A DNA stretch of 64,000 nucleotides, from the NCBI GenBank assembly GCA_945890205.1, contig CAMDCL010000002.1, positions 18,195-82,194 of the forward strand, given 5' to 3'. Positions within the stretch are counted from its first letter, which is position 1; each line of letters opens with the position of its first letter. Source of the DNA: Bifidobacterium breve (lineage in GTDB: Bacteria > Actinomycetota > Actinomycetes > Nanopelagicales > Nanopelagicaceae). The notes below the pieces were generated by a model, which saw only the letters and a program-made list of their open reading frames with translations, did not search any database and was not told the DNA's origin. Position numbers and translations under genes: made by a program. Below, piece after piece: positions 1-64,000 of this stretch.

Positions 1-16
1 CAATCAAAGGATACTT

Positions 17-1705
17 GTGGCTGTATTTAGTGCGCTCAAAAACAAGATGAAGGCAAAAAATTCATCCAAGAAGGTTGCACCTGTAAAGAAAGCTGCACCT
101 GCAAAGAAGGCGGCGCCAGTTAAAAATAAGGCCGTTGCGAAAAAGAGCGTTGCAAAGAAAGCTGCACCTGTTAAAAAAGCTGCGGTGAAGAAGGCGGCCC
201 CTGTTAAAAAGGCTGCTCCTGCAAAAAAGATTGAACTTAAAAAGGATTTAACAGCAAAAGATGTTCAGCAGATTGTTGATGCAAAAAATGCTGTGCTTCG
301 CCAAAATGAGGTTCTTGCAGAGCTTGATTCCCGCGGTGTTACCTCCATCAACCGAATTCCAAAAAAGGCTGATAAGGATTTAGTTGATGAGGCCCGTGCG
401 CTCGCAGCTGAGGTTCCGGTTTTAATTGAGAAGTTACGTAAGAGTGGACTTGGATCACCTTCACGTATTCTAAAAAAGGCCGAGTACCAACTCATCGCTC
501 CAAAGCCAGAACCGGTAAAGGCTGCTCCAAAGATCGATGCTAAGACTGGCAAGGCGATCATTACAAAGATTGATGGCGAAGAGGTTGAACTTGAAGAGGT
601 TGAATTAGAAGATGTTGAAACCCTTATTAAGGAAGTTGTCGAAATCATCGACAGCGAGGAAGAGGATAAGGGCAATCAGCCACGTGTTGTAGATCTTGCA
701 TCTGATGATGCAAATCAAGGAAATGAAGAGAACGCCTTTACATTAAAGGCATCTGAAGAAGATGATGCACCGGCACAGACGGTTATGACTGCGGGAGCAA
801 CCGCTGACCCTGTGAAGGATTATCTGAAGCAGATCGGCCGCGTAGCGCTGCTTAATGCAGAGCTTGAAGTAGAGCTTGCTACACGTGTAGAAGTAGGACT
901 TTTCGCCGAAGAAAAATTGAAGCACGAAAAGAAGCTTGAGAAGAAGTACAAGCGCGAACTTGAATGGCTTGTTGAAGATGGCAAGCGCGCAAAGAATCAC
1001 CTGCTTGAGGCAAACCTTCGTTTGGTTGTATCTCTTGCAAAGCGTTACACCGGTCGTGGAATGTTGTTCCTGGATTTGATCCAGGAAGGTAACTTGGGTC
1101 TAATCCGTGCCGTTGAGAAGTTTGACTACACAAAGGGTTACAAGTTCTCGACATATGCAACCTGGTGGATCCGCCAGGCGATTACCCGTGCGATGGCTGA
1201 CCAGGCTCGTACCATCCGTATTCCAGTTCACATGGTTGAGGTTATTAATAAGTTGGCACGTGTACAGCGCCAGATGCTTCAAGATCTTGGTCGCGAACCA
1301 ACCCCTGAAGAGCTAGCTAAAGAGCTAGATATGACACCTGAAAAGGTGGTCGAAGTTCAAAAGTATGGTCGCGAACCAATCTCACTTCATACGCCTCTGG
1401 GTGAAGAAGGAGACTCTGAATTCGGTGATTTGATTGAAGACTCTGAAGCGGTTGTTCCAGCTGATGCGGTTTCCTTCACATTGCTACAGGAGCAGTTGCA
1501 TTCGGTTCTAGACACCTTGTCAGAGCGTGAAGCGGGCGTAGTTGCAATGCGATTTGGTCTAACTGATGGACAGCCAAAGACACTTGATGAGATCGGAAAG
1601 GTTTACGGAGTTACTCGTGAACGTATTCGTCAGATCGAATCAAAGACAATGTCAAAGCTTCGTCACCCATCACGTAGCCAGGTTCTGCGCGATTATCTAG
1701 ATTAA
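17..1705 (+). CDS. rpoD: Primary RNA polymerase sigma factor (RpoD/SigA/HrdB type) with Lys/Ala/Pro-rich N-terminal tail
   Basis: Region 1.2/2/3/4 motifs: [65 protein letters not shown], and C-terminal [33 protein letters not shown] start. Confidence 0.97.
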
Positions 1706-1714
1706 GAGTTAGTT

Positions 1715-1906
1715 GTGAGCAACCCAAAGGTATTCATTAATCCAAAGAGCGGATCTATTCGCTTGACTGGAACGGTGGACATTGTCGATTCTGAGGGCAA
1801 GCTCATTGAAACAATTGAAAACCCAAAGTTTTGTGGCTGTGGCCACTCACAAGAAAAGCCCTTCTGCGATGGTTCGCATAAGGGCTTTCTCGATAAAAAA
1901 GATTAG
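1715..1906 (+). CDS. CDGSH iron-sulfur domain protein
   Basis: Short ORF with CxC-X-CDGSH motif (FCGCGHSQEKPFCDGSHKG), directly downstream of rpoD. Confidence 0.85.
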   Translation: MSNPKVFINPKSGSIRLTGTVDIVDSEGKLIETIENPKFCGCGHSQEKPFCDGSHKGFLDKKD

Positions 1907-2124
1907 CTTTTAGATTCAATCAGCTTTTCTGATTCATCTTGAATCTTTGCAGCAATAGGCTTGAGCTTTTCAGCGTACTCTTTGCCGTGGTGAGCACAGA
2001 ACATCAATTCTCCGCCATTAAGAAGCACTGCACGGACATAAGCTTGCGCGCCGCATCGATCGCATCGATCTAGGGCGTTAAGAGGTACCGATTCAAGCAA
2101 CAACTGATCTGTCATTTCTCGCAT
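1903..2124 (-). CDS. Small zinc-ribbon-like actinobacterial protein (DUF7455-like)
   Basis: LNALDRCDRCGAQAYVRAVLLNGGELMFCAHHGKEY. Start taken at the ATG preceded by a GGAGAG RBS; the ORF track start at 2175 is longer. Confidence 0.7.
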   Translation of the reverse strand: MREMTDQLLLESVPLNALDRCDRCGAQAYVRAVLLNGGELMFCAHHGKEYAEKLKPIAAKIQDESEKLIESKS

Positions 2125-2321
2125 TTCTCTCTCCGTTTCCATGTACTGCTTCACTCCTATGGAACAGGAAACCACATTTATTTATTCCCCGCTCGTTATA
2201 TTTCAATTAATTTCACTAATTAACGCTGAATTAACACTGAGAGTCGACAAATTCCATTATCTGAGACCCTTTCGGCGCGCTTACGCTGAAAAATAGGGTG
2301 AGACGGATAATCTTTCGCCCC

Positions 2322-4403
2322 ATGGCCGAGAAAGATGGAGTTGCGACCCCCACGCAAGATAGCTATACCGCAAAGGATTTAGCGGTTCTCGAAGGCCTAG
2401 ATGCGGTTCGCAAACGTCCAGGTATGTATATCGGTTCCACCGATTCACGTGGCCTTATGCACTGCTTGTGGGAGATCATCGATAACTCAGTAGATGAATC
2501 ACTGGCCGGTCACTGCAAGAAGATTGAAATTAACCTTGAATCAGATGGATCTGTTGAGGTCCATGATGATGGTCGCGGTATTCCAGTTGATAAGGAGACC
2601 AAGACCGGCTTAACCGGTGTCGAAGTTGTTCTTACCAAGCTACATGCAGGAGGAAAGTTTGGCGGAGGATCATATGCAGCCTCTGGTGGCCTTCATGGTG
2701 TTGGTGCATCTGTTGTAAACGCTCTTGCATCTCGATTAGATGTTGAGGTTGATCGCGATGGAAAGATTTATTGGATGTCATTCCAGCGCGGAACGGCAGG
2801 TATCTTTGATGGCGATGGTCCAAAGGCTCCCTTTGAGCCAAAATCAGGTTTGCGTGTAATTGGAAAGATTTCATCAAAGATTACCGGAACACGAATTAAG
2901 TGGTGGAGTGATCGCCAAATCTTCCTTAAGGAAGCCGAGCTAGATCTTGAAGATATTTACGCACGTGCTCGTCAGACCTCATATCTAGTTCCGGGATTAA
3001 CACTGATTGTTAATGACAATCGCACCAAGACCAAAACCTCTGAAACCTTCTTTCACAAGAGTGGAATCACCGAATACTGTAATTTTCTACAGCCTGATGA
3101 GCCTGTTGGCGATGTCATCCGCATCTACGGCACCGGCCACTACCAAGAGACGGTTCCTGTTCTAGATGACAAGGGCCATATGGTTTCTACTGAGGTAGAG
3201 CGCGATATGGAGGTTGATATCGCGATGAAGTGGGGCAATGGTTTTGAGACTACCCAGCGCTCATTTGTTAACATCATTGCAACTCCAAAGGGTGGAACTC
3301 ACATCGTTGGCTTTGAAAAAGCTCTGGTCAAGGTTGTCAATGAAGCGCTTCGCTCTACAAAGACCTTGGCTAATAAAGAGATCGATGTCATCAAAGATGA
3401 TGTTCTCGAAGGATTGACCGCGGTAGTAACTGTTCGTATGTCTGAGCCACAGTTTGAAGGCCAGACAAAGGAGGTTCTCGGAACAGCGGCAGCTACTCGA
3501 ATCGTCTCAGCGGTAGTTGCTGAAAGGATGAAGGAGTACTTCAATACTTCTAAGCGGATCGATAAGGCAAATGGTCGCCTTGTTTTAGAAAAGATCGCGG
3601 CGGCATCACGTACACGAATTAGCGCACGTGCCCACAAGGATCTTCAGCGCCGCAAGAACGCACTTGAGTCATCATCACTGCCTACCAAGCTGTCAGATTG
3701 CCGTTCAGAGGATGTCACACGTACTGAACTGTTTATCGTAGAAGGTGACTCAGCGCTGGGCACAACCAAGGCTGCGCGTAACAGCGAGTTCCAAGCCATT
3801 TTGCCGATTCGCGGAAAGATTTTGAATGTACAAAAGGCTTCACTGTCCCAGATGCTTGAAGATAAAGAGTGTGGATCGATTATTCAGGTAATCGGCGCAG
3901 GCTCTGGAAAATCCTTTGAGTTAGATGAGGCTCGTTACGGTCGCATTATCTTGATGTCAGATGCTGATGTTGATGGCGCGCACATTCGTTGTCTGCTCTT
4001 AACCCTGATGTATCGCTACATGCGCCCACTGATTGATTCAGGCCGTGTATTTGCAGCGATTCCACCTCTACACCGCATCGAAGTTATGGGTGGGGGAGGC
4101 AAGAAGGGCGAGTACATCTACACCTACAGTGATGATGAGATGAAGAAGCTCACTGCAGATTTAAAGAAGAGTGGAAAGCGCTGGAAGGAGCCTATTCAGC
4201 GGTACAAAGGCCTTGGCGAAATGGATGCCGATCAGCTCCGTGAAACCACGATGGATCCAGATGCTCGTACCTTGCGTCGTATTACCGTTTCAGATGCAGC
4301 CGCCTCAGAGGCGATGTTTGAGCTGTTGATGGGTAGCGATGTTGCACCACGTAAAGAGTTCATTGCTAACGCGGAAATCGACCGCGATCACATCGACGCT
4401 TAA
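2322..4403 (+). CDS. parE: DNA topoisomerase IV subunit B (ParE; GyrB-like)
   Basis: GHKL and TOPRIM motifs (RKRPGMYIGSTDSRGLMHCLWEIIDNSVDE, FIVEGDSALGTTKAARN, RGKILNVQKA, MSDADVDGAHIRCLLLT). Adjacent to the primary sigma gene, as in Streptomyces hrdB-parE. Start refined from 2298 to the ATG at 2322. Confidence 0.93.
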   Translation: MAEKDGVATPTQDSYTAKDLAVLEGLDAVRKRPGMYIGSTDSRGLMHCLWEIIDNSVDESLAGHCKKIEINLESDGSVEVHDDGRGIPVDKETKTGLTGVEVVLTKLHAGGKFGGGSYAASGGLHGVGASVVNALASRLDVEVDRDGKIYWMSFQRGTAGIFDGDGPKAPFEPKSGLRVIGKISSKITGTRIKWWSDRQIFLKEAELDLEDIYARARQTSYLVPGLTLIVNDNRTKTKTSETFFHKSGITEYCNFLQPDEPVGDVIRIYGTGHYQETVPVLDDKGHMVSTEVERDMEVDIAMKWGNGFETTQRSFVNIIATPKGGTHIVGFEKALVKVVNEALRSTKTLANKEIDVIKDDVLEGLTAVVTVRMSEPQFEGQTKEVLGTAAATRIVSAVVAERMKEYFNTSKRIDKANGRLVLEKIAAASRTRISARAHKDLQRRKNALESSSLPTKLSDCRSEDVTRTELFIVEGDSALGTTKAARNSEFQAILPIRGKILNVQKASLSQMLEDKECGSIIQVIGAGSGKSFELDEARYGRIILMSDADVDGAHIRCLLLTLMYRYMRPLIDSGRVFAAIPPLHRIEVMGGGGKKGEYIYTYSDDEMKKLTADLKKSGKRWKEPIQRYKGLGEMDADQLRETTMDPDARTLRRITVSDAAASEAMFELLMGSDVAPRKEFIANAEIDRDHIDA

Positions 4404-4412
4404 TTCAACCCT

Positions 4413-6011
4413 TTAGTCGATAGCAACTAGGTCGAAGTACTCCTCTTTCCACAAATCCTCATCGCCATCTGGCAATAAGATCACACGCTCTGGCTTTAGC
4501 GCTTGCACCGCACCCTCATCGTGAGAAACCATAATGACCGATCCTTGGTACTCAGCAAGTGCGCCAAGAATTTCGGCACGAGATGCTGGATCTAAGTTGT
4601 TAGTTGGCTCATCCAGTAGCAAAACATTTGCAGCAGATACAACTAGAACCGCTAAAGCCAAACGAGTTCTTTCACCACCAGACAAAACTTTAACTGGTTT
4701 ATGAACATCATCACCAACAAATAGAAATGAACCCAAGGTATTGCGAGCTTCAGGTTCGCGAATGTCTGGGGTTGCAGACATCATGTTCTCTAAAATGGTA
4801 CGTTCGAAATCAAGTGATTCATGCTCCTGAGCGTAATAACCGATCTTTAAACCATGACCATGTTCTACCTTGCCGGTATCTGATTCAATCTCTCCTGCAA
4901 GAATACGAAGCAGGGTTGTTTTTCCGGCACCGTTGAGACCAAGGATCACAACACGTGAACCCTTGTCGATTACACATGAAACATCGGTAAAGATTTCCAA
5001 TGATCCATAATTCTTGGAAAGCTCTTCACCAGATAGTGGAGTCTTGCCACATGGGGCAGGGGTAGGAAAGCGCAGCTTTGCAACCTTGTCAGCGACTCGA
5101 ACATCATCCAAACCGCTACGAAGCTTTTCAGCGCGGCGCAACATTCCTTGAGCCGCGGTTGCCTTCGATGCCTTTGCACGCATCTTTTCACCCTGCTTTT
5201 GCAGAATCTCTGCACGCTTTTCTGCGTTGGCGCGCTCCTTCTTACGGCGGTGCTCATCCTGCTCACGTTGTAACAGGTAAGCCCTCCAGCCAAGGTTGTA
5301 TACATCGATGCAGTTACGGTTGGCATCTAGGTAGAACACCTTATTAACAACGGTTTCGATCAAGTTCACATCGTGAGAGATGATGACCAGACCACCTGAG
5401 TACTTCGATAAAAACTCACGCAGCCAGACAATCGAGTCAGCATCTAAGTGGTTAGTCGGCTCATCCAGTAGCAAAGTTTCCGCACCGCTAAAGAGAATTC
5501 GAGCTAACTCGATACGACGACGTTGACCACCTGAAAGTGTTGAAAGCTCATTTGCAAAGACCGCTTCAGAGACACCAAGAGATGTTGCAATGGCCTCCGC
5601 CTCTGCTGTTGCGGCATATCCACCCGCTGCAGAAAATTCAGCCTCAACGCGTGTGTAGCGATCCATCGCCTTTTCTAGAGCTTCACCTTGGGCGGTGGCC
5701 ATCTCCTCTTCAACTGAACGCATACGTGATGCGATCTGATCTAAATCACGGGCAGATAAAATTCGATCAATTACCGTGCCTGGTTCATCGCCGGTGCGTG
5801 GATCCTGCGGAAGGTAACCAATCTTTCCGGTGCGATTTACCGCACCACCTGCCGGCATAGTTTCACCAGCCAGAACCTTTGCAAGGGTTGATTTACCAGC
5901 ACCATTTCGACCAACAAAACCGATGCGGTCACCGCTGTTAATACGAACAGTCACGCCCTTAACAAGCAGGCGAGCACCTGCACGAAGTTCGAGCGCTTGG
6001 GTTGAAATCAC
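4413..6011 (-). CDS. ABC-F family ATP-binding cassette protein
   Basis: Two ABC domains (GRNGAGKST, LSGGQRRRIELARIL; GLNGAGKTTLLR, LSGGERTRLALA) and no transmembrane region. Confidence 0.93.
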   Translation of the reverse strand: MISTQALELRAGARLLVKGVTVRINSGDRIGFVGRNGAGKSTLAKVLAGETMPAGGAVNRTGKIGYLPQDPRTGDEPGTVIDRILSARDLDQIASRMRSVEEEMATAQGEALEKAMDRYTRVEAEFSAAGGYAATAEAEAIATSLGVSEAVFANELSTLSGGQRRRIELARILFSGAETLLLDEPTNHLDADSIVWLREFLSKYSGGLVIISHDVNLIETVVNKVFYLDANRNCIDVYNLGWRAYLLQREQDEHRRKKERANAEKRAEILQKQGEKMRAKASKATAAQGMLRRAEKLRSGLDDVRVADKVAKLRFPTPAPCGKTPLSGEELSKNYGSLEIFTDVSCVIDKGSRVVILGLNGAGKTTLLRILAGEIESDTGKVEHGHGLKIGYYAQEHESLDFERTILENMMSATPDIREPEARNTLGSFLFVGDDVHKPVKVLSGGERTRLALAVLVVSAANVLLLDEPTNNLDPASRAEILGALAEYQGSVIMVSHDEGAVQALKPERVILLPDGDEDLWKEEYFDLVAID

Positions 6012-6032
6012 ACCGAACTCTATCGGTACAGG

Positions 6033-7565
6033 TTAAGCAGCACCAATTCGCGTACGACGAGGTGTTGCATAGGACTTGCCGACAGCGGTTAACTCTTCAG
6101 CGACTTGAGCCTTGATCGCATCCTCACTCTTGAGCAACTTAGTCAACTCTGCAATTGCGCTCTTGAGTTCCTTTTGCTCAGTCTCAAGTTCAATCTTGCT
6201 CATCTTGGTCAATCGACGGAGAGGCATATCTAAGATGTAGGTTGCTTGTTCATCATTGAGTTTGAAGTCTTTGATCAACTTTTCTTTAGCAGCAGCTGCA
6301 TCATCACTGCCACGGATAATTTTAATGACCTTATCAATATCAATAATGGCTTTGAGTAAACCATCAACAAGACCTAGTCGGCCTTCCGCCTTTGCCTTGC
6401 GGAACTCTGAACGACGGCGAACAACTTCGATACGGTGATCGATGAATACTCGTAGAAGCTCCTTCAAACCAAGGGTTTGTGGGCGACCCTTCACCAATGC
6501 AACTGCGTTAATTGCAAATGCATCCTCCATTGGAGTTAATGCATATAACTTCTCTAAAACCTCTTCTGGCTCGAAGCCATTTTTGATTTCAATAACAACA
6601 TTTGTACCGGTCTGACCATCAGATAGATCAATGATGTCGCTGATTCCTTGAATCTTCTTAGCTTTAACTAGCGCTGCAATACGTTCAACAACCTTTTCAG
6701 GTCCGATTGTGTATGGAAGCTCCTTGATGACGATGCCCATCTTGCGAGAGGTCACCTTTTCAATCTCAACGGTTGCGCGGACTTTGAAAGATCCCTTGCC
6801 CGTCGCGTAGGCCTCGCGAACACCATCTAATCCGACGATCTCGCCACCTGTCGGGAAATCTGGTCCCGGTACAAACTTCATCAACTGCTTAACAGTTGCA
6901 GCTGGGTTTTCGATAAGAAACTTTGTTGCAGCGATGACTTCGCTCAAGTTATGAGGTGCCATATTTGTCGCCATACCCACTGCGATTCCAGAGCCACCAT
7001 TTACTAGCAGGTTGGGATATGCAGCGGGTAAAACAGTTGGCTCTGATAGCTGACCATCGTAGTTAGGACCAAAATCAACTGTGTCCTCATCGGCCTCGGC
7101 AACCATCGACATTGCAGCTGGTGCTAAACGTGCCTCGGTGTAACGCATCGCTGCAGGACCAGCATCCAAAGATCCAAAGTTTCCGTGACCATCAATTAAT
7201 GGCAGACCCATGGAAAAACTCTGCGCCATACGAACTAATGCATCGTAAATTGCACCATCACCATGTGGGTGCAACTTACCCATAACTTCACCAACAACAC
7301 GTGCACTCTTTACATGTCCGCGCTCTGGGCGAAGACCCATATCCGCCATCTGATGAAGGATGCGACGATGAACAGGCTTTAAGCCATCACGTGCATCAGG
7401 AAGAGCGCGTGAGTAAATAACTGAGTATGCATACTCTAGAAAAGATTCTGAAACCTCTTTGGAAACATCGATATCAACGATCTTTCCTGGGTACTCGCCG
7501 GGCTTTGGTCCAGCTGGTTTCTTACCCTTTGCCGCAGATTTCGCGGGAGTCTTCGCAGTTGCCAT
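6033..7565 (-). CDS. parC: DNA topoisomerase IV subunit A (ParC), short form lacking the C-terminal beta-pinwheel domain
   Basis: Breakage-reunion domain with the catalytic-Tyr motif AAMRYTEARL and QRDR LHPHGDGAIYDALV. The protein ends at 510 aa, just after the coiled-coil region. Confidence 0.93.
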   Translation of the reverse strand: MATAKTPAKSAAKGKKPAGPKPGEYPGKIVDIDVSKEVSESFLEYAYSVIYSRALPDARDGLKPVHRRILHQMADMGLRPERGHVKSARVVGEVMGKLHPHGDGAIYDALVRMAQSFSMGLPLIDGHGNFGSLDAGPAAMRYTEARLAPAAMSMVAEADEDTVDFGPNYDGQLSEPTVLPAAYPNLLVNGGSGIAVGMATNMAPHNLSEVIAATKFLIENPAATVKQLMKFVPGPDFPTGGEIVGLDGVREAYATGKGSFKVRATVEIEKVTSRKMGIVIKELPYTIGPEKVVERIAALVKAKKIQGISDIIDLSDGQTGTNVVIEIKNGFEPEEVLEKLYALTPMEDAFAINAVALVKGRPQTLGLKELLRVFIDHRIEVVRRRSEFRKAKAEGRLGLVDGLLKAIIDIDKVIKIIRGSDDAAAAKEKLIKDFKLNDEQATYILDMPLRRLTKMSKIELETEQKELKSAIAELTKLLKSEDAIKAQVAEELTAVGKSYATPRRTRIGAA

Positions 7566-7590
7566 TGGGGCATTCTGCCAAGGGTCAGCC

Positions 7591-8472
7591 TTAATTTAGG
7601 GGAGGGCGCGCCCCAACTGATGAAACACACTTTGCTGCCAGTGCAGCTCCTGCAGAAAGTGCTTGTGTGAGATCACTTGTCTCCAGCCACTTCGGAATAA
7701 ATCCAGCAGCAAAGGAGTCACCAGCACCAGTTGTATCTACAACATTGGTAGTAACCGCGGAAACCTTGGCGGTTTCAGAACCATGAATCGCCATTGCACC
7801 CTTTGAGCCCAATTTAATTACCACTAAAGGAGTTAACTTCGAGAGATTTTCTTCAGCGGTTACAACATCAGTTGCAGCTCCTAGGTACAAGGCTTCTTCA
7901 CTGTTTAAGAGGATTCCATCCATCAATGAAACCCAGGACAAGACTTCTTCACGGCTAACAATCTTCATCGCACCCGTTGTTGTTGGATCAAAATATATTG
8001 GCTTTCCAGCTGCCTTGATCTTTTTAATCATCGCAAGGACTGCTTCTCGGCTACGGAAATCAAGAAGTGCATACCCAGATAGATACACACCATCGATGTC
8101 ATCTAGCGGTGGCAGGTCAGATGCCTCAAGGTCGGCGTTTGCACCATTGTCAGGAAACATGGTGCGCTCACCATTGGCATCTACCAGAATTACAACAACA
8201 CCTGTTGGCCGTCCACTGTGCATCAAATTGAGGTGTTCTACACCATACTTATCTAGATCTGAAATAAGGGCAAAGCCAACGGGATCATTACCGGTACGCG
8301 CGACTAAATGAGCCCTTGAATTGGTGCGGGTAATCCAGGTTGCAACATTTGCTGCTTGCCCACCGGGGTGGCTTGAAATTCTGCTGGCGGTGTCATTTCC
8401 ATAGTTAATTGGCTCTTTAAGCTGCGAGATTACATCGAGGGCTAAATCACCAATGCAGAGAATCTTTTTCAT
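7591..8472 (-). CDS. psuK: PfkB-family carbohydrate kinase, probable pseudouridine kinase
   Basis: PfkB signatures (HPGGQAANVATW, VVDTTGAGDSFAAGF). Overlaps the psuG gene by 4 nt. Confidence 0.85.
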   Translation of the reverse strand: MKKILCIGDLALDVISQLKEPINYGNDTASRISSHPGGQAANVATWITRTNSRAHLVARTGNDPVGFALISDLDKYGVEHLNLMHSGRPTGVVVILVDANGERTMFPDNGANADLEASDLPPLDDIDGVYLSGYALLDFRSREAVLAMIKKIKAAGKPIYFDPTTTGAMKIVSREEVLSWVSLMDGILLNSEEALYLGAATDVVTAEENLSKLTPLVVIKLGSKGAMAIHGSETAKVSAVTTNVVDTTGAGDSFAAGFIPKWLETSDLTQALSAGAALAAKCVSSVGARPPLN

Positions 8473-9371
8473 TGAAGCGCCACCGCAATCTGTGCGCCCA
8501 ATAGACAGTTAGCTTTAATGATTTCTGAATTGATTGCCAGAGATTCACCCTTTGATGTGGTGTGAAAGTGTTCCAACAGGAATGGAGTAACAGCTTTACC
8601 AACAACACCTTGCTTATCGGCCTTTTCTAATCCAGATTTCAAAATCTCATCATGCAGAGCCTTATTCATCTCTTTGACCACTGGATTTGCGACCACAAGG
8701 GCTTTGCTCAAAGTTCCAACCTCTGCACGTGCCTTGATGATGGCGGCGATCTCTTCAGGAGAATCGACTCGGTGCTCTATGGTGTAACCAGAATCTGTTA
8801 GGTAGAAACCTGGAAATGCGGTTGTCTTATAACCAACAAGGCTGATCGCTAAGGTTTCAAGTCTTTCTAAAGTCGCTGGCACATCTAAGATTGATTTCAC
8901 ACCAGCGCAGATCATGGTCATATCAACATTGGCTAGTGCGGTTAGATCTGCAGACTCATCAAATGATTCATTTGCTCCTCTATGAACTCCACCAAGACCA
9001 CCAGTTGCAAAGATATGGATGCCAGCAAGTGCTGCAATGTGCGCAGTTGCAGCAACTGTAGTCGCCGCACTCTTTCCTTGAGCAACAATTATTGGAAGAT
9101 CACGGATAGATGCCTTTGAAATATCATCACGATTTGCGATCGCTTCCAGCTCAGATCGCTCTAACCCAACCAAAATCTTTCCATCAAGCAGTGCGATAGT
9201 CGCAGGAACAGCACCGGCATCACGAATGATTCGTTCGCACTCGCGTGCGACCTCAAGATTTGAGGGACGTGGCAAGCCATGACTGATAATGGTTGATTCC
9301 AGAGCAACTACAGGCTTTCTGGCCTTGAGCGCGTTGGCAACCTCAGCCGATAGCTTGATCGCTTTTTCCAT
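8469..9371 (-). CDS. psuG: Pseudouridine-5'-phosphate glycosidase
   Basis: Family motifs VALESTIISHGLPRPSNLEVA and FATGGLGGVHRGA. Start moved to the ATG at 9371 (ORF track 9377 is TTG), supported by TAGAGT-N6-ATG. Confidence 0.93.
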   Translation of the reverse strand: MEKAIKLSAEVANALKARKPVVALESTIISHGLPRPSNLEVARECERIIRDAGAVPATIALLDGKILVGLERSELEAIANRDDISKASIRDLPIIVAQGKSAATTVAATAHIAALAGIHIFATGGLGGVHRGANESFDESADLTALANVDMTMICAGVKSILDVPATLERLETLAISLVGYKTTAFPGFYLTDSGYTIEHRVDSPEEIAAIIKARAEVGTLSKALVVANPVVKEMNKALHDEILKSGLEKADKQGVVGKAVTPFLLEHFHTTSKGESLAINSEIIKANCLLGAQIAVALQ

Positions 9372-9409
9372 AGCCAAACTCTAGTGCACACTCGTGGGAA
9401 GATAAGCAC

Positions 9410-10510
9410 GTGCATTTGTCCCAGGTAACTCCATCAATCTTTTCATCCCTTGGGCTGGACAGTGCTGTTGATCACTTAGCGCTTGGCCAGTCACCGATGG
9501 GGCGAGAACTTTTATTTTTAATCGATGGCTTTGGCTTTGATACTTTGTCGCAGTACGCCGATGTAATGCCAACGATGAGCCGGATGTTTAATCAAGGATT
9601 GGTACAGACATCATTTCCTTCTACGACTGCCACATCACTTGCAACATTAACTACGGGCGAACTTCCGGGTGTGCATGGAATGTTGGGATATACCGTCCAA
9701 GTTCCACGCAGTGGTGGACGTTTACTTAACGCTTTGAAATGGGATGAGCGAGTAGATCCTGAAAATTGGCAGCCGGTCGAAACTCTTTTCCAACGTGCCT
9801 CTAAAGTTGGTATTTCTGTCACACATGTTGCAGCAAAGCGTTATGAAAACTCTGGTTTCACCCGCGCTGTATTTCGTGGAGCTGAGTACAAAGGCGCCAA
9901 TGTCACCGCTGATCTGATAAATGAGACAAAGCTTGCCCTTCAAAAGACTCCCTCCTTTGTGTATCTGTATGTAAATGACTTAGATACCGCAGGTCATGCA
10001 GATGGAGTCGGAAGTGACAAATGGATTGCAGCGCTTTCTGCAACTGATCAATTGGTCTCTCAGCTTATGAGAGAGGTACCTAAAGGAACACGCATCTGGG
10101 TTACTTCAGATCACGGAATGATTAATGTGCAAGAAAAGATCATCATCGGCAAGGACAATCCATTGTTAACCGGCATCAGTGTGATTGCAGGAGAACCGCG
10201 TGCTCGTCATTTGTACTTAGAAAGTGATTCGGTGCATGCTCGTGAAGATGTTGCATCACTATGGCAGCAATATTTGCAGGAAAAGGCTTTGGTATTAACC
10301 CGCGAACAAGCTATATCTAGCGATCTATTTGGTGCGCAATTGAGCGCTGATTCCATTGATCGAATGGGTGAGGTAATTGCAATTGCTCGCGGGGGATTAG
10401 TTTTACTAGATCCAGAACGTGCAGATAAAGAAGGTGCAATGGTCGGACATCATGGTGGAGATAGTGAGATTGAATCTCAGGTCGGATTACTGACAACCAC
10501 GCTGAGTTAG
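9410..10510 (+). CDS. Alkaline phosphatase / nucleotide pyrophosphatase superfamily protein
   Basis: LFLIDGFGFDTL, SFPSTTATSLATLTTGELPGVHGMLGY, VTSDHGMINV, GHHGG metal-site motifs. Confidence 0.88.
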   Translation: MHLSQVTPSIFSSLGLDSAVDHLALGQSPMGRELLFLIDGFGFDTLSQYADVMPTMSRMFNQGLVQTSFPSTTATSLATLTTGELPGVHGMLGYTVQVPRSGGRLLNALKWDERVDPENWQPVETLFQRASKVGISVTHVAAKRYENSGFTRAVFRGAEYKGANVTADLINETKLALQKTPSFVYLYVNDLDTAGHADGVGSDKWIAALSATDQLVSQLMREVPKGTRIWVTSDHGMINVQEKIIIGKDNPLLTGISVIAGEPRARHLYLESDSVHAREDVASLWQQYLQEKALVLTREQAISSDLFGAQLSADSIDRMGEVIAIARGGLVLLDPERADKEGAMVGHHGGDSEIESQVGLLTTTLS

Positions 10511-11344
10511 TTACTTGTCCTCAGGCTTGATGCCAAACATGATTTCATCCCAGCTGGGAACCTTTGCACGTGCAGTGATTCCATCACGAGAGGCCTCATC
10601 ATCTGGCTCTTCACGGATTACAGCTAAGCGTGGAACCTCACGGATCGGTTCAATCTCTTCCTCAATCTCATCCTGAAGATCCTCTTTGCGGAACTGGCTG
10701 TACACATCGATGATGCGACGCTCCGAGGGGTGAGATGTCTCGGTGGGGACAAGGGCTGCGGTTGGAAGTTGGCGTGGTGCGGGCTCATCACCCATCATCC
10801 AGCGCGCATTCTCATCCATAGATGTAACGGTGCGAAGGGTTGCATCAAAGCTCCACTGTGCAATTCCAATACCTGAACTATTTGGATAGTGAAGTTCGAT
10901 AGTCCAAGTTCCATCTTCTAGCCGCCATGTATCCCATGACAATTCAGATGAATCAATATTACGTGGTGCTAAACGTGAGATAACGGTTCCAAGCAGAGTA
11001 ACTGGATCACGTCCACCTTCTTTACGAATAGCAATTTGCTGTGCTTGATCAATAATGTAAATACGTTCCGAAAGAATTGGTCCGGCAAAACGTTCTATCT
11101 TTTCAATGGTGGTTTGATTTTCGCGAGCAATTTGCTCTGCGGTTTGTCCTGCACGCAGCAATCGCTGGATCTCTTTGATTGAAATTGTTGGCTCATCATT
11201 GGATGGAACCGCCATCAATCGTTGCTGATTGACAGTTGCACGTAATGTGTCAGAGACTCGAACAGTAAATTCCTGTCCATCATTGTCATGCAATGAAAGG
11301 TAGAGACCATCTTCGGTCTTTCCATTAAGTCGTAGTTCAGTCAC
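10511..11344 (-). CDS. sepH: Septation protein SepH (DUF3071 family)
   Basis: N-terminal DUF3071-like sequence with helix-turn-helix-like IKEIQRLLRAGQTAEQIARENQTTIEKIERFAGPILSER. Confidence 0.88.
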   Translation of the reverse strand: MTELRLNGKTEDGLYLSLHDNDGQEFTVRVSDTLRATVNQQRLMAVPSNDEPTISIKEIQRLLRAGQTAEQIARENQTTIEKIERFAGPILSERIYIIDQAQQIAIRKEGGRDPVTLLGTVISRLAPRNIDSSELSWDTWRLEDGTWTIELHYPNSSGIGIAQWSFDATLRTVTSMDENARWMMGDEPAPRQLPTAALVPTETSHPSERRIIDVYSQFRKEDLQDEIEEEIEPIREVPRLAVIREEPDDEASRDGITARAKVPSWDEIMFGIKPEDK

Positions 11345-12578
11345 GAGGCTGAGAGTAGCCGATGAGGCCCTTATAAGTCTGGAAATACGGAAGCGTGGCT
11401 ACACATGCCGCGATCATAAATCCCAGGGGAACCCAATATGCGATGTCTGCACCAAATCTGTCGATGATTTGGCCAGATAAAGCGCTAGCTAGCGCGCCGC
11501 CCATCGGCATTCCTGCAACCACCCATGTCAGCGTTTCAGTAATTTGATCTGGAGGCACCGCACCTTCTGCAACCCCATAGGCGTTAATAACTAGGGGAGC
11601 GATCGCAAAACCATTAAAGAACAATGCAACAGCTAGCCAGGTGATTGACTGCACAAAGAGCATCGGAATCGAAAGAATTGTCAGTGCAAATAAAAAGATC
11701 AAGAATCGTGTAGCACTTGTTAATCTCCACTTAATCACACCATTCATAATTGCGGCAACGGCGCTACCCGCCGCCCATATGGCAAGCAGGACTCCAGAAA
11801 GGCCGGCTTGACCTCGAGCTTCAGCAAAGGCGACGGTCACAATTGCGATCGAGCCAAAGAATCCACCGAGCAATGTTGTTGGAAGTACCACCGCTTGTAC
11901 CCGCTTGTTTCTGATGACAGCTGGATGCGGATCAACTTCTCGCTTCGGATTTGCCGGAGGCTCGGTATCTTTCTGCATCACAAAGAGCGGAACACCTACG
12001 GCAAGAAAGATAATTCCAGAGATAATTCCTGCAGCTGGTGCAATTGTTGTTGCGCAGGCGGTCACAATGATCGGTCCAAGAATAAAGACCACCTCATCCA
12101 TCAACGCTTCAAAAGAGTATGCGGTATTTACAATATGTCGATCCTGTTCATCCTCAGCGGTAGTTGTCTTATCGGGACTCAAAACATGCAACCACCGTCT
12201 ACGCACCAAGCCACCTGTGTTCACTGAGAAAGCTTCAGTAATGATGATCGCTACAAACCATGTCCACACCGGGGTTTCATTGAGAACTAAAACTGTAAAT
12301 ACACAAAAGGCAAATACCTTGATGGGTATGACTCTGACCAACATCGCGCTTTGCCCGATGCGATCTGCAACACGTGACCAATGCGGTGTAGCCAAAGCTA
12401 TGACGACAGATGCGGTAGCGCTCAAAGCACCAGCAATCGCATATGAGTCACTGACTGCAACAACGATAAAAATAAGTGCAAGTGAATCCATTGAAATAGG
12501 CATGCGCGCAATGAGGCCAGGAATAGAAAATTTGAGGGCACCAGGTAAGCGAAACAAGGTCATGTAGTCAGTGAACAC
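11337..12578 (-). CDS. MFS transporter
   Basis: About 12 hydrophobic segments and MFS-like loops. Start refined to the GTG at 12578, supported by TAGTCT-N6-GTG. Confidence 0.85.
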   Translation of the reverse strand: MFTDYMTLFRLPGALKFSIPGLIARMPISMDSLALIFIVVAVSDSYAIAGALSATASVVIALATPHWSRVADRIGQSAMLVRVIPIKVFAFCVFTVLVLNETPVWTWFVAIIITEAFSVNTGGLVRRRWLHVLSPDKTTTAEDEQDRHIVNTAYSFEALMDEVVFILGPIIVTACATTIAPAAGIISGIIFLAVGVPLFVMQKDTEPPANPKREVDPHPAVIRNKRVQAVVLPTTLLGGFFGSIAIVTVAFAEARGQAGLSGVLLAIWAAGSAVAAIMNGVIKWRLTSATRFLIFLFALTILSIPMLFVQSITWLAVALFFNGFAIAPLVINAYGVAEGAVPPDQITETLTWVVAGMPMGGALASALSGQIIDRFGADIAYWVPLGFMIAACVATLPYFQTYKGLIGYSQPRD

Positions 12579-12612
12579 GCGCAAAGACTATCTTTGATTA
12601 ACAGGAATTATG

Positions 12613-12618
12613 TATAGT
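12613..12618 (+). promoter_or_regulatory. Leaderless -10 element for the FAD oxidase operon
   Basis: TATAGT-TTCGTC-ATG(12625). Confidence 0.7.
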
Positions 12619-12624
12619 TTCGTC

Positions 12625-14019
12625 ATGGCGACCAGGCAACGAGTAGAACTTAGCTCTGAGCAAATCGCGGCTTTTAAGTCGATTTTTCAAGATCGTTGTG
12701 TAACAACCGAGTCGGTTTTAGATGAGCATGGTCGTGATGAGTCTGCATTTCCACCAGTTATGCCTTCGGCAGTAATTTATGCAAAGAGCACCGAAGAGGT
12801 CTCTCAGGTGATGAAAATGTGTTATGAGCAGAGTATTCCTGTCGTGCCATTTGGTGCTGGAACTTCACTGGAAGGACATGTTCTACCAATCTTTGGTGGG
12901 ATTAGCTTGGATATCTCAATGATGAACAAAATCCTAGAGATAACCTCTGAAGACCTTTTAGTGCGAGTCCAGGGTGGCGTACACAGAGTTGCACTTAATG
13001 AAAAATTAGCAAACTCTGGTTTGTTCTTTTCAGTTGATCCTGGAGCCGATGCAACACTAGGTGGTATGGCATCGACAGGTGCTTCGGGGACCACCACAGT
13101 TAAGTACGGATCCATGCGTGAGAACGTCTTGGCGATGACAGTAGTTTTGTCAGATGGAACAGTAATTAACACAGGACGCCCAACCAGAAAGTTATCTGCC
13201 GGCTATGACTTAACCCGATTAATAATTGGCTCTGAGGGAACTTTAGGGATCATTACCGAGTTGACCCTCCGAGTCTTTGGAATACCGGAGAAAATGTCAG
13301 CCGCTGTTGTGCGTTTTGAGAGTCTAGAGGATGGCGTTAAGGCTGCGGCCACAATTGTACAAATGGGAACAAATATTGCCCGCTGCGAATTCTTAGATAT
13401 AGCCAGCGTTGAATCTGTCAATAAACACAGCAACCTCAATCTGTCACCCAAGCCGACATTATTTTTTGAATTCCATGGCAGCCAGGTGAGCGTTGAAAAT
13501 GATGCTCAGATCGTAAAAGAGATAGTGAGCGAGTTTAATGGCTTTGAGTTTGAGTGGACCTCTGATGAAAGTTCTCGTAGAAGGCTTTGGCAAGCAAGAC
13601 ATGACTTGTATTGGTCAAATCTTCATAATAATCCTGGAAAAAGAGTCGTCAGCACAGATATGGCGGTCCCACTTTCTCGGTTAGCCGAGGCGGTTGATAC
13701 CTGCGAGAAGATACTCTCTGAGAGTAGATTCAAATTTTGCATTTTTGGACATGTTGCTGATGGAAATTTTCACTGCACAATTATTACTGATCCGAAGTTC
13801 CCAGAGGAGCTACAAGAGATTAGGGTTCTAACTCACACAATGACTTCAGCGATTATCGCTATGAATGGAACATGTACTGGAGAACACGGGATTGGTTTAG
13901 GAAAGATAGATGCTCTTGTGGAGGAAGCTGGGCAATCTAGTGTAGATACAATGATTAAAATAAAAAATGTTCTAGACCCGAAGAATATTCTTAACCCAGG
14001 CAAGGTTTTGAAGGTTTAG
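12625..14019 (+). CDS. FAD-binding oxidase, GlcD / D-lactate dehydrogenase family
   Basis: PCMH FAD-binding motif PVVPFGAGTSLEGHVLP, LIIGSEGTLGIITELTLRV, C-terminal GTCTGEHGIGLGK and DPKNILNPGKVL. Start refined to the ATG at 12625 (TATAGT-N6-ATG). Confidence 0.9.
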   Translation: MATRQRVELSSEQIAAFKSIFQDRCVTTESVLDEHGRDESAFPPVMPSAVIYAKSTEEVSQVMKMCYEQSIPVVPFGAGTSLEGHVLPIFGGISLDISMMNKILEITSEDLLVRVQGGVHRVALNEKLANSGLFFSVDPGADATLGGMASTGASGTTTVKYGSMRENVLAMTVVLSDGTVINTGRPTRKLSAGYDLTRLIIGSEGTLGIITELTLRVFGIPEKMSAAVVRFESLEDGVKAAATIVQMGTNIARCEFLDIASVESVNKHSNLNLSPKPTLFFEFHGSQVSVENDAQIVKEIVSEFNGFEFEWTSDESSRRRLWQARHDLYWSNLHNNPGKRVVSTDMAVPLSRLAEAVDTCEKILSESRFKFCIFGHVADGNFHCTIITDPKFPEELQEIRVLTHTMTSAIIAMNGTCTGEHGIGLGKIDALVEEAGQSSVDTMIKIKNVLDPKNILNPGKVLKV

Positions 14020-14021
14020 TA

Positions 14022-14786
14022 ATGAGTCTCGGAAAATTAGATATTTGGTCAACACCCAAACTTGCTCCGCTGTATCCAAGATTTCCAATTCAATATCGCA
14101 ACGTTCAGATTTTGACCTCAATCTACGAGACTTCACCCGAGGCTATTGCTGAACACATAGCTCCTCCTCTCACATCCCTTAACAATTATGTAATGATCCA
14201 CAATTACTTTATGCCTGATGTAGAAGGCATGGGGGTTGTTGAAGAGACTAATGTGATGGTTGGAGTCTCGGTCAAGAACCTCAAAGGTGATGAATTCATT
14301 GGGGGGTTCAGTACTAATCTTCTGATTAGCTCAGAGGTTGGATTAGCTCAAGGTCGTGAAGTTCATGGCCAACCGAAGAAATTAGGCAGCACCAAGCTCG
14401 AAATTAGCTCAGAGTCAATAGTAGGTAAGGTGTTTCGGGGCGAGAGTCTTGTGGCTCAGATTCACTCCTCATTCAAATCAGAGGAATCCTCAATTGAGCA
14501 ACTCTCAAAGTATTTCCCATTTGCGCAGAATATCAATCACAAAGTAATTAGAAATATCGATGGTAGTCAAGGAATTAATCAGATTACTGCGCGAACATTG
14601 TCGGCTGTTCAGGTAAAAGGGATATGGAGCGGTAATTGCACAGTAGAGCTGTATCCAAATACGGAAGCGCCATTCCATCTCCTTCCTGTGGTCAGAAGTG
14701 TTCGATCCTTTTATTGGGAGGCGGATTTTGCTTTGGTTCCGGGAGTAATTATTCGAGATTTCATAAAGGAGGAATCAAATGAGTGA
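14022..14786 (+). CDS. Acetoacetate decarboxylase family protein
   Basis: ADC-type motif GREVHGQPKKLGSTKL containing the catalytic Lys-Lys pair. Length matches the family. Confidence 0.8.
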   Translation: MSLGKLDIWSTPKLAPLYPRFPIQYRNVQILTSIYETSPEAIAEHIAPPLTSLNNYVMIHNYFMPDVEGMGVVEETNVMVGVSVKNLKGDEFIGGFSTNLLISSEVGLAQGREVHGQPKKLGSTKLEISSESIVGKVFRGESLVAQIHSSFKSEESSIEQLSKYFPFAQNINHKVIRNIDGSQGINQITARTLSAVQVKGIWSGNCTVELYPNTEAPFHLLPVVRSVRSFYWEADFALVPGVIIRDFIKEESNE

Positions 14787-15525
14787 AAATACTTCATTGA
14801 AAAATCAGATCATTCTTGTTACCGGTGCTGCAAGCGGGATTGGAAGACAGATAGCGATTGATCTTTCTTCTCGAGGTGCTCAAGTTGCGGCTTGTGATAA
14901 GAATCTAGATGCACTTCACGAACTAGCCAATCAGCACGCAATGAGTGTCTACGAAGTTGACTTCTTGGATGAAAAATCGATCATGGATCTAGTTGTAAAG
15001 GTGGAGAGCAAACAAGGTCCACTTTCGGCTGCGATTAATTGTGTAGGAATATTGGGCAAAAACGGAGACAAGATTGAATTTTTAGACATTCAGGATTTTG
15101 ATAATGTGTGTGCGATTAACTTGCGAGGGGCAGTGATTTTAACTAAGGCGGTTATTGCGGGAATGGCAGAGCGTGGATACGGTCGCATCCTGCATATCGC
15201 AAGCATTTCAGGCAAGGAGGGTAACCCATATTTAGTTGCATACTCTGCAACAAAGGCGGGATTAATTGGAATGGTCAAGAGCGTGGGAAAAGAGTACGCA
15301 ACAAGCGGAGTAACTATCAATGCAATGGCACCTGCTCTTATAGAATCTCCAATGAGTGAGAGCTTTTCAGAGCAGCAGATGACCGCTCTGAAGGCCAAGA
15401 TTCCGATGGATCGACTTGGTAAAAGCCAGGAAGTTGCAGATATGGCTGCATGGATTATTTCGCCAGCTTGTAGTTTTACTACCGGGTTTACATTTGATTT
15501 ATCTGGCGGAAGAGCTACATATTAA
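14779..15525 (+). CDS. SDR family NAD(P)-dependent oxidoreductase
   Basis: TGAASGIG nucleotide-binding motif, YSATKAG catalytic motif, C-terminal SGGRATY. Confidence 0.93.
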   Translation: MSENTSLKNQIILVTGAASGIGRQIAIDLSSRGAQVAACDKNLDALHELANQHAMSVYEVDFLDEKSIMDLVVKVESKQGPLSAAINCVGILGKNGDKIEFLDIQDFDNVCAINLRGAVILTKAVIAGMAERGYGRILHIASISGKEGNPYLVAYSATKAGLIGMVKSVGKEYATSGVTINAMAPALIESPMSESFSEQQMTALKAKIPMDRLGKSQEVADMAAWIISPACSFTTGFTFDLSGGRATY

Positions 15526-16299
15526 ATGACGACACAGATCGATCAAGTTGAACTTCTTGATCTTGCCTTGAGTATTGCTAAAAGAGCTGGCGATCTGTTG
15601 GTGGATCGTCCTGCATCATGGGATCTCACAGTAAAAACAACTGCGATTGATATCGCAACTCAGATGGATCTTGCAAGTGAAAAGTTGATTGTCGAAAGTA
15701 TTTTGGCGGCACGTCCAGATGACGGGGTTATTGGAGAAGAAGGAACTGCGCGCCCAAGTAAGAGCGGGGTGACATGGGTCATCGATCCTGTCGATGGAAC
15801 CGTTAATTACTTTTATGGATTGCCAGGTTGGTCAATCAGCATCGCTGCTAAAGATGAAAGCGGAACTTTGGTTGGGGTAGTCCATAGCCCAACTGTTAAT
15901 TCGACCTGGCATGCAAGTAAAGGTGCTGGTGCTTTTCTTAATGATGTAAAGATTGGGTGCAACGATCCAATTGAACTCAATCGCGCCTTGCTATCAACCG
16001 GCTTTGCATACGATGTTCGAGATCGAATTGAACAGTTAAAGATTGTGAATGTCTTGTTGCCTCAGATTCGGGATCTTCGTCGAATCGGTTCTGCCGCCGC
16101 CGATATCTGTCATGTAGCCACAGGTTTGGTTGACGGGTACTTTGAAACAGGATTGCATGAGTGGGATTTAGCCGCAGCTGAGCTGATCGCCCGTGAAGCG
16201 GGAGCGGTTGTGAGCACCCGTCCATGGCATGGCCTCAATCTGACGGTGGCCGCTGGCCCCCACCTATTTACCGCCCTCAACGCTCACATTCCTGAGTAA
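15526..16299 (+). CDS. Inositol monophosphatase family protein
   Basis: GEEGTARPSKSGVTWVIDPVDGTVNYFYGLP and EWDLAAAELIAREAGA motifs. Confidence 0.93.
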   Translation: MTTQIDQVELLDLALSIAKRAGDLLVDRPASWDLTVKTTAIDIATQMDLASEKLIVESILAARPDDGVIGEEGTARPSKSGVTWVIDPVDGTVNYFYGLPGWSISIAAKDESGTLVGVVHSPTVNSTWHASKGAGAFLNDVKIGCNDPIELNRALLSTGFAYDVRDRIEQLKIVNVLLPQIRDLRRIGSAAADICHVATGLVDGYFETGLHEWDLAAAELIAREAGAVVSTRPWHGLNLTVAAGPHLFTALNAHIPE

Positions 16300-16407
16300 G
16301 CCCTACTCGTTGGAGGCCGATTTACGGTTCTGAGCGTGGCTATGGCACAATACGCAGTCTGCACCGCCAAAGCGTGTGCTTTATCGAAATGACAAAAGGA
16401 TCTGATT

Positions 16408-16938
16408 ATGAACACTCTTGACGCGATCGATGCAGCCTCGCTGCGCAAAGACATCCCACAGTTCCGTGCTGGTGATGAGCTCAAGATCCATGTTCGTGTT
16501 ATCGAAGGTAACAAGAGCCGTCTTCAGGTTTTCCAAGGAATCGTAATCCGTCGCCAAGGTGATGGGGTTCGCGAGACCTTCACAATCCGTAAGGTTTCAT
16601 ACGGCGTTGGCGTTGAGCGTACCTTCCCAGTTCACACACCAGTTATTGAAAAGATTGAGTTGGTAAAGAAGGGCGAGGTACGCCGCGCCAAGCTGTACTA
16701 CCTACGTGATCTTCGCGGTAAGGCTGCAAAGATTCGCGAAAAGCGTGATGGGGTTGAAGGTTACGGCGATGGAATTCTTTCAACTCCTGCAGCTGTAGTA
16801 GTGGCAGCGCCGGTTGTTGAAGCGGTTGTCGAGGCCCCAGCGGTTGAAGAAGTTGCTGTGTCCGAGGTTGCAGCTGTAGAAGCGACAACAGATGTTGTAG
16901 TTGAAGCTGAAGCAACTGAAGCTCCAAAAGCTGAATAA
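16408..16938 (+). CDS. rplS: 50S ribosomal protein L19 with an approximately 60-aa Ala/Val/Glu-rich C-terminal extension
   Basis: L19 core ([60 protein letters not shown]) followed by a low-complexity acidic tail. Confidence 0.97.
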
Positions 16939-16946
16939 TCTCTTCA

Positions 16947-17603
16947 ATGCGCCATAAGGGATCGCTCCTTAAGGAGCTCCCAATCCTTGTTGTTGTTGCT
17001 CTCATTGTCTCCCTTTTTATTAAGACATTTTTAGTGCAGTTTTTCTATATTCCATCTGGATCCATGGAAAATACTTTGCAAATTAAGGATCGCGTTGCGG
17101 TCAATAAGGTCCCATTTATCTCCGACACGATTAAGCGCGGAGATGTCGTTGTATTTCGAGATCCAAATAATTGGCTTCCAGAGCCATATGACAACTCAAC
17201 AAACCGCTTGATTTCAATGGCAAAGAGCGCACTTGTGACTGTTGGTGTTCTGCCAAACCCTACAAAGCAGTACCTGGTAAAGCGGGTTGTTGGCGTAGGT
17301 GGTGATCGCGTTGTGTGTTGCACAAAGGATGACACTCTCACCATCAATGGCGTTGAAGTAATCGAGCCCTATATCTTTGCTGGCAACAAGCCATCTGAGA
17401 TTAACTTTGATGTAACGGTGCCCAAGGGCAAGTTATGGGTAATGGGAGATCATCGCGGAGCTAGTGCCGACTCTCGCTATCACCAAGATGATATAAATAA
17501 GGGCTTTGTTCCTGAGTCCAAGGTAACTGGACGTGTTGTTGGTGTGATTTGGCCCTTTAAGAACATTACATATATTCCAAGAGTTGATGTATTAAACAAG
17601 TAA
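16947..17603 (+). CDS. lepB: Signal peptidase I
   Basis: FFYIPSGSMENTL, KRVVGVGGDRV and MGDHRGASADSR motifs. Confidence 0.96.
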   Translation: MRHKGSLLKELPILVVVALIVSLFIKTFLVQFFYIPSGSMENTLQIKDRVAVNKVPFISDTIKRGDVVVFRDPNNWLPEPYDNSTNRLISMAKSALVTVGVLPNPTKQYLVKRVVGVGGDRVVCCTKDDTLTINGVEVIEPYIFAGNKPSEINFDVTVPKGKLWVMGDHRGASADSRYHQDDINKGFVPESKVTGRVVGVIWPFKNITYIPRVDVLNK

Positions 17604-17607
17604 CCGC

Positions 17608-18216
17608 ATGAAGGTTATCGAACAGCTTTTATCCAATGCTGGAATCTCACCGATTGCAGGTGTTGATGAGGCAGGTCGTGGTGCATGTGCAGGTCCGCTA
17701 GTAATCGCTTCAGTTGTTCTTAATGATCCATTCGCAGCAGAGCTAGCGGTTGTGCGGGATTCAAAGGAGATCGCTGAAAATAAGCGGGATGCTGTCTTTG
17801 ATCTGATTCATCAGATTGCTGCATCGATCAGTGTAATTACTGTTCCTGCACGCGATGTTGATTCACGTGGTGTGCATGCTGCAAATTTAGATGGAATGCG
17901 CCGTGCTGTTCAGGGATTAACAGTAGAACCGGCCTATGTATTAACTGATGGATATGCAATTGAGGGCTTAGGGGTTCCTAACCTTGCGGTCTGGAAAGGT
18001 GATCAAGTCGTTGTCTCCATTAGCGCTGCATCGGTAGTTGCCAAGGTGGTCCGTGACCGCATCATGCGTGAGATGGATCTGGAGTTTCCGCAGTATGGCT
18101 TTGCTGGCCATAAGGGATATATCACCGCCGCACATACACAAGCCCTAAATGAGCATGGTCCATGTGCACAACACCGTAGATCCTTTGCCAATATCGCTGC
18201 CTTAATCCACAAGTAA
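17608..18216 (+). CDS. rnhB: Ribonuclease HII
   Basis: IAGVDEAGRGACAGPLVIASVVL, DSKEI, KGDQVVVSISAASVVAKVVRDR. Confidence 0.97.
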   Translation: MKVIEQLLSNAGISPIAGVDEAGRGACAGPLVIASVVLNDPFAAELAVVRDSKEIAENKRDAVFDLIHQIAASISVITVPARDVDSRGVHAANLDGMRRAVQGLTVEPAYVLTDGYAIEGLGVPNLAVWKGDQVVVSISAASVVAKVVRDRIMREMDLEFPQYGFAGHKGYITAAHTQALNEHGPCAQHRRSFANIAALIHK

Positions 18217-18264
18217 GTTCAGTAATTCAGTTACACATGATCGAGGTACTTATCCTCCCTGATC

Positions 18265-18630
18265 ATGAAGACCAAGAATAATAAAAGTACCGGAGCGCTA
18301 GGCGAAGAAGCGGTCGCTCAATTTCTCATCACAAGACGGTGCGAGATCATTGAACGCAACTGGCGAATACGTGAAGGCGAGATCGACATCATCGCGCTTA
18401 ACCCAACAGGGATATTTTCATTTGTGGAGGTTAAGACTCGAAGTTCAGTTGCCTTTGGCCATCCCTTTGAAGCGATCAATAGAGATAAGGCCCACCGAAT
18501 GCAGCGGCTGGCACTTGCCTGGCTTGCAACACATGGATGTCTTGGATGTGATTACCAGATAGATGTAGCAGCGGTACTTGTCCAAGCCAATGGAAAACAC
18601 ACAATTGAGTATCGCGAGAAGTTGCTATGA
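18265..18630 (+). CDS. YraN family (UPF0102) endonuclease-like protein
   Basis: GEEAVAQFL, REGEIDIIALNPTGIFSFVEVKTRSS. Conserved rnhB-yraN-comM order. Confidence 0.95.
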   Translation: MKTKNNKSTGALGEEAVAQFLITRRCEIIERNWRIREGEIDIIALNPTGIFSFVEVKTRSSVAFGHPFEAINRDKAHRMQRLALAWLATHGCLGCDYQIDVAAVLVQANGKHTIEYREKLL

Positions 18631-20147
18631 CACTAGCTCTGACCCGCTCGGTAGCGCTCTTAGGTTTAGAGGGACACCTTGTAAGTATTGAGGTTGATAT
18701 TGCAGATGGTTTACCAGGGTATGCATTGTTGGGATTACCTGATGCAGCCCTTTCTGAATCCCGTGATCGAGTACGAAGCGCCATCGTTAACTGTGGAGAA
18801 ATCTGGCCTAACCGCAAGGTAACGGTCTCATTGTCACCTGCTTGGTTACCAAAGAGTGGTTCTAGTTTTGATTTAGCAATTTGCATAGCGCTGCTATCTG
18901 CACATGAAACGATTGCACGGGAAAGGGTGGAGGATCTACTTTTTCTTGGCGAGCTATCACTCGATGGCAAAATCCGTTCGGTGCGTGGAGTTCTTCCTGC
19001 GCTGATGGCTGCATATAAGGCCGGAGTTCGTACCGCCGTTGTTCCAACAGCAAACTTTGAAGAAGCGCAGTTAATGCAATCTATGACAATTGTTCCGATG
19101 GAGCATCTGAAACAAGTGTTGCGTTGGCTTCGCACAGGCGAACGAGAAGTTGTTCAAGAGATAGATCTGCAATGGGAGCAAACCGATATTCGATTAGATT
19201 TTGCAGATGTTGCAGGCCAATCCGCTGCGCGACAAGCTGCAGAGATTGCAGCGATCGGCGGACATCACATCTTGTTGATAGGTCCACCTGGTGCGGGTAA
19301 AACGATGATCGCTGAAAGAATTCCAACGATTATGCCTGCTTTATCTATCGATCAAGCGCTAGAGGTAACCGCTGTCCATTCAATTGCAGGAACCTTGACC
19401 CAACGTTCGCCCCTGTCATTGCTTGCTCCAATAGTTTCGCCACATCACACAACAACACGGATCGCTATGGTCGGTGGTGGCTCACATGCAATCAAGCCAG
19501 GTGCCTGCTCCCTTGCCCATTACGGAGTTTTATTTGTAGATGAGGCTCCAGAGTGCGGTCCGGGTGTATTGGATTCGCTGCGCCAACCTCTGGAATCTGG
19601 AACGGTCACTATTGCTCGCAGCATCGGCAATCTAACCTTCCCTGCACAGTTTCTCTTGGTGCTAGCTGCTAATCCATGTCCATGTGGCAAGTTCACAGGT
19701 CGAGGTCGCAACTGCACCTGTACCTCACAACAGGTGCGTCGATACTTAGGAAAGCTATCGGGTCCGCTCATGGATCGTATTGATCTGCGGGTGCAGGTCG
19801 AACCAGTGGGTCGGGTTGATATGGCGCGTAACGAGCTAGGTGAAAGCAGCCAGGTGATTCGAGAACGGGTAATCGCTGCACGCAAGGTAGCTGAAAAACG
19901 TTTTGCTGGAATGGGATGGAGTTTGAACTCTCAGATTCCAGCACGGGCCTTACGTTCAACATTTCAACCCGAACGTGGTGCGATGAACTTTTTGCATGAT
20001 GAACTAGATCGTGAGCACATTACGGCACGAGGCCTTCATAAGATCATTAGAACTTCGTGGAGTTTTGCAGATTTACATGGGCACCCAGTACCAACGATGC
20101 AGGATGTACAGGATGCCCATGCCATGAGAGGCAAGGTTGAAGCGTGA
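18627..20147 (+). CDS. comM: YifB/ComM-family Mg-chelatase-like AAA ATPase
   Basis: LLGLPDAALSESRDRVRSAI, HILLIGPPGAGKTMIAERIP, C-terminal ARGLHKIIRTSWSFADL. Confidence 0.95.
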   Translation: MTLALTRSVALLGLEGHLVSIEVDIADGLPGYALLGLPDAALSESRDRVRSAIVNCGEIWPNRKVTVSLSPAWLPKSGSSFDLAICIALLSAHETIARERVEDLLFLGELSLDGKIRSVRGVLPALMAAYKAGVRTAVVPTANFEEAQLMQSMTIVPMEHLKQVLRWLRTGEREVVQEIDLQWEQTDIRLDFADVAGQSAARQAAEIAAIGGHHILLIGPPGAGKTMIAERIPTIMPALSIDQALEVTAVHSIAGTLTQRSPLSLLAPIVSPHHTTTRIAMVGGGSHAIKPGACSLAHYGVLFVDEAPECGPGVLDSLRQPLESGTVTIARSIGNLTFPAQFLLVLAANPCPCGKFTGRGRNCTCTSQQVRRYLGKLSGPLMDRIDLRVQVEPVGRVDMARNELGESSQVIRERVIAARKVAEKRFAGMGWSLNSQIPARALRSTFQPERGAMNFLHDELDREHITARGLHKIIRTSWSFADLHGHPVPTMQDVQDAHAMRGKVEA

Positions 20148-21004
20148 ATGAACATTTAGCTCGCGTAGCTTTGCTCAGCAATATTGAGGGTGGACACACA
20201 TTCTGGAGCGCTGAGATCTCGACCCACAGCGCACTTACTGTTTACAACAAATTACTTAATGGGGGATATGACCCAATTAAGTATGAAAAGTTGATCAGCA
20301 ACTTACGGCTGACCAATGCAGATAAGTTGTTAAGTGAGATTGATAAACATTATGCACGTTTGGTTACCCCAGCAGATGAAGATTGGCCTGAACAGCTCAA
20401 TGATCTTGCAGCGCCGCCTATCGGCTTGATTGTGAAGGGAAATATCAGCGCCCTGCATCAGCCCTCTTTAGCGATTGTTGGAACGAGAAACCCAACCTCA
20501 TACGGTGCACGGATTGCTGGAGATTTTGCAGCAGGGTTTGTAGATCGGGAATGGGCGATCATCAGTGGCGGTGCATACGGAATAGATTCATATGCACATA
20601 AGGGTGCACTGATTGCAGAGGGGGTAACTGTTGCAGTAGTTGCCTCCGGGATCGATATTAACTATCCAGCCGGTAACGCTCGATTGTTTGCTGAAATCTG
20701 CGAAGCAGGTGCGATGGTTACCGAATTTATGCCTGGACATAAAGCCTTGCCCAACCGTTTCTTAACACGCAATCGCATCATCGCCGCACTGTCAAAGGCC
20801 ACCCTTGTTGTCGAAGCCGCCTTTCGAAGCGGATCTTTGCGAACGGCGCGCGATGCAGCCGAGATATTTCGACCAGTAATGGCGATTCCGGGACCAATTA
20901 ACTCACCGACCAGCGAAGGATGTCACCGACTAATTGGTGAGAGAGCTGCAGAGATCGTGACATCTGTGGCAGATGCGGTGGAGTTTGTTGGCGTTAATCA
21001 ATGA
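20144..21004 (+). CDS. dprA: DNA-processing protein DprA
   Basis: AIVGTRNPTSYG, IISGGAYGIDSYAHKGAL, TVAVVASGIDINYPAGN. Confidence 0.95.
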   Translation: MNEHLARVALLSNIEGGHTFWSAEISTHSALTVYNKLLNGGYDPIKYEKLISNLRLTNADKLLSEIDKHYARLVTPADEDWPEQLNDLAAPPIGLIVKGNISALHQPSLAIVGTRNPTSYGARIAGDFAAGFVDREWAIISGGAYGIDSYAHKGALIAEGVTVAVVASGIDINYPAGNARLFAEICEAGAMVTEFMPGHKALPNRFLTRNRIIAALSKATLVVEAAFRSGSLRTARDAAEIFRPVMAIPGPINSPTSEGCHRLIGERAAEIVTSVADAVEFVGVNQ

Positions 21005-21016
21005 GAGAATAAGGCC

Positions 21017-21937
21017 ATGAGTGATTTCCGTTCGGGCTTTGTCGCCATTGTTGGCCGACCAAACGTTGGAAAATCAACTTTGATTAACGCTCTCGTTGGA
21101 AGCAAGATCGCAATTACCTCACACCATCCCAACACAACACGTACAGCGATTCGTGGCATTGTTCACCGCCCCGAGTTTCAGGCGGTCCTTGTAGATACAC
21201 CAGGTGTACACAAGCCAAAGACATTGTTGGGTCATCGTTTAAATCAAGTTGTTGATCAAAGTATGGACTCAGTCGATATTGTGATTATGTGTATTCCTGC
21301 CGATGAAACATCTGGCGCTGGGGATACCTTTATCGCTGCAGAAATTGCAAAGCACCCAAGAGCTAAAAAGTTTGCGGTCATTACCAAGACAGATTTAATC
21401 TCAAAGGAAAAATTAGCAGCGCGCTTACTAGGCATCATGAAGATCGCCGAAGGCTTTGTCTGGGATGAGATCATTCCAGTATCTGCAGCCATCCATGATC
21501 AGGTGGATTTACTCAATGAATTAATTGGAAAAAACCTTCCGGCAGGACCTCAGTACTACCCAGAAGGAACAACCAGTGATCAAGCGATCGAGCAGTTAAT
21601 CTGCGAATTTATCCGTGAAGCTGCTCTGCAAGATGTGCGCGAAGAGCTGCCGCACTCAATCGTTGTGACTATCGATGAGTTTGGTGAGCGAGAAGAAAAA
21701 GGTTCACGCCCATTTTTTGATGTCCATGCAACTATTCACGTGGAACGCGATACCCAGCGGGCAATCCTGTTGGGCCACCAAGGCGCTCGTTTAAAGGAGA
21801 TCGGTATTCGCGCACGTGCAGATATTGAACGCGCACTTGTTGCAAAGATCTTTTTGGGGCTTCACATCAAGGTTTCAAAGGAGTGGCAAAAGGATCCAAA
21901 GTTGCTGGCAAAGCTTGGATTTGGTGACAGGACGTAA
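21017..21937 (+). CDS. era: GTPase Era
   Basis: GRPNVGKSTLINALVG, DTPGVHKPK, KTDL, C-terminal KH domain (LLGHQGARLKEIG). Confidence 0.95.
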   Translation: MSDFRSGFVAIVGRPNVGKSTLINALVGSKIAITSHHPNTTRTAIRGIVHRPEFQAVLVDTPGVHKPKTLLGHRLNQVVDQSMDSVDIVIMCIPADETSGAGDTFIAAEIAKHPRAKKFAVITKTDLISKEKLAARLLGIMKIAEGFVWDEIIPVSAAIHDQVDLLNELIGKNLPAGPQYYPEGTTSDQAIEQLICEFIREAALQDVREELPHSIVVTIDEFGEREEKGSRPFFDVHATIHVERDTQRAILLGHQGARLKEIGIRARADIERALVAKIFLGLHIKVSKEWQKDPKLLAKLGFGDRT

Positions 21938-21946
21938 AAGTAAGGT

Positions 21947-22810
21947 CTAAGCCGCTAGGCTCTTTCTGCTTGCAAGGTATGAACCAATCAACACCAAGGG
22001 CAATCCAACAATAATTCCTGCCGTTAGCGGCTCTCTCAAGATGATGACACCCAGAACAACTGCTACTGCAGTATTTACGTAAGTAACTAGTGAACCGCGG
22101 GCAGGACCAATCTCATCCATTAATTTGAAGAATAATATGAATGCGATTGCTGTACTGAATACTCCAAGAGCAATAAGGGATACGGCAGAGTTGAGAGAAA
22201 CGCTAGAAGGCCACTGCGCTATGGCAACAGGTGCCCAGAAAACAGTTGTCAAAGCCATTGCTAATCCGTTGATTGCAATGCCATCGACCAAAGGTAAGTT
22301 TGAGGTAACCATAATTACTGCGTAGGCATAACCCATAGAGGCCAGGATCACCATTGCGATAGAGAGTGGATCGCTGCTTCCAGTGAAACTTTCAATACCG
22401 ACCACCAGAATCAACCCGAGGAAACCAACAACAATTCCCACGATTCGTTTGAACTGCCAGACTGAATGATCACCGCGTAGAGAGGTGATTATCGTTGCAA
22501 AGATTGGAACAGTAGAAACCAGTAATCCAGCTAGACCAGAGTTGATCTTCTGTTGAGCGGTCGTAATAAGGATCCAGGGGCCAATCATCTCTAACAATGC
22601 ATAAAAGGCAACAAACTTAAAGCCCAGGACCGCCCCTTTAAACTTTTTGCGGTAAATCGCAATCGGAATCAAAATAGATGCCCCGATTAATGTACGTCCG
22701 GCTACGACGGCAGCGGGTGGGAAATCTTCAACGGCAACCTTCATAAGAAGATAAGGAATGCCCCACAAAATTCCAACCAAAACAAAGTGGAACAGGGATT
22801 TACGACTCAT
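21947..22810 (-). CDS. EamA/DMT superfamily transporter
   Basis: Ten-TM hydrophobic pattern, LREPLTAGIIVGLPLVLIGSYLA. Confidence 0.85.
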   Translation of the reverse strand: MSRKSLFHFVLVGILWGIPYLLMKVAVEDFPPAAVVAGRTLIGASILIPIAIYRKKFKGAVLGFKFVAFYALLEMIGPWILITTAQQKINSGLAGLLVSTVPIFATIITSLRGDHSVWQFKRIVGIVVGFLGLILVVGIESFTGSSDPLSIAMVILASMGYAYAVIMVTSNLPLVDGIAINGLAMALTTVFWAPVAIAQWPSSVSLNSAVSLIALGVFSTAIAFILFFKLMDEIGPARGSLVTYVNTAVAVVLGVIILREPLTAGIIVGLPLVLIGSYLASRKSLAA

Positions 22811-23971
22811 TTATCCAATCACCTTGCGGTAGAGATCCACAGTCAACGCTGCAACGGCATCCCATCCAAATAGTTTTTGAGCTCGAACACGTCCTGCTAC
22901 TCCATACTTTTTTAGAAGTTCTGGTTGAGACATCAAGCCAGTTATGGATTCGGTCAATGCTTTCTCAAAAGGTGCGGCCTCGCCGTAGTAATCAACTAGT
23001 TCGCCGGTCTCTTTATCTGCAACAACCTCTGGGATTCCACCTACACGTGAGCCCAGAACCGCGGTTTCACAGCCCATTGCTTCAAGGTTCACAATTCCGA
23101 GCGGTTCATAAATTGATGGGCAGATAAATAAATCGGCGGCGGTAAGCATCGCCGTTAATTGATCATGTGGGAGCATCTCTTTAATCCACCACACATTGCT
23201 GCGGGTAGATTGAAGTTCGGCAATTAATGCTGCAACCTCGTTGCCAATACCTTCTTCATCAGGAGTTCCAGCGGCCAAGACCAAGCCAAACTCTGCAGGA
23301 ACATCCTTCCAAGCACGCAGTAAATGCGCCAAACCCTTTTGACGGGTAATTCTTCCCACAAATAGTGCGTACGGTCCCTTAACTCCAAAGCTCTCAGGTA
23401 CAGATGCATCATGGTTAGGTGCAAATTTATTGGTGTCAACACCATTTCGGATTGTAACTACCTTAGATGGATCAACGGCAGGGTAGGCCTTTAATACATC
23501 TGCACGCATTCCATCACTAACTGCGATGATTGCACTTGCTGCTTCATATGCGGTTTTCTCCGCCCATGATGAGATGCGGTAACCGCCACCCAACTGTTCA
23601 GATTTCCAGGGACGCAAGGGTTCAAGAGAGTGAGCGCTAACAATGTGGGGGATCCCGTGTTGAAGCGCAGCAACATGGCCAGCCATATTTGCATACCAGG
23701 TGTGTGAGTGAACAACATCTACATGTCCAAGATGAGTTGCCATCTCTAAGTCAATTGCTAAGGCTTGAACCGCAGGATTTGCATCTGCAAAACCAACAGG
23801 TAATGAGTAACCAAAAGCATCATCTCTCTTACCACCAAAGCAGTGAACATCGACATCAACATCCTTGATGGTGCGAAGGGCTTGCGTTAACTGGAGGACA
23901 TGGACCCCAGCGCCACCATAGATGGCCGGTGGCCACTCCTTGGTAACGATTCCAACCTTTAACGCGGCCAT
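22811..23971 (-). CDS. glgM: GT4-family glycogen synthase / alpha-maltose-1-phosphate synthase (GlgM-type)
   Basis: KEWPPAIYGGAGVHVLQL, VGRITRQKGLAHLLRAW, YEPLGIVNLEAMGCETAVLGSRVGGIPEVV. Divergent to glgC, as in mycobacterial glgM-glgC. Confidence 0.8.
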   Translation of the reverse strand: MAALKVGIVTKEWPPAIYGGAGVHVLQLTQALRTIKDVDVDVHCFGGKRDDAFGYSLPVGFADANPAVQALAIDLEMATHLGHVDVVHSHTWYANMAGHVAALQHGIPHIVSAHSLEPLRPWKSEQLGGGYRISSWAEKTAYEAASAIIAVSDGMRADVLKAYPAVDPSKVVTIRNGVDTNKFAPNHDASVPESFGVKGPYALFVGRITRQKGLAHLLRAWKDVPAEFGLVLAAGTPDEEGIGNEVAALIAELQSTRSNVWWIKEMLPHDQLTAMLTAADLFICPSIYEPLGIVNLEAMGCETAVLGSRVGGIPEVVADKETGELVDYYGEAAPFEKALTESITGLMSQPELLKKYGVAGRVRAQKLFGWDAVAALTVDLYRKVIG

Positions 23972-24009
23972 CTCTTTGTAAACCTCTTCCTAGTACAAGG
24001 GTGAAAGGC

Positions 24010-24015
24010 TATCGT
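24010..24015 (+). promoter_or_regulatory. Leaderless -10 element for glgC
   Basis: TATCGT-TAAGAC-ATG. Confidence 0.7.
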
Positions 24016-24021
24016 TAAGAC

Positions 24022-25245
24022 ATGGCCAAACTGCAACTTCCGCTCAGCATCGTTCTTGCTGGTGGCGAAGGAAAGCGATTAATGCCCCTTACTGCAGATC
24101 GTGCCAAGCCCGCTGTTCCATTTGGTGGCTCATATCGATTGATAGATTTTGTTTTATCCAACCTTGCCAATGCAAATATGCTCAAGATTGCGGTTTTGAC
24201 CCAGTACAAATCTCACTCATTGGACCGTCACATCACAACAACCTGGCGAATGTCCTCCTTGCTTGGAAATTACATCACCCCAGTTCCTGCACAACAGCGT
24301 TTAGGACCACGTTGGTATACAGGAAGTGCAGATGCGATCCTGCAGAACTTCAATTTAATTCAGGATGAAGATCCAAAGCATGTTTTAGTTTTTGGTGCAG
24401 ACCACGTGTATCGCATGGATCCTATGCAGATGTTCCAGCAGCATGTTGAATCTGGAGCTGGTGTAACAGTTGCAGCGATTCGCATGCCCCGCTCTGAGGC
24501 GCATGATTTTGGGGTAATCGAATTAGCTGATGATGGAATCACCATTAAGGCATTCCATGAAAAGCCTGCTAACCCACCTGCGATGCCAGGTCACCCTGAT
24601 CTCTCATTAGTTTCAATGGGTAACTACATCTTTAAGCGCGATGTTATGGAAGAAGCGCTAATCCTAGATTCTGAAGATATTGAATCTCGCCATGATCTTG
24701 GTGGAAACATCATTCCTTTCCTAACATCACAAGGTCAGGCCAAGGTGTACGACTTTGCCAACAATGTTGTACCTGGCGAAACTGAACGCGATAAGGGTTA
24801 CTGGCGAGATGTAGGTTCAATTGATGCGTACTACGACGCGCATATGGATCTAGTTTCAGTTCATCCAATCTTTAATCTTTACAACCGGCAATGGCCATTG
24901 CTGACAAACCCACCATCACTGCCCCCTGCCAAGTTCAGCGAAGGTGGATCGGCACATGATTCAATCGTTGGTGCAGGATCAATTATCTCTGGTGGAATAC
25001 TGCATGGATCAGTTGTTTCCTACGATGTTTCAGTTGGAAAAGCTGCCATCGTTGAAGGAACGGTCATCATGCCAAATGTAAGAATTGGCGAGAAAGCCAT
25101 TATCCGTAAGGCTATTTTGGATAAGAGCGTTGTTGTAGATCCAGGTGCGCAGATTGGTGTTGATCTAGAACGTGATCGTCAACGTTTCACAGTCAGCGAT
25201 GGCGGAATCGTTATTGTCGGTAAAGGCGTGCGCGTTACCGTTTAA
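24022..25245 (+). CDS. glgC: Glucose-1-phosphate adenylyltransferase
   Basis: [65 protein letters not shown]. Confidence 0.97.
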
Positions 25246-25251
25246 GGCGCT

Positions 25252-26655
25252 TCACCAGCTCTCAGTATTGCTCTTTAACTCTTTATATCGCTGCATAACA
25301 TCAGGAGTTGCAACGCTTTTGTGATGAGTAACTTCTCCCAAATCCCATGTTGGCATTTCACCCAGTAAGGCCCATGCAGCCTGTTTAGCCGCACCATCTG
25401 CAACGTATTCACCTGCTGGTGGAACCAGTACCTCGCGGCCAAATAGCGCACTTGCAATAACTGGCACCGCTGGATTCTTAGCCGCTCCGCCAATGAGCAA
25501 AATACGATTGACTCCAACACCTAATGCAACGAGAGCATCAACAGCATCAGCTAAACCTGCAAGCATTCCCTCAACCATCGCACGAGCAATATCCTCTTGA
25601 TTTGAGTTGTTCAGATTCATTCCAGAAAAGACACCTGTGGCCTTTGGGCGGTTAGGTGTTCTTTCGCCTTCAAAGTAAGGCAGAAGTGTTAAACCATTGG
25701 CACCAGGCTTTGCCGCAAGGGCAAGTTGTGCAACCTCATCATGTGTCTTTCCTAATATTTTGCATGCAGCATCCAAGATCCGTGCAGCGTTTAATGTACA
25801 GACCAATGGCAGGTAACGTCCCGTTGCATCTGCAAAGCCTGCAACCGCACCACTTGGATCATGGGTTGCTGTATCAGAGACTGCAAAAGCGGTACCACTT
25901 GTTCCTAATGAAACAACAACATCCCCAGGCTGTGCTTGTAAACCTAAGGCAGCTCCAGCATTGTCTCCAGCACCTGCTGCTATCGGAATTCCAGAAAGAG
26001 TTGTTCCGCCAAAATGTGAAGGCGCGATAATCCTTGGAAGGGTCAACTCTTGGTCATGACGAAGTGCAAGGCGCACGATATCTTCGCGGTAATGAGATGT
26101 GCTGGGATCGAAGTAACCAGTACCTGATGCATCGCTGCGATCGGTAAAAAGCTTGGATAAATCCCCGCCACCCTGAAGCTGCCATGACAACCAATCATGC
26201 GGCAGGGCGATAGATGCAACGCGGGCTGCGTTTTCAGGTTCATGATCTGCCATCCATCGAACCTTGGATGCTGTAAAGGATGCAACTAACTTAGAACCTA
26301 CTTTTCGTGCAATCTCTTGATCACCACCAACTTCACCGTTGAGATCATCGGCTTCCTGTGAAGATCGTGTGTCATTCCATAACAGCGCTTTTCTAATGAC
26401 TTGACCCTGTGCATCGATCGCGACCATTCCATGCTGCTGAGCTGCTATAGATATCGCTTCAACATCAGCTAATCCACCCGCATCGGCAAAGGCTGAATTC
26501 AATCCATTCAGCCAATGTGATGGATCAACCTCTGTGCCATCGGGATGGGAGGCGCGTCCTTGGCGTACTAACGCACCTGTGTGAGCATCGCGAATAACAA
26601 CCTTTACGGATTGGGTTGAGGAGTCCACGCCGGCGATGAGTTGTTGATTAGCCAT
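25252..26655 (-). CDS. xylB: Xylulokinase (FGGY family)
   Basis: GVDSSTQSVKVVI, AAQQHGMVAID, VVSLGTSGTAFAVSD, LLIGGAAKNPAVPVIASALFGREV. Confidence 0.9.
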   Translation of the reverse strand: MANQQLIAGVDSSTQSVKVVIRDAHTGALVRQGRASHPDGTEVDPSHWLNGLNSAFADAGGLADVEAISIAAQQHGMVAIDAQGQVIRKALLWNDTRSSQEADDLNGEVGGDQEIARKVGSKLVASFTASKVRWMADHEPENAARVASIALPHDWLSWQLQGGGDLSKLFTDRSDASGTGYFDPSTSHYREDIVRLALRHDQELTLPRIIAPSHFGGTTLSGIPIAAGAGDNAGAALGLQAQPGDVVVSLGTSGTAFAVSDTATHDPSGAVAGFADATGRYLPLVCTLNAARILDAACKILGKTHDEVAQLALAAKPGANGLTLLPYFEGERTPNRPKATGVFSGMNLNNSNQEDIARAMVEGMLAGLADAVDALVALGVGVNRILLIGGAAKNPAVPVIASALFGREVLVPPAGEYVADGAAKQAAWALLGEMPTWDLGEVTHHKSVATPDVMQRYKELKSNTESW

Positions 26656-26749
26656 GGGGCAAGGCTAGACTGTGCCAGTCAGCGTTGACCACAGGTGGCG
26701 GAAAGTATTTGAGCCACTCAATCAAACAATAAAATTGTTGGAGTAAATC

Positions 26750-27775
26750 ATGCGTATTGGTGTCCTCACTGGCGGCGGAGATTGCCCTGGTCTTAATGCG
26801 GTTATCCGCGCGGTAGTTCGCAAAGGTGTAAAAGAGTACGGTCACGAGTTTGTTGGATTCCGTGATGGGTGGAAGGGACCACTAGAGGGTCTGACTATGC
26901 CTTTGAATATTGAAGTAACCCGTGGAATCTTGCCTCGCGGTGGAACCATTCTTGGCTCATCACGCACAAACCCTTTCAAGATCGAGGGTGGCGTAGAAAA
27001 GATTAAAGAAAACCTCGAGAAGGCTGGCATCGATGCGTTAATCGCAATTGGTGGAGAAGACACTCTCGGTGTTGCTACCAAACTCGATGCACTTGGCGTC
27101 AAGGTTATTGGTGTTCCAAAGACAATCGACAACGATCTTAATAACACCGATTACACATTTGGCTTTGATACATCTGTCAATATCGCGGTAGAGGCTATTG
27201 ACCGTTTGCACACGACAGCCGAGTCTCACCACCGTGCATTGATCGTTGAAGTTATGGGCCGTCACGCAGGTTGGATCGCTCTTCACTCAGGTCTTGCAGG
27301 TGGGGCAACATGTATCTTGATTCCAGAGCAGAAGTTCTCTGTTGAGAAGGTATGTGAGTGGGTTGAATCCCGTTTCAAATCTCACTACGCACCGATCATC
27401 GTTATTGCAGAGGGTGCAATCCCTCAAGATGGAGATATGGTGACAAAGGATCAGACCCTCGATGCCTTTGGACATGTAAAGCTTTCAGGTATTGGTGACT
27501 GGCTAGCTGGCCAGATTGAAGAGCGGACAGGCAAGGAGGCTCGTACATCTGTACTGGGACATATCCAGCGCGGTGGAACTCCAACAGCCTTTGACCGTGT
27601 CTTGGCTACTCGCTTTGGTCTCCATGCGATCACAGCCGCTCATGAAGGTGACTGGGGCAAGATGGTTGCCCTACATGGCACAAACATTGCTCGAGTTCCA
27701 CTTGCAACCGCTACTGAAAAGCTAAAGACGGTGCCGCTAGAGCTATACAAGGAGTCAGAGATCTTCTTCGGTTAA
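26750..27775 (+). CDS. pfkA: 6-phosphofructokinase, probably pyrophosphate-dependent by signature residues
   Basis: TGGGDCPGLNAVIRA, GGEDTLG, PKTIDNDLNNTD, GHIQRGGTPTAFDR. Confidence 0.93.
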   Translation: MRIGVLTGGGDCPGLNAVIRAVVRKGVKEYGHEFVGFRDGWKGPLEGLTMPLNIEVTRGILPRGGTILGSSRTNPFKIEGGVEKIKENLEKAGIDALIAIGGEDTLGVATKLDALGVKVIGVPKTIDNDLNNTDYTFGFDTSVNIAVEAIDRLHTTAESHHRALIVEVMGRHAGWIALHSGLAGGATCILIPEQKFSVEKVCEWVESRFKSHYAPIIVIAEGAIPQDGDMVTKDQTLDAFGHVKLSGIGDWLAGQIEERTGKEARTSVLGHIQRGGTPTAFDRVLATRFGLHAITAAHEGDWGKMVALHGTNIARVPLATATEKLKTVPLELYKESEIFFG

Positions 27776-27804
27776 TTGCGTCTCGCACCGACTCTTAGAC
27801 ACTC

Positions 27805-27810
27805 TAAACT
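27805..27810 (+). promoter_or_regulatory. Leaderless -10 element for class II DAHP synthase
   Basis: TAAACT-TCTCCA-ATG. Confidence 0.7.
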
Positions 27811-27816
27811 TCTCCA

Positions 27817-29163
27817 ATGAGCACACACTTAGACTCTCTCTTTACTCCTGGCCTTGTTGCTGCTCAGCAACCAACCTGGCCAGGTGGAGTTGATGGTCCA
27901 CAGGTAAAGGCGGCGGTAGCAGAGCTCAAAGCGCTGCCACCACTTGTCTTTGCTGGTGAGTGTGATGATTTGAAGGCGCGTATCGCGCTCGCGGCAGAGG
28001 GAAAAGCTTTTTGGTTACAAGGTGGAGATTGTGCTGAAACATTTGTAGCAGCCACCGCGGACTCAATTAGAAATCGAATAAAGACAATTCTTCAAATGGC
28101 TGCGGTGTTGCAGTACTACTCAAGTCTTCCAGTAATCAAAGTTGGCCGAATGGCGGGGCAGTTTGCCAAGCCACGCTCAAGTGATTTTGAAACCCGTGGA
28201 GATGTAACACTTCCGGCTTACCGCGGAGATGCGGTTAACGATATTGAGTTTACTGAAAAGGCACGCACGCCAGATCCCATGCGCTTGGTTCGTGTCTACA
28301 ACACATCAGCTGCAACCCTCAACCTGGTTCGCGCATTTACACAAGGTGGTTTTGCAGATCTTCGCCAGGTTCATGAATGGAATAAGGGTTTCATCCGCGA
28401 TTCAAAGGTGGGCGATCGGTACGAGAAGATGGCTAATGAGATTGGCCGCGCTCTTGCCTTTATGAAATCAGCAGGGGTAGATCCTGAGAGCTTTAAATCA
28501 GTTGATTTCTTTGCAAGCCATGAAGCGCTCATCATGGAGTATGAAAAGGCCTTGACCCGTATCGATTCACGAACCGGAGATGCCTATGATGTTTCAGGCC
28601 ACTTCATCTGGATTGGTGAGCGCACACGACAGCTCGATGGCGCACATGTTGATTTCGCATCAAAGGTCCGCAATCCAATTGGTATCAAACTTGGGCCAAA
28701 ATCCACGGTAGCAGATGCACTTGCCTTGATCGACAAGTTAGATCCAAACCGCGAGCCAGGTCGCATTACCTTTATTACACGTATGGGTGCAAAGAATATT
28801 CGACAGCTTCTACCTGCACTTGTCGATGGTGTAACAAAATCTGGTGCAAAGGTGCTGTGGGTCTGCGATCCCATGCATGGCAATACATATGAGGCACCAT
28901 CGGGGTACAAGACCCGTAGCTTTGATGATGTTATGGATGAGGTAAAGGGGTTCTTCGAGGTACATAAGGCGCTGGGAACACATCCTGGTGGAGTCCATAT
29001 CGAACTTACCGGTGATGATGTCACCGAGTGTGTCGGTGGAGGCGAAGAGATTTCGCATGAGGATCTAGCCTCGCGATATGAAACAGCGTGCGATCCACGA
29101 CTTAACCACGCTCAATCCTTGGAGCTTGCATTTTTAGTTGCTGAAATGTTGCGCGATCGCTAA
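27817..29163 (+). CDS. aroG: Class II 3-deoxy-7-phosphoheptulonate synthase
   Basis: LQGGDCAETF, VGRMAGQFAKPRS, LPAYRGDAVN, WVCDPMHGNT, GGVHIELTGDDVTECVGGG. Confidence 0.96.
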   Translation: MSTHLDSLFTPGLVAAQQPTWPGGVDGPQVKAAVAELKALPPLVFAGECDDLKARIALAAEGKAFWLQGGDCAETFVAATADSIRNRIKTILQMAAVLQYYSSLPVIKVGRMAGQFAKPRSSDFETRGDVTLPAYRGDAVNDIEFTEKARTPDPMRLVRVYNTSAATLNLVRAFTQGGFADLRQVHEWNKGFIRDSKVGDRYEKMANEIGRALAFMKSAGVDPESFKSVDFFASHEALIMEYEKALTRIDSRTGDAYDVSGHFIWIGERTRQLDGAHVDFASKVRNPIGIKLGPKSTVADALALIDKLDPNREPGRITFITRMGAKNIRQLLPALVDGVTKSGAKVLWVCDPMHGNTYEAPSGYKTRSFDDVMDEVKGFFEVHKALGTHPGGVHIELTGDDVTECVGGGEEISHEDLASRYETACDPRLNHAQSLELAFLVAEMLRDR

Positions 29164-29172
29164 TTTTGGTCA

Positions 29173-29646
29173 GTGCCACTCTTCTTAACATCTCACAAGA
29201 CCCCTGTAGGCACACTCAACTTACTGGCCGATGATCAAATCCTTATTGGTGCAAATCTTTCTACTCCATCCGCCTTCAACGCTGGAAAAGATGTAAAGAT
29301 CGTTAAATCAATTCCAGTTATCTCTGATCTCATCGATGATTACTTTGATGGGGATCTCACCGCCCTCAATGGAATCAAGGTTCGCCAACCAGGGGCTGCC
29401 TTTTCGCAAGCGGCCTGGAAAGCGATGCGCAAGATCACTCCAGGCAAAACCTGGTCATACTCAGATTTAGCGGATAAAGCTGGCAGCGCAGCTGCTGTGC
29501 GTGCGGCCGGAAGTGCATGTGCTAACAATGCGATCATGCTGGTTGTTCCCTGCCACCGAGTTGTAAAAACAGGGGGAGCGTTAGGAAATTACGCCTACGG
29601 TGTTGATAAGAAGCGGTGGCTCTTAAGCCACGAGGGCTTTCTTTAA
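29173..29646 (+). CDS. ogt: Methylated-DNA--[protein]-cysteine S-methyltransferase
   Basis: Active-site motif MLVVPCHRVVKTGGALGNYAYGVDKKRWLLSHE. Confidence 0.93.
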   Translation: MPLFLTSHKTPVGTLNLLADDQILIGANLSTPSAFNAGKDVKIVKSIPVISDLIDDYFDGDLTALNGIKVRQPGAAFSQAAWKAMRKITPGKTWSYSDLADKAGSAAAVRAAGSACANNAIMLVVPCHRVVKTGGALGNYAYGVDKKRWLLSHEGFL

Positions 29647-30657
29647 AATTTCAATCGCCTCGGCACACTGTGCATCATCAAAATCAAGATGGGTAACAAG
29701 GCGCACATACTGTGGACCAAGTGCGCTAATCCATAAACCTGCATCCTTGCAACGTGCTGCAAGTTCAGCTGCGGTAATTGGAAGTGCTGTCAGATCTAGG
29801 CCAACGATATTTGTATGAACAGTTGTTGGATCGATTAATGAAGAATCAATTGCCGCGATCGCCACAGCTAACTCTTGGGCACGTCGGTGATCCTCAGATA
29901 ACCGCGCAATATTGTTATCAAGTGCGTAGTGAGCACCAGCTGCTAGCAAACCAACCTGACGCATTCCTGCGCCATAACGTTTGCGCCACACACGTGCTTT
30001 TCCTACACGCTCCTTAGTAGAAAGCATTACCGAGCCAATTGGCGCACCTAAACCCTTTGATAAACACACAGAGATTGTGTCGAAGTACCTTCCATATTCA
30101 GTGAAGGAGACACCAGATGCAACATGTGCGTTCCAGATGCGGGCACCATCTAAGTGCAGAGCAAGACCTAACTCAGCTGCACCTTTGCGAAGAGCGGCGA
30201 TTTCAGTAATTGGCTGAACCGTTCCGCCACCAAAGTTGTGGGTATTTTCAACAGCGATCGCGGTCGTTGATACTAGGTACGGTCCGCTGTTAGGGCGTGC
30301 TATTTCAAGAGCATCTGAAGCCTTGAGCAGGCCGTTTTTGGCTGGAAAGGTGCGTGTAGTAATTCCACTAAAAACCGCTGCCGCGCCAAGCTCTGCTCGA
30401 ACTATGTGGCTATTTGTTTCAGCGATTAACTCTTCACCAGGAGCGACCAACATACGAATAGCTAACTGATTTGCTAATGAACCAGTTGGTGTGAAAACCC
30501 CGGCCTCTTTTCCAAAGAGTGCTGCAACTCGTTCTTCAAGTGAGTTAACCGTTGGGTCATCGCTGTAGACATCATCACCAACAGGTGCTTGTGCAATCGC
30601 CTCGCGCATCGCCGCCGATGGACGGGTCACTGTGTCGCTACGAAGGTCAATTGCCAT
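29623..30657 (-). CDS. ltaE: Low-specificity L-threonine aldolase family (beta-eliminating lyase)
   Basis: DLRSDTVTRPSAAMREAIAQAPVGDDVYSDDPTVNSLEERVA, CLSKGLGAPIGSVM. Confidence 0.92.
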   Translation of the reverse strand: MAIDLRSDTVTRPSAAMREAIAQAPVGDDVYSDDPTVNSLEERVAALFGKEAGVFTPTGSLANQLAIRMLVAPGEELIAETNSHIVRAELGAAAVFSGITTRTFPAKNGLLKASDALEIARPNSGPYLVSTTAIAVENTHNFGGGTVQPITEIAALRKGAAELGLALHLDGARIWNAHVASGVSFTEYGRYFDTISVCLSKGLGAPIGSVMLSTKERVGKARVWRKRYGAGMRQVGLLAAGAHYALDNNIARLSEDHRRAQELAVAIAAIDSSLIDPTTVHTNIVGLDLTALPITAAELAARCKDAGLWISALGPQYVRLVTHLDFDDAQCAEAIEILKKALVA

Positions 30658-30666
30658 TAGACCAGC

Positions 30667-31530
30667 CTACTTCTGTTCCTTCAGTACGATCAAATACATT
30701 GCGATAACAACTAAAACTCCACCTATCGCGCTTTGAAGCGTAAGTATTTCGCCTCCGAAAAGGATCGCAAAGAGCGCGGCAAAGACAACCTCCATGGTCA
30801 AAATGACTGCAACCTTTGTGGCGCTCATATGTGCCTGTGACCATGTTTGAACAATAAAGGCGATAGCGGTTGCAAAGACCGCAGTAAAGACAACGACCGC
30901 CCACACACCCGAATCAGGTGGCGCGGAGTATCCCCCCGGAATCGAGGCAACTCCCGACAAGATTGCACACATCGTTAGCTGAATAACTGTCATCGCGTAA
31001 ACATCACGTCCTGATGACCACTTACTTAAAGCGATAATGTGAGCTGCAAATAAAAAGGCGCTTGCTAAGACAAACATTTCGCCAATACCAACTGAGAATC
31101 CACGGATTGATAGCAAACCCAAGCCCACCGTTGCAAGCATGATGCAGAGCCAAACAAAGCGAGTGATCTTCTCCTTCAATACCAGCCAGGCTAAAACTGG
31201 TGTGAGAACTACATACAAACCTGTGATGAATCCAGTTATTGCCGCACCTGTTCGTTCTAGACCAAGGGTCTGAGCGATGTACCCCAGTCCTAAGAAAACG
31301 CCAGCCAATGATCCGCGTTGCAATAGATCCTTATTGAAATGCTTCACCGTTTGGGGGCGAATCAATAACATAACAAGGACAGCCAGAGAGAATCGAGTAA
31401 AGAGGAAGTTGTTGACACTCTGGCGCTCAATCGCATCCTTCATGACTACGAAGGCAAAGCCCCAGGCTGCAGCGACCGAGAGCAAGGCCCATGGTGCTAA
31501 TTTGAGTTGAAGTTGATGACGGGCAGACAT
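30667..31530 (-). CDS. EamA/DMT superfamily transporter
   Basis: WGFAFVVMKDAIER and a 10-TM pattern. Confidence 0.88.
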   Translation of the reverse strand: MSARHQLQLKLAPWALLSVAAAWGFAFVVMKDAIERQSVNNFLFTRFSLAVLVMLLIRPQTVKHFNKDLLQRGSLAGVFLGLGYIAQTLGLERTGAAITGFITGLYVVLTPVLAWLVLKEKITRFVWLCIMLATVGLGLLSIRGFSVGIGEMFVLASAFLFAAHIIALSKWSSGRDVYAMTVIQLTMCAILSGVASIPGGYSAPPDSGVWAVVVFTAVFATAIAFIVQTWSQAHMSATKVAVILTMEVVFAALFAILFGGEILTLQSAIGGVLVVIAMYLIVLKEQK

Positions 31531-32393
31531 CAGCCGCGCAACTTCTTCAGCAAGGCAACTTCCTTGCCATGTTCTACTTCCTGTCCAGGTGTTTCAAGAA
31601 TTAACGGTGCGTTTGCAACAGCTGGGTGAGACAGTAGCTCCTTAAATGGGTCAACACCGATGTGGCCATCTCCAATATTTTGATGGCGATCCTTGAGCGC
31701 CCCACACACATCCATCGAATCATTTGCATGCACTAATTGAAAGCGTTCGATTCCTGCAACCTCAACCAATAGATCAATGGTTGCGCTCATGCCGCCCTTA
31801 ACCGAGATGTCATGTCCTGCCGCAAATACATGGCAGGTATCTAGACAGATACCGACCTTTGGATGGTATTCCAGCGCCTTTAAATACATCTCTAAATCAT
31901 CTAACTTTTTAACCAGGCTTTGACCTTGACCTGCGGTTGGCTCTAGCAAAAGGTACGGCGCATCATCACCCAACGCATTAAGGATCGGCATCATGCCTTC
32001 ATGAATCTGCTTCCACGCCTTTTCAACATGGTTAACATCCACAGCAGAGCCTGTATGAATAACAACTCCCAGTGCGCCGATCTCCGCCCCCCGCTTTAAA
32101 GAATACTGAGTTGATGCGAGAGAGTTCAGATATGTGGCCTCTGTTGGAGATCCCAAGTTAATTAAGAATGGAGCGTGAACATAAGTTTCGATATCAAGCT
32201 CTGCAGCTTTGATTTTAAAGGCATTATCTAGTTCAGGTTTTGACTCTGGCATCGCCCATGTCCGAGGACTTGAAGCAAAAACCTGAATCGCTTCAGCGCC
32301 GATCTCTTGAGCATAAGCAATTGATCTCTTGGCCATTCCACCAGTAGTCGGGGTATGGGCACCGATACGGGGCTTTTTAACTGGTGTCGGCAT
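31530..32393 (-). CDS. nfo: Deoxyribonuclease IV (AP endonuclease family 2)
   Basis: KVGICLDTCHVFAAGHDI, LVHANDSMDVCGALKDRHQNIGDGHIG, LETPGQE. Confidence 0.95.
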   Translation of the reverse strand: MPTPVKKPRIGAHTPTTGGMAKRSIAYAQEIGAEAIQVFASSPRTWAMPESKPELDNAFKIKAAELDIETYVHAPFLINLGSPTEATYLNSLASTQYSLKRGAEIGALGVVIHTGSAVDVNHVEKAWKQIHEGMMPILNALGDDAPYLLLEPTAGQGQSLVKKLDDLEMYLKALEYHPKVGICLDTCHVFAAGHDISVKGGMSATIDLLVEVAGIERFQLVHANDSMDVCGALKDRHQNIGDGHIGVDPFKELLSHPAVANAPLILETPGQEVEHGKEVALLKKLRG

Positions 32394-32397
32394 TGCC

Positions 32398-34293
32398 TTA
32401 CCCTACGGTAATCGTCACCGTGCTGCCACGTTTAACCTTTGTGTTGACCACTGGTGAAACTCTCTTCACAGTTTTTTTCTTATTATTTCCGATTACAACA
32501 ACCTTGACCTTCAATCCTAGGGATTCAAGCATCGCCTTTGCAGCGTTTGCCTCCATAGTAACTACCGTCTTTGGTATAAATGTATATCGAGGACCCTTTG
32601 AAATCTGTATGACGACCCGAGCGCCTTTGTTCATGCTTACTCCACCAGCAGGAGTTTGTGAGATAACAGCCAGCTCTGGCACATTGTCATTAAAGGCGTA
32701 TCCGACTTCAACGGAAAATCCAGTTTCAGTCAGTTCATTTAATGCTTGCTCGCCACTCTTTCCAAGGTATGAAACAAGAGCAATCTGCTCAACCCCCTTA
32801 GAGACCACCAAGTTAATTGTGGTGTCACGTTTAACAGATGTGCCTGAAACTGGGGATGAAGAGATTACAAACCCTTTTGGTATTTCTGTGCTGAAAACCT
32901 CTCGAATCTGACCTACCAAAAGTGGTGACTTCTTTAATACCGTTTGAGCTGCTTCAGGGGTCAAACCTGTAGTCATAGGAACTGAATAACGTTCTGGTCC
33001 CTTAGAAATAATTAACTTTACCGATCCGGCCGCATCAACCTTGTCGCCACCTGCAGGAATACTTTCGATGATCCTGCCCTTAGCAATCTCTTCATCAAAT
33101 CGATTCTCAACAACCGTAGTCAACCCTAGGGGCGCGATGATGTTCACCGCCTCCTCATAACTTCCACCAATAGTGGATGGAACAACTACTCGAGATCCAG
33201 GCCCAACTAAGCTCCACCAGCCACCCACACCAAGTGCTACCGCCAGAACCAATGCAACCTTGCGATTGCGTCGAACACGTTTACTTGCACGCTTCTTCTT
33301 CTCCTCTTTGCGGCGAATCTCCTTCGTTGTCTCTACAACGACAGGAGTTTGCTCAACAGGTACAACCTCTTTAACCTTTTTGCGAGGCTTTTCCCTAATT
33401 GGTTCGACGGGAAGATCTAGCCCCAAATCCATTTGATTCTTCCGCGGATCCAAATCGATCTGAATCTGCTGCAACCTTGCCAGAAAATCTCCAGCGGTAC
33501 GAGGGCGCTCATCTGGATTTTTTGCGGTAGCAGATGCGATCAGATCATCAAGGGCTTGTGGAATATCTCGACGCTTGCTGCGCAACCGTGGGATCTCCTC
33601 ATTGACATGCATATATGCAATTTGAATTGGAGTCTCGGCCGAGAATGGTTTATCGCCAATAAGCATTTCGTAAGCGACGATGCCGGTTGCATAAACATCG
33701 CTTCGAGAATCAGCAACCCCACGCTGAACTTGCTCAGGGGAGAGATATGAAACGCTTCCAAGGATGACACTTGATTCAGCGGTCATGGTTGAACCAATAA
33801 TCTCGCCACGAGCAAGACCAAAATCTGCGATCTTGATGCGGCCATCCTTTGAAATCAAGATATTTTCCGGCTTAATGTCACGATGCACGATTCCCAAAAG
33901 GTGAGCGGCAGCTAATGCGCTCAGGATGGGTGTCAGATAGTTAATTGCATCCATAATCTCAAAGCGGCCACGTTCATTGAGATACTCACGAAGAGTGTGG
34001 CCTTCAATAAGCTCCATCACTAAAAAGATTGCGGGAACTCCACTTTGATTCCAGCCTTGATCCTGCACCGCAACAATATTGGGGTGGGATAGTGCGGCAG
34101 CAGCCTTAGCCTCCTTTATAAAGCGAGAGACAAAGGCCTCATCTTGAGCAAGATGCGGGTGCATGATTTTGACCGCAACTTTTCTATCAAGTCGTGTATC
34201 AATCGCTTCATAGATAGAAGCCATTCCACCGTTAGCGACCTGACGCAGTAATTGGTAACGCCCATCAATGAGCTCTCCGGTCAGATCAGACAT
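32398..34293 (-). CDS. pknL: Transmembrane Ser/Thr protein kinase with four PASTA repeats (PknL/PknB type)
   Basis: Hanks motifs (AVKIM, HRDIKPENILI, DFGLA), a TM segment, and four PASTA-like repeats ending in SKGP/SKGV/SKGP. PknL suggested by synteny with aroG, polyprenyl synthase and metF. Start refined to the ATG at 34293 (TAAAAT-N6-ATG). Confidence 0.88.
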   Translation of the reverse strand: MSDLTGELIDGRYQLLRQVANGGMASIYEAIDTRLDRKVAVKIMHPHLAQDEAFVSRFIKEAKAAAALSHPNIVAVQDQGWNQSGVPAIFLVMELIEGHTLREYLNERGRFEIMDAINYLTPILSALAAAHLLGIVHRDIKPENILISKDGRIKIADFGLARGEIIGSTMTAESSVILGSVSYLSPEQVQRGVADSRSDVYATGIVAYEMLIGDKPFSAETPIQIAYMHVNEEIPRLRSKRRDIPQALDDLIASATAKNPDERPRTAGDFLARLQQIQIDLDPRKNQMDLGLDLPVEPIREKPRKKVKEVVPVEQTPVVVETTKEIRRKEEKKKRASKRVRRNRKVALVLAVALGVGGWWSLVGPGSRVVVPSTIGGSYEEAVNIIAPLGLTTVVENRFDEEIAKGRIIESIPAGGDKVDAAGSVKLIISKGPERYSVPMTTGLTPEAAQTVLKKSPLLVGQIREVFSTEIPKGFVISSSPVSGTSVKRDTTINLVVSKGVEQIALVSYLGKSGEQALNELTETGFSVEVGYAFNDNVPELAVISQTPAGGVSMNKGARVVIQISKGPRYTFIPKTVVTMEANAAKAMLESLGLKVKVVVIGNNKKKTVKRVSPVVNTKVKRGSTVTITVG

Positions 34294-34299
34294 GAGCAA

Positions 34300-34305
34300 A
34301 TTTTA
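34300..34305 (-). promoter_or_regulatory. Leaderless -10 element for the PASTA kinase
   Basis: Minus strand TAAAAT-TTGCTC-ATG. Confidence 0.7.
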
Positions 34306-34348
34306 TGGAGCCCGCCAAGTAGTGGGCATAAGGGCGCGCCCAAAAACC

Positions 34349-34840
34349 TTATGAAGTGAGTTTAAACTCGCAGTTTTCACGGGTTTGATCGGTATCAAAG
34401 TGAATTGATTGTTGGATCTGCCATTGGCGCATTTCTTTTTCAAGATGGGCCCCATCGCGAGCCAAGACTCTTTGCAAGCCAGTTTCAGAATCAATATCTA
34501 ACCAATAGGTTATTGCTCCAGCCTCTCGTACAATTGCTTGAGCAGCTCCAACCCCTTCGATAATCAAGTAATCGGTTGGGGTAATGATCTCTTCACGATC
34601 AAACTTCATTAAATGCCAGTTAAAGATCTTGATGGTGCACGCTCTACCTGCAAGATGGGCCGAGGTAATGCGATCCAAAATCTCCATCAAGGCGTTACTG
34701 AGTGCGTTTTCCCAACCGTTGTACAAATCATCCATATGAACTGTTCGGACAGTTGAGTGGGTTGAGTATTCCGCCTCTAACTTGGCTGCAAGAGTAGTTT
34801 TACCTGCCCCTGCTGGACCATCAATAGCTAAGAGAACCAC
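34349..34840 (-). CDS. P-loop small-molecule kinase (uridine-kinase-like), co-operonic with pnuC
   Basis: Walker A AIDGPAGAGKTTLAAKL, VHMDDLYNGWE, LIIEGVGAAQ. Overlaps the upstream transporter by 20 nt. Confidence 0.8.
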   Translation of the reverse strand: MVLLAIDGPAGAGKTTLAAKLEAEYSTHSTVRTVHMDDLYNGWENALSNALMEILDRITSAHLAGRACTIKIFNWHLMKFDREEIITPTDYLIIEGVGAAQAIVREAGAITYWLDIDSETGLQRVLARDGAHLEKEMRQWQIQQSIHFDTDQTRENCEFKLTS

Positions 34841-35396
34841 GCCAGCGCTTCCATCCCAAAATGGCGACTATCGCAAAGACTCCGTACAGAAGCGCGGTAA
34901 ACCAATACCCAAGTGAAAGGTATTGAATCGTTGCAACCACATTGACGATGAGCCAAAGTACCCAAGTCTCATACTTCTCATAAACCATTAGCAATTGCGC
35001 AACAATTGAGCCGATAAGAATGAAGGCATCGGTCCAGGTTGCCGCTGCACCAATATCTGATAAGACTGGAGACAAAATGGCAACGCTAACTATTGTTCCA
35101 ATCGCGATTCCTACTCTGCTTCTAGTGGAAATAGTTCCAGGCACGGCACCAGTTGGGGCCCAACCAAACCATCCATAAATCGCTGCACCGATAAATACAA
35201 TTTGCAGCATCGCACTTGCGAAAAGGTCTACCTGGTAGAAAAAAACACCGTACAAACTGCTACTCAATACCCACCAAGGCCACGTGATTCTTTTTCCTGT
35301 TGTACCGAGATATACCCCAATAAATGAGGCCACCGCTGCTATAAATTCGAGAATAGATACTTCATAGCCCCATGCTGTAAATAAAGTGGTTGACAT
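34821..35396 (-). CDS. PnuC-family transporter, likely a thiamine transporter (PnuT) from its TPP riboswitch
   Basis: PnuC-like sequence (YLGTTGKRITWPWWVLSSSLYGVFFYQVDLFASAMLQIVFIGAAIYGWFGW, ETWVLWLIVNVVATIQYL), preceded by a TPP riboswitch-like element. Confidence 0.85.
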   Translation of the reverse strand: MSTTLFTAWGYEVSILEFIAAVASFIGVYLGTTGKRITWPWWVLSSSLYGVFFYQVDLFASAMLQIVFIGAAIYGWFGWAPTGAVPGTISTRSRVGIAIGTIVSVAILSPVLSDIGAAATWTDAFILIGSIVAQLLMVYEKYETWVLWLIVNVVATIQYLSLGYWFTALLYGVFAIVAILGWKRWRGSLSY

Positions 35397-35401
35397 AGTT
35401 C

Positions 35402-35480
35402 ATTCCTTCCACATCCGCATTACCGGATCGGTCAATCGGTCGGTCTGAATCTCAGACCCTCTCAGCCTTGTGGGCTCCCG
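35402..35480 (-). promoter_or_regulatory. TPP (THI-box) riboswitch candidate
   Basis: Minus strand reads GGGAGCCCACAAGGCTGAGAGGGTCTGAGATTCAGACCGACCGATTGACCGATCCGGTAATGCGGATGTGGAAGGAATG: CTGAGA box, perfect P3a-like hairpin GGTCTGA/TCAGACC, and ACCGATCCGGTAATGCGGATGTGG matching the THI-box core. The 3' end abuts the RBS and ATG. Confidence 0.85.
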
Positions 35481-35491
35481 TAGTTGTTACT

Positions 35492-36394
35492 CTAGCGTGA
35501 AATCAGCTGGCGCTTAACAAATGCAGCCCCTGCAACACGGATTCTTCTGCCCGTTGATGTCTTTGCACGGTGATTAAAGATGTCATATCCAATTCTTTCG
35601 ACCTCATCGACGATGCCACAGTACAAAGTGCTGGCCGCTTCAATGCATGGACGACTCGATGCCTCCAACATTGCGATCCCAGGAGCGGCCTCTGCTTGTA
35701 ATTGACGCACACGCGCAATTTGGAACTTTAAAGCCTCAATAATTTCAGGGGTTAAGACCCGTTCTTCAAGCATTTCACGTGTAACACCAAACTGACCCAG
35801 CTCCTTAAGCGGTAGGTAAACACGACCACGATCTAGATCCTCATCTACATCGCGAATAAAGTTAGCCAACTGAAAAGCAATTCCAAGTTTCTTCGCTGCT
35901 TCAAAAGCATCCTCGTGCAGAGGGCCCAGAATTGGAACCATTTCGAGCCCAATTACAGCGGCAGACCCATAGACATACTCAAGTAAATCCTCATAACTTT
36001 CATACTCTTGTACAGTCAAGTCCATCGTCATCGAATGTAGAAATGCTTCAAAGTGTTGGTGGGGAATATCAAAGCGATTGACGGTATCAATCAATGCACG
36101 ACCCACATGATCTTGGCTTGTGCCTTTTTTTAGATCTGCAAGAACTCCGTTACCCCACTTGCTGAGAACTTCAGCTTTTTCCTCAACACTAAGCTCTGAG
36201 GCTAAATCATCAACAATTTCATCTGCATAGCGCGCAAAACCATACAGCGCATGAACAAAGGGACGTTTTGCTTTTGGCAGTAACAAGGTTGCCAGGTAGT
36301 ACGTCTTTCCATGCAATGCGTTGAGCCGCTTGCACTCTTCGTAGGATGCACGAAGATCGGGATCTGTAATCCCTGCAGCGGTTAACTCATCCAT
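35492..36394 (-). CDS. crtB: Phytoene synthase
   Basis: YARYADEIVDD, GIAFQLANFIRDVDEDLDRGRVYLP motifs. Confidence 0.95.
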   Translation of the reverse strand: MDELTAAGITDPDLRASYEECKRLNALHGKTYYLATLLLPKAKRPFVHALYGFARYADEIVDDLASELSVEEKAEVLSKWGNGVLADLKKGTSQDHVGRALIDTVNRFDIPHQHFEAFLHSMTMDLTVQEYESYEDLLEYVYGSAAVIGLEMVPILGPLHEDAFEAAKKLGIAFQLANFIRDVDEDLDRGRVYLPLKELGQFGVTREMLEERVLTPEIIEALKFQIARVRQLQAEAAPGIAMLEASSRPCIEAASTLYCGIVDEVERIGYDIFNHRAKTSTGRRIRVAGAAFVKRQLISR

Positions 36395-37879
36395 TTACTT
36401 AACCGGACCCACAATACGTTCGGCGGCAAGACGACCTGAGATCAAAACCATTGGGACACCAACACCTGGTTGAGTTCCAGATCCGGCAAAGACAACATTT
36501 TCTATGCCCGCTGCCATATTGCGCGGCCTAAAAGGTCCTGTTTGAAAGAAGGTATGCGCGCTAGCAAATGGTGCACCTTGCTCCATACCCTGATTTTTCC
36601 AATCCAGAGGAGTTGTTACAACCTCAGTTTCAATCGCATCTCCAAAACCTGTGTATCCGCGTTGTTCAAGGATTTCAACCATGTGATCTCGGTATGGCTT
36701 AGTTTGCTTGGTCCAATCAATATCAGCCGTCAGGTTTGGGGTAGGGAAGAGAACATAGTAAGAGGTTTTCCCTGCTGGAGCTAAAGCTGGATCATCGAGT
36801 GAAGGAATTGTTACCAAAACACTCGGATCACTCATCAACTTCTTTTGCTTGATTAACTCATCAAAGACGCCATCCCACGATTGACCAAAGTGGATATTGT
36901 GGTGAGCTGCGAAATCGTACTTCTTTGAAGAACCCACCAACATAGTTACACAGGAAGGGGAGTAGTTAAGGCGCTTAACATTCAAAGGTGTCTTACCCAA
37001 TAGATCCCGCCATGCAACGGGTAGATCTGGATTCAGAATAATTGCATCGCATTCGATGCGTTGACCATCTTCTGTGATAACCGCCTTTGCGCGACCATTT
37101 TGCACATCTACCTTTGACACTGTTGTGCTGTATTTAAACTCAACACCATGCTTTTGAGCAGCAGCTGCCATTGCGCGAGGAACAGCATGCATTCCACCCT
37201 TAGGGAAGAAAACACCATTGACGGAATCCATATAAGCAATAACCGCATAAATGGCTAGCGCTTGCTGTGGGCTAACACCGGCATACATAGCCTGGAATGA
37301 GTACACCTTCTGCAGACGCGGATCCTTCATAAATTGATTGACCTTGGGCGATAAGCGACGGAAGCCACCTAAAGCGATAAGACGGGCAAGGTTGGGCGTT
37401 AAAAGATTGAATGGAGAATCAATATTGCGATCAATAAAATCATTCATCTCATACTTGTATAACTTGGTCACAAAATCTACATATCGTGCATAACCAGCGG
37501 CTTCTTCGGGGCTGATCTTGTCTGCAATCTCAGCTTCCATCTGTGCAGTGTTTGCATGAACATCTAATTGGGATCCATCTGCGTAAAAGGCACGATACAA
37601 AGGAGAAACAGGCATTAATTCAACCCAATCCTTCATATCTTCTCCGACGCAGCTAAAGGCATCTTGAATTAATGAGGGCATTGTTAAAACAGAAGGTCCT
37701 GTATCAAATGAGTATCCATCCTTTTGCAGCAATCCACTTCGGCCACCAGGAACAGCTTCACGTTCAATGACAGTTACCTTGCGACCTGCACCTGCAAGAC
37801 GTAGCGCAGCGCTTAAGCCGGCATAACCTGCTCCAACGATGACAACGTGATCTGTAGGACCTTTGACGCGAGCAGGCAT
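36395..37879 (-). CDS. crtI: Phytoene desaturase
   Basis: VIVGAGYAGLSAALRLAGAGRKVTVIEREAVPGGRSGLLQKDGYSFDTGPSVLTMP, and C-terminal GSGTQPGVGVPMVLISGRLAAERI. Confidence 0.95.
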   Translation of the reverse strand: MPARVKGPTDHVVIVGAGYAGLSAALRLAGAGRKVTVIEREAVPGGRSGLLQKDGYSFDTGPSVLTMPSLIQDAFSCVGEDMKDWVELMPVSPLYRAFYADGSQLDVHANTAQMEAEIADKISPEEAAGYARYVDFVTKLYKYEMNDFIDRNIDSPFNLLTPNLARLIALGGFRRLSPKVNQFMKDPRLQKVYSFQAMYAGVSPQQALAIYAVIAYMDSVNGVFFPKGGMHAVPRAMAAAAQKHGVEFKYSTTVSKVDVQNGRAKAVITEDGQRIECDAIILNPDLPVAWRDLLGKTPLNVKRLNYSPSCVTMLVGSSKKYDFAAHHNIHFGQSWDGVFDELIKQKKLMSDPSVLVTIPSLDDPALAPAGKTSYYVLFPTPNLTADIDWTKQTKPYRDHMVEILEQRGYTGFGDAIETEVVTTPLDWKNQGMEQGAPFASAHTFFQTGPFRPRNMAAGIENVVFAGSGTQPGVGVPMVLISGRLAAERIVGPVK

Positions 37880-38956
37880 TTAAGCACTCCTTTTAGTTGC
37901 GATGTTAGCTAGCTCGACGAGCAAAGCCTTTCCATCGTTGGTGAATAGTGGTGATTGAGCCGCCGAAAGGGCGGCAGCTGTGAGTCTTTCAATTGTTGAT
38001 TCAAGCTCGGCACGTGCACCTGTTGCTTCAATGATTTCCTGCAGTGCTGCAACTCCCTGCCCATCAAGATCTGGGCGACCAAAGTACTTCTTACAGGTTT
38101 GCGCCTGCGCAGGGGATTGACGTTCATGTGTCATTGCAATCAAAACAGTGCGCTTGCCTTCGCGAAGATCATCACCTGCAGGCTTACCAGTAATAGATGG
38201 ATCTCCAAAGACACCTAAGAGATCATCCCGAAGCTGGAAGGCTTCACCAAGTGGCAAACCATATGCCGATAGGGCAGCAAAAATCTCATTACTTGGGTGC
38301 GCACTTATTGCTGCGCCAAGATGTAGTGGACGTTCAATTGTGTACTTTCCTGATTTGTATCGTGCAATCTTCATCGATCGTTCGGTGCAGGTGTCCTTCT
38401 GTGTCTGCTCATGAATATCCAGAAACTGTCCAGCCATTAACTCAACCCGCATCTCGTTGTACAAAGGGATCATACGAGCGTACTGCTCTGTAGATATTCC
38501 AGCGCTGTTGAGCATTTGATCAGACCAAACAAGGGCTAGATCACCTAACAAAACCGCAGCCGATAAACCATATTGCGGAGCGAAGCCATCAAGTTCATCC
38601 TGCACATGCATTGTTTCAAAGTGTCGATGGATAGATGGCTTACCTCTGCGAGTATCGGATCCATCCATCAAATCATCATGAATGAGAGCACATGCTTGCA
38701 ATAACTCCAGAGCTGCCATTGCTCGTATAGTTGACTTTTCTATTGATCCACCAGCAGCGGTAAAGCCTGCATAGGCAAACAATGGGCGAAGACGCTTTCC
38801 ACTATCTAATAAGAAGGAGCTAAGGGCATCTGATACGGGTGAGAGATCTGATGAGATCGAATTCAGATATGCGCTCTCACGATTGAGGAAGATGCTTAGC
38901 TCTTCCTCAACGGCGCTACGCACGCTCTTTAATGTTGCCTTCGGCTCTGAACTCAC
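37880..38956 (-). CDS. crtE: Polyprenyl (geranylgeranyl) diphosphate synthase
   Basis: FARM region ALIHDDLMDGSDTRRGKPSIH and SARM region FQLRDDLLGVFGD. GTG start. Confidence 0.93.
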   Translation of the reverse strand: MSSEPKATLKSVRSAVEEELSIFLNRESAYLNSISSDLSPVSDALSSFLLDSGKRLRPLFAYAGFTAAGGSIEKSTIRAMAALELLQACALIHDDLMDGSDTRRGKPSIHRHFETMHVQDELDGFAPQYGLSAAVLLGDLALVWSDQMLNSAGISTEQYARMIPLYNEMRVELMAGQFLDIHEQTQKDTCTERSMKIARYKSGKYTIERPLHLGAAISAHPSNEIFAALSAYGLPLGEAFQLRDDLLGVFGDPSITGKPAGDDLREGKRTVLIAMTHERQSPAQAQTCKKYFGRPDLDGQGVAALQEIIEATGARAELESTIERLTAAALSAAQSPLFTNDGKALLVELANIATKRSA

Positions 38957-38962
38957 GCGGTA

Positions 38963-38972
38963 ACGGTACCCT
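38963..38972. promoter_or_regulatory. Overlapping divergent -10 elements for crtE (-) and metF (+)
   Basis: Plus: TACCCT (38967-38972) then CACTCC then GTG (metF). Minus: TACCGT (38968-38963) then TACCGC then GTG (crtE). Confidence 0.7.
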
Positions 38973-38978
38973 CACTCC

Positions 38979-39833
38979 GTGGTATCGCGCACTTCGTACT
39001 CATTCGAGTTCTTCCCTCCTAAGGATGTAGAGGGTGAAGATCGGCTGTGGGCTGCCATCGAAGGGCTTAAATCAATCGCCCCAGACTTTGTCTCAGTTAC
39101 TTATGGTGCAGGTGGCTCAACCCGAGATCGATCGATTCGAATCGCTCGAGAGATCACACAACGCACCGGAATCTCAACTGTTGCACATTTAACCTGTGTT
39201 GGATCAACTCGCCAAGAGTTATTGACCATTTTGCAAAGCTATAGAGATGCAGGAATCACAAGCATCTTGGCTTTGCGGGGAGATCCAACTGGTGGCCCCA
39301 GTGCGCCGTGGACCGCAACAGAAAATGGTTTGAATCACGCCGATGAATTAGTACAAATGGCGGCAGAGTTTGGTGGCTTCACCATCGGCGTTGCAGCATT
39401 TCCAGATGGACATCCTGCATCTAACGGAGATTTTGATAAAGATGTAAATGTACTGATTCGTAAAGAACAACTGGGCGCAACCTTTGCGACAACACAATTT
39501 TTCTTTGAAGCAGATCGCTATATCCAATTAGTTAATAAGCTAAGGGCGCGAGGATCAAAGCTCACAATCATTCCCGGGATCCTGCCAGTTACTAATGTGA
39601 AGTTACTGCACCGCATGGCCGAACTTGGCGGCACCCCGATCCCACGCAACATCGCAGATGCCTTTGCACAGGTTGAAAATGATCCGCAAGCTGTGCGTGC
39701 CCTTGGAGTAGAGATAGCAACATCACTCTGCAAAGAGTTGCTAGCCGCTGGAGCTTTAGGCTTACACTTTTATACAATGAATAGCTCAACAGCTACCCAA
39801 GAGATCTACAGAAAGTTAAATGATGCTCAATAA
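38979..39833 (+). CDS. metF: Methylenetetrahydrofolate reductase
   Basis: SFEFFPPKD, VTYGAGGSTRDRS, LRGDPTG, TFATTQFFFEADRY. Confidence 0.95.
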   Translation: MVSRTSYSFEFFPPKDVEGEDRLWAAIEGLKSIAPDFVSVTYGAGGSTRDRSIRIAREITQRTGISTVAHLTCVGSTRQELLTILQSYRDAGITSILALRGDPTGGPSAPWTATENGLNHADELVQMAAEFGGFTIGVAAFPDGHPASNGDFDKDVNVLIRKEQLGATFATTQFFFEADRYIQLVNKLRARGSKLTIIPGILPVTNVKLLHRMAELGGTPIPRNIADAFAQVENDPQAVRALGVEIATSLCKELLAAGALGLHFYTMNSSTATQEIYRKLNDAQ

Positions 39834-40446
39834 ACAAGAGTTCAAAGCAAAATGGAGTTCTTTGCATAACAACGCTGAAACAAAGGGCATCGTTGGCGCA
39901 TGGCTCAATATCTCGTACCGCTTTGGCTTGATCTGCACCTTGCTTCGTATTTCTCCTAACGCCCTTACCTATTTAGGTTTACTGGGTGCGGTCGGAACAG
40001 CCTTAACAGCCCAAACCTGGTGGTCAATTGCCTTCTTAGTTTTCTCGCTATTTTGCGATGGAATCGATGGAAGTGTTGCAATATTCCAACAGCGTGACAG
40101 TAAATGGGGCGCGACCCTTGATTCAGCTGTAGATCGAATCAGTGAAGCGTTGTGGTTCTACACCCTGTATGTAATCGGTGTTCCAGCATGGATCCCAATC
40201 GCTCTTTGGTGTGTAGCCGCCTTTCAAGAGTACGCACGTACCAAGTTAGTTTCACTAGGCGTCAGTGACTTAGGTGTCGTAACACCTGCTGAGCGTCCAA
40301 TGCGTGCAAGTTATATCTTTATTATTTTGGTGCTGGATTTGGTGGGGCTTCCAGGAGCGACCGCTTTGTCAATCGCCTTCTTTGTGATTCAGTGCTACAG
40401 CTTTGTTAGTGTCGTGCGTTTTTCTCGTAGCCAATTGCTTCAGTAA
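39820..40446 (+). CDS. CDP-alcohol phosphatidyltransferase family protein
   Basis: FCDGIDGSVAIFQQRDSKWGATLDSAVDRISE, the CDP-OH-P motif with a divergent first residue. Confidence 0.88.
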   Translation: MMLNKQEFKAKWSSLHNNAETKGIVGAWLNISYRFGLICTLLRISPNALTYLGLLGAVGTALTAQTWWSIAFLVFSLFCDGIDGSVAIFQQRDSKWGATLDSAVDRISEALWFYTLYVIGVPAWIPIALWCVAAFQEYARTKLVSLGVSDLGVVTPAERPMRASYIFIILVLDLVGLPGATALSIAFFVIQCYSFVSVVRFSRSQLLQ

Positions 40447-41920
40447 CTAAATCTCCACTTATTCCGACAAGCGGTAATCCACCACCGGGATGAGCAGAGC
40501 CTCCGACCAAGTACAAACCCTTTATAGGTGAGCGGTTCTTGGCGCGCATAAAGGCGGCGCGAGCTCCGTTGCTAGATGTTCCGTAAATCGCACCACCTGG
40601 AGCATGAACTGAAGCTTCAAGATCTGCTGGTGTTCTAATAGTTAAAGACTCCAAGCGATCTCGCACCGAGATGCCGCGGGCTTCAATTTGATCAATGATG
40701 GTGTTGGCGTAATTACGAGCAAACTCTTTATCATTCCAATCAAACTGTCCATGTGTTGGAGCGTTCACCAAAACAAACCAGCCTTCAAGGGTTTCATCTC
40801 TGCTCATCTCGGGATCTTGCGGAGCGCAAATATAGATTGTTGGATTTTCAACGGGTTTGCCATGGATAAAGATTGCATCAAATTCAGCATCGTAATTTTC
40901 TGGAAACAAAATAGTGTGATGGTTCAGAGTTTGATCTGGATCCTTACGCATTCCTAGTAACAAACAGAAGCCAGCAACTGAAACATCTGCATTGTCGATG
41001 TTTTTGCGGGCCTTTCTCAAGGTGCGCTCATGTCCCTTAATTAACTTGTTATAGACCAATGAAGCATCAGCATTAGCAACAACGGCATCTGCTTCAACAA
41101 CTGCTCCATTAGCCAGGATTACTCCGGTGGCTCTCTTACCTTCAGTAGTGATAGCTGAAACAGGGGAGTTCAAGTGGAAGGTAACGCCGACATCTAAGGC
41201 ACGCTGATGGACAGTTGCAGCCAGTTGGCCTAATCCGCCCTTTACATGCCAAGCCCCAAAGCTCTCCTCAACAAAGGCAATTGTTGATAAAACCGCAGGG
41301 GCTTTGCGCGGATCAGATCCACTGTAGGTAGCGTAGCGATCCATGATGTAACGCAGGCGTTGATCCTTAACTATCTCATCTGCATGAGCTCGTAAGGTCT
41401 TCCATGGTGCAATTATCTTCATATCGCGCAGGAAGGTAATCCGTTTCAACAGCGAGATAGGCGATTTCAACTCTGATTCAATAAATGGTCCACGACTTAC
41501 ATCCCACATGCGCTCTGCGCGCTTCATAATGCGATCCCATTGCTGGGCACTTTCTGCACCAAAGGATTTAGAAATTGACTCCAAAGTTTTGTTTCTCGAT
41601 AAGTTAGAAAACTTTACGCTACCGCCATCAGCAAATCGATAATCAAAGGAGGGATCGACAGACTCAATCGGACAGACAAAGCCCATTGGCTTTCCGGTGC
41701 GCTGAAAGAAATCCTTATAGACAGCTGGCAAGGTCAACAAGGATGGTCCGGTATCAAATGCAACTTTGCCGATCCATTCGGTTCGGCATTTTCCACCTAC
41801 TTGATCAGATGCTTCGTATAGAACAACCTCATGACCTCCACGTGATAAACGTGCAGCAGCGGTCATTCCGCCCATACCTGCACCAATTACCACGATCTTC
41901 ATACTGTGCGACCTTTCCAC
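40406..41920 (-). CDS. CrtI/CrtD-family carotenoid desaturase
   Basis: IGAGMGGMTAAARLSRGGHEVVLYEASDQVGGKCRT, FDTGPSLLTLP, C-terminal GGSAHPGGGLPLVGISGDLV. Second CrtI-like protein in the locus. Confidence 0.88.
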   Translation of the reverse strand: MERSHSMKIVVIGAGMGGMTAAARLSRGGHEVVLYEASDQVGGKCRTEWIGKVAFDTGPSLLTLPAVYKDFFQRTGKPMGFVCPIESVDPSFDYRFADGGSVKFSNLSRNKTLESISKSFGAESAQQWDRIMKRAERMWDVSRGPFIESELKSPISLLKRITFLRDMKIIAPWKTLRAHADEIVKDQRLRYIMDRYATYSGSDPRKAPAVLSTIAFVEESFGAWHVKGGLGQLAATVHQRALDVGVTFHLNSPVSAITTEGKRATGVILANGAVVEADAVVANADASLVYNKLIKGHERTLRKARKNIDNADVSVAGFCLLLGMRKDPDQTLNHHTILFPENYDAEFDAIFIHGKPVENPTIYICAPQDPEMSRDETLEGWFVLVNAPTHGQFDWNDKEFARNYANTIIDQIEARGISVRDRLESLTIRTPADLEASVHAPGGAIYGTSSNGARAAFMRAKNRSPIKGLYLVGGSAHPGGGLPLVGISGDLVTEAIGYEKNARH

Positions 41921-42963
41921 ATCACCGTTGTACGCACTAAGTATGAGTAAACAATCAGGTAAATCAGTGCAAGGATTGATATTGGATGCAACACACTATC
42001 TAGAACTCTTCCACCGCTCTTAATTGCGCTGAGTACTCGAGTTCCGACCATGGCTGCAAAGCCAAGCCATCCGTATGGATTACCCAATAGACCCACAATC
42101 AAGGGGGCGATACTTGTAGCAATAAGAAATGCGATGACAAAGAACGTGCCAAATAGAGATCCAAAGGCTTTGTTGAGAGATTTGCCATACCCAGCTTTTA
42201 TCTCACTCCATGATGCATACATGCGGGTCTCTGCTATATCTGAACCGTTGATCACCGTTCCAGCTGATCCACTAGTGATTAAATGACGCGCCAGGAAGAC
42301 ATCATCGATCACTGCATCTTTGACGGATTGATAACCATCTATTGAAATTAACGCAGAACGTCGTACAACAAAGAACTGTCCATTAGCAACCGCCATAGAT
42401 TTTTGCTGTGCTCGTTCAGCAAATCTCAGTGGCACTGTTGTAAGCCAGGACCATTGCAGCAATGGTTGGATCAATCTCTCGGCAAAGTTTTCTGCAATCT
42501 GACGTGGATAAGGCGAGACAAAGTCCAATCGAGCACCATGCATCAGCGTTACCGCCTTATTAATCGCATCATTTGTTAAACGCACATCTGCATCAATAGA
42601 AACCAACACCTCTTTATTACTTGCCTCATAAAGTTGCTGCAGCGCCCAGGTTTTGCCGATCCAGCCTTCTGCAAGAGGCGCACCTTTAATGATTGTAAAA
42701 CGTGGGTCACCAGCTGTAAATCGCTGCAGAAGTTCGTAGGTGGAATCCTCTGAGTTGTCATCTAATAGGTAAAAGTGAAAAGGACCATCTTGAGCTGACA
42801 GTGATGCAACCAACCCCTCAACATTTTCAGCCTCATTGCGCATCGGAACAACCACATCTACAGAGTTCTGCAGATCAGAGTTTGCTTTAGGTGTGCGGAT
42901 TTGAAGGAAGTTCAGGGCAGCGATCGTTAGCAATATAAGGGGAAGTAAAGCGAATACGATCAT
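41899..42963 (-). CDS. Family 2 glycosyltransferase of the carotenoid locus (CruG/CrtQ-like)
   Basis: GT2 motifs VDVVVPMRNEAENVEGLVASL, YLLDDNSEDSTYELL, GKTWALQQL, DADVRL, DDVFLARHL. Overlaps the crtD-like start. Confidence 0.85.
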   Translation of the reverse strand: MIVFALLPLILLTIAALNFLQIRTPKANSDLQNSVDVVVPMRNEAENVEGLVASLSAQDGPFHFYLLDDNSEDSTYELLQRFTAGDPRFTIIKGAPLAEGWIGKTWALQQLYEASNKEVLVSIDADVRLTNDAINKAVTLMHGARLDFVSPYPRQIAENFAERLIQPLLQWSWLTTVPLRFAERAQQKSMAVANGQFFVVRRSALISIDGYQSVKDAVIDDVFLARHLITSGSAGTVINGSDIAETRMYASWSEIKAGYGKSLNKAFGSLFGTFFVIAFLIATSIAPLIVGLLGNPYGWLGFAAMVGTRVLSAIKSGGRVLDSVLHPISILALIYLIVYSYLVRTTVMWKGRTV

Positions 42964-42970
42964 CGAAGAG

Positions 42971-43774
42971 TTATGGTCTTCCGACCCATCGGTTAAAAAA
43001 GTACGGTACTAACAGCACACCAAGGATCGCACCTGAAAAGAGTGCGATACCGGGACGACCAAAGAAAAATAGATTTCCAACGACTCCAGAAAACCAGGTC
43101 CAAAAAAGTAGAACATCTGCAGCAATTAATGATCCGCCGACCTTGCGTCGATCCCGTGGGGTCGCAAAGTGCAGGATCGTCATCAACGCCATGGTAGATA
43201 GCAACCAACCAAAGGTATTAGACAATGGGATTTCTGGTTGGAATGGAACATGAGCTCCAGTAACTACCCATGTCCATCGACCATCGCTAACCATAAGTGG
43301 ATCCAAGAAGAGATCCCACGCTGTCATTAATAATGCGCCATATAAAAACACCCAAGATTTACCGATGCGACGTGCAGCGACTAAACATGGATGAGCGATC
43401 ATTACCCAGGCAAATGGAACAACCAAGGGAACACTTAATAACTTAGCTCCCAATGTTGAAGAGTATGTGTACTCACCAAAAGGCCAGCTAGTTGTTACAC
43501 CAATTTGCTCAATCAAAAACCCAAATGCCAGAGTAATTCCCAGCAAGCTCCAACCGTATCGAGCACCATATGAAGCCACACCATGAAGAAACATGGCAAG
43601 TGCAGCTAGATACACAGATGCAACTGTGATGACCTGCAACGCTGTGCCCTCTACCAATGGATAAGCGATCTGCATCAATATTGCTAAGCCAAGTGCAACA
43701 CCCATGACTTTGATCAGCAGGGGAGATGCGCCACCTCTGGCCCTACGACGGGGCGTGTAATGGCGAATGGACAT
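42971..43774 (-). CDS. cruF: Carotenoid biosynthesis protein, CruF-like (DUF422; carotenoid 1,2-hydratase)
   Basis: Polytopic protein with FGEYTYSSTLGAKLLSVPLVVPFAWVMIAHP, AWDLFLDPLMVSDGRWTWV, PLSNTFGWLL. Confidence 0.82.
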   Translation of the reverse strand: MSIRHYTPRRRARGGASPLLIKVMGVALGLAILMQIAYPLVEGTALQVITVASVYLAALAMFLHGVASYGARYGWSLLGITLAFGFLIEQIGVTTSWPFGEYTYSSTLGAKLLSVPLVVPFAWVMIAHPCLVAARRIGKSWVFLYGALLMTAWDLFLDPLMVSDGRWTWVVTGAHVPFQPEIPLSNTFGWLLSTMALMTILHFATPRDRRKVGGSLIAADVLLFWTWFSGVVGNLFFFGRPGIALFSGAILGVLLVPYFFNRWVGRP

Positions 43775-43814
43775 AGGTGTAAGTCTGCCTTATTCCATTT
43801 ATTTAATACAGTTA

Positions 43815-44465
43815 CTACAAAGATCCCCGTACTTCACGCACAGCAAATCGAGCAAAAAGCTCCTCTGAATACCAGTTAAAGGCCGATGTATCTGCAATCG
43901 CCTTTTGATGCGCCGCACCCTTGTATGCAAACTCTCGAATCGCAGCCGCTGACTCCCACAGTGAAAAAGTGCCCTGAAGTCCAATAGGGGCTTCACCAAT
44001 TCCAATCGCTGCAACCAAGCCAGGTGCAGATTTCAATGAAATCGTTACAGGCGGCACCGATCGCCAAAATCTAAAGTTCTGACTCCACTTAATGCGCGCA
44101 CGAGTAATTGCCGCAACCTGTCCATCCCAATCTTTGGCGGTTGCAACAAAGGGTTCCTTGCCCGCCCACTTGCCATGAGATGAAATCGGTTCCAGCACTG
44201 CACGAAACTCAGATACTGAACCCTTGCGCCAACGGTTAATAACAGTTGATGTATCAAAGTTTTCAAGATCTTTAACAACGGCTACTAAACCCCACTGCAG
44301 CGCATTGGCATCACTGGGCGTAAAGGTTTCACCCTTGCCCGTGCCTAATGATTTGTGAAATGAAACATTCTTATCTGCCATTAAGAAGAAACGATCAAAG
44401 CCCATTGCAAAGATCGCATTCACCACACGTGATGGCTTAATTGTCCAGAAGTAAGCAACAATCAT
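43815..44465 (-). CDS. Spheroidene monooxygenase-like protein (CrtA-like)
   Basis: MADKNVSFHKSLGTGKGETFTPSDANALQWGL, SSHGKWAGKEPF, AITRARI, AAIGIGEAPIGLQGTFSLWESAAAIREFAYKGAAHQKAI, WYSEELFARFAV parallel remembered CrtA motifs (FWKLxGSGTGEGFTP, RGxWSGxxPF, IGxGExPLxxQxTFSxWP, WFxEELxARF). Start refined to the ATG at 44465, overlapping the ybaK stop. Confidence 0.82.
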   Translation of the reverse strand: MIVAYFWTIKPSRVVNAIFAMGFDRFFLMADKNVSFHKSLGTGKGETFTPSDANALQWGLVAVVKDLENFDTSTVINRWRKGSVSEFRAVLEPISSHGKWAGKEPFVATAKDWDGQVAAITRARIKWSQNFRFWRSVPPVTISLKSAPGLVAAIGIGEAPIGLQGTFSLWESAAAIREFAYKGAAHQKAIADTSAFNWYSEELFARFAVREVRGSL

Positions 44466-44950
44466 TAATCGCCAACAACCATAGGTTCTGCACCAGTACA
44501 TTCAAGTAACTCTGCAAATGTTGTTGGATACACCGCATGAGGGTGGCCCGCAGCAGCCCACACAACTTCATACTCATTTAATGCCTGATCAATAAGAATC
44601 GTTGCGGGGCAGGTCCAGCCGATTGGAGCAACGCCCCCGATGGAAAACCCTGATTTTTCCTTTACATAATCAGCATCCACTCGTCCAAGTTTTTCAATAC
44701 CTAATTTCTTGGCGACCAAATCAGTGTCGACACGATGGCGTCCACTTGTAATAATTAAAAGCGGCGATTCATCTGGAAGTTTGAAGATAAGCGATGATGC
44801 GATCTGCCCAACTTCAATTCCTAAAGCCGATGCCGCCTCTTGAGCGGTACGTGCGCTATCGGAGAGAACATGGACCTCACCTGTTAATCCGTGATCAGCA
44901 AGGGCTGCAATTACACGCTTGACCGCTGCCTTTTCCTTGACGCCATCCAT
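44465..44950 (-). CDS. YbaK/EbsC family aminoacyl-tRNA deacylase-like protein
   Basis: AASALGIEVGQIASSLIFKLPDESPLLIITSGRHRVD, FSIGGVAPIGW. Confidence 0.92.
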   Translation of the reverse strand: MDGVKEKAAVKRVIAALADHGLTGEVHVLSDSARTAQEAASALGIEVGQIASSLIFKLPDESPLLIITSGRHRVDTDLVAKKLGIEKLGRVDADYVKEKSGFSIGGVAPIGWTCPATILIDQALNEYEVVWAAAGHPHAVYPTTFAELLECTGAEPMVVGD

Positions 44951-44992
44951 GAACCAAGGTTATCCAATTAATTCAAGTAGGCTCAGGACCAT

Positions 44993-46207
44993 ATGACTAC
45001 TGATTTATATGCCCTCGGGATGCGAGCACGTAATGCAATTTACGCCTCCTTCTTTCTGTTGGGCTTTCTAGGTCTTGCATGGATCCCACGCATTCCAGAG
45101 ATCAAGGACTCATTAAGTCTTAGTGATGGCCAATTTGGCTTAGTTTTATTGGCGAGCACAGTTGGCTCTATTCCTGGAGCACAGATTGCAGGAAGAGCGG
45201 TTCACTCCTTTTCATCCAAGCTTGTAGTGCGCATCGCTGGAGCGTTGCTTCCAGTAGGTGTCTTTGTCATTGGCATAGCCGATACTGTGCAGCTTTTATT
45301 GTTAGGGCTTTTCATTACCGGTTTTAACGTTGCATTTATGGATATTGCGATTAATGGCCAAGCTGTTGAGATTGAGAAACACACTAAAGGCCGATGGATG
45401 TCTAGCTTTCATGGTTTCTGGAGCATTGGTGCCTTTGCTGCAACCTTAATTGGCGGATTAATCGCAAACTTTGTTTCCCCCAGAGACAACTTAATTGCAA
45501 TCGCTGCAATTGGTTTGTTTGCATTTCAGTTTATTGCACATTATATGTTGCCTGCAGAACATGATGGTCACCTAGGCGAGCCAGGGAAAGATGATGCCGG
45601 CAAGGTTTCACTGTTTGGTAAAGAATCTTTAATTTTGTGGGCACTAGGAATCGGGTTGATGTGTTCTTTAATCCCCGAAGGCGGTGCCTACGAGTGGAGC
45701 GGAATTCTCTTGCAGGATCACATGGGTATCGGCAAAGGCTTAAACGCTGCAGCTGCGACAACCTTTTCGCTAGCAATGATCGCAAGCCGTTTGCTGGGGG
45801 ATCGTGCATTTGAAAAGTGGGGTCATGTAAACACTGTTAAATATGGTGGTTACCTTGGTGGCAGTTTGTGGGGTATTGGATTGTTTGTAGGAATGTCTAT
45901 CTCTGATTCCTATCCGACCGCTGGTCTAATAATTGTTTGCTTAGGTTTTGGTGCTGCCGGTTTTGGAATGGGTCCATTCTTTCCTGCATTTAACCTAGCC
46001 GCCGCATCAATTCCAGGCATCGCACCATCTGTTGGCTTAGCTCGCGTCGGTTTGATTGCGATCGCCTCATACTTTGGCGGACCAACTCTCATTGGTTTAC
46101 TAGCTGAAGTCACTTCGCTACCTGTTGCTTTTGCTTTCCCTGTTGCTCTTTACATAATTGTTGGATTGCAATCTAAATACATCAAGGTACGTTCGCTTAA
46201 GCAATAA
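44993..46207 (+). CDS. MFS transporter
   Basis: 12-TM pattern, FLGLAWIPRIPEIKDSLSLSDGQFGLVLLASTVGSIPGAQIAG. Confidence 0.9.
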   Translation: MTTDLYALGMRARNAIYASFFLLGFLGLAWIPRIPEIKDSLSLSDGQFGLVLLASTVGSIPGAQIAGRAVHSFSSKLVVRIAGALLPVGVFVIGIADTVQLLLLGLFITGFNVAFMDIAINGQAVEIEKHTKGRWMSSFHGFWSIGAFAATLIGGLIANFVSPRDNLIAIAAIGLFAFQFIAHYMLPAEHDGHLGEPGKDDAGKVSLFGKESLILWALGIGLMCSLIPEGGAYEWSGILLQDHMGIGKGLNAAAATTFSLAMIASRLLGDRAFEKWGHVNTVKYGGYLGGSLWGIGLFVGMSISDSYPTAGLIIVCLGFGAAGFGMGPFFPAFNLAAASIPGIAPSVGLARVGLIAIASYFGGPTLIGLLAEVTSLPVAFAFPVALYIIVGLQSKYIKVRSLKQ

Positions 46208-46943
46208 CCCATGTCTGTAGCAGGGTAAAGATTGCAATCGCATATAGAAGGATTGCAAAGGCTTTTTTCAGTATTACAGGGTTAACCTGTCCGCTCTTTA
46301 TTGAGGCTAGACGAGCAACAATTACAGCCGCTACCGCCATTGCCAAGGGAATTACCCAGTTAACATCATCCCAGCTTTGGTAGTGGCCAAAGAATGCGGT
46401 GATGGAGTTAATTGCGATAATGGCAAGGGATGTCCCTGCAGCTTTTGCTGGCGGCACCTTAAAGAATAAAACCAAGATTGGTATTGCAAGAAATCCGCCA
46501 CCGATTCCAAACAACCCTGTGATCATTCCGATGATTAAAGAGATCAAAATCAGCCAGAACAATGGAACCTTCTTTTCGGTGCCAGCAACCGGTTTTATGA
46601 GCATCGTTGTTCCAGCGGTGATCAGCACTATCGCTAATCCAGTGGTGAGGACCGAGCTACTTATGCGGTAGACCAGGATAGAAAAACCTATGTTGGTACT
46701 GAGCCCCAGAGCCCAAATAGTGAGAGCTTCCTTAAAAAGCACCTCGTTATTTTTAATCTTTGGCAATAACCCGGAGATTGCGGCGGTCAATACAACAGCC
46801 AAGGCTGCGGTAGTTGCGGTTTGAGGAGTAAAGTCAAAGATGTAAAGAAGAATTGGAACGGCGAGCATCGCTCCACCTGCACCTATGAATCCCAGCACCG
46901 CTCCAATAAATCCGCCTGCAAGTAATCCACCGATGATTTCCAT
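46197..46943 (-). CDS. Sulfite exporter TauE/SafE family protein
   Basis: GGFIGAVLGFIGAGGAMLAVPILL, GMITGLFGIGGGFLAIPILVLF internal repeat. Start refined to the ATG at 46943. Confidence 0.92.
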   Translation of the reverse strand: MEIIGGLLAGGFIGAVLGFIGAGGAMLAVPILLYIFDFTPQTATTAALAVVLTAAISGLLPKIKNNEVLFKEALTIWALGLSTNIGFSILVYRISSSVLTTGLAIVLITAGTTMLIKPVAGTEKKVPLFWLILISLIIGMITGLFGIGGGFLAIPILVLFFKVPPAKAAGTSLAIIAINSITAFFGHYQSWDDVNWVIPLAMAVAAVIVARLASIKSGQVNPVILKKAFAILLYAIAIFTLLQTWVIA

Positions 46944-46961
46944 TGGGTCATCATGGTGCAA

Positions 46962-46995
46962 AAAAGCCCGCCGGCATAAAACCGACGGGCTTTTC
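46962..46995 (-). terminator. Intrinsic terminator (potentially bidirectional) for doxX
   Basis: Inverted repeat AAAAGCCCGCCGG-cataaaa-CCGACGGGCTTTT downstream of doxX on the minus strand. Confidence 0.85.
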
Positions 46996-47023
46996 TTATT
47001 GAATTTTAGGTTAACAGCTCCTA

Positions 47024-47437
47024 TTACAGATCGAAGAATGCACCTGTTACTGATGGACCAAAATCTGTACCAGTTGCTATTAGTGCAAAGATGATCAGAG
47101 CAGCACCAGCAAGTGAGAGGTTCTTGAAGAAGCTGATTGACTCATTTTGCTTAGCTGTTGCATCTGTTTCCTTCCAGAATGCGTGCATCAAGAATGATGT
47201 TGGGATCAGGAATAGCGCGATCAGTAGTGCGCCTAGATCTGCGTAAACGCCAAATGCGATGTAGAGACCACCGACGAGGATCATCAAACCTGATAGGACC
47301 ACGCCAAACTTTGCTGCTGGAACCTTCTTGTACTGGGCGTAGCCGGTCATCGCCTCAAGCTTGGTGAGGTGTGAAACTCCAGATGAGATGAAGAGCAAGG
47401 CGAAAAGTATGCGACCGATGATGAGGACTATGTCCAT
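47024..47437 (-). CDS. DoxX family membrane protein
   Basis: RILFALLFISSGVSHLTKLEAMTGYAQYKKVPAAKFGVVLSGLMILVGGLYI. Confidence 0.92.
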   Translation of the reverse strand: MDIVLIIGRILFALLFISSGVSHLTKLEAMTGYAQYKKVPAAKFGVVLSGLMILVGGLYIAFGVYADLGALLIALFLIPTSFLMHAFWKETDATAKQNESISFFKNLSLAGAALIIFALIATGTDFGPSVTGAFFDL

Positions 47438-47484
47438 TGAGACTCCTTGAGATATTGGTTGATTGTGAACTTACTGGGTAATAG

Positions 47485-47502
47485 TAGTTGAAATTTCAAC
47501 TA
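47485..47502. promoter_or_regulatory. 18-bp perfect palindromic operator candidate upstream of doxX
   Basis: TAGTTGAAATTTCAACTA, perfectly self-complementary. Confidence 0.65.
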
Positions 47503-47558
47503 ATTTTGACCACGACACCCCCACGCACTTGCCATTTGTCGGTGGGAAGGGCTACTTT

Positions 47559-47574
47559 TCGAACATCTGTTCGA
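47559..47574. promoter_or_regulatory. LexA-binding SOS box
   Basis: TCGAACATCTGTTCGA; perfect TCGAAC-N4-GTTCGA actinobacterial SOS box upstream of the DUF6504-dnaE2-dinB cassette. Confidence 0.92.
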
Positions 47575-47605
47575 ATACCCACAGCTGTGAAAGGTCTACC
47601 CAGAA

Positions 47606-47887
47606 ATGTCAGCCATGCAGGTTAACCCCGCCCTCGATGTCACTATCGATGGGGCAACAACTCCTATCGAGTTCACCTATAAAGGAAAACGGTTTCGCAT
47701 CCATGCGGTGTTATCTCGTTGGTGTGAAGCGGGTGGTTGGTGGAATCGAATCAGCGATGGAAGGTATCGCCCCGATGATCAGGCACGGGCTGTCTGGAGA
47801 GTAGAGGCGGCACCTATTGGTGCGCTGACAACCTTTGAACTAGAGCGTGATGAAGTAACAGGTCAGTGGATTATTCGTAAGGTATGA
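47606..47887 (+). CDS. DUF6504-like small protein of the mutagenesis cassette
   Basis: PIEFTYKGKRFRIHAVLSRWCEAGGWWNRISDG, WRVEAAPIGALTTFELERDEVTGQWIIRKV. Stop overlaps the dnaE2 start (ATGA). Confidence 0.75.
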   Translation: MSAMQVNPALDVTIDGATTPIEFTYKGKRFRIHAVLSRWCEAGGWWNRISDGRYRPDDQARAVWRVEAAPIGALTTFELERDEVTGQWIIRKV

Positions 47888-50800
47888 GCTTTATTCATCT
47901 CAATGTTGCCAGCGGGTATTCGTTGAAATACGGAACAACCCACCCCCATGATCTAGTCCAACGTGCAGCAGAGTTTGAAATGCCAGCGTTAGCGCTAACA
48001 GATCGTGATGGGTTAGCTGGTGCCATCCGTTTTACTCAAAGTTGTGTTGATTACGGGATCGCACCCATCATCGGAGTCAATTGCGCCATTGATCTGGGGC
48101 CAACAAAATTTGGATTGGGCAAAGGTCGCATCACCTTGCTGGCACATAGTGATGGGGGATGGCGCTCGCTGTGCAGATTGATGACATCGCTAACAATGAC
48201 TAGCCAAACTCGTGTGCCAGTTCTGACCTTAGATTTTTTACAACAGTTCAGTAACTACAGCACCAATGTTTATGCCATGCATGGCCCCGAAGCACCTATC
48301 AGCGATGCGATACAAAACCATCGCTTTGATCAAGCCTTACATATCTTTAATCAAACCCGTGATCTATTTGCCAATAATGCGATTGAATGCGTTTCACACC
48401 TAGTCGCAGGCCGCGGACCCCGCTCTACCGAGCATGCAGCGCGATCTTTAATCTTTGCCCGTGACAATGATATTGATGCGGTTATCACCAACGCTGTGCG
48501 TATGAAGGATCGCACCGATGGGCCGGTGGCAGATGTTTTAGATTGTGTGCGACAACTAGTTCCATTGCATGATCGCCACATTGAACGACGCAACGCTGAA
48601 GGATTTTTGAAATCAAGTGATGAGATGATTTCTTTGGCTGCCGAAATCGCACGGGCTGCAGGAGAACGAACACCGCGTGCACTGTTAAAGACAACGCGCG
48701 AATGGGCTGAACGCTCACTGCTCTCACCACAACGAGATATCGGTTTAGGGGGAGCCCACCTGCCAGAGCCCCATGTTGTAGGCGTCAATACCGCCCAAGA
48801 GATGCGTACCTTGCTGCGTTCTCGCAGTGAAGCCGGAATCAACTGGCGCTACAACAGCAGCGATCAGATCAGCAAAGCACGTGCACGTTTAGATGATGAA
48901 CTCGCAACCGTTGCAACACTTGGTTACGAGTCCTACTTTTTAACCGTTGCAGATATTGCAGATATGGCACGGGATGCCGGAATCCGTGTTGCAGCTCGCG
49001 GCAGCGGTGCAGGCTCCTTGATCTGTCACTTACTTGGAATCTCAGGTGTAGATCCGATGCAACATGGTTTATTGATGGAGCGTTTTTGCTCTCCCTTGCG
49101 CAGAGCCTTGCCAGATATCGATATCGATGTCGAATCTGCCCGGCGGCTCGAAATTTATGACATGGTCTTTAAAAGGTATGGCGATAGCAATTGGAGATCA
49201 CCTGCCAATCAATCACGGTGCGCAGTTGTTGCAATGGTCGATACCTATCGTGCCCGCCACGCAATCCGTGATGCAGGAGCAGCCCTTGGTTTACCCGGCA
49301 TGGAGATCGATATGTTGGCCAAATCCATGCCACATGTACGTGCCCGCAATATCGCAGCAACCCTTGAATCCTTGCCTGAACTTCGAAAGATAAATACATC
49401 TACGCCATTGATGGCGGCAACAATTGAGATGGCACAACGCCTAGATGGCCTGCCACGCCACCTTGCGATGCATCCATGTGCGATTGTTTTATCAGATGGT
49501 GGTTTTCTAGATCGCGCACCATTGATGAGCAGCGCTGGTGGTTACCCAATGGTCGCCTTTGATAAGGATGATGTTGAAGCGGTTGGGTTATTAAAGCTAG
49601 ATGTCTTAGGTGTTCGGATGCAATCAACTATTGCTTACTCCATGAAAGAGATCGAACGAGTTCACAAAGAGATAGTTGATATTGATGCGGTTGCGCTAGA
49701 TGACACAGCAACTTATGAGTTAATTCAATCAACGAGAACCCTTGGAATCTTTCAGGTGGAAAGCCCAGGACAGCGCGAACTTGTTGGAAAACTCGCACCC
49801 AAAACCTTTACCGATTTAATTATTGATATCTCTCTGTTTAGACCAGGGCCGGTTAAGAGCGACATGATCACGCCATTTCTTAAGGCTCGTCATGGGTGGA
49901 GCCCAGCACAGATAATTCACCCTGATTTATATGAGATTTTGGCCCATACCGAAGGTGTTGTTGTCTTCCATGAACAGGTTATTCAGATCATCGCAACGAT
50001 GACCGGGGTTTCATTGGCAACGGCTGATGAAAAACGCAGATCGCTAGGAGACCGCGCAGGTCAACAAGAAGTGTGTGATTGGTTCTTTCCTGCAGCAACT
50101 GCCAAGGGGTATGAGCTACCAATCATTCAAGAGATCTGGGATGTGCTGCGCGCCTTTGCATCCTTTGGTTTTTGCAAAGCACATGCTGCAGCCTTTGCGC
50201 TGCCTACATATCAATCGGCTTGGCTTAAGACCCATTACCCGGCAGCCTTTCTTGCAGCTGTCTTAACCCATGATCCCGGTATGTACCCCAAGCGTTTAAT
50301 TGTTGATGAGGCCAGGCAGATGGGGATCACCATCGCACCGATTGATGTCAACGCATCTGATGCGGTGTATCGGGTTGAAGATCATGGCAACGCGATCCGT
50401 ATCGCCTTATCAACTGTTGGTGGAATTAGTGATGGGGAAGTTCAATCAATTATCGCCGGTCGTCCTTACATCGACTTAAATGATTTTGTGCGCAGATCTG
50501 GGTGCAGCACACCGGTTACTGAAAGTTTGATTCTTACAGGTGGCTTTGATTCGCTGCATGCCGATGTCAATCGACGGGATCTATTGCTTCATTTTTCTGA
50601 TTTACAAAAATCACCCAGCGCTGCCATCTCTGGCGCGCAGATGAACTTGGGGTTTGATCCACCGGCGTTGATCAGCAGTGGGTTACCTGCAATGACCGCA
50701 GCTGAAAGCGTGAAGCACGAGATCGATCGATTAGGAATTGATATGTCCCGCCATATGATCGAGTTTTACGGTCAGTTCCTTAACGCAATCGGTGCGGTTC

Positions 50801-51126
50801 GCTCTAGCGATCTGCTGAAGCAGCGATCCCAATCATCGGTGTTAGTTGCAGGGATCAAGGTAGCGATGCAGACACCACCGGTGCGTTCGGGTAAGCGTGT
50901 CATTTTCCTCACCCTTGATGATGGATATGGTTGCAGTGATTCAACATTTTTCACCGATGTCCAAGGCGAGTACGCCAATGTTTTGTATTCGACCTCGTTA
51001 CTACTTGTTCGAGGTGTCACCCGTCGCACAGGTGCCAGAGGCATCTCTATCAGGGCTACCGGGGCTTGGGATTTACGTGCCGCTTACGAAAGTTGGAGCG
51101 CTAAACAAAGTACGCTCGCAATATGA
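47884..51126 (+). CDS. dnaE2: Error-prone DNA polymerase III alpha subunit DnaE2
   Basis: C-family polymerase motifs VAARGSGAGSLICHLLGIS, LPDIDIDVES, GIFQVESPGQRELV, FRPGPVKSDMI, FGFCKAHAAAFA. 1080 aa, next to DUF6504 and an SOS box. Confidence 0.93.
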   Translation: MSFIHLNVASGYSLKYGTTHPHDLVQRAAEFEMPALALTDRDGLAGAIRFTQSCVDYGIAPIIGVNCAIDLGPTKFGLGKGRITLLAHSDGGWRSLCRLMTSLTMTSQTRVPVLTLDFLQQFSNYSTNVYAMHGPEAPISDAIQNHRFDQALHIFNQTRDLFANNAIECVSHLVAGRGPRSTEHAARSLIFARDNDIDAVITNAVRMKDRTDGPVADVLDCVRQLVPLHDRHIERRNAEGFLKSSDEMISLAAEIARAAGERTPRALLKTTREWAERSLLSPQRDIGLGGAHLPEPHVVGVNTAQEMRTLLRSRSEAGINWRYNSSDQISKARARLDDELATVATLGYESYFLTVADIADMARDAGIRVAARGSGAGSLICHLLGISGVDPMQHGLLMERFCSPLRRALPDIDIDVESARRLEIYDMVFKRYGDSNWRSPANQSRCAVVAMVDTYRARHAIRDAGAALGLPGMEIDMLAKSMPHVRARNIAATLESLPELRKINTSTPLMAATIEMAQRLDGLPRHLAMHPCAIVLSDGGFLDRAPLMSSAGGYPMVAFDKDDVEAVGLLKLDVLGVRMQSTIAYSMKEIERVHKEIVDIDAVALDDTATYELIQSTRTLGIFQVESPGQRELVGKLAPKTFTDLIIDISLFRPGPVKSDMITPFLKARHGWSPAQIIHPDLYEILAHTEGVVVFHEQVIQIIATMTGVSLATADEKRRSLGDRAGQQEVCDWFFPAATAKGYELPIIQEIWDVLRAFASFGFCKAHAAAFALPTYQSAWLKTHYPAAFLAAVLTHDPGMYPKRLIVDEARQMGITIAPIDVNASDAVYRVEDHGNAIRIALSTVGGISDGEVQSIIAGRPYIDLNDFVRRSGCSTPVTESLILTGGFDSLHADVNRRDLLLHFSDLQKSPSAAISGAQMNLGFDPPALISSGLPAMTAAESVKHEIDRLGIDMSRHMIEFYGQFLNAIGAVRSSDLLKQRSQSSVLVAGIKVAMQTPPVRSGKRVIFLTLDDGYGCSDSTFFTDVQGEYANVLYSTSLLLVRGVTRRTGARGISIRATGAWDLRAAYESWSAKQSTLAI

Positions 51127-52307
51127 GCGCAGATGAAAAGCCAACCCAGGCAACGATTCTGCATGTCGATATGGATGCCTTCTTCGCATCGGTTGCCGAA
51201 AAAGATAACCCCGAGCTAAAGGGCAAAGCGGTTGTCATCGGAATGGGTGCACGTGGAGTTGTCTCTGCAGCAAATTACGAGGCGCGCAAATTTGGTATTC
51301 ACTCTGCGATGCCGGTCGGGCAGGCACGTCGCTTAGCGCCCCATGCAATCTTCTTGCCAGTTGATATGGCTCGGTACCAAGAAGTCTCTGGTCACATTAT
51401 GGAGATCTTTGAGAGCTTTACCCCTAACGTTGAACCGGTCTCAGTTGATGAAGCCTTTCTCGATGTAACAGGTGCAAAGAAGTTGTTAGGTACGGGCCGT
51501 GAAATCGCTGCCGCAATCCGCGCCAAGGTTGAAGCACAAGAGGGGATTACATGCTCTGTTGGTATTGCACCATCAAAGTTTATTGCAAAGTTAGCATCAA
51601 CACATTGCAAACCTAATGGCATGCTTGAAATCACCAGTGATCGAATTCTTGAGTTTTTACATCCGCTACCAATATCTGCAATGTGGGGGGTAGGGCCAAA
51701 GACGGCAGAAGTGCTAGAACGCTTAGGACTTCGGACAATTGAAGATATTGCAAAGCTTCCACGTACAACATTAATCCGTGCGGTAGGAGAAGCGGCAGGT
51801 GCCACCTTGCATGAACTGTCGTGGGGTCGTGATTACCGCGATGTCGCACCACACGATGTTGAAAAAAGTATTAGCGCTGCAGAAACCTTTGCTAGAGATC
51901 TCGATAACCCTGAAGAGATTTTGCGGGAATACCTGCGTCTTTGTGAGCGCGCAACATCACGGTTGCGCGACAAGGGATTGTTTGCAAAGACGATCTCAAT
52001 CAAGGTTCGCTTTGGAGATTTCTCAACGATCAATCGTTCAAAGACTTTGCCGCTTCCGATCGATGGCACCCACGATGTATATGAAGTTGTGAAAGCCTTA
52101 TATCAAGGGCTACATATCGAGCGGGCACGTTTGCGTTTGGTGGGAGTATCCCTAGAGAGTTTGAGTGAGAGCGCTCCTGTTCAGCTGGTGTTAGGTGAGC
52201 GTGAAAAGGGGTGGCGCGAGGCGGAAACGGCAATGGATAAGGCCCGTGAGCGCTTTGGTGATGGCTCGGTGCGTCCAGCCCGCCTGATCACACCCGAAGA
52301 TGAGTAG
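51123..52307 (+). CDS. dinB: DNA polymerase IV (DinB, Y family)
   Basis: ILHVDMDAFFASV, SVDEAFLDVTGAKKL, GVGPKTAEVLERLG. Catalytic DE retained. Overlaps the dnaE2 stop. Confidence 0.94.
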   Translation: MSADEKPTQATILHVDMDAFFASVAEKDNPELKGKAVVIGMGARGVVSAANYEARKFGIHSAMPVGQARRLAPHAIFLPVDMARYQEVSGHIMEIFESFTPNVEPVSVDEAFLDVTGAKKLLGTGREIAAAIRAKVEAQEGITCSVGIAPSKFIAKLASTHCKPNGMLEITSDRILEFLHPLPISAMWGVGPKTAEVLERLGLRTIEDIAKLPRTTLIRAVGEAAGATLHELSWGRDYRDVAPHDVEKSISAAETFARDLDNPEEILREYLRLCERATSRLRDKGLFAKTISIKVRFGDFSTINRSKTLPLPIDGTHDVYEVVKALYQGLHIERARLRLVGVSLESLSESAPVQLVLGEREKGWREAETAMDKARERFGDGSVRPARLITPEDE

Positions 52308-52339
52308 CGGGTAGGCAAAAACTGTTCTATTGTGGGGTT

Positions 52340-52693
52340 ATGCCATTATCCGATCGTGAAAAGCGCCTCTTGGAAGAGATGGAGGCTGCTCTTTTAACAG
52401 AAGATCCACGCCTAGTTTCCGCTCTTTCAGCAAAGGGACCGGTTTCACCATCTCGCAACCGCATCGTGGTTGGCGCGGGGTTAATCCTGCTTGGCTTGGT
52501 CACCCTCTTTGGCGGGTTGATCTCACAGATGACACCTATTGGAATCCTTGGCTTTGTAATCGCTCTGGGCGGGGTCATTACAGGGATCTCATCGATCTCA
52601 CCTATGGTCCGCGGCGCTCGCAAGCCTTCATCACGGACAAATTTAAGCGCTCGCCTTGAGCAACGTTGGGATAACCGCTCCAACGAGGAGTAA
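52340..52693 (+). CDS. DUF3040 family membrane protein
   Basis: MPLSDREKRLLEEMEAALLTEDPRLVSAL and two TM segments. Typical position upstream of mraZ in Actinobacteria. Confidence 0.9.
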   Translation: MPLSDREKRLLEEMEAALLTEDPRLVSALSAKGPVSPSRNRIVVGAGLILLGLVTLFGGLISQMTPIGILGFVIALGGVITGISSISPMVRGARKPSSRTNLSARLEQRWDNRSNEE

Positions 52694-52715
52694 ATCCCCG
52701 CATAGCTCCACCTCA

Positions 52716-52741
52716 AGCCCCTCCATGTGAGGGGCTTTTTT
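52716..52741 (+). terminator. Rho-independent terminator after DUF3040 gene
   Basis: AGCCCCTC-catgt-GAGGGGCT followed by TTTTT. Confidence 0.88.
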
Positions 52742-52773
52742 CATGCCCGCATGGTGGGGGGAGATGTGGGCAA

Positions 52774-52843
52774 CATGGTTGAAAAGGGCTAAAAGTGGGA
52801 AAAGGTGGTTGAAAAAGGGGAAAAGTGGAGTAAAGTGGGGAAT
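52774..52843 (+). promoter_or_regulatory. MraZ operator: seven 10-bp-phased (A/G)GTGG-like repeats
   Basis: CATGGTTGAA AAGGGCTAAA AGTGGGAAAA GGTGGTTGAA AAAGGGGAAA AGTGGAGTAA AGTGGGGAAT, just upstream of mraZ. Confidence 0.8.
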
Positions 52844-52877
52844 TAAGAGGGCAAACCTGGGGAAGGGGGCGCTGAAA

Positions 52878-53309
52878 ATGTTTCTAGGCACCCACGAGCC
52901 ACGTCTTGATGACAAAGGTCGATTAATCCTTCCCGCCAAATTCCGCGAAGAGTTAGCAGCAGGTTTAGTAATTACTAAAGGACAAGAACGTTGTCTTTAT
53001 GTTTTTCCATCAAATGAGTTTTCAGTAATTACAGAGACGCTAAAACAAGCGCCAGTCACTGCTAAATCAGCACGTGATTACAGCCGTGTGATGTTTGCTG
53101 GCGCACACGATGAAATTCCTGATCGTCAAGGTCGCGTAACAATTCCGCAATCACTTCGTACATATGCAGGATTAGAAAAAGAGTGCGTTGTTATTGGTGC
53201 AAACACTCGCGTTGAAATTTGGGACGCAACTTCTTGGAATGAATATTTGGCAGATCGTGAAAAGAGCTTCGCTGATGTTTCAGAGGAGGTCTTTCCAGGT
53301 TTGTTCTAA
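52878..53309 (+). CDS. mraZ: Transcriptional regulator MraZ
   Basis: [26 protein letters not shown], and second repeat [18 protein letters not shown]. Start moved from 52743 because the longer ORF runs through the operator repeats. Confidence 0.95.
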
Positions 53310-53413
53310 CTCTCATTTGTGGCCACTGCCGACCCTTCGAACGTAGCGACGCCCCTTCCCCGGCGCCGTTACAACACAAAGATCCGTCGGCCGGCAGTGA
53401 CCAGAGATGAGAG
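53310..53413 (+). ncRNA. mraW-type structured RNA motif in the mraZ-rsmH intergenic region
   Basis: Outer stem CTCTCAT (53310-53316)/ATGAGAG (53407-53413) and inner stem CACTGCCG (53324-53331)/CGGCAGTG (53392-53399). Located just before rsmH (mraW), where the actinobacterial mraW RNA motif is known. Confidence 0.8.
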
Positions 53414-53481
53414 TCGCAAGGAAAGACAGCGGTAAAGAAGTACACAACTTAAAACAATCAATCACAGGAAAAGGGGGAGAG

Positions 53482-54435
53482 ATGACGAATACAACAGAAC
53501 ACATATCTGTAATGCGCGATCGTTGTGTCGATCTCTTGTCCCCAGCGATTGCAGCTTCAAGTAATCCAGTTGTAGTCGATGCGACTCTGGGTCTTGGCGG
53601 ACATACAGAAGCGTTACTTCAGAAGTTCCCACACTTAACTGTTATCGGCATCGATCGCGACTTAGATGCGATTGCAAAGGCCACAGAGCGCCTGGCACCA
53701 TTTGCAGATCGTTTAAAGACTGCACACTCAACTTTTGATGGCATTGCCGATGTAGTTGCTGGCTTTGGTTACAGGCACATTGATGGCGCATTGTTTGACC
53801 TTGGTGTTTCATCAATGCAACTAGATCAGGTCGAACGTGGATTTTCTTATTCCCAAGATGCACCGCTAGATATGCGTATGGATCGCACCCAATCCTTAAC
53901 TGCGGGGGAGATCGTGAATACATATGAACCAGGTCAGCTGGTTCGAATTCTTCGCACATATGGTGAAGAAAAGTTTGCAACACGTATCGTCGAATCAATT
54001 GTGAAGCAGCGCGCCATCGCTCCCATGAATTCAACTGCGCAGTTAGCAACCCTTGTAAAAGAGGCGATTCCTGCGGCTACTCGTCGTACTGGTGGAAACC
54101 CTGCAAAGCGCACTTTCCAAGCTCTTCGCATCGAAACCAATGACGAACTAGGCACCATTGCCCGCGCACTACCTGCGGCGTTAGAGCTTTTAAACGTTGG
54201 TGCTCGCTTAGTGGTTATGTCTTTCCAATCCCTCGAAGATCGCATCGTTAAGCAGCTCTTCGTAGCATCTACAACATCTGGAACACCACGCGATCTGCCC
54301 TTTGATCTTCCTGAATTTGCTGCCAAGTTTTCAATGATCACTCGCGGAAGCGAGACACCAACCGATGCCGAGCTTGAAGAGAACTCACGTTCTCAATCAG
54401 TGCGTCTTCGCGCTATCGAAAGGGTGGCCGCGTAA
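53482..54435 (+). CDS. rsmH: 16S rRNA (cytosine(1402)-N(4))-methyltransferase RsmH
   Basis: HISVMRDRCVDLL, VVDATLGLGGHTEALL, GALFDLGVSSMQLDQVERGFSYSQDAPLDMRMD. Start refined to the ATG at 53482 with RBS GGGGGAGAG. Confidence 0.96.
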   Translation: MTNTTEHISVMRDRCVDLLSPAIAASSNPVVVDATLGLGGHTEALLQKFPHLTVIGIDRDLDAIAKATERLAPFADRLKTAHSTFDGIADVVAGFGYRHIDGALFDLGVSSMQLDQVERGFSYSQDAPLDMRMDRTQSLTAGEIVNTYEPGQLVRILRTYGEEKFATRIVESIVKQRAIAPMNSTAQLATLVKEAIPAATRRTGGNPAKRTFQALRIETNDELGTIARALPAALELLNVGARLVVMSFQSLEDRIVKQLFVASTTSGTPRDLPFDLPEFAAKFSMITRGSETPTDAELEENSRSQSVRLRAIERVAA

Positions 54436-54839
54436 TGGCTATGACCGCACTAGCTCCAGCGATTACTCGCTCAAAAGAAATTTTGGTTGAAAAGACATCA
54501 CAAGTTGCTCTCAAACTTGTTCCCAATGTCTCCGACGGAAAGCAAGCTGATCGTAAATTCTTTGCAATCTTTGTATCAATCGTTGGCGGTATTGGTCTCA
54601 TGCTTCTTCTCCTGATCAATACCTTGTTAGCGCAAGATGCATTTGAATTAACTAACCTCAAGCTAGAGGCAAAGCTAGTTAGTGATGAACGCGAAGCAAT
54701 TGCTCGCCAGATTGACAAGATCTCTTCCCCAGAAGCTCTTGCAAAATCTGCAACAGCATTAGGCATGAAGCCTTCTGAAAATCCAACTTTCTTATCACTA
54801 GATAAGCCAGTTATTGAGGTACCGGTTAAAAATGGGTAA
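54435..54839 (+). CDS. Septum formation initiator / FtsL-like small membrane protein
   Basis: Single TM, coiled-coil-like region, located between rsmH and ftsI. Confidence 0.78.
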   Translation: MAMTALAPAITRSKEILVEKTSQVALKLVPNVSDGKQADRKFFAIFVSIVGGIGLMLLLLINTLLAQDAFELTNLKLEAKLVSDEREAIARQIDKISSPEALAKSATALGMKPSENPTFLSLDKPVIEVPVKNG

Positions 54840-56649
54840 TTTTTCATTAGCGCATAAGCGAATCAGAGGCTTGGTCCTGATCCTTGCGGTAGTCATGTTT
54901 ATGTTTGGCCTTCGCCTAGTTCAGATACAGGCACTTCAAGCAGGCAACTATCGCGAACTCGCTGTTAATGAAATGGAAAAGGTAAGAACTCTTCAGGCAC
55001 CACGCGGAGATATCACCGATATCAATGGTGTGCCTTTTGCGCGAAGCGTTGCTGCAACGAGCATCGTGGTGGATCAAACCCAAATCACCGACCCTGCCAA
55101 AGTCGCAGCTTTTGTTGCTCCTATTCTTAATATGAAGGTTCAAGAGGTCCAAGAAGCGGTAACAGGTACTCGCAAATGGAACATGGTTGCTCGCAATGCA
55201 AAGCCTGCAACATGGTTAAAGCTCTCTGACGCCTTAGATCAATACAACTCACGATTTAAAGCAATGAGCCCTGATCGAATTATTGGTTTCTTCCCAGAAC
55301 GCAGCTATGTCCGCGAATATCCATCAGGAAATTTGATTGCATCACTTATTGGCTTTGTAAACCACGATGGTGTTGGCGCAACTGGACTCGAATCCAGCAT
55401 GAACTCAAAGATTAAAGGCATTGATGGCAAGTATTCATACGCCAATGGTTACAAGGCCGAAATCCCTGGCTCACAATCTGAAATTATCCCAGCGCAATCA
55501 GGTACATCGATTCGCTTAACAGTAGATCGCGATATTCAATGGGTAGCGTCAAAGGCAATTGCAGAGGTTGTTAAATCATCTCGAGCACTCAGCGGAACTG
55601 TCATTGTTATGGATCCAAAGACAGGGCACATTTTGGCACACGCTACCGCACCAACTTTTGACCCAAATGACACAACTAAAGTTTCTTTAGTTGCTATGCG
55701 TAACCCATCTGTCCTAGATGTTTACGAGCCTGGGTCCACAGGAAAAGTAATGACAATTGCCGCAGCGCTAGAGGAAAAGAAAATTACTCCGCAAACAGTT
55801 CTAACAATTCCGGACAAGTTAAAGCGTTCAGTAAAGGTGTTTCGTGATCACGAGCCACATCCAACACAGCGCTTAACAACTGCCGGAGTTCTTGCGGTTT
55901 CAAGTAACACCGGATCCATCAAAATTGGCGAAATGATTTCTAATGACAAGCTGTATGACTACTTAACAAAGTTTGGAATTGGTTCCAAGACGGGTTCAGG
56001 TTTGCCTGGTGAATCACGCGGAATTTTGCCTAAGGTTGCCGATTGGTCCGGAACTACAGCGCCAACGGTGGCCTTTGGACAGGGATATTCAGTAACAGCG
56101 ATGCAGGCAACAAGTGTTTTTGCCACGATCGCTAATGATGGAGTTCGTGTATCTCCAACGGTTATTGCAGGAACAAGTGATTCCAGTGGAAACTACACAC
56201 CATCTGCAACTCGCGAGAGTGTTCGAGTAATTAGCCCAGAGACGGCATCACAGATGCGTTTAATGATGGAGAGCGTAGTTTCTGCAAGTGGAACCGCGCC
56301 ATCTGCAGCGATTCCTGGATATCGTGTGGCTGGTAAGACTGGAACTGCACAACGTATTGATGACACATGTGGTTGCTATCGCGGCTACACCGCATCATTT
56401 ATTGGCTTTGCACCAGCTGACAAGCCTGCATATGTAATTTCTGTAACTATTCAAGATCCTAAAGGCTTGCACTGGGGTGGATACCTAGGTGGTCCAGTAT
56501 TTAAAAAGGTAATGTCATTTGTGCTTCAATCAAAGGGAATCGCGCCAACAGGCACCGTAGTTGACCCGCTTCCGTTGAACGAAAAAGCACTTCTTGCCGA
56601 AAGAAAGTTGATTGCAGATAAGAAGGCAGCAAATGTCAAGGCCAATTGA
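54832..56649 (+). CDS. ftsI: Peptidoglycan D,D-transpeptidase FtsI / PBP
   Basis: YEPGSTGKVMTIAAALE (SxxK), SSNT (SxN), AGKTGTAQR (KTG). Start refined to the ATG at 54832. Confidence 0.95.
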   Translation: MGNFSLAHKRIRGLVLILAVVMFMFGLRLVQIQALQAGNYRELAVNEMEKVRTLQAPRGDITDINGVPFARSVAATSIVVDQTQITDPAKVAAFVAPILNMKVQEVQEAVTGTRKWNMVARNAKPATWLKLSDALDQYNSRFKAMSPDRIIGFFPERSYVREYPSGNLIASLIGFVNHDGVGATGLESSMNSKIKGIDGKYSYANGYKAEIPGSQSEIIPAQSGTSIRLTVDRDIQWVASKAIAEVVKSSRALSGTVIVMDPKTGHILAHATAPTFDPNDTTKVSLVAMRNPSVLDVYEPGSTGKVMTIAAALEEKKITPQTVLTIPDKLKRSVKVFRDHEPHPTQRLTTAGVLAVSSNTGSIKIGEMISNDKLYDYLTKFGIGSKTGSGLPGESRGILPKVADWSGTTAPTVAFGQGYSVTAMQATSVFATIANDGVRVSPTVIAGTSDSSGNYTPSATRESVRVISPETASQMRLMMESVVSASGTAPSAAIPGYRVAGKTGTAQRIDDTCGCYRGYTASFIGFAPADKPAYVISVTIQDPKGLHWGGYLGGPVFKKVMSFVLQSKGIAPTGTVVDPLPLNEKALLAERKLIADKKAANVKAN

Positions 56650-58117
56650 AGAATTCAAGAGAACTCTTGAATCAGTTGCGGCAATTGCTAATGCTCAGTT
56701 AACCGGAGACCCAACGACAGTTATTACTGGCATCACACTTTCAAGCAACAGCGTTCAAGAAGGTGACTTATTCATTGCGCTACCTGGTGAGAAGACACAT
56801 GGCGCAGAGTTTGCAACAGATGCAATCGCACGAGGTGCTACCGCGGTTTTAACGGATACTGCCGGTGCCGCCAAGATCGCTGGCGTTCCTGTCATTGTCA
56901 GCAGCAATCCACGTCGAGCCGCAGGAGTGATTAGCGCTTGGTTTTATAGCGAGCCAATGCGTGATCTGTATAGCGTCGGTGTCACTGGCACAAACGGAAA
57001 GACAACAGTTACAACTTTACTTCACCAGATCATGTCGCTGGCTGGTCGTGAAAGTGGTCTTATCGGGACTGTAGAAACACGTATCGGTGAAGAAGTAATT
57101 GCGAGCAAGAGAACAACCCCCGAAAGTAGCGATTTGCAAGCGTTATCGGCGATGATGCGTGAGCGTCATATGCGCAATCTAGTAATGGAAGTTTCTAGTC
57201 ATGCGATCGCTCTTGAACGAATTCGGGGCAGCCACTTTGCTGTTGTTGCATTTACTAATCTTTCGCAAGATCACCTAGATTTTCATAAAACAATGGAGGC
57301 CTATTTTGCGACGAAGGCCAAGTTGTTTACTTTTGAGTTTGCAGATTTGGCTGTCATTAACATTGATGACGCCTATGGCCTCAAACTTAAGGAAATAACC
57401 GAGCTTCCAGTGATGACGGTTTCACGCCATGATCAGAGTGCGACTTGGCACTACGCATCCATCACTAAGGATTATGTCGGTGCTCATGTGGCAATTAGAG
57501 GCGGCGGGGGAATCCTGATTGAAGGAAAAGTTCATCTTCATGGTGGATACAACTTTGATAATCTCTTGATGGCAGTTGCAATTGCCACTGAAAGTGGAAT
57601 CGACCCAATTGATATTGCAGCGATCTTGCCGCAGTTAACCGGAGCGGCTGGTCGACTTGAATCAGTGCGACTGGGACAAAACTTCACCGCCCTTGTTGAT
57701 TATGCACATTCTCCAGATGCGGTTACTCGAGTTTTAGAGACTGCTCACGAAATTAGCGGCGGTCGAGTTATTGCAGTGCTTGGGTGTGGTGGCGATCGAG
57801 ATGCTTCCAAGAGAGCGCTTATGGGAAAGGCTTTACAAGAAGGCGCAGATGTAGCGATCTTTACAAGTGACAATCCACGATCAGAAAAAGCGGATGCAAT
57901 TCTGGTGCAAATGACCCTTGGCTTAGAGATTCAAGAGCCAAGTGCAGTGATTAAAGATCGTTCCGCAGCCATTAAAGCTGCAGTTAACGAAGCCAAAGAT
58001 GGCGATCTGGTCATTGTTTTAGGTAAAGGCCATGAAAAGGGTCAAGAGATCAACGGCGTTGTGCAGCCATTTGACGATCGCATTGAATTGGCTAAAGCGA
58101 TTGAAGATAAGAAATGA
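56633..58117 (+). CDS. murE: UDP-N-acetylmuramoyl-tripeptide synthetase MurE
   Basis: GVTGTNGKTTVTTLLHQI, TTPESSDLQALSAMMRERHMRNLVMEVSSHAIALERI, DNPRSEKAD. Start refined to the ATG at 56633. Confidence 0.95.
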   Translation: MSRPIEEFKRTLESVAAIANAQLTGDPTTVITGITLSSNSVQEGDLFIALPGEKTHGAEFATDAIARGATAVLTDTAGAAKIAGVPVIVSSNPRRAAGVISAWFYSEPMRDLYSVGVTGTNGKTTVTTLLHQIMSLAGRESGLIGTVETRIGEEVIASKRTTPESSDLQALSAMMRERHMRNLVMEVSSHAIALERIRGSHFAVVAFTNLSQDHLDFHKTMEAYFATKAKLFTFEFADLAVINIDDAYGLKLKEITELPVMTVSRHDQSATWHYASITKDYVGAHVAIRGGGGILIEGKVHLHGGYNFDNLLMAVAIATESGIDPIDIAAILPQLTGAAGRLESVRLGQNFTALVDYAHSPDAVTRVLETAHEISGGRVIAVLGCGGDRDASKRALMGKALQEGADVAIFTSDNPRSEKADAILVQMTLGLEIQEPSAVIKDRSAAIKAAVNEAKDGDLVIVLGKGHEKGQEINGVVQPFDDRIELAKAIEDKK

Positions 58118-59484
58118 TTACATTAACAGCGGGTGAAATCGGTCTTTTGGTCGGCGGAGAAATGCATTGCGACAAAGATCTACTGGTGTCTAAAGCACCT
58201 GTATTTGACTCGCGTAAAGCAACACCTGGTTGCATCTTTTTGGCACTGCAGGGTGAAGTTGCAGATGGACATGATTATGCAGCCGATGCTTATCGAGCCG
58301 GTGCAATGTTTTCATTGACGACTAAGCGCATCGATGGTCCTTGCATAGTTGTAGAGGATGTCATTGAAGCTTTATCGATCCTGGCGACTTTTGTTCGTAA
58401 ACGTCTGACCAACTTAACTGTTATTGGAATTACCGGCTCGCAAGGAAAGACCAGCACCAAGGATCTCATGTCTCACATGTTGTCTGCGGTTGGTCCAACC
58501 GTTTCTCCGGCTGGCTCATTTAACAATGACCTTGGATTGCCAATTACGTTGCTTGAATGCGATGAGAAAACTAGCTTCTGTATTTTAGAAATGGGCGCTC
58601 GTCGCACAGGCGACATCGCTCGTTTGTGCGGTATTGCGCAACCAAACATCGGAGTTGTTTTAACTGTTGGAACGGCGCACCTTGGAGAATTCGGCAGCGT
58701 AGAAGCAATCGCCCGCACTAAATCCGAACTTATTCAAGGACTAAATGATGACGGAATCGCAGTTCTTGGAAATTACGATTCCTACACCCCAGCGATGGCC
58801 TCGTTACATTCTGGTCGAACAATCAAATTTGGCGCAGGGTGTGAAATTCGTGCAACTGAAATCGAAATCCGCGAAGGTCGACCACACTTTGATTTGGTAA
58901 CTCCTGCAGGCCGTGATGCGGTCGGAATGAGATTAGTTGGCGAACATCACATAGCAAATGCTTTAGCTGTGGCAGCGGTAGGTACCGCACTTGAACTACC
59001 TATCGAATTAATTGCTAGTTCACTATCAACTGCCGAGAACTCCAGTAAATGGCGGATGGAAATTCATGATCTCTTTGGCCTGTTGTTGATCAATGATGCT
59101 TACAACGCGAATCCTGAATCGATGTCGGCAGCTTTGCGATCCCTTGTTCTGTTTGCGCAGGAACGGGGCGGTCAATCCTGGGCATTCCTCGGAAAAATGC
59201 ATGAACTCGGCGAGTCAAGCCCCGCACATCACGCTGGCATTGGCACCCTTGCACAGGAGCTCGGAATCGATCATCTCGTGGCTATTGCGGCTCCGGAGTA
59301 TGGGGATTCACTGGGCGGAACAGTCGTTCATCACTACGCCAGTATTGATGAGTGTCTATCGATGACAGATCATTTCTCTGCAGGAGATGTTGTTCTAGTA
59401 AAAGCTTCACGTTCAGAAGGTTTTGAAGTACTGGCTCAAAAGTTAGAGAGCCTGTGGTTAGACAAGAGCGGAGTTGAAAGTTGA
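58114..59484 (+). CDS. murF: UDP-N-acetylmuramoyl-tripeptide--D-alanyl-D-alanine ligase MurF
   Basis: GITGSQGKTSTKDLMSHML, NNDLGLPITLLE, NDAYNANPESMSAAL. Confidence 0.95.
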   Translation: MITLTAGEIGLLVGGEMHCDKDLLVSKAPVFDSRKATPGCIFLALQGEVADGHDYAADAYRAGAMFSLTTKRIDGPCIVVEDVIEALSILATFVRKRLTNLTVIGITGSQGKTSTKDLMSHMLSAVGPTVSPAGSFNNDLGLPITLLECDEKTSFCILEMGARRTGDIARLCGIAQPNIGVVLTVGTAHLGEFGSVEAIARTKSELIQGLNDDGIAVLGNYDSYTPAMASLHSGRTIKFGAGCEIRATEIEIREGRPHFDLVTPAGRDAVGMRLVGEHHIANALAVAAVGTALELPIELIASSLSTAENSSKWRMEIHDLFGLLLINDAYNANPESMSAALRSLVLFAQERGGQSWAFLGKMHELGESSPAHHAGIGTLAQELGIDHLVAIAAPEYGDSLGGTVVHHYASIDECLSMTDHFSAGDVVLVKASRSEGFEVLAQKLESLWLDKSGVES

Positions 59485-60539
59485 GACAGATCCTTATTGC
59501 GGGTGCTTTTGCCCTCATCTTTTCTATCTTCGGTACACGTGTTCTGATTGGCGCGCTTGCTCGCAAAGGTTACGGGCAGATTATTCGTGAAGATGGACCA
59601 AGCAGTCACCACATAAAGCACGGGACGCCAACTATGGGCGGAATCATTTTTATCCTGTCAGCAATCCTTGGATATCTATTTGCACACCTTGTGACAGGAA
59701 ATGCATTAACAGTGTCAGCGCTGTTAGTAATTGGCTTGGTCGTTGCTTTAGGTTTTATTGGTTTTCTCGATGATTGGCTTAAAGTAACCCGTCAAAATTC
59801 ACGCGGTTTACCAGGGCGCTACAAACTTTTGGGACAGGCGATTGCAGCGGGTGTATTTGGTTACCTTGGCTTGCAATTTGCAGATAAGGATTCATTAACT
59901 CCGATTTCTGAATATCTTTCTGGTGTTCGCGAAACTACAATTTACTTAGGGCCAGCCCTTGTCATCATTTTCATTATCATCATGGTGATGTCGGCAAGCA
60001 ACGGAGTTAATCTGACAGATGGCCTGGATGGCTTAGCAACCGGTGCGTCGATCATGACTTTCTTGGCTTTTGTTTTGATTGGGGTATGGGAGTTCGGTCA
60101 AAGTTGCGCACTCAATGCAACTGCCGGGTGCTATGCAGTTCGAGATCCGCTTGACCTGGCAGTCCTTGCAGCTGCATTTGCCGGAGGTTGCACAGGTTTC
60201 CTTTGGTGGAACACTCCGCCGGCCAAAATCTTTATGGGGGACACAGGTTCTCTTGCTCTAGGTGGTGCAATTGCGGGACTTGCTGCAACGTTACGCGTAG
60301 AACTGCTACTTATTCCTCTTGGTGGTCTCTTCGTAATCATCACTATGTCCGTGTTGATCCAAACCGCGTACTTCAAAATGAGCGGCGGAAAGCGTGTTTT
60401 CAAAATGGCACCTCTGCATCACCACTTCGAATTAATTGGTTGGGCTCAAATTACTGTCGTCATTCGTTTCTGGATCATCGCAGGATTATGCGTAGCAATT
60501 GGTCTTGGACTTTTCTATGCGCAATGGGTCGTCAAGTAA
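59481..60539 (+). CDS. mraY: Phospho-N-acetylmuramoyl-pentapeptide-transferase MraY
   Basis: HGTPTMGGI, GFLDDWLKV, NLTDGLDGLA, APLHHHFELIGW. Confidence 0.97.
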   Translation: MRQILIAGAFALIFSIFGTRVLIGALARKGYGQIIREDGPSSHHIKHGTPTMGGIIFILSAILGYLFAHLVTGNALTVSALLVIGLVVALGFIGFLDDWLKVTRQNSRGLPGRYKLLGQAIAAGVFGYLGLQFADKDSLTPISEYLSGVRETTIYLGPALVIIFIIIMVMSASNGVNLTDGLDGLATGASIMTFLAFVLIGVWEFGQSCALNATAGCYAVRDPLDLAVLAAAFAGGCTGFLWWNTPPAKIFMGDTGSLALGGAIAGLAATLRVELLLIPLGGLFVIITMSVLIQTAYFKMSGGKRVFKMAPLHHHFELIGWAQITVVIRFWIIAGLCVAIGLGLFYAQWVVK

Positions 60540-60542
60540 TTC

Positions 60543-61922
60543 ATGTCTACCGACTTTGCCAAAAGGAATGTTCTGGTATTAGGTGCCGGAGTAACTGGAA
60601 GTTCTGTTGCTCGCTTTCTGAGTTCGCAAGGTGCCAAGGTGACGCTCACTGATGACAATTCAGCCGGTGTATTAAAGCCTGAAGAGGTTGATGTCAATAA
60701 CTTTGATGCAGCAGTGATTTCACCAGGATGGCGGCAGGATCATCCCTTGGTGGCAAAGATTCTCAATAGTTCTCTAGAGCTTTGCAATGAAATCGACATT
60801 GCCTGGAACTTGCGATCTTTGCGTGCACCAAGTCAAAAGTGGATTGCCGTTACTGGTACAAATGGCAAGACAACCACAGTTGAAATGACTGCGGCGATTT
60901 TGAAAGCAGCAGGAATTAAGGCAACTGCATGTGGCAATGTTGGTGACACTGTTATTGATGCGATCGATCGAGATGACGCTTATGATGTTTTGGTTTTAGA
61001 GCTATCAAGTTTTCAATTGCATTGGGCTCAAGAGGCACAATTTGTTGCTGCAGCAATTCTCAACATAGCCGATGATCACTTAGATTGGCACGGTAGTTTC
61101 GAAGCTTATGCTGCTGCAAAGTTTTCAATTCTAGATCGAGCAGAAATTGCGATTCTAAACGGTGATGATGGGGCGGTTGTAACACGAGCAAACCGCTATA
61201 GCGGACGCAAAGTTTTCTTTTCATTAGATACCCCGGCTCCAGGTGAAATCGGAGTGGTAGAAGAGTTGCTAGTTGATCGCGCATTTGTAAGTGATCCACA
61301 ACAGGCATCGATGATCAGCGAATTGGCTGAAATTGTTCCAACAGTCCCGCACAATGTTTCTAACGCTCTAGCTGCAGCTGGGTTAGCCCGCGCCATCGAT
61401 GTCCCTTACGAGGATATTCAAAAAGCGCTGCAAACTTTTCGTCCAGGTCGCCATCGCATCGAGGTAATTCATGAAGCAGATGGAGTTACCTGGGTTGATG
61501 ACTCCAAAGCAACCAACCCGCATGCCACCGCAGCCTCATTGATGTCGCACCTTTCAGTTGTGTGGATCGCTGGTGGATTGGCAAAGGGTGCGGACATGGA
61601 TTCGTTGATTGAAAGATGTGCACCAAGGATTAAAGTGGCAATCCTGATGGGTGAAGATCGCGGGCTCATCGAAGCTGCTTTGATCAAGTACGCACCTACA
61701 ATTCCAAGAATTCTTCTTGATGCCCCGACTGATTACACGCGCGGGGGAGAGTCCAATTCATTGATGGAATCTGTTGTTAGCGTTGCATCAAAACATGCAG
61801 TTTCAGGAGATGCGGTTTTGTTAGCACCCGCATGTGCATCCATGGATCAATTCATCTCTTATGCAGATCGTGGAGACAGATTTTCTGCGGCGGTTCGAAA
61901 GGTGATTGCGCATGAAGCGTGA
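60543..61922 (+). CDS. murD: UDP-N-acetylmuramoylalanine--D-glutamate ligase MurD
   Basis: VLGAGVTGSSVARFLSSQGAKVTLTDD, AVTGTNGKTTTVEM, DDSKATNPHA. Confidence 0.96.
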   Translation: MSTDFAKRNVLVLGAGVTGSSVARFLSSQGAKVTLTDDNSAGVLKPEEVDVNNFDAAVISPGWRQDHPLVAKILNSSLELCNEIDIAWNLRSLRAPSQKWIAVTGTNGKTTTVEMTAAILKAAGIKATACGNVGDTVIDAIDRDDAYDVLVLELSSFQLHWAQEAQFVAAAILNIADDHLDWHGSFEAYAAAKFSILDRAEIAILNGDDGAVVTRANRYSGRKVFFSLDTPAPGEIGVVEELLVDRAFVSDPQQASMISELAEIVPTVPHNVSNALAAAGLARAIDVPYEDIQKALQTFRPGRHRIEVIHEADGVTWVDDSKATNPHATAASLMSHLSVVWIAGGLAKGADMDSLIERCAPRIKVAILMGEDRGLIEAALIKYAPTIPRILLDAPTDYTRGGESNSLMESVVSVASKHAVSGDAVLLAPACASMDQFISYADRGDRFSAAVRKVIAHEA

Positions 61923-63072
61923 GGAAACCATTTTTACCAAGCCGGTAAATCTTTACTACATGCTTCTAGGCAGCACTTTGGCCCTAAGTCTTTTGGGGCT
62001 CATTATGGTTTTTTCTGCCTCATCGATTTATTCGTTGGGGTCACGCGGCACTACTTATGGGGTCGTTATCCGTCAGTTTCTCTTTCTGCTGATCTCTTTA
62101 CCGATGGCATGGGTTCTTTCGCGCCTATCGCTTAGACAATGGAAAACCATTGCACGCTTTGGTGTATTGATCTCGGTCATTCTCCTGGCACTTGTTCAAC
62201 TAATAGGTAAGAGCGTTAACGGAAATCACAACTGGATTAGCCTTGGTTTTGTCGATGTTCAACCAAGTGAAATCGCTAAGTTCTTAATGATTTTGTGGGC
62301 CGGACATATGCTCGCAATTCGAGAACGTGCCGGTGCGATTTACAGCAATGTAGTTGTTTTGATTGGTCCAGCGTTCTTACTGTGCATGATGTTGGTAATG
62401 GCTGGTCGAGATCTAGGCACCGCTTCGGTGTTTGCCTTTATTTTGGCAGGATTGCTGTGGGTTTCAGGTTTGCGTTTAGGGGCCTTTGGAGCTGTAGTAG
62501 CTGTTGGTTTAGCTGGAATTGCAGTCTTTATTTTGACCGCTCCGCATCGCGTAGAACGTTTTGCCGTTTTCCTCAATCCGTTTGCTGAAGATCAATACAA
62601 ATTTTCAGGTTGGCAGCCGGCACATAGCTTGCTTGGCCTTGCCAGCGGTGGACTTTTTGGGGTTGGCCTTGGTGCGAGTCGCCAAAAATGGGGAAATCTT
62701 GCAGAAGCGCACACAGATTTTATTTTCGCAGTAATCGGTGAAGAACTTGGATTGTTTGGAACTTTAGCAACCTTACTTTTATTGGCGCTGCTGCTTTTTT
62801 CAATCTTTAAATTAGCATTACGCGCAAGTGATCCAATGGTCCGATATGTTTCCGCTGGTTTGGGTTGCTGGTTTGCTATTCAAACAGTTCTTAACATCGG
62901 TTCTGCAATAAGTGTCTTGCCCGTGGTTGGTGTGACTTTGCCACTAGTTTCTTACGGCGGTTCTGCGCTTATTGCGACATACATGGGAATTGGGTTTGTT
63001 TTAGGCGCGGCGCACAGAGACCCAGTAATCTATAAAGGATTACAAGAGACGGGAATTAAATGGCTACGGTAG
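61912..63072 (+). CDS. ftsW: Lipid II polymerase / cell division protein FtsW
   Basis: SEDS motifs: VNGNHNWISLGFVDVQPSEIAKF, LPVVGVTLPLVSYGGSALIATYMGIG. Start refined to the ATG at 61912. Confidence 0.96.
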   Translation: MKREETIFTKPVNLYYMLLGSTLALSLLGLIMVFSASSIYSLGSRGTTYGVVIRQFLFLLISLPMAWVLSRLSLRQWKTIARFGVLISVILLALVQLIGKSVNGNHNWISLGFVDVQPSEIAKFLMILWAGHMLAIRERAGAIYSNVVVLIGPAFLLCMMLVMAGRDLGTASVFAFILAGLLWVSGLRLGAFGAVVAVGLAGIAVFILTAPHRVERFAVFLNPFAEDQYKFSGWQPAHSLLGLASGGLFGVGLGASRQKWGNLAEAHTDFIFAVIGEELGLFGTLATLLLLALLLFSIFKLALRASDPMVRYVSAGLGCWFAIQTVLNIGSAISVLPVVGVTLPLVSYGGSALIATYMGIGFVLGAAHRDPVIYKGLQETGIKWLR

Positions 63073-64000
63073 TTCTTGCTGGTGGAGGCACCGCAGGACA
63101 CATAGAGCCCGCACTTGCTGTCGCACGTCAATGGATGAAAGCTAATCCGTCAGATAAGTGCATTTTTCTTGGCACTAAGAGCGGACTCGAAAACACCCTT
63201 GTGCCAGCAGCCGGGTTTGAACTTCGACTTATACCTAAAGTTGCAATCTCCAGAACTCCCTCTGTTTCGTGGCTGCGAATTCCATTTGATTTGATTTCTT
63301 CGGTTGTTTCATCCATCAAGGTAGTAAAAAAGGGCGATGTTCTGGTCGGTTTTGGCGGTTATGTCAGCGCGCCTGCTTATTTGGCTGCCGCACTTTCTCG
63401 CACACCGATTGTCATCCATGAAGCAAATGCAAAACCAGGGTGGGCTAATCGCTTAGGTGCATCCTTTACATCCCATCTAGCAGTGGCTCACCCAGTCGAC
63501 CAAGGAAAGTTTTCAGATGCGCTACTTGCAGGTTTGCCACTTCGCTCTGATGTCGCTACCGCATGTGTCGCTTCGGCTTCACATTGGGGGACGGCCCGAA
63601 CAGCTGCAAAGGTGCGCTTAGGTTTTCCGGCAGATGCCGCACTTGTTTTCATCATGGGAGGATCCCAGGGTTCCCTGGCAATAAATGCCGTTATTGCTGA
63701 TGCCGTGTCAATCTTTAATCACAAAGGCATTTCTGTTCTTCATTCAGTTGGAAAGCTCAATGCTTTGCCACATTCACAAGGGGGCTACAAGCCAGTTGCA
63801 TACGTTGATGCGATGGCAGATGCTTACTTAGCCGCTGATTTAATTATTGCCAGAAGCGGTGCGGTGACCTGTAGCGAATTTAGGGCTTTGGGTCGATACG
63901 CTCTTTTCGTGCCGCTACCAATAGGAAATGGAGAACAGTTCGTAAACGCTGCATCCTTGGTAGCTGATGGTCGGGCCGAAATCATTACTCAAAAAGAATT
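63060..64000 (+). CDS. murG: MurG N-acetylglucosaminyltransferase (truncated by window end)
   Basis: ATG at 63060 overlapping the ftsW end: MATVVLAGGGTAGHIEPALAVARQW, GFGGYVSAPAYLAA, and further GT28 motifs. No stop before 64000. Confidence 0.95.
   Translation, partial: MATVVLAGGGTAGHIEPALAVARQWMKANPSDKCIFLGTKSGLENTLVPAAGFELRLIPKVAISRTPSVSWLRIPFDLISSVVSSIKVVKKGDVLVGFGGYVSAPAYLAAALSRTPIVIHEANAKPGWANRLGASFTSHLAVAHPVDQGKFSDALLAGLPLRSDVATACVASASHWGTARTAAKVRLGFPADAALVFIMGGSQGSLAINAVIADAVSIFNHKGISVLHSVGKLNALPHSQGGYKPVAYVDAMADAYLAADLIIARSGAVTCSEFRALGRYALFVPLPIGNGEQFVNAASLVADGRAEIITQKE

Follow-up and report, generated by a model that had tools for sequence, protein, structure and literature searches.

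Gene organization of the locus

The window analysed here is a 64,000-nucleotide stretch of a 1.27-Mb assembly (82.9% complete), for which the nearest named dnaE2 records come from Candidatus Planktophila and uncultured actinobacteria, many of them freshwater. It contains a LexA (SOS) box, the 16-base palindrome TCGAACATCTGTTCGA (47559..47574), located 31 nt before the start codon of a gene for a 93-aa DUF6504 protein (47606..47887, + strand), which is followed on the same strand by dnaE2 (47884..51126) and dinB (51123..52307). The ORF, Pfam match and tree position of dnaE2 identify an error-prone C-family polymerase of 1080 aa from the Streptomyces-like branch of DnaE2, and those of dinB (ORF, Pfam and alignment) a 394-aa Y-family polymerase IV. 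Both joints, DUF6504/dnaE2 and dnaE2/dinB, are 4-nt ATGA overlaps, which bears out, to the exact coordinates, the original prediction of a perfect LexA box ahead of three overlapping genes. Two C-family polymerases are encoded in the assembly, DnaE1 on another contig and the cassette DnaE2.

A DUF3040 (SCO2097-like) gene, identified by ORF and Pfam, lies 32 nt 3' of dinB (52340..52693, + strand). Between this gene and mraZ we detected a terminator-like stem of 9 bp with a 5-nt loop and a T tail (52715..52737, + strand). Of 20 same-genus loci, 14 have a stem, of differing sequence, at the same DUF3040-mraZ position. The transcription unit therefore probably stops before the mraZ-rsmH division cluster, which makes DUF3040 the likely final gene of the SOS operon. 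DUF3040 is a conserved neighbour of dinB, whether or not dnaE2 is beside it, and is not thought to be part of the mutasome. The complete order of box, DUF6504, dnaE2, dinB, DUF3040 and mraZ is kept in all 20 same-genus loci.

LexA box and predicted SOS control

The window has a single occurrence of the box pattern TCGAACNNNNGTTCGA, where shuffling leads one to expect 0.01; across the 1.27-Mb assembly, the exact form is found only before DUF6504 and before lexA. The LexA encoded there has both the DNA-binding and the S24 peptidase domains, and its gene is preceded by two boxes, one exact and one with a single mismatch. A sigma-70 scan near the cassette box found no promoter. DUF6504 was matched in 78 named relatives, of which 71 had enough upstream sequence to be judged; in 70 the full 16-base pattern was present no more than 120 nt upstream, and the remaining one had the 12-base core farther up. 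With the gene order conserved in 20/20 loci and the box in 70/71 relatives, a chance origin of the arrangement is excluded.

Since the genome encodes LexA and a matching box precedes the cassette, the latter qualifies as a predicted member of the LexA regulon. It is expected to be LexA-repressed and damage-inducible, as originally proposed, a view strengthened by the boxes that LexA has before its own gene. Elsewhere in the same genome, on contig C61, a one-mismatch LexA-type box (L009:233-248) precedes a gene for the peroxide stress protein YaaA (275-850), and YaaA may belong to the SOS regulon of the source genome.

DUF6504 as a standalone ImuB-C domain

The Pfam profile of DUF6504, PF20114, matches the cassette protein with an E-value of 9e-10 and 39.1 bits, well over the gathering cut-off of 24.2. 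The same profile also recognizes, at residues 425-505, an ImuB of 507 aa from Shinella (28.6 bits; same cut-off) that is encoded in a plasmid imuA-imuB-dnaE2 cassette, and the matching region is the C-terminal domain of that protein. PF20114 gave no direct match to the C-termini of actinobacterial ImuB/ImuB2. Because the Pfam model misses actinobacterial ImuB2 directly, profile–profile comparison was used. DUF6504 aligned with the C-termini of eight actinobacterial ImuB proteins over 77 columns, reaching the end of both families (64% probability, P 6.5e-5), and the match rose to 87% (P 4.2e-6) when two proteobacterial ImuB sequences were added to the profile. All controls stayed below 1%, whether made with other segments of ImuB, by reversing the profile or by shuffling its columns (30 shuffles). 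A profile built from two ImuB1 sequences alone did not match DUF6504.

The AlphaFold2 model of DUF6504 is all-beta (pLDDT 75.7), and a Foldseek search of it against the PDB returned nothing significant. ImuB-C has been published as a beta-barrel without a close PDB relative (PMC12926913), which an all-beta model orphaned in the PDB fits. On the strength of these profile and model comparisons, we identify DUF6504 as the ImuB C-terminal domain in the form of a separate protein, and part of ImuB is thus present in the cassette. DUF6504 had been put forward as a candidate accessory factor, and this idea now gains support and a domain identity. Standalone ImuB-C has been described by Aravind et al. 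2013 (PMC3765255) and by Timinskas and Venclovas (PMC6511836, PMC12926913). The term DUF6504 was not found in the literature searched, and the papers on the domain name it ImuB-C. The Pfam family thereby acquires a likely role, that of ImuB-C, which is a DnaE2-docking domain in published models.

DnaE2 and the absence of ImuA and ImuB

The DnaE2 translation contains the catalytic motifs PDIDID and LKLDVLG. In a 53-row tree it groups with the DnaE2 proteins of all DUF6504-dnaE2-dinB trios, with an Arthrobacter plasmid pair and with the Streptomyces type, and DnaE2 proteins encoded at ImuA/ImuB loci cluster apart (SH-aLRT 100). We infer from this placement that the cassette enzyme is a DnaE2B, the label following PMC12926913.

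No imuA or imuB was present in the neighbourhood of the cassette within the window. When a profile built from eight ImuB proteins of actinobacteria was run on this genome and on 17 good genomes of the same genus, its only match was the cassette DinB. An ImuA profile, likewise made from eight proteins, had no match in the 82.9% complete genome, and its matches elsewhere in the genus were RecA itself, at the coordinates of recA. The proposed lack of a nearby imuA' therefore extends to the genome and the genus as searched with these profiles. The genome search thus found LexA and no separate imuA'-imuB locus, both in keeping with the original prediction. No recA was found in the assembly; since it is present in 20/20 high-quality same-genus genomes, this gap is best read as assembly incompleteness.

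A canonical ImuA'-ImuB-DnaE2 mutasome whose imuA and imuB lie in the missing ~17% of the assembly would suit a draft of this completeness from which recA is absent as well. However, ImuB is lacking from the 17 same-genus genomes, closed chromosomes included, and the ImuA matches are RecA. Moreover, the cassette DnaE2 is on the opposite branch from ImuA/ImuB-linked DnaE2 proteins, and ImuB-C is already supplied as DUF6504. We regard this reading as extremely improbable.

DinB

DinB is the only Y-family polymerase found in the 82.9% complete assembly, and exactly one Y-family gene occurs in each of two closed same-genus genomes. Residues 11-355 align with PDB polymerase IV structures. The alignment places the catalytic span from D16 to D109/E110 (51168..51452, + strand), with D16, D18 and the aromatic steric gate F21 in VDMDAFF, and D109 and E110 in SVDEAF. 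The Y-family partner had been said to keep its catalytic motifs, and D16, D18, D109 and E110 are indeed present by sequence. These catalytic residues were intact in all DinB proteins checked (20 from the same genus and 25 from other trios).

Two further motifs lie near the C-terminus. The first, QLVLG (residues 354-358; 52182..52196, + strand), was aligned as beta-clamp-binding-like, the motif class being that of PMC12926913. The second, WREAETAMDKARERFGDGSVRPARLI (residues 364-389; 52212..52289, + strand), is RecA-NT-like, a motif defined in PMC6511836; it includes RERFGDGSV and is comparable to the start of same-genus RecA, ...ALAQIERQFGKGSVMKM. The RecA-NT motif was called by alignment, as an automatic motif regex gave false matches. 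The tail recurs among the trio DinBs displayed, where variation is found chiefly in the clamp motif. With these features, DinB is classed as a predicted active PolY carrying RecA-NT and clamp motifs. The same RecA-NT tail is also present on dinB orthologues of genomes that lack DUF6504 or have ImuB (L195, L186 and L191). As the tail is shared more widely, it is by itself no proof of membership in a DnaE2 complex.

Distribution and gene-order variants

PF20114 was detected in 49 of 61 same-genus genomes, including all 20 of high quality. In wider samples it was present in 66 of 148 genomes from the class and 95 of 297 from the phylum. Among 60 loci outside the genus, 29 have DUF6504, dnaE2 and dinB in order, 13 have DUF6504-dnaE2 only (some of them cut by contig ends) and 18 have neither. 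By sample, the trio order is found in 25/40 class loci and 4/20 phylum loci. It spans many Actinomycetes families and is constant among the Candidatus Planktophila relatives. Being common in Actinomycetes, the arrangement is a widespread actinobacterial layout and not a peculiarity of this lineage.

The trio is split in a sister genus of the same family (g195; L127, L128, L224 and L225), where DUF6504-dnaE2 and the SOS box are at a separate site, and dinB stays at DUF3040-mraZ with no SOS box. In other families, dinB adjoins DUF3040 with no dnaE2 next to it (L187, L189, L193, L195 and L197). The conjugative plasmid pYA7-1a of Arthrobacter sp. YA7-1 carries a DUF6504-dnaE pair without dinB (L226:5707-9240), adjoining the gene for an SOS response-associated peptidase; the pair can therefore be mobile.

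These variants bear on whether DinB belongs to the complex or is merely its neighbour, the weakest step of the four-part reading, as its separability in the sister genus indicates. The core could be DUF6504 and DnaE2 only, the published DnaE2-[ImuB-C] type, with DinB an independent polymerase IV co-transcribed by virtue of an ancestral DUF3040-mraZ site. The persistence of dinB-DUF3040 without a neighbouring dnaE2, the box that remained with DUF6504-dnaE2 in the sister genus, and the plasmid pair all speak for it. Against it stand the dnaE2-dinB adjacency and trio order kept in so many Actinomycetes families, and the AlphaFold models of PMC12926913, which favour a PolY-containing complex. We consider an independent DinB unlikely, though by no means negligible.

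Other loci depart further from the trio. L181/L222 was considered as an ImuB fused to DUF6504 and rejected, as it comprises two frames, an inactive PolY and then a separate DUF6504-like stretch scoring below the cut-off. In L222 (5104-6596; G313, another class), the inactive PolY and DUF6504-like stretch lie about 4 kb before dnaE2 with a box nearby, and the locus is reminiscent of the published DnaE2X type with its split ImuB. Large genomes of one family (f79; L152, L154-L157 and L160) have DUF6504-like genes, two copies in some genomes, with SOS-type boxes near; no dnaE2 or dinB was present within the stretches fetched.

HEPN gene in related operons

In 26 of the 60 sampled loci, all from the class Actinomycetes, a SAV_6107-like HEPN gene (PF18726) lies between DUF6504 and dnaE2; examples are L138:8474-8845 and L161:8079-8444. 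Two of these loci (L142 and L144) keep DUF6504-HEPN but have no dnaE2. The family to which the window belongs has no HEPN gene in its DUF6504-dnaE2 cassette. SAV_6107 was listed as actinobacterial in a 2013 HEPN survey, with no operon context. The literature searched held no paper combining HEPN and DnaE2 and none describing HEPN between DUF6504 and dnaE2. It is possible, and we suggest it tentatively, that in many Actinomycetes the HEPN protein is a further mutasome-associated subunit, for example a helical adaptor or regulator, and that Ca. Planktophila has the form without it. The HEPN gene of the related operons is a testable lead.

A predicted DnaE2B mutasome

Our preferred interpretation, to which we give a probability of roughly 70%, is that the cassette is a LexA-repressed translesion-synthesis operon encoding parts of a predicted DnaE2B-[ImuB-C]-PolY-RecA mutasome. 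As read from the box and the presence of LexA, DNA damage would lead to RecA filaments and LexA self-cleavage, after which DUF6504/ImuB-C, DnaE2 and DinB would be produced together by coupled translation. As its two motifs suggest, DinB would use QLVLG to bind the sliding clamp and the RecA-NT tail to bind RecA. DUF6504 would dock on the PHP domain of DnaE2, as ImuB-C does in published models, and help to recruit DnaE2 to the stalled primer end. DnaE2, DinB or the two jointly may then copy across the lesion with errors. RecA would substitute for ImuA, and the detached ImuB-C and the active DinB would together replace the inactive polymerase ImuB.

The original prediction that DinB is present instead of ImuA'/ImuB stands in so far as neither ImuA nor ImuB was found. 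It is too strong in the role given to DinB, since the predicted replacement for ImuA is RecA, and DinB is a Pol IV that can be separated from the other two genes, with its home at the DUF3040-mraZ edge. The gene content would also match a new, simplified mutasome in which DinB replaces ImuA'/ImuB and DUF6504 is an accessory factor of unknown function. However, the arrangement is widespread and published (PMC12926913, PMC6511836 and PMC3765255), and DUF6504 corresponds to ImuB-C, which makes that reading very improbable. The claim of a new simplification has to be withdrawn, the combination of DnaE2B, active PolY with RecA-NT and standalone ImuB-C having already been described for Actinobacteria.

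If the preferred reading is correct, a streamlined freshwater lineage with genomes of ~1.3 Mb retains an operon for inducible mutagenesis, in which its sole Y-family polymerase is encoded. As a compact system, the cassette lends itself to asking if a DnaE2 mutasome truly includes an active DinB among its subunits.

Comparison with known systems

The lexA-imuB-C-polY operon of Geobacter sulfurreducens (PMC6511836) is like the cassette in combining ImuB-C with an active PolY and in being damage-induced, but it has no DnaE2. The ImuA'-ImuB-DnaE2 mutasome of M. tuberculosis shares SOS control, DnaE2 and the ImuB-C domain; the cassette differs in having neither ImuA nor an inactive PolY, in its detached ImuB-C and in a DnaE2 of the other branch. 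The Streptomyces DnaE2-DinB2 operon is near in its DnaE2 branch and also has dnaE2 followed by PolY, whereas its PolY (scDinB2, an iPolY) is inactive and ImuB-C has not been described with it. The putative DnaE2B-[ImuB-C] complex of Arthrobacter alpinus (PMC12926913) has ImuB-C directly before dnaE2, as do the Arthrobacter plasmid and the sister genus, but that unit has no dinB.

The closest counterpart is the type made up of DnaE2B, active PolY, standalone ImuB-C and RecA, which was predicted by Timinskas et al. (NAR 2019, PMC6511836; 2026, PMC12926913) and described from Actinobacteria only, with Tessaracoccus lapidicaptus as representative (PMC12926913). The cassette shares with it the standalone ImuB-C, a DnaE2 outside the ImuA/ImuB branch, an apparently active PolY with RecA-NT and the lack of ImuA and ImuB. 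Relative to its published description, the present case differs in its streamlined Ca. Planktophila setting, its conserved LexA box, a dinB that is the sole Y-family gene and the lack of an HEPN gene between DUF6504 and dnaE2. New as far as we searched are the equation of DUF6504 with ImuB-C via Pfam, the HEPN gene of related operons and, for Ca. Planktophila, the conservation of the LexA box and the end of the operon. The cassette is a clear fresh case of an already predicted actinobacterial mutasome type, not a new system.
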